A DNA stretch of 6,239 bases, taken from Pseudomonadota bacterium (GTDB lineage: Bacteria > Bdellovibrionota_C > UBA2361 > OMIW01). This document shows, in pieces, positions 1 through 6,239 of the stretch (position 1 is its first letter; every line of letters starts with the position of its first letter). The stretch lies in contig OMIW01000180.1 of NCBI GenBank assembly GCA_900299205.1, positions 1 to 6,239 on the forward strand. Direction: 5' to 3'. Below the pieces are notes generated by a model. It did no database searches. It was given only the letters and a program-made list of their open reading frames with translations, and had not been told where the DNA came from. Made by a program: the position numbers and the translations under genes.

Positions 1-3
1 AAC

Positions 4-1116
4 CTACACATTGAACCGAAAGTGCACGACATCTCCGTCGTGCATCACATACTCTTTCCCCTCAACCCGCATCTTACCCGCTTCTTTTGCCCGGACTTCT
101 GAGCCGCATTGAACGTAATCGGTGAAGCCGATAACCTCGGCGCGTATGAACCCACGCTCGAAATCTGAGTGTATTCGTCCGGCGCACTGGGGAGCCTTCC
201 AGCCTTGGGGGGCTGTCCAGGCTCGGGCCTCTTTGGGGCCTGCGGTGAAGAAGGTGATGAGGCCGAGGAGTTGGTAGCCTGCAATCGCGAGGCGGTCGAG
301 CCCGGAACCTTCCAGACCGAGAGCGGCGAGGTACTCGGCACGCTCTTCGAGCGGAAGTTCGGCGACCTCCGATTCAACCTTGCCCGAAATAACGACGAGC
401 GGCGCGCGTTGTTCGGTTGCGATGGTGGCGACCTGATCGAGGAGATGAGTACCACCTGGCGTCGGGGTATGGCCTACGTCAGTTTCATCGCAGTTGGCGA
501 CGTAGAGGACCGGCTTTGCGGTGATGAGGCCGCTCAGGACCGCTGAGATACGTTCCGGTTCACCGGAGAGGTCGGCGGTTCGTGCCGGTTTCCCTCGCGA
601 TAGGTGGTCGTTTAGGACTTGGAGAAGATCCAGCCTCGCTCGGGCCTCTTTGTCCCCCGATTTGGCGACCTTTTCGAGCTTCGCTATCGCCTTTCCCACG
701 GAGTCGTGGTCCGCCATGATTAGTTCGGTTTCAATCGTATCGATATCGCGAGCGGGTGATACGGCACCATCGACATGGACCACGTTTTCATCGTGAAAAC
801 AACGGACGACGTGGGCTATCGCATCGACCGAGCGGATGTGGCCGAGAAACTGATTGCCAAGCCCTTCACCCTGCGAGGCTCCTTTAATAAGCCCCGCGAT
901 ATCGACGAACGTCACTTGGGTCGGGATAATTTTTTCCGACTTGGCAAGTTCCGCGAGGGTGGTCAGCCGAGCATCGGGAACGGGAACGGCTCCGGTATTT
1001 GGTTCGATGGTGCAAAAAGGAAAATTCGCCGCCGCTGCTTTTGCCGAGGTGAGGGCGTTGAAGATCGTTGATTTGCCGACATTGGGGAGGCCGACGATAC
1101 CACAGGTAAATCCCAT
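4..1116 (-). CDS. ychF: Redox-regulated ribosome-associated ATPase YchF (OLA1/Obg-related)
   Basis: YchF belongs to the Obg-related TRAFAC P-loop family but prefers ATP over GTP. It binds ribosomes and is linked to stress and translation control in the cytoplasm. The 370-residue product is close to the usual family length of about 363. Visible features in order are the P-loop GLPNVGKST (residues 9-17), the switch/G3 segment DIAGLIKGAS (72-81) followed by QGEGLGNQFL, a predicted helical insertion (about 125-200), the non-classical specificity motif NCDE (208-211, in place of NKxD), and a C-terminal TGS domain (about 280-370) starting near FFTAGPKEARAW. The start MGFTCGIVGLPNVGKST matches the canonical family N-terminus, so it is secure, although only a weak purine stretch (CGAG) precedes the ATG. 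It is transcribed divergently from the zinc-ribbon gene. In many genomes ychF sits beside pth; the downstream neighbour here lies outside the window. Confidence 0.97.
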   Translation of the reverse strand: MGFTCGIVGLPNVGKSTIFNALTSAKAAAANFPFCTIEPNTGAVPVPDARLTTLAELAKSEKIIPTQVTFVDIAGLIKGASQGEGLGNQFLGHIRSVDAIAHVVRCFHDENVVHVDGAVSPARDIDTIETELIMADHDSVGKAIAKLEKVAKSGDKEARARLDLLQVLNDHLSRGKPARTADLSGEPERISAVLSGLITAKPVLYVANCDETDVGHTPTPGGTHLLDQVATIATEQRAPLVVISGKVESEVAELPLEERAEYLAALGLEGSGLDRLAIAGYQLLGLITFFTAGPKEARAWTAPQGWKAPQCAGRIHSDFERGFIRAEVIGFTDYVQCGSEVRAKEAGKMRVEGKEYVMHDGDVVHFRFNV

Positions 1117-1178
1117 AACTAAACTCGTGATCGGAAATAAAGGTGAGTGTTAGCTCCTCAAAGATGAGCGCTTGGCGC

Positions 1179-1207
1179 ATCATACACGGAATCGGCCTCA
1201 GTGACAT
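1179..1207 (-). promoter_or_regulatory. Predicted sigma70-type promoter for ychF
   Basis: On the minus strand ATGTCA (1207-1202, 4 of 6 to TTGACA) is followed after exactly 17 bases by TATGAT (1184-1179, 5 of 6 to TATAAT). Transcription would start near 1172 and leave a leader of about 55 bases before the ychF ATG. This is a pattern match only; it fits the divergent arrangement. Confidence 0.5.
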
Positions 1208-1234
1208 ATTTTTGGGCATGTTCGCGAGGAGGTG

Positions 1235-1255
1235 ACTTGTCGGAAGACGACAGGT
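1235..1255. repeat. 8-bp inverted repeat in the divergent intergenic region
   Basis: ACTTGTCG (1235-1242) and CGACAGGT (1248-1255) pair over 8 positions with one G.U, around a GAAGA loop. It lies between the two divergent promoters and overlaps the likely -35 zone of the zinc-ribbon gene, so it could be an operator. It has no U-tract, so it is not a normal terminator. Confidence 0.3.
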
Positions 1256-1276
1256 GGTGAACAATTTTATTAATAG
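1247..1276 (+). promoter_or_regulatory. Possible promoter for the zinc-ribbon gene
   Basis: ACGACA (1247-1252, 4 of 6 to TTGACA) lies 18 bases before TAATAG (1271-1276) inside an AT-rich patch. A start near 1283 would give a very short leader, barely including the ribosome site GGAG (1285-1288). A slightly different register within the AT-rich patch is equally possible, so confidence is low. Confidence 0.3.
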
Positions 1277-1293
1277 CCCTCCATGGAGCCCGT

Positions 1294-2019
1294 ATGAGTG
1301 TCCTTGAGATATTACTGAACCTCAATCGAAAAGATAGCTTGCTTGCGACCCTTCGGGCTCGACGAGCTCGGATCGAGCGGGAGTTTAACGATAAGGTTGC
1401 CGCGGCGCGAGAGCTTGAGCGCGGGATGCGTCGGGCGGTGGCGGCACACAGTGCGCTTGAGGCGAGGGTGCGGGGAGAGGAACGAGCCGTCGCTGAGGAA
1501 GAAAAGCGGCTGGTCGACCGTCGGAAGGCGCTTTCTTCGTTCAGCAGCTACAAGGTCGCTCAAGGGGCTGAGAAAGAGATAGAGGCATCGTCGCGCGAGT
1601 TGCGGGCTCGGGAGGAGGGGCTTCTCAAAGGCTTCGAAGAGCTTGAAGGGGCGCAGAAGATTCGCACCGAGGCGGAGGGGGCCTTTGCGGAGTCAAAATC
1701 CGCACTTGAGTTGCTAGCTGTATCGGGTCGTGAGGCCATAGCCGAGATTGATTCGGAGATTGGGATAATCGATCGGGAACGGACGATTATTCTTGGCGAG
1801 CTTCCTGATGAACCGCGCAGGGAGTACGAAAAGGTGGTGAAAAAGCATCCAAGCGATCCGGTTGCGGCGATACAGGGAGGTGTGTGCAGTGGGTGTCGTA
1901 TGAGTATCGGCCCTCAGGCGGTGCTCTCGGTCCGACGGGGATCGATCACCCGGTGTCCTGGATGCGGGCGCATTTTGCACGCGACCGATGAGGAGGGCCA
2001 TCAGGCAGTTGAGGGGTGA
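1294..2019 (+). CDS. Coiled-coil protein with C-terminal C4-type zinc ribbon (DUF164/zf-RING_7 type)
   Basis: The 241-residue protein has a long N-terminal alpha-helical coiled coil (about residues 10-165, rich in E, R, A and K) and a C-terminal zinc ribbon with two knuckles, CSGC (198-201) and CPGC (221-224), all four cysteines intact. This is the architecture of the family that includes Helicobacter HP0958 (FlgZ) and chlamydial CdsZ. Members have been tied to flagellar or type III secretion assembly or to RNA binding, but most are uncharacterised, so no symbol is given. The segment SYKVAQGAEKEIEA (85-98) occupies the place of the family's conserved KEYQAL-EIE stretch. The ATG at 1294 has GGAG five bases upstream (1285-1288), inside the 10-base palindrome CTCCATGGAG (1279-1288). 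rnpB follows within about 54 bases, an arrangement I recall from many bacterial genomes. A link to RNase P or tRNA is inference only. Confidence 0.88.
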   Translation: MSVLEILLNLNRKDSLLATLRARRARIEREFNDKVAAARELERGMRRAVAAHSALEARVRGEERAVAEEEKRLVDRRKALSSFSSYKVAQGAEKEIEASSRELRAREEGLLKGFEELEGAQKIRTEAEGAFAESKSALELLAVSGREAIAEIDSEIGIIDRERTIILGELPDEPRREYEKVVKKHPSDPVAAIQGGVCSGCRMSIGPQAVLSVRRGSITRCPGCGRILHATDEEGHQAVEG

Positions 2020-2063
2020 ATAATTGCTGGCTTTCTCGAGTGGCTTGGGGACTCCCCTTCGAG

Positions 2064-2069
2064 TATACT
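2064..2069 (+). promoter_or_regulatory. -10 element of the rnpB promoter
   Basis: TATACT (5 of 6 to TATAAT) lies 3 to 8 bases upstream of the first paired base of the predicted RNase P RNA P1 helix, which is where the 5' end should be. No good -35 is visible; TGGCTT at 2041-2046 has the right 17-base spacing but matches poorly. The promoter lies immediately after the zinc-ribbon stop codon. Confidence 0.55.
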
Positions 2070-2072
2070 GGG

Positions 2073-2452
2073 GAAGAGAACGTGGGCCGCTGTTCGCTGG
2101 TCTCTTCGGAGACGAGAGGAAAGTCGGGGCTTCACAGAGCAGGTTGGCCGCTAACGGCGGCTCCGGGTGACCGGGGGAAAGTGCCACAGAAAAGAAGACC
2201 GGCAGGGTGGTTCCACCACTCGCACGGGTGAAACGGTGGGGTAAAAGCCCACCAGCGGATGGGAGACCGTTCGGCTTGGTAAACCCCAGCTGATGCAAGG
2301 CAGGAGGAGTGTTCCCGTCAGGGAAGAGGGTTGCTCGCCCTCTGTGCTTCACGAACGCCGCTCGAGTGCGCTAGTAATGGCGTGCCTAGACGAATGGGCA
2401 GCCCTTCTGGAAACAGAAGGACAGAACCCCGCTTACAACCCACGTTTTCTTT
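2073..2452 (+). ncRNA. rnpB: RNase P RNA, bacterial class A
   Basis: This is the catalytic RNA that removes 5' leaders from precursor tRNAs with the RnpA protein. About 380 nt fits class A. Ends were set by a 14-bp P1 helix (2073-2086 with 2439-2452, two G.U). Recognised conserved blocks include GAGGAAAGTC (2115-2124), GTGCCACAGAAA, the GGTGGG...CCCACC hairpin within GTGAAACGGTGGGGTAA, the L15 GGTAAACCCC (2278-2287, whose GGT binds the tRNA CCA end), GCCTAGACGAATG, and ACAGAACCCC (2421-2430). Hairpins seen are P3 with a UUCG loop (2100-2113), an AGAGGG/CCCTCT hairpin in the P16/P17 region, ACGCC/GGCGT (P18), and a perfect 7-bp stem with a GAAA loop (2403-2420, probably P19). P4 forms from 2121-2129 and 2427-2434 with the expected bulged U at 2124. 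Its second pair after the bulge is G-C (2126-2430) instead of the usual C-G. Confidence 0.97.
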
Positions 2453-2497
2453 TCTTCCTGAGAGGTTCTTTGAGAGCTGTTTGGATCAACGATGGTG

Positions 2498-2524
2498 CCC
2501 CCGTCAATTATCGGAGGGGTTCTT
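2498..2524 (+). terminator. Weak candidate terminator downstream of rnpB
   Basis: CCCCCG (2498-2503) pairs with CG...GGGG (2512-2519), leaving a two-base bulge (GA, 2514-2515) and an eight-base loop, followed by TTCTT. The stem is GC-rich but bulged and the T-run is interrupted. It lies between the rnpB 3' end and the chosen start of the next gene. It may be a leaky terminator or chance. Confidence 0.25.
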
Positions 2525-2539
2525 CTCGAGGGTGCGTGT

Positions 2540-2962
2540 ATGGCTTCACATCGGTTAGATTTTCGAGAGAGGGTAGCTCACGAGTTTCACAAGGGGTTCC
2601 AGGCGGCGACTCTCGGAGGGCTGGCTCTTGTTGGTTACGGAGCGTTTAAAGCGTGTAAGGCCGTGGGGAGTGCATATTATTTGTATCCGCGACCGACGCT
2701 GACCAGGGCGGTGGGGATCTTTTTAGAGGAGTTTCGGACAAATGTGGCGGTCGCATCCGGTATTGCCTGGAAGTGGGCGGTCGCGCATCCGGTGATCGCC
2801 CTCGCGATTGTTGCAGCCCTCTGGATTGTCTTAACAAAACTCAATAACCTTTTTTTGGCTCGTCGGGCCGACAAAAGTGCCAACGATTTTCTTGGCAAGA
2901 TGAGCGATGAAGAATTAGCCCTCCTCACGGCGAGGCGGAGCCTTCACAGGGATGATAGCTGA
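2540..2962 (+). CDS. Small predicted inner-membrane protein of unknown function
   Basis: I do not recognise this 140-residue protein. A charged N-terminus (MASHRLDFRERVAHEFHKG) is followed by a moderately hydrophobic stretch (about 21-36, AATLGGLALVGYGAF). A clear transmembrane helix lies at about 83-105 (HPVIALAIVAALWIVL), followed by positive residues LARRADK and a polar acidic/basic tail. By the positive-inside rule the C-terminus would be cytoplasmic. The start at 2540 was preferred because GAGGG (2528-2532) sits seven bases upstream. The in-frame ATG at 2492, 16 codons earlier, has no Shine-Dalgarno site, and its extension would run through the hairpin at 2498-2519. The gene follows rnpB by about 90 bases without a clear promoter of its own and is convergent with the dehydrogenase gene. 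Reality of the gene is likely; function is unknown. Confidence 0.7.
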   Translation: MASHRLDFRERVAHEFHKGFQAATLGGLALVGYGAFKACKAVGSAYYLYPRPTLTRAVGIFLEEFRTNVAVASGIAWKWAVAHPVIALAIVAALWIVLTKLNNLFLARRADKSANDFLGKMSDEELALLTARRSLHRDDS

Positions 2963-2995
2963 CACTGGCAGGGGAGATGACTCTCAGGTGAGCTA
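2956..2995. terminator. Imperfect inverted repeat between convergent genes, possible shared terminator
   Basis: TAGCTGACACTG (2956-2967) can pair with CAGGTGAGCTA (2985-2995) over ten base pairs, with one G/G mismatch and one bulged A, around a 17-base loop. It spans the stop codon of the membrane-protein gene and most of the 50-base gap to the dehydrogenase stop. It has no T-run on either strand, so a terminator role is only a positional guess. Confidence 0.2.
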
Positions 2996-3012
2996 GAGGT
3001 CTCAATATCGAG

Positions 3013-4122
3013 CTAAAGGACGATCCCGGCGAGAGCTCGCTCGTCGCGGAGCTGTTTCCCGAATTCGTTGTCGAGAAAATCAAAGAGCGATATCTCCTCT
3101 GAGCGGAGAAAGCCGCTCCGTTTGCGGACTTGGTTGCTCAGGAACAGGTCGATAACGGCCAGCGCTGAGGCTGCGGTTGTCAGCTGAATGGCACTAAGGT
3201 GTTTGTGGTTCACTACTCGGTTATAGATGGTGCTCACATAGGTGCGTTGTCGGAGATAACCATCTGCGGTGCCCGTTGCCTCGGCAAAAACAAGAACTTT
3301 GTCCTGGGCGGTGGTGGGGATGCTGCGCTCAAATACCTTACGAAGGGTCTCCGAGTCATTGCTAAACCTCAGATCGTGAAGCAGGAACTTCATTAATTCG
3401 CAGTGGCCTACGTGCCGGATTGATTTGTACTCGAGGGACCGAACCTTACCCACAAATGATTGGGCGAGGGTACCCAATCCACCCGAGGTGTTAAAAGCCT
3501 CGTATTCGTCCCCATCAATGGTACACCGTTCGTAACCCTCGAGCGATTTGGTGTGAACGATAGCCCCATCAGCGATCGCCCTTCCATCCCGAATGTACTC
3601 ATTAATGAGACCCTCAGTTGACCAGGTGAGGTTGTATTTTAATCGATTCGTCGGGTATATCGGGAGAGCTCCCACCCGAAGGGTTGCTGAGTCAACAACG
3701 TCGAAAGTTCTCATGAGGTGAGCGCCCGCGATACTGATGAAGCCGGGGGCAAGCCCGCACTGCGGCATGCACACGGTCGCAGCTTCGCTAAACGTGTCGT
3801 GAATGGTCTGCGCGGTTGCTACATCCTCGGTAAGATCGAAATAGTGAACCCCGTTTGCAACAGCCCGTTCGGCGACCGCAAGGGTACAGGAAAAGGGGAG
3901 AGCGCTCAGGACGGCATCGCAGCCTCGGAGAAGTTCATCGGTGGCCGCTTGGTCCGAGAGGTCGAGTTTGTGTGCTGATGCTGTCGCGCAGAGCATCGCA
4001 ACAACTTGCGCTCGCTCGAGTCTGGCATCGCACACCCTAATGGCATAGCGACCCGACTCCGCGAGGAGGGACACCGCCGCTTCACCGACCTTCCCAGCGC
4101 CAAAAATTGCGATCGTATGCAT
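3013..4122 (-). CDS. Saccharopine dehydrogenase-family NAD(P)-binding oxidoreductase
   Basis: The 369-residue protein opens with a Rossmann fold: MHTIAIFGAGKVG with GAGKVG at residues 8-13 and an acidic residue in CDARLERA about 20 residues on. It continues with the family motifs CGLAPGF, TSGGLGTL and a SIRHVGHCELMKFLL segment, as in saccharopine reductase/dehydrogenase and carboxynorspermidine dehydrogenase relatives. Length fits the stand-alone family. Such enzymes reduce or oxidise a C-N bond in amino acid or polyamine metabolism, but the substrate cannot be read from the sequence. Start choice: the ATG at 4122 places the Rossmann strand at the N-terminus as in the family, with only a weak GTGGA upstream. 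A GTG at 4158 in the same frame (12 residues longer, overlapping the nfo end by 10 bases, with GGAAG eight bases upstream) is a real alternative and would suggest translational coupling. It lies 26 bases after nfo and is probably co-transcribed with it. Confidence 0.85.
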   Translation of the reverse strand: MHTIAIFGAGKVGEAAVSLLAESGRYAIRVCDARLERAQVVAMLCATASAHKLDLSDQAATDELLRGCDAVLSALPFSCTLAVAERAVANGVHYFDLTEDVATAQTIHDTFSEAATVCMPQCGLAPGFISIAGAHLMRTFDVVDSATLRVGALPIYPTNRLKYNLTWSTEGLINEYIRDGRAIADGAIVHTKSLEGYERCTIDGDEYEAFNTSGGLGTLAQSFVGKVRSLEYKSIRHVGHCELMKFLLHDLRFSNDSETLRKVFERSIPTTAQDKVLVFAEATGTADGYLRQRTYVSTIYNRVVNHKHLSAIQLTTAASALAVIDLFLSNQVRKRSGFLRSEEISLFDFLDNEFGKQLRDERALAGIVL

Positions 4123-4148
4123 GGTATCGAGTCCACAAAGGGATGATG

Positions 4149-5030
4149 TCAAGAACACCCTGCCATCTTCCGTAGTTGCGCCATTTCGCTCGCAACCCCC
4201 TCATCGGTTTTGAGCGAAGGGGTCTCGAGGATAAAAGGAATATGACGGAGCTTGGGATGGGTGACGACATTCGTGAGCGTATCCCAACCTATCGTGCCTT
4301 TCCCTAAATCCTCGTGACGGTCGACATGGCTGCCGAGCGCCGAGCGGCTGTCGTTGAGGTGAATCGCCCCGATGGCATTAAGTCCCACCGTTGATTCAAT
4401 CTCGTATAGCAGGCCTGAGAGGTCATTAGCTAAGTCATAACCGCTCGCCCAGAGATGCTGAGTGTCAAGCGCGAAACGAATTCGGGAATGACGACCCGCA
4501 CGCTCGTAAATGCTGACCAATTCTGAGAAGCGCGAGCCGATGATTTTCCCACTTCCGGCCGAGACTTCGAGGAGAAGTGGAGCCGAACCACCTGCCCGTT
4601 CGAGCGCGGCAACAATCGAATCAGCCGCGCGCTGGTAGCCGACTGTTTCATCTGGTTCATCCTTCAAGCTTCCGACATGAAAGATCACCCCCTCGCCGCC
4701 TATTCTATCGGCAAGTTCAAGGTCGTGGGATAGCGAAAGTTCGGCGAGATGTCGTTTTGATTGATCTGGATTCGCCAGGTTGATGAGATAGATGCCGTGA
4801 AAGAACACCTTTTTGAGGCACGACCCATCCCTTGCTGCGAGAAATTCCCTCTCGATACCCACCGAGAACGGTTTTGTATTCCACCGCTGGGGAGGGGATG
4901 GATGAATCTGCATCGTATTGATGCCAACAGCCTGCGCGCGCTCAAGGGCCTTGGCGAGGCCACCCGCGGCAGAGATGTGACAGCCGAGCAGCAGAGGAGT
5001 ATTAGGGTTGCTATTTGTTGTCGAGTTCAT
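4149..5030 (-). CDS. nfo: Endonuclease IV, apurinic/apyrimidinic endonuclease
   Basis: This TIM-barrel enzyme cleaves DNA 5' of abasic sites and trims blocked 3' ends in base-excision repair, using three zinc ions. The 293-residue product is near the family size (285 in E. coli). All nine zinc ligands can be placed by motif: H78 (FFHGIYLINLA), H118 (IFHVGS), E155 (LLLEVSAG), D189 and H192 (ALDTQHLWASGYD), H224 (AIHLNDS), D237 and H239 (HVDRHEDLGKG) and E269 (FILETPS). The N-terminal GCHISAAGG is also typical. Less usual is QIHPSPPQRW (41-50), where the better-known members have QIF...P..W. The start at 5030 is fixed by an in-frame stop ten residues upstream with no other ATG between. No Shine-Dalgarno sequence precedes it (the eight bases before the ATG are TTTCTCCC). 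The saccharopine dehydrogenase-like gene follows 26 bases after it. Confidence 0.96.
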   Translation of the reverse strand: MNSTTNSNPNTPLLLGCHISAAGGLAKALERAQAVGINTMQIHPSPPQRWNTKPFSVGIEREFLAARDGSCLKKVFFHGIYLINLANPDQSKRHLAELSLSHDLELADRIGGEGVIFHVGSLKDEPDETVGYQRAADSIVAALERAGGSAPLLLEVSAGSGKIIGSRFSELVSIYERAGRHSRIRFALDTQHLWASGYDLANDLSGLLYEIESTVGLNAIGAIHLNDSRSALGSHVDRHEDLGKGTIGWDTLTNVVTHPKLRHIPFILETPSLKTDEGVASEMAQLRKMAGCS

Positions 5031-5112
5031 GGGAGAAAGGACAGGTTATCGCGGTGGATTAGGTGGAAGGAAGGAGGTCGAGAATCGGCATTGAACCGAG
5101 GCTCAGAGAGGG

Positions 5113-5142
5113 GATGTATCACGGATAAAGCGTCAAGGACAA
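5113..5142 (-). promoter_or_regulatory. Possible promoter for the nfo operon
   Basis: On the minus strand TTGTCC (5142-5137) is separated by 18 bases from TACATC (5118-5113). The latter is preceded by TGA, an extended -10 arrangement (TGnTAnnnT-like). Transcription would start near 5106, with a leader of about 75 bases. TTGACG starting directly after TTGTCC could be an alternative -35 only with a poor spacing. Confidence 0.3.
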
Positions 5143-5217
5143 ATTGCGATGCAGAGGAACAGAGTTTTCTTTGCGGTTCGCAGGGGGTGAGCTCCGAGCG
5201 GATTTTATAGACTTTGC

Positions 5218-5249
5218 TCCGTTAGCTTTAACGGAAGGAATTTTCCGTT
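5218..5249. repeat. Tripartite repeat: two overlapping, mutually exclusive 7-bp hairpins or clustered half-sites
   Basis: TCCGTTA (5218-5224) is a perfect inverted copy of TAACGGA (5229-5235), loop GCTT. AACGGAA (5230-5236) is in turn a perfect inverted copy of TTCCGTT (5243-5249), loop GGAATT. The middle arm can pair with either flank but not both. The last arm overlaps the -35 TTGACC (5248-5253) of the lipoprotein promoter, so binding of a dimeric regulator just upstream of the promoter is the simplest reading. A ligand-switched hairpin pair in a longer transcript is the alternative. Confidence 0.5.
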
Positions 5250-5276
5250 GACCATCTGCTTGTTCAGTGTTGTACT
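5248..5276 (+). promoter_or_regulatory. Predicted sigma70-type promoter for the lipoprotein gene
   Basis: TTGACC (5248-5253, 5 of 6) is followed after exactly 17 bases by TGTACT (5271-5276, 4 of 6). Transcription would begin near 5283 and give a leader of about 75 bases. This is the best -35 match noticed in the window. Confidence 0.5.
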
Positions 5277-5357
5277 CTGACCATATGAGTTAAAACGGCC
5301 GATGCTGGTGGATTTACCTTACTAATCAGCATGGATACTCGAAAAAAGGAAATTACG

Positions 5358-5672
5358 ATGGATCGCTTTAAAAGAGGTGCAGGTAAGTTCAGTCGTGGAA
5401 TCCGTGTTGTCTCGGTTGTTTCGGTTGTGGCGGCGTTGAGCGCAAGCACATCGGGGTGCTATGTGGCGCGGGCAACTGGAGAGACCTTTGAGGCAGTAGG
5501 TGTGGGAATGGGACGAGCTCTTGGTGGTGTCTCTCAAGGGGTAGGGCACGTTGTTGCGGGAACAGGGCGAGCGGTTACCAGGGCAGCCAGCGGTAATCAG
5601 GGACCAGCACCTCGATCGGTGAGTGCAGACGCAGACCTAGTCTCGGATGATAGTCGCGACTTCAGGTTTTAG
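5358..5672 (+). CDS. Small glycine-rich predicted lipoprotein
   Basis: I do not recognise this 104-residue protein as a named family. It has a positive N-region (RFKRGAGKFSRGIR), a hydrophobic core (VVSVVSVVAALSA, about 17-29) and then TSGC with cysteine 34, a plausible though imperfect lipobox (T at -3), so it is probably exported and lipid-anchored. The mature part (about 41-79) is spaced with glycines (GETFEAVGVGMGRALGGVSQ and on), resembling glycine-zipper helices found in small envelope proteins. The tail (80-104) is polar, acidic and ends DFRF. The ATG at 5358 was chosen because AAGGA (5346-5350) lies seven bases upstream. The in-frame ATG at 5331 has no ribosome site and would put charged residues before the signal. 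The gene has its own predicted promoter and precedes the hydrolase gene by 143 bases. Confidence 0.72.
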   Translation: MDRFKRGAGKFSRGIRVVSVVSVVAALSASTSGCYVARATGETFEAVGVGMGRALGGVSQGVGHVVAGTGRAVTRAASGNQGPAPRSVSADADLVSDDSRDFRF

Positions 5673-5725
5673 AGCAACGTTTACCCGTTAGAGGTTTTCA
5701 ATCATTCCCCGTTTCCCCGGTTTGC

Positions 5726-5821
5726 TGTCATCACAAAAAGGGGTTAGGCTTCGGCGTATCTAAATGGACCGGAGAAATCTGAATTCCAGATGCCCTTCTG
5801 AGTGAGAGGTTTGTGATGACA
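5726..5821 (+). promoter_or_regulatory. Structured 5' leader that could sequester the hydrolase start codon
   Basis: TGTCATCACAAA (5726-5737) is the exact reverse complement of TTTGTGATGACA (5810-5821), giving an uninterrupted 12-bp helix. The right arm contains the start codon ATG (5816-5818). The 72 bases enclosed can form CTTCGG/CCGGAG (5749-5754 with 5769-5774, one G.U), ATCTG/CAGAT (5777-5781 with 5787-5791) and a bulged CCTTCT/AGAGG (5794-5799 with 5805-5809) that covers most of the Shine-Dalgarno GAGAGG. Together this is a closed multi-branch leader. Regulation of translation is inference; I do not recognise a named riboswitch class. Confidence 0.45.
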
Positions 5822-6239
5822 ACAGCGGGAGCCCTTCGAATAATCACCCTTGAGGTAACACCGGTGGGTCAGAACTGCCGGATTCTGGTGGATGATTCGC
5901 AGAAACGAGCTATCATCATCGATCCCGGTGGTGAGGTTGATGGCATTCGAGAGATCCTTTCGCGAGATGAGCTGATCCTCGATCAAATCTGGCTCACCCA
6001 TTCGCATTTTGATCATTGTGGGGGTGTCGCCGAGCTTAAGGAGGCAACCGGCGCTATCCTTTTCGCCCATCCTGGTGAATCGCTTTTTCGTCAACATGTG
6101 CTCACCGCCGTCGAGCGTTGGCAGCTTCCTCTTGATGGATTTCGGAATTGCCCCGAACCGGACCGCACGCTCGTCGGGGGCGAGCGACTGGAGTGGAGTG
6201 GCTATACCTTCCATGTTCTCCCAACCCCCGGACATTCAC
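5816..6239 (+). CDS. Metallo-beta-lactamase-fold hydrolase, YcbL/glyoxalase II type (cut by window end)
   Basis: The first 141 residues are present and the frame is open at the window end. The metal-binding signature THSHFDHCGG gives H62, H64, D66 and H67, and TPGH provides the next metal histidine at 140. The N-terminus (EVTPVGQNCRIL, then IIIDPGG at 33-39) matches the small single-domain hydrolases related to glyoxalase II, such as E. coli YcbL (GloC), which hydrolyse S-lactoylglutathione or similar thioesters. With half the protein missing, the substrate is uncertain. The ATG at 5816 has GAGAGG (5804-5809) six bases upstream; the codon before it is GTG (5813) and could also initiate. The start codon lies within the 12-bp inverted repeat described separately. 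It is co-directional with the lipoprotein gene, 143 bases upstream, and no separate promoter is evident. Confidence 0.9.
   Translation, partial: MTTAGALRIITLEVTPVGQNCRILVDDSQKRAIIIDPGGEVDGIREILSRDELILDQIWLTHSHFDHCGGVAELKEATGAILFAHPGESLFRQHVLTAVERWQLPLDGFRNCPEPDRTLVGGERLEWSGYTFHVLPTPGHS

Follow-up and report, generated by a model that had tools for sequence, protein, structure and literature searches.

Translational riboswitches and autoregulated leaders sequester the Shine-Dalgarno (SD) sequence or the start codon, RNA thermometers such as ROSE and fourU pair the start region in a leader hairpin, and paired operators of the lac and gal type work together with DNA looping. An MBL-fold hydrolase gene at the end of the 6,239-nt stretch of DNA analysed here (referred to as the window) has a leader with likenesses to each of these systems. 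This leader carries an inverted repeat that the original prediction took for the closed state of a translational switch, responding to a ligand, to temperature or to a protein.

As in translational riboswitches and autoregulated leaders, the predicted leader-start helix could block initiation, but it lacks a known aptamer, an Rfam family, a conserved interior and a demonstrated alternative fold. The pairing of the start region in a leader hairpin is shared with ROSE and fourU elements, whereas the helix is here long and perfect, stays unmelted to 65 °C in the model and has no Rfam match. The spacing of about 84 bp, in helical phase, between two near-palindromic sites recalls the lac and gal operators, yet no known regulator and no motif regulon go with these sites, and one of the two lies on the start codon. 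The repeat itself exists, whereas the step from it to a switch is unsupported. The repeat is probably coincidental, or at most private to the lineage, and in the hydrolase leader it would act at most as a fixed brake on translation.

Geometry of the repeat and its genomic setting

The two reverse-complement 12-mers, TGTCATCACAAA and TTTGTGATGACA, were found to match exactly across a spacer of 72 nt, just as had been predicted, and they form the sole perfect 12-bp pair with a spacer of at most 200 nt in the whole window (Table 1). Allowing one mismatch, a repeat search extended the pair to 15 nt (14/15 matching; 5723-5737/5810-5824). The location of the downstream arm at the start of the hydrolase gene was likewise borne out, although this arm offers two candidate start codons. 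Because the SD-like AGAGG is spaced 6 nt from the ATG at 5816 and only 3 nt from the GTG at 5813, the sequence points to ATG 5816 as the likely start.

Table 1. Features of the hydrolase leader and its flanking genes (window coordinates)
Feature	Position	Strand	Basis or remark
Upstream ORF, 113 aa, lipoprotein-like N-terminus	5331..5672	+	ORF list, profile searches
Left (upstream) arm, TGTCATCACAAA	5726..5737	+	one-mismatch extension to 5723
Interior, 72 nt, short weak predicted hairpins	5738..5809	+	folding
AGAGG, likely SD for ATG 5816	5805..5809	+	direct sequence reading
Right arm, TTTGTGATGACA	5810..5821	+	holds GTG 5813 and ATG 5816; one-mismatch extension to 5824
MBL-fold (Lactamase_B) hydrolase gene, 5′ part	5816..6239	+	Pfam PF00753, E 3.1e-18

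The ORF upstream of the leader had no Pfam or NCBIfam match; no match to it was found in the order, and weak matches appeared in two class-level relatives only. The window is a complete contig (C180) of the source genome, a 206-contig assembly of 2.45 Mb. The end of this contig overlaps that of contig C140 over 250 bases, 247 of which are identical (window 5990-6239 versus G000:C140:4965-5216). Such an overlap with slight sequence variation indicates that the hydrolase gene is split across C180 and C140.

Predicted folding of the leader and the proposed translational switch

A transcript beginning upstream of 5726 would form the 12-bp helix (predicted arm-to-arm duplex energy of -15.5 kcal/mol), which is predicted to close the ATG. 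In seven model transcripts containing the left arm, the helix had a probability of 0.69-0.96 and the ATG was paired at 0.76-1.00 throughout, against an ATG pairing of 0.01 or 0.58 in model mRNAs that lacked the left arm (starting at 5738 or 5757, respectively). Among 505 sampled genes with a recognisable SD, only 2.4% had a start region that was at least as paired. Sequestration of the start, as expected of a translational switch, is therefore seen in the models, and these values speak for a mechanism in which the helix shuts the ATG by default until it is opened by a ligand, a protein or a small RNA.

Such a switch is nevertheless unlikely. Its helix was not found in the order-level relatives examined (see below), its interior shows no stable or conserved aptamer-like structure, and the left arm is only a putative part of the mRNA. 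The stretch from the upstream gene to the start showed no promoter above chance. The best candidate, a weak one with its -35 at 5722 and its -10 at 5745, was matched by 88% of shuffles and would place the left arm between the -35 and the -10, and thus mostly outside the mRNA.

Among the checks proposed along with the original prediction were a search of Rfam and a fold of 5673-5830. In the whole window, Rfam at the gathering threshold returned RNase P only and no riboswitch, cis-regulatory leader or other leader family, while a loose threshold over 5600-5900 yielded a single chance-level snoRNA match (12.8 bits versus a gathering score of 60). The RNase P RNA, of bacterial class A, lies at 2078-2451 and scored 231.9 bits. 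The fold of 5673-5830 showed no clear excess stability (z -0.35), and that of the shorter span 5720-5830 reached z -1.85, with 12 of 200 shuffles as good; by this modelling, the whole leader fold is not unusually stable compared with shuffles. Interior hairpins, one of which had been said to cover the SD, were indeed predicted, with the SD partly inside one of them, but they are short and weak.

Raising the temperature in the model from 15 °C to 65 °C lowered the helix probability from 0.96 to 0.82 with no melting in between, which speaks against an RNA thermometer. Of the switch-like layout, the geometry and the closed ATG of the predicted fold thus held up, but neither Rfam, nor fold stability, nor the orthologues supported a switch. 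Still more doubtful, and in our view very improbable, is a new type of translational switch, specific to the lineage, that acts on the hydrolase through a long-range start-closing helix; a true switch would count as a novel regulatory RNA from a lineage not yet cultured. Under the preferred reading of a coincidental repeat, a transcript that includes the left arm may instead carry a fixed brake on translation initiation, the helix burying the ATG. Such a brake would be constant, sensing neither ligand nor temperature nor protein, and the pairing would presumably not have been selected as a switch.

Chance level and conservation of the arm pair

When the window was shuffled 400 times at the dinucleotide level, a 12-bp pair with a spacer of at most 100 nt arose in 3% of the shuffles (mean 0.03), and one with a spacer of at most 72 nt in 2%, so that the earlier estimate of 0.04 such pairs per window was about right. 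The genome itself is richer in such pairs. Over 910 kb of it (approximately 0.91 of 2.45 Mb), we counted 14 perfect 12-bp pairs with a spacer of 20-100 nt, compared with 2-6 across eight shuffles. This approximately threefold excess suggests that some of the pairs are real structures. It also calls for caution, as the corresponding rate of about 0.1 per 6.2 kb means that inverted repeats of this kind (12 bp, perfect, within 100 bases) turn up here about once per ten windows of that size.

When the 128-nt leader was shuffled with the start region held fixed, a 12-bp match was obtained in none of 20,000 shuffles, a low figure that concerns a single gene chosen for having such a match. Across approximately two thousand genes, a few tenths of one such case would be expected by rough estimate. 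The leader shuffles, the genome excess of pairs and the rank of the start pairing in the top 2.4% were all counted against coincidence; after the search space is taken into account, the chance level of the pair is modest.

The nearest orthologues of the hydrolase that we found belong to the same order and have 51-53% protein identity; none of the other genomes retrieved came from the same family, and a scan of named genomes revealed no orthologue that was closer. The arm pair was present in none of the 27 other genomes of the order examined. At the 29 other orthologue loci, no perfect pairing of the start region of at least 9 bp was detected within 220 bases upstream; the best pairing was one of 8 bp, at three of these loci, with nothing of 8 bp or more at the remainder. 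At several loci, the start overlaps or directly adjoins the upstream coding sequence. An alignment of eight leaders, made with covariation in view, had a mean column identity of 33%, with starts that did not line up, a divergence too great for pair counts. Across the class, DNA matches were confined to the coding part and none covered the leader itself.

Orthologues that keep the gene but lack the upstream arm had been named beforehand as evidence against a switch. They do occur at the level of the order, but they bear on the switch only from a distance, since leaders diverge fast. With the nearest orthologues only about 53% identical in protein, the absent conservation is weak evidence. Because no examined relative shares the pairing and switch function found no support, the pairing is most likely a coincidence or an ordinary local fold. 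Coincidence is the most economical reading, under which the repeat might still dampen translation to a constant degree.

Alternatives at the DNA level

The arms might also act as DNA, being two operator sites through which a putative DNA-binding regulator loops the promoter. Each arm is an imperfect palindrome (right arm, TTGTgatgACAA, from which the left arm differs by one mismatch), the distance of 84 bp between the arm centres corresponds to 8.0 turns of 10.5 bp, and the best promoter candidate overlaps the left arm. However, that candidate was no better than shuffles, an operator on top of a start codon would be unusual, and the phasing and palindromy of the arms were post hoc observations. 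A regulon of the arm motif was rejected, as the exact motif has no other copy in the genome and its one-mismatch copies, nine in number, showed no excess (four for a backwards control pattern and approximately ten estimated for random sequence). Paired DNA sites bridged by a regulator, which the original prediction had offered as an alternative, thus agree with the near-palindromic arms in helical phase but not with the lack of a regulon-like motif excess, and we regard them as improbable.

The layout also resembles terminal inverted repeats, as if the arms bounded a small element, mobile or repeated, of 96-102 bp. This unit is single-copy in its own genome, which largely refutes such an element, and neither the other genomes of the order nor IMG/VR contigs yielded the arm pair; we consider this origin extremely unlikely.

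A stronger leader repeat was observed elsewhere in the same genome, where two arms 30 nt apart, CCTGAAATAAGCTCAC and GTGAGCTTATTTCAGG, form a perfect inverted repeat of 16 bp that has no other exact copy. It is located on contig C46 (L155:6053-6114, genome G000), before or over the start of a gene for a luciferase-like monooxygenase (PF00296).
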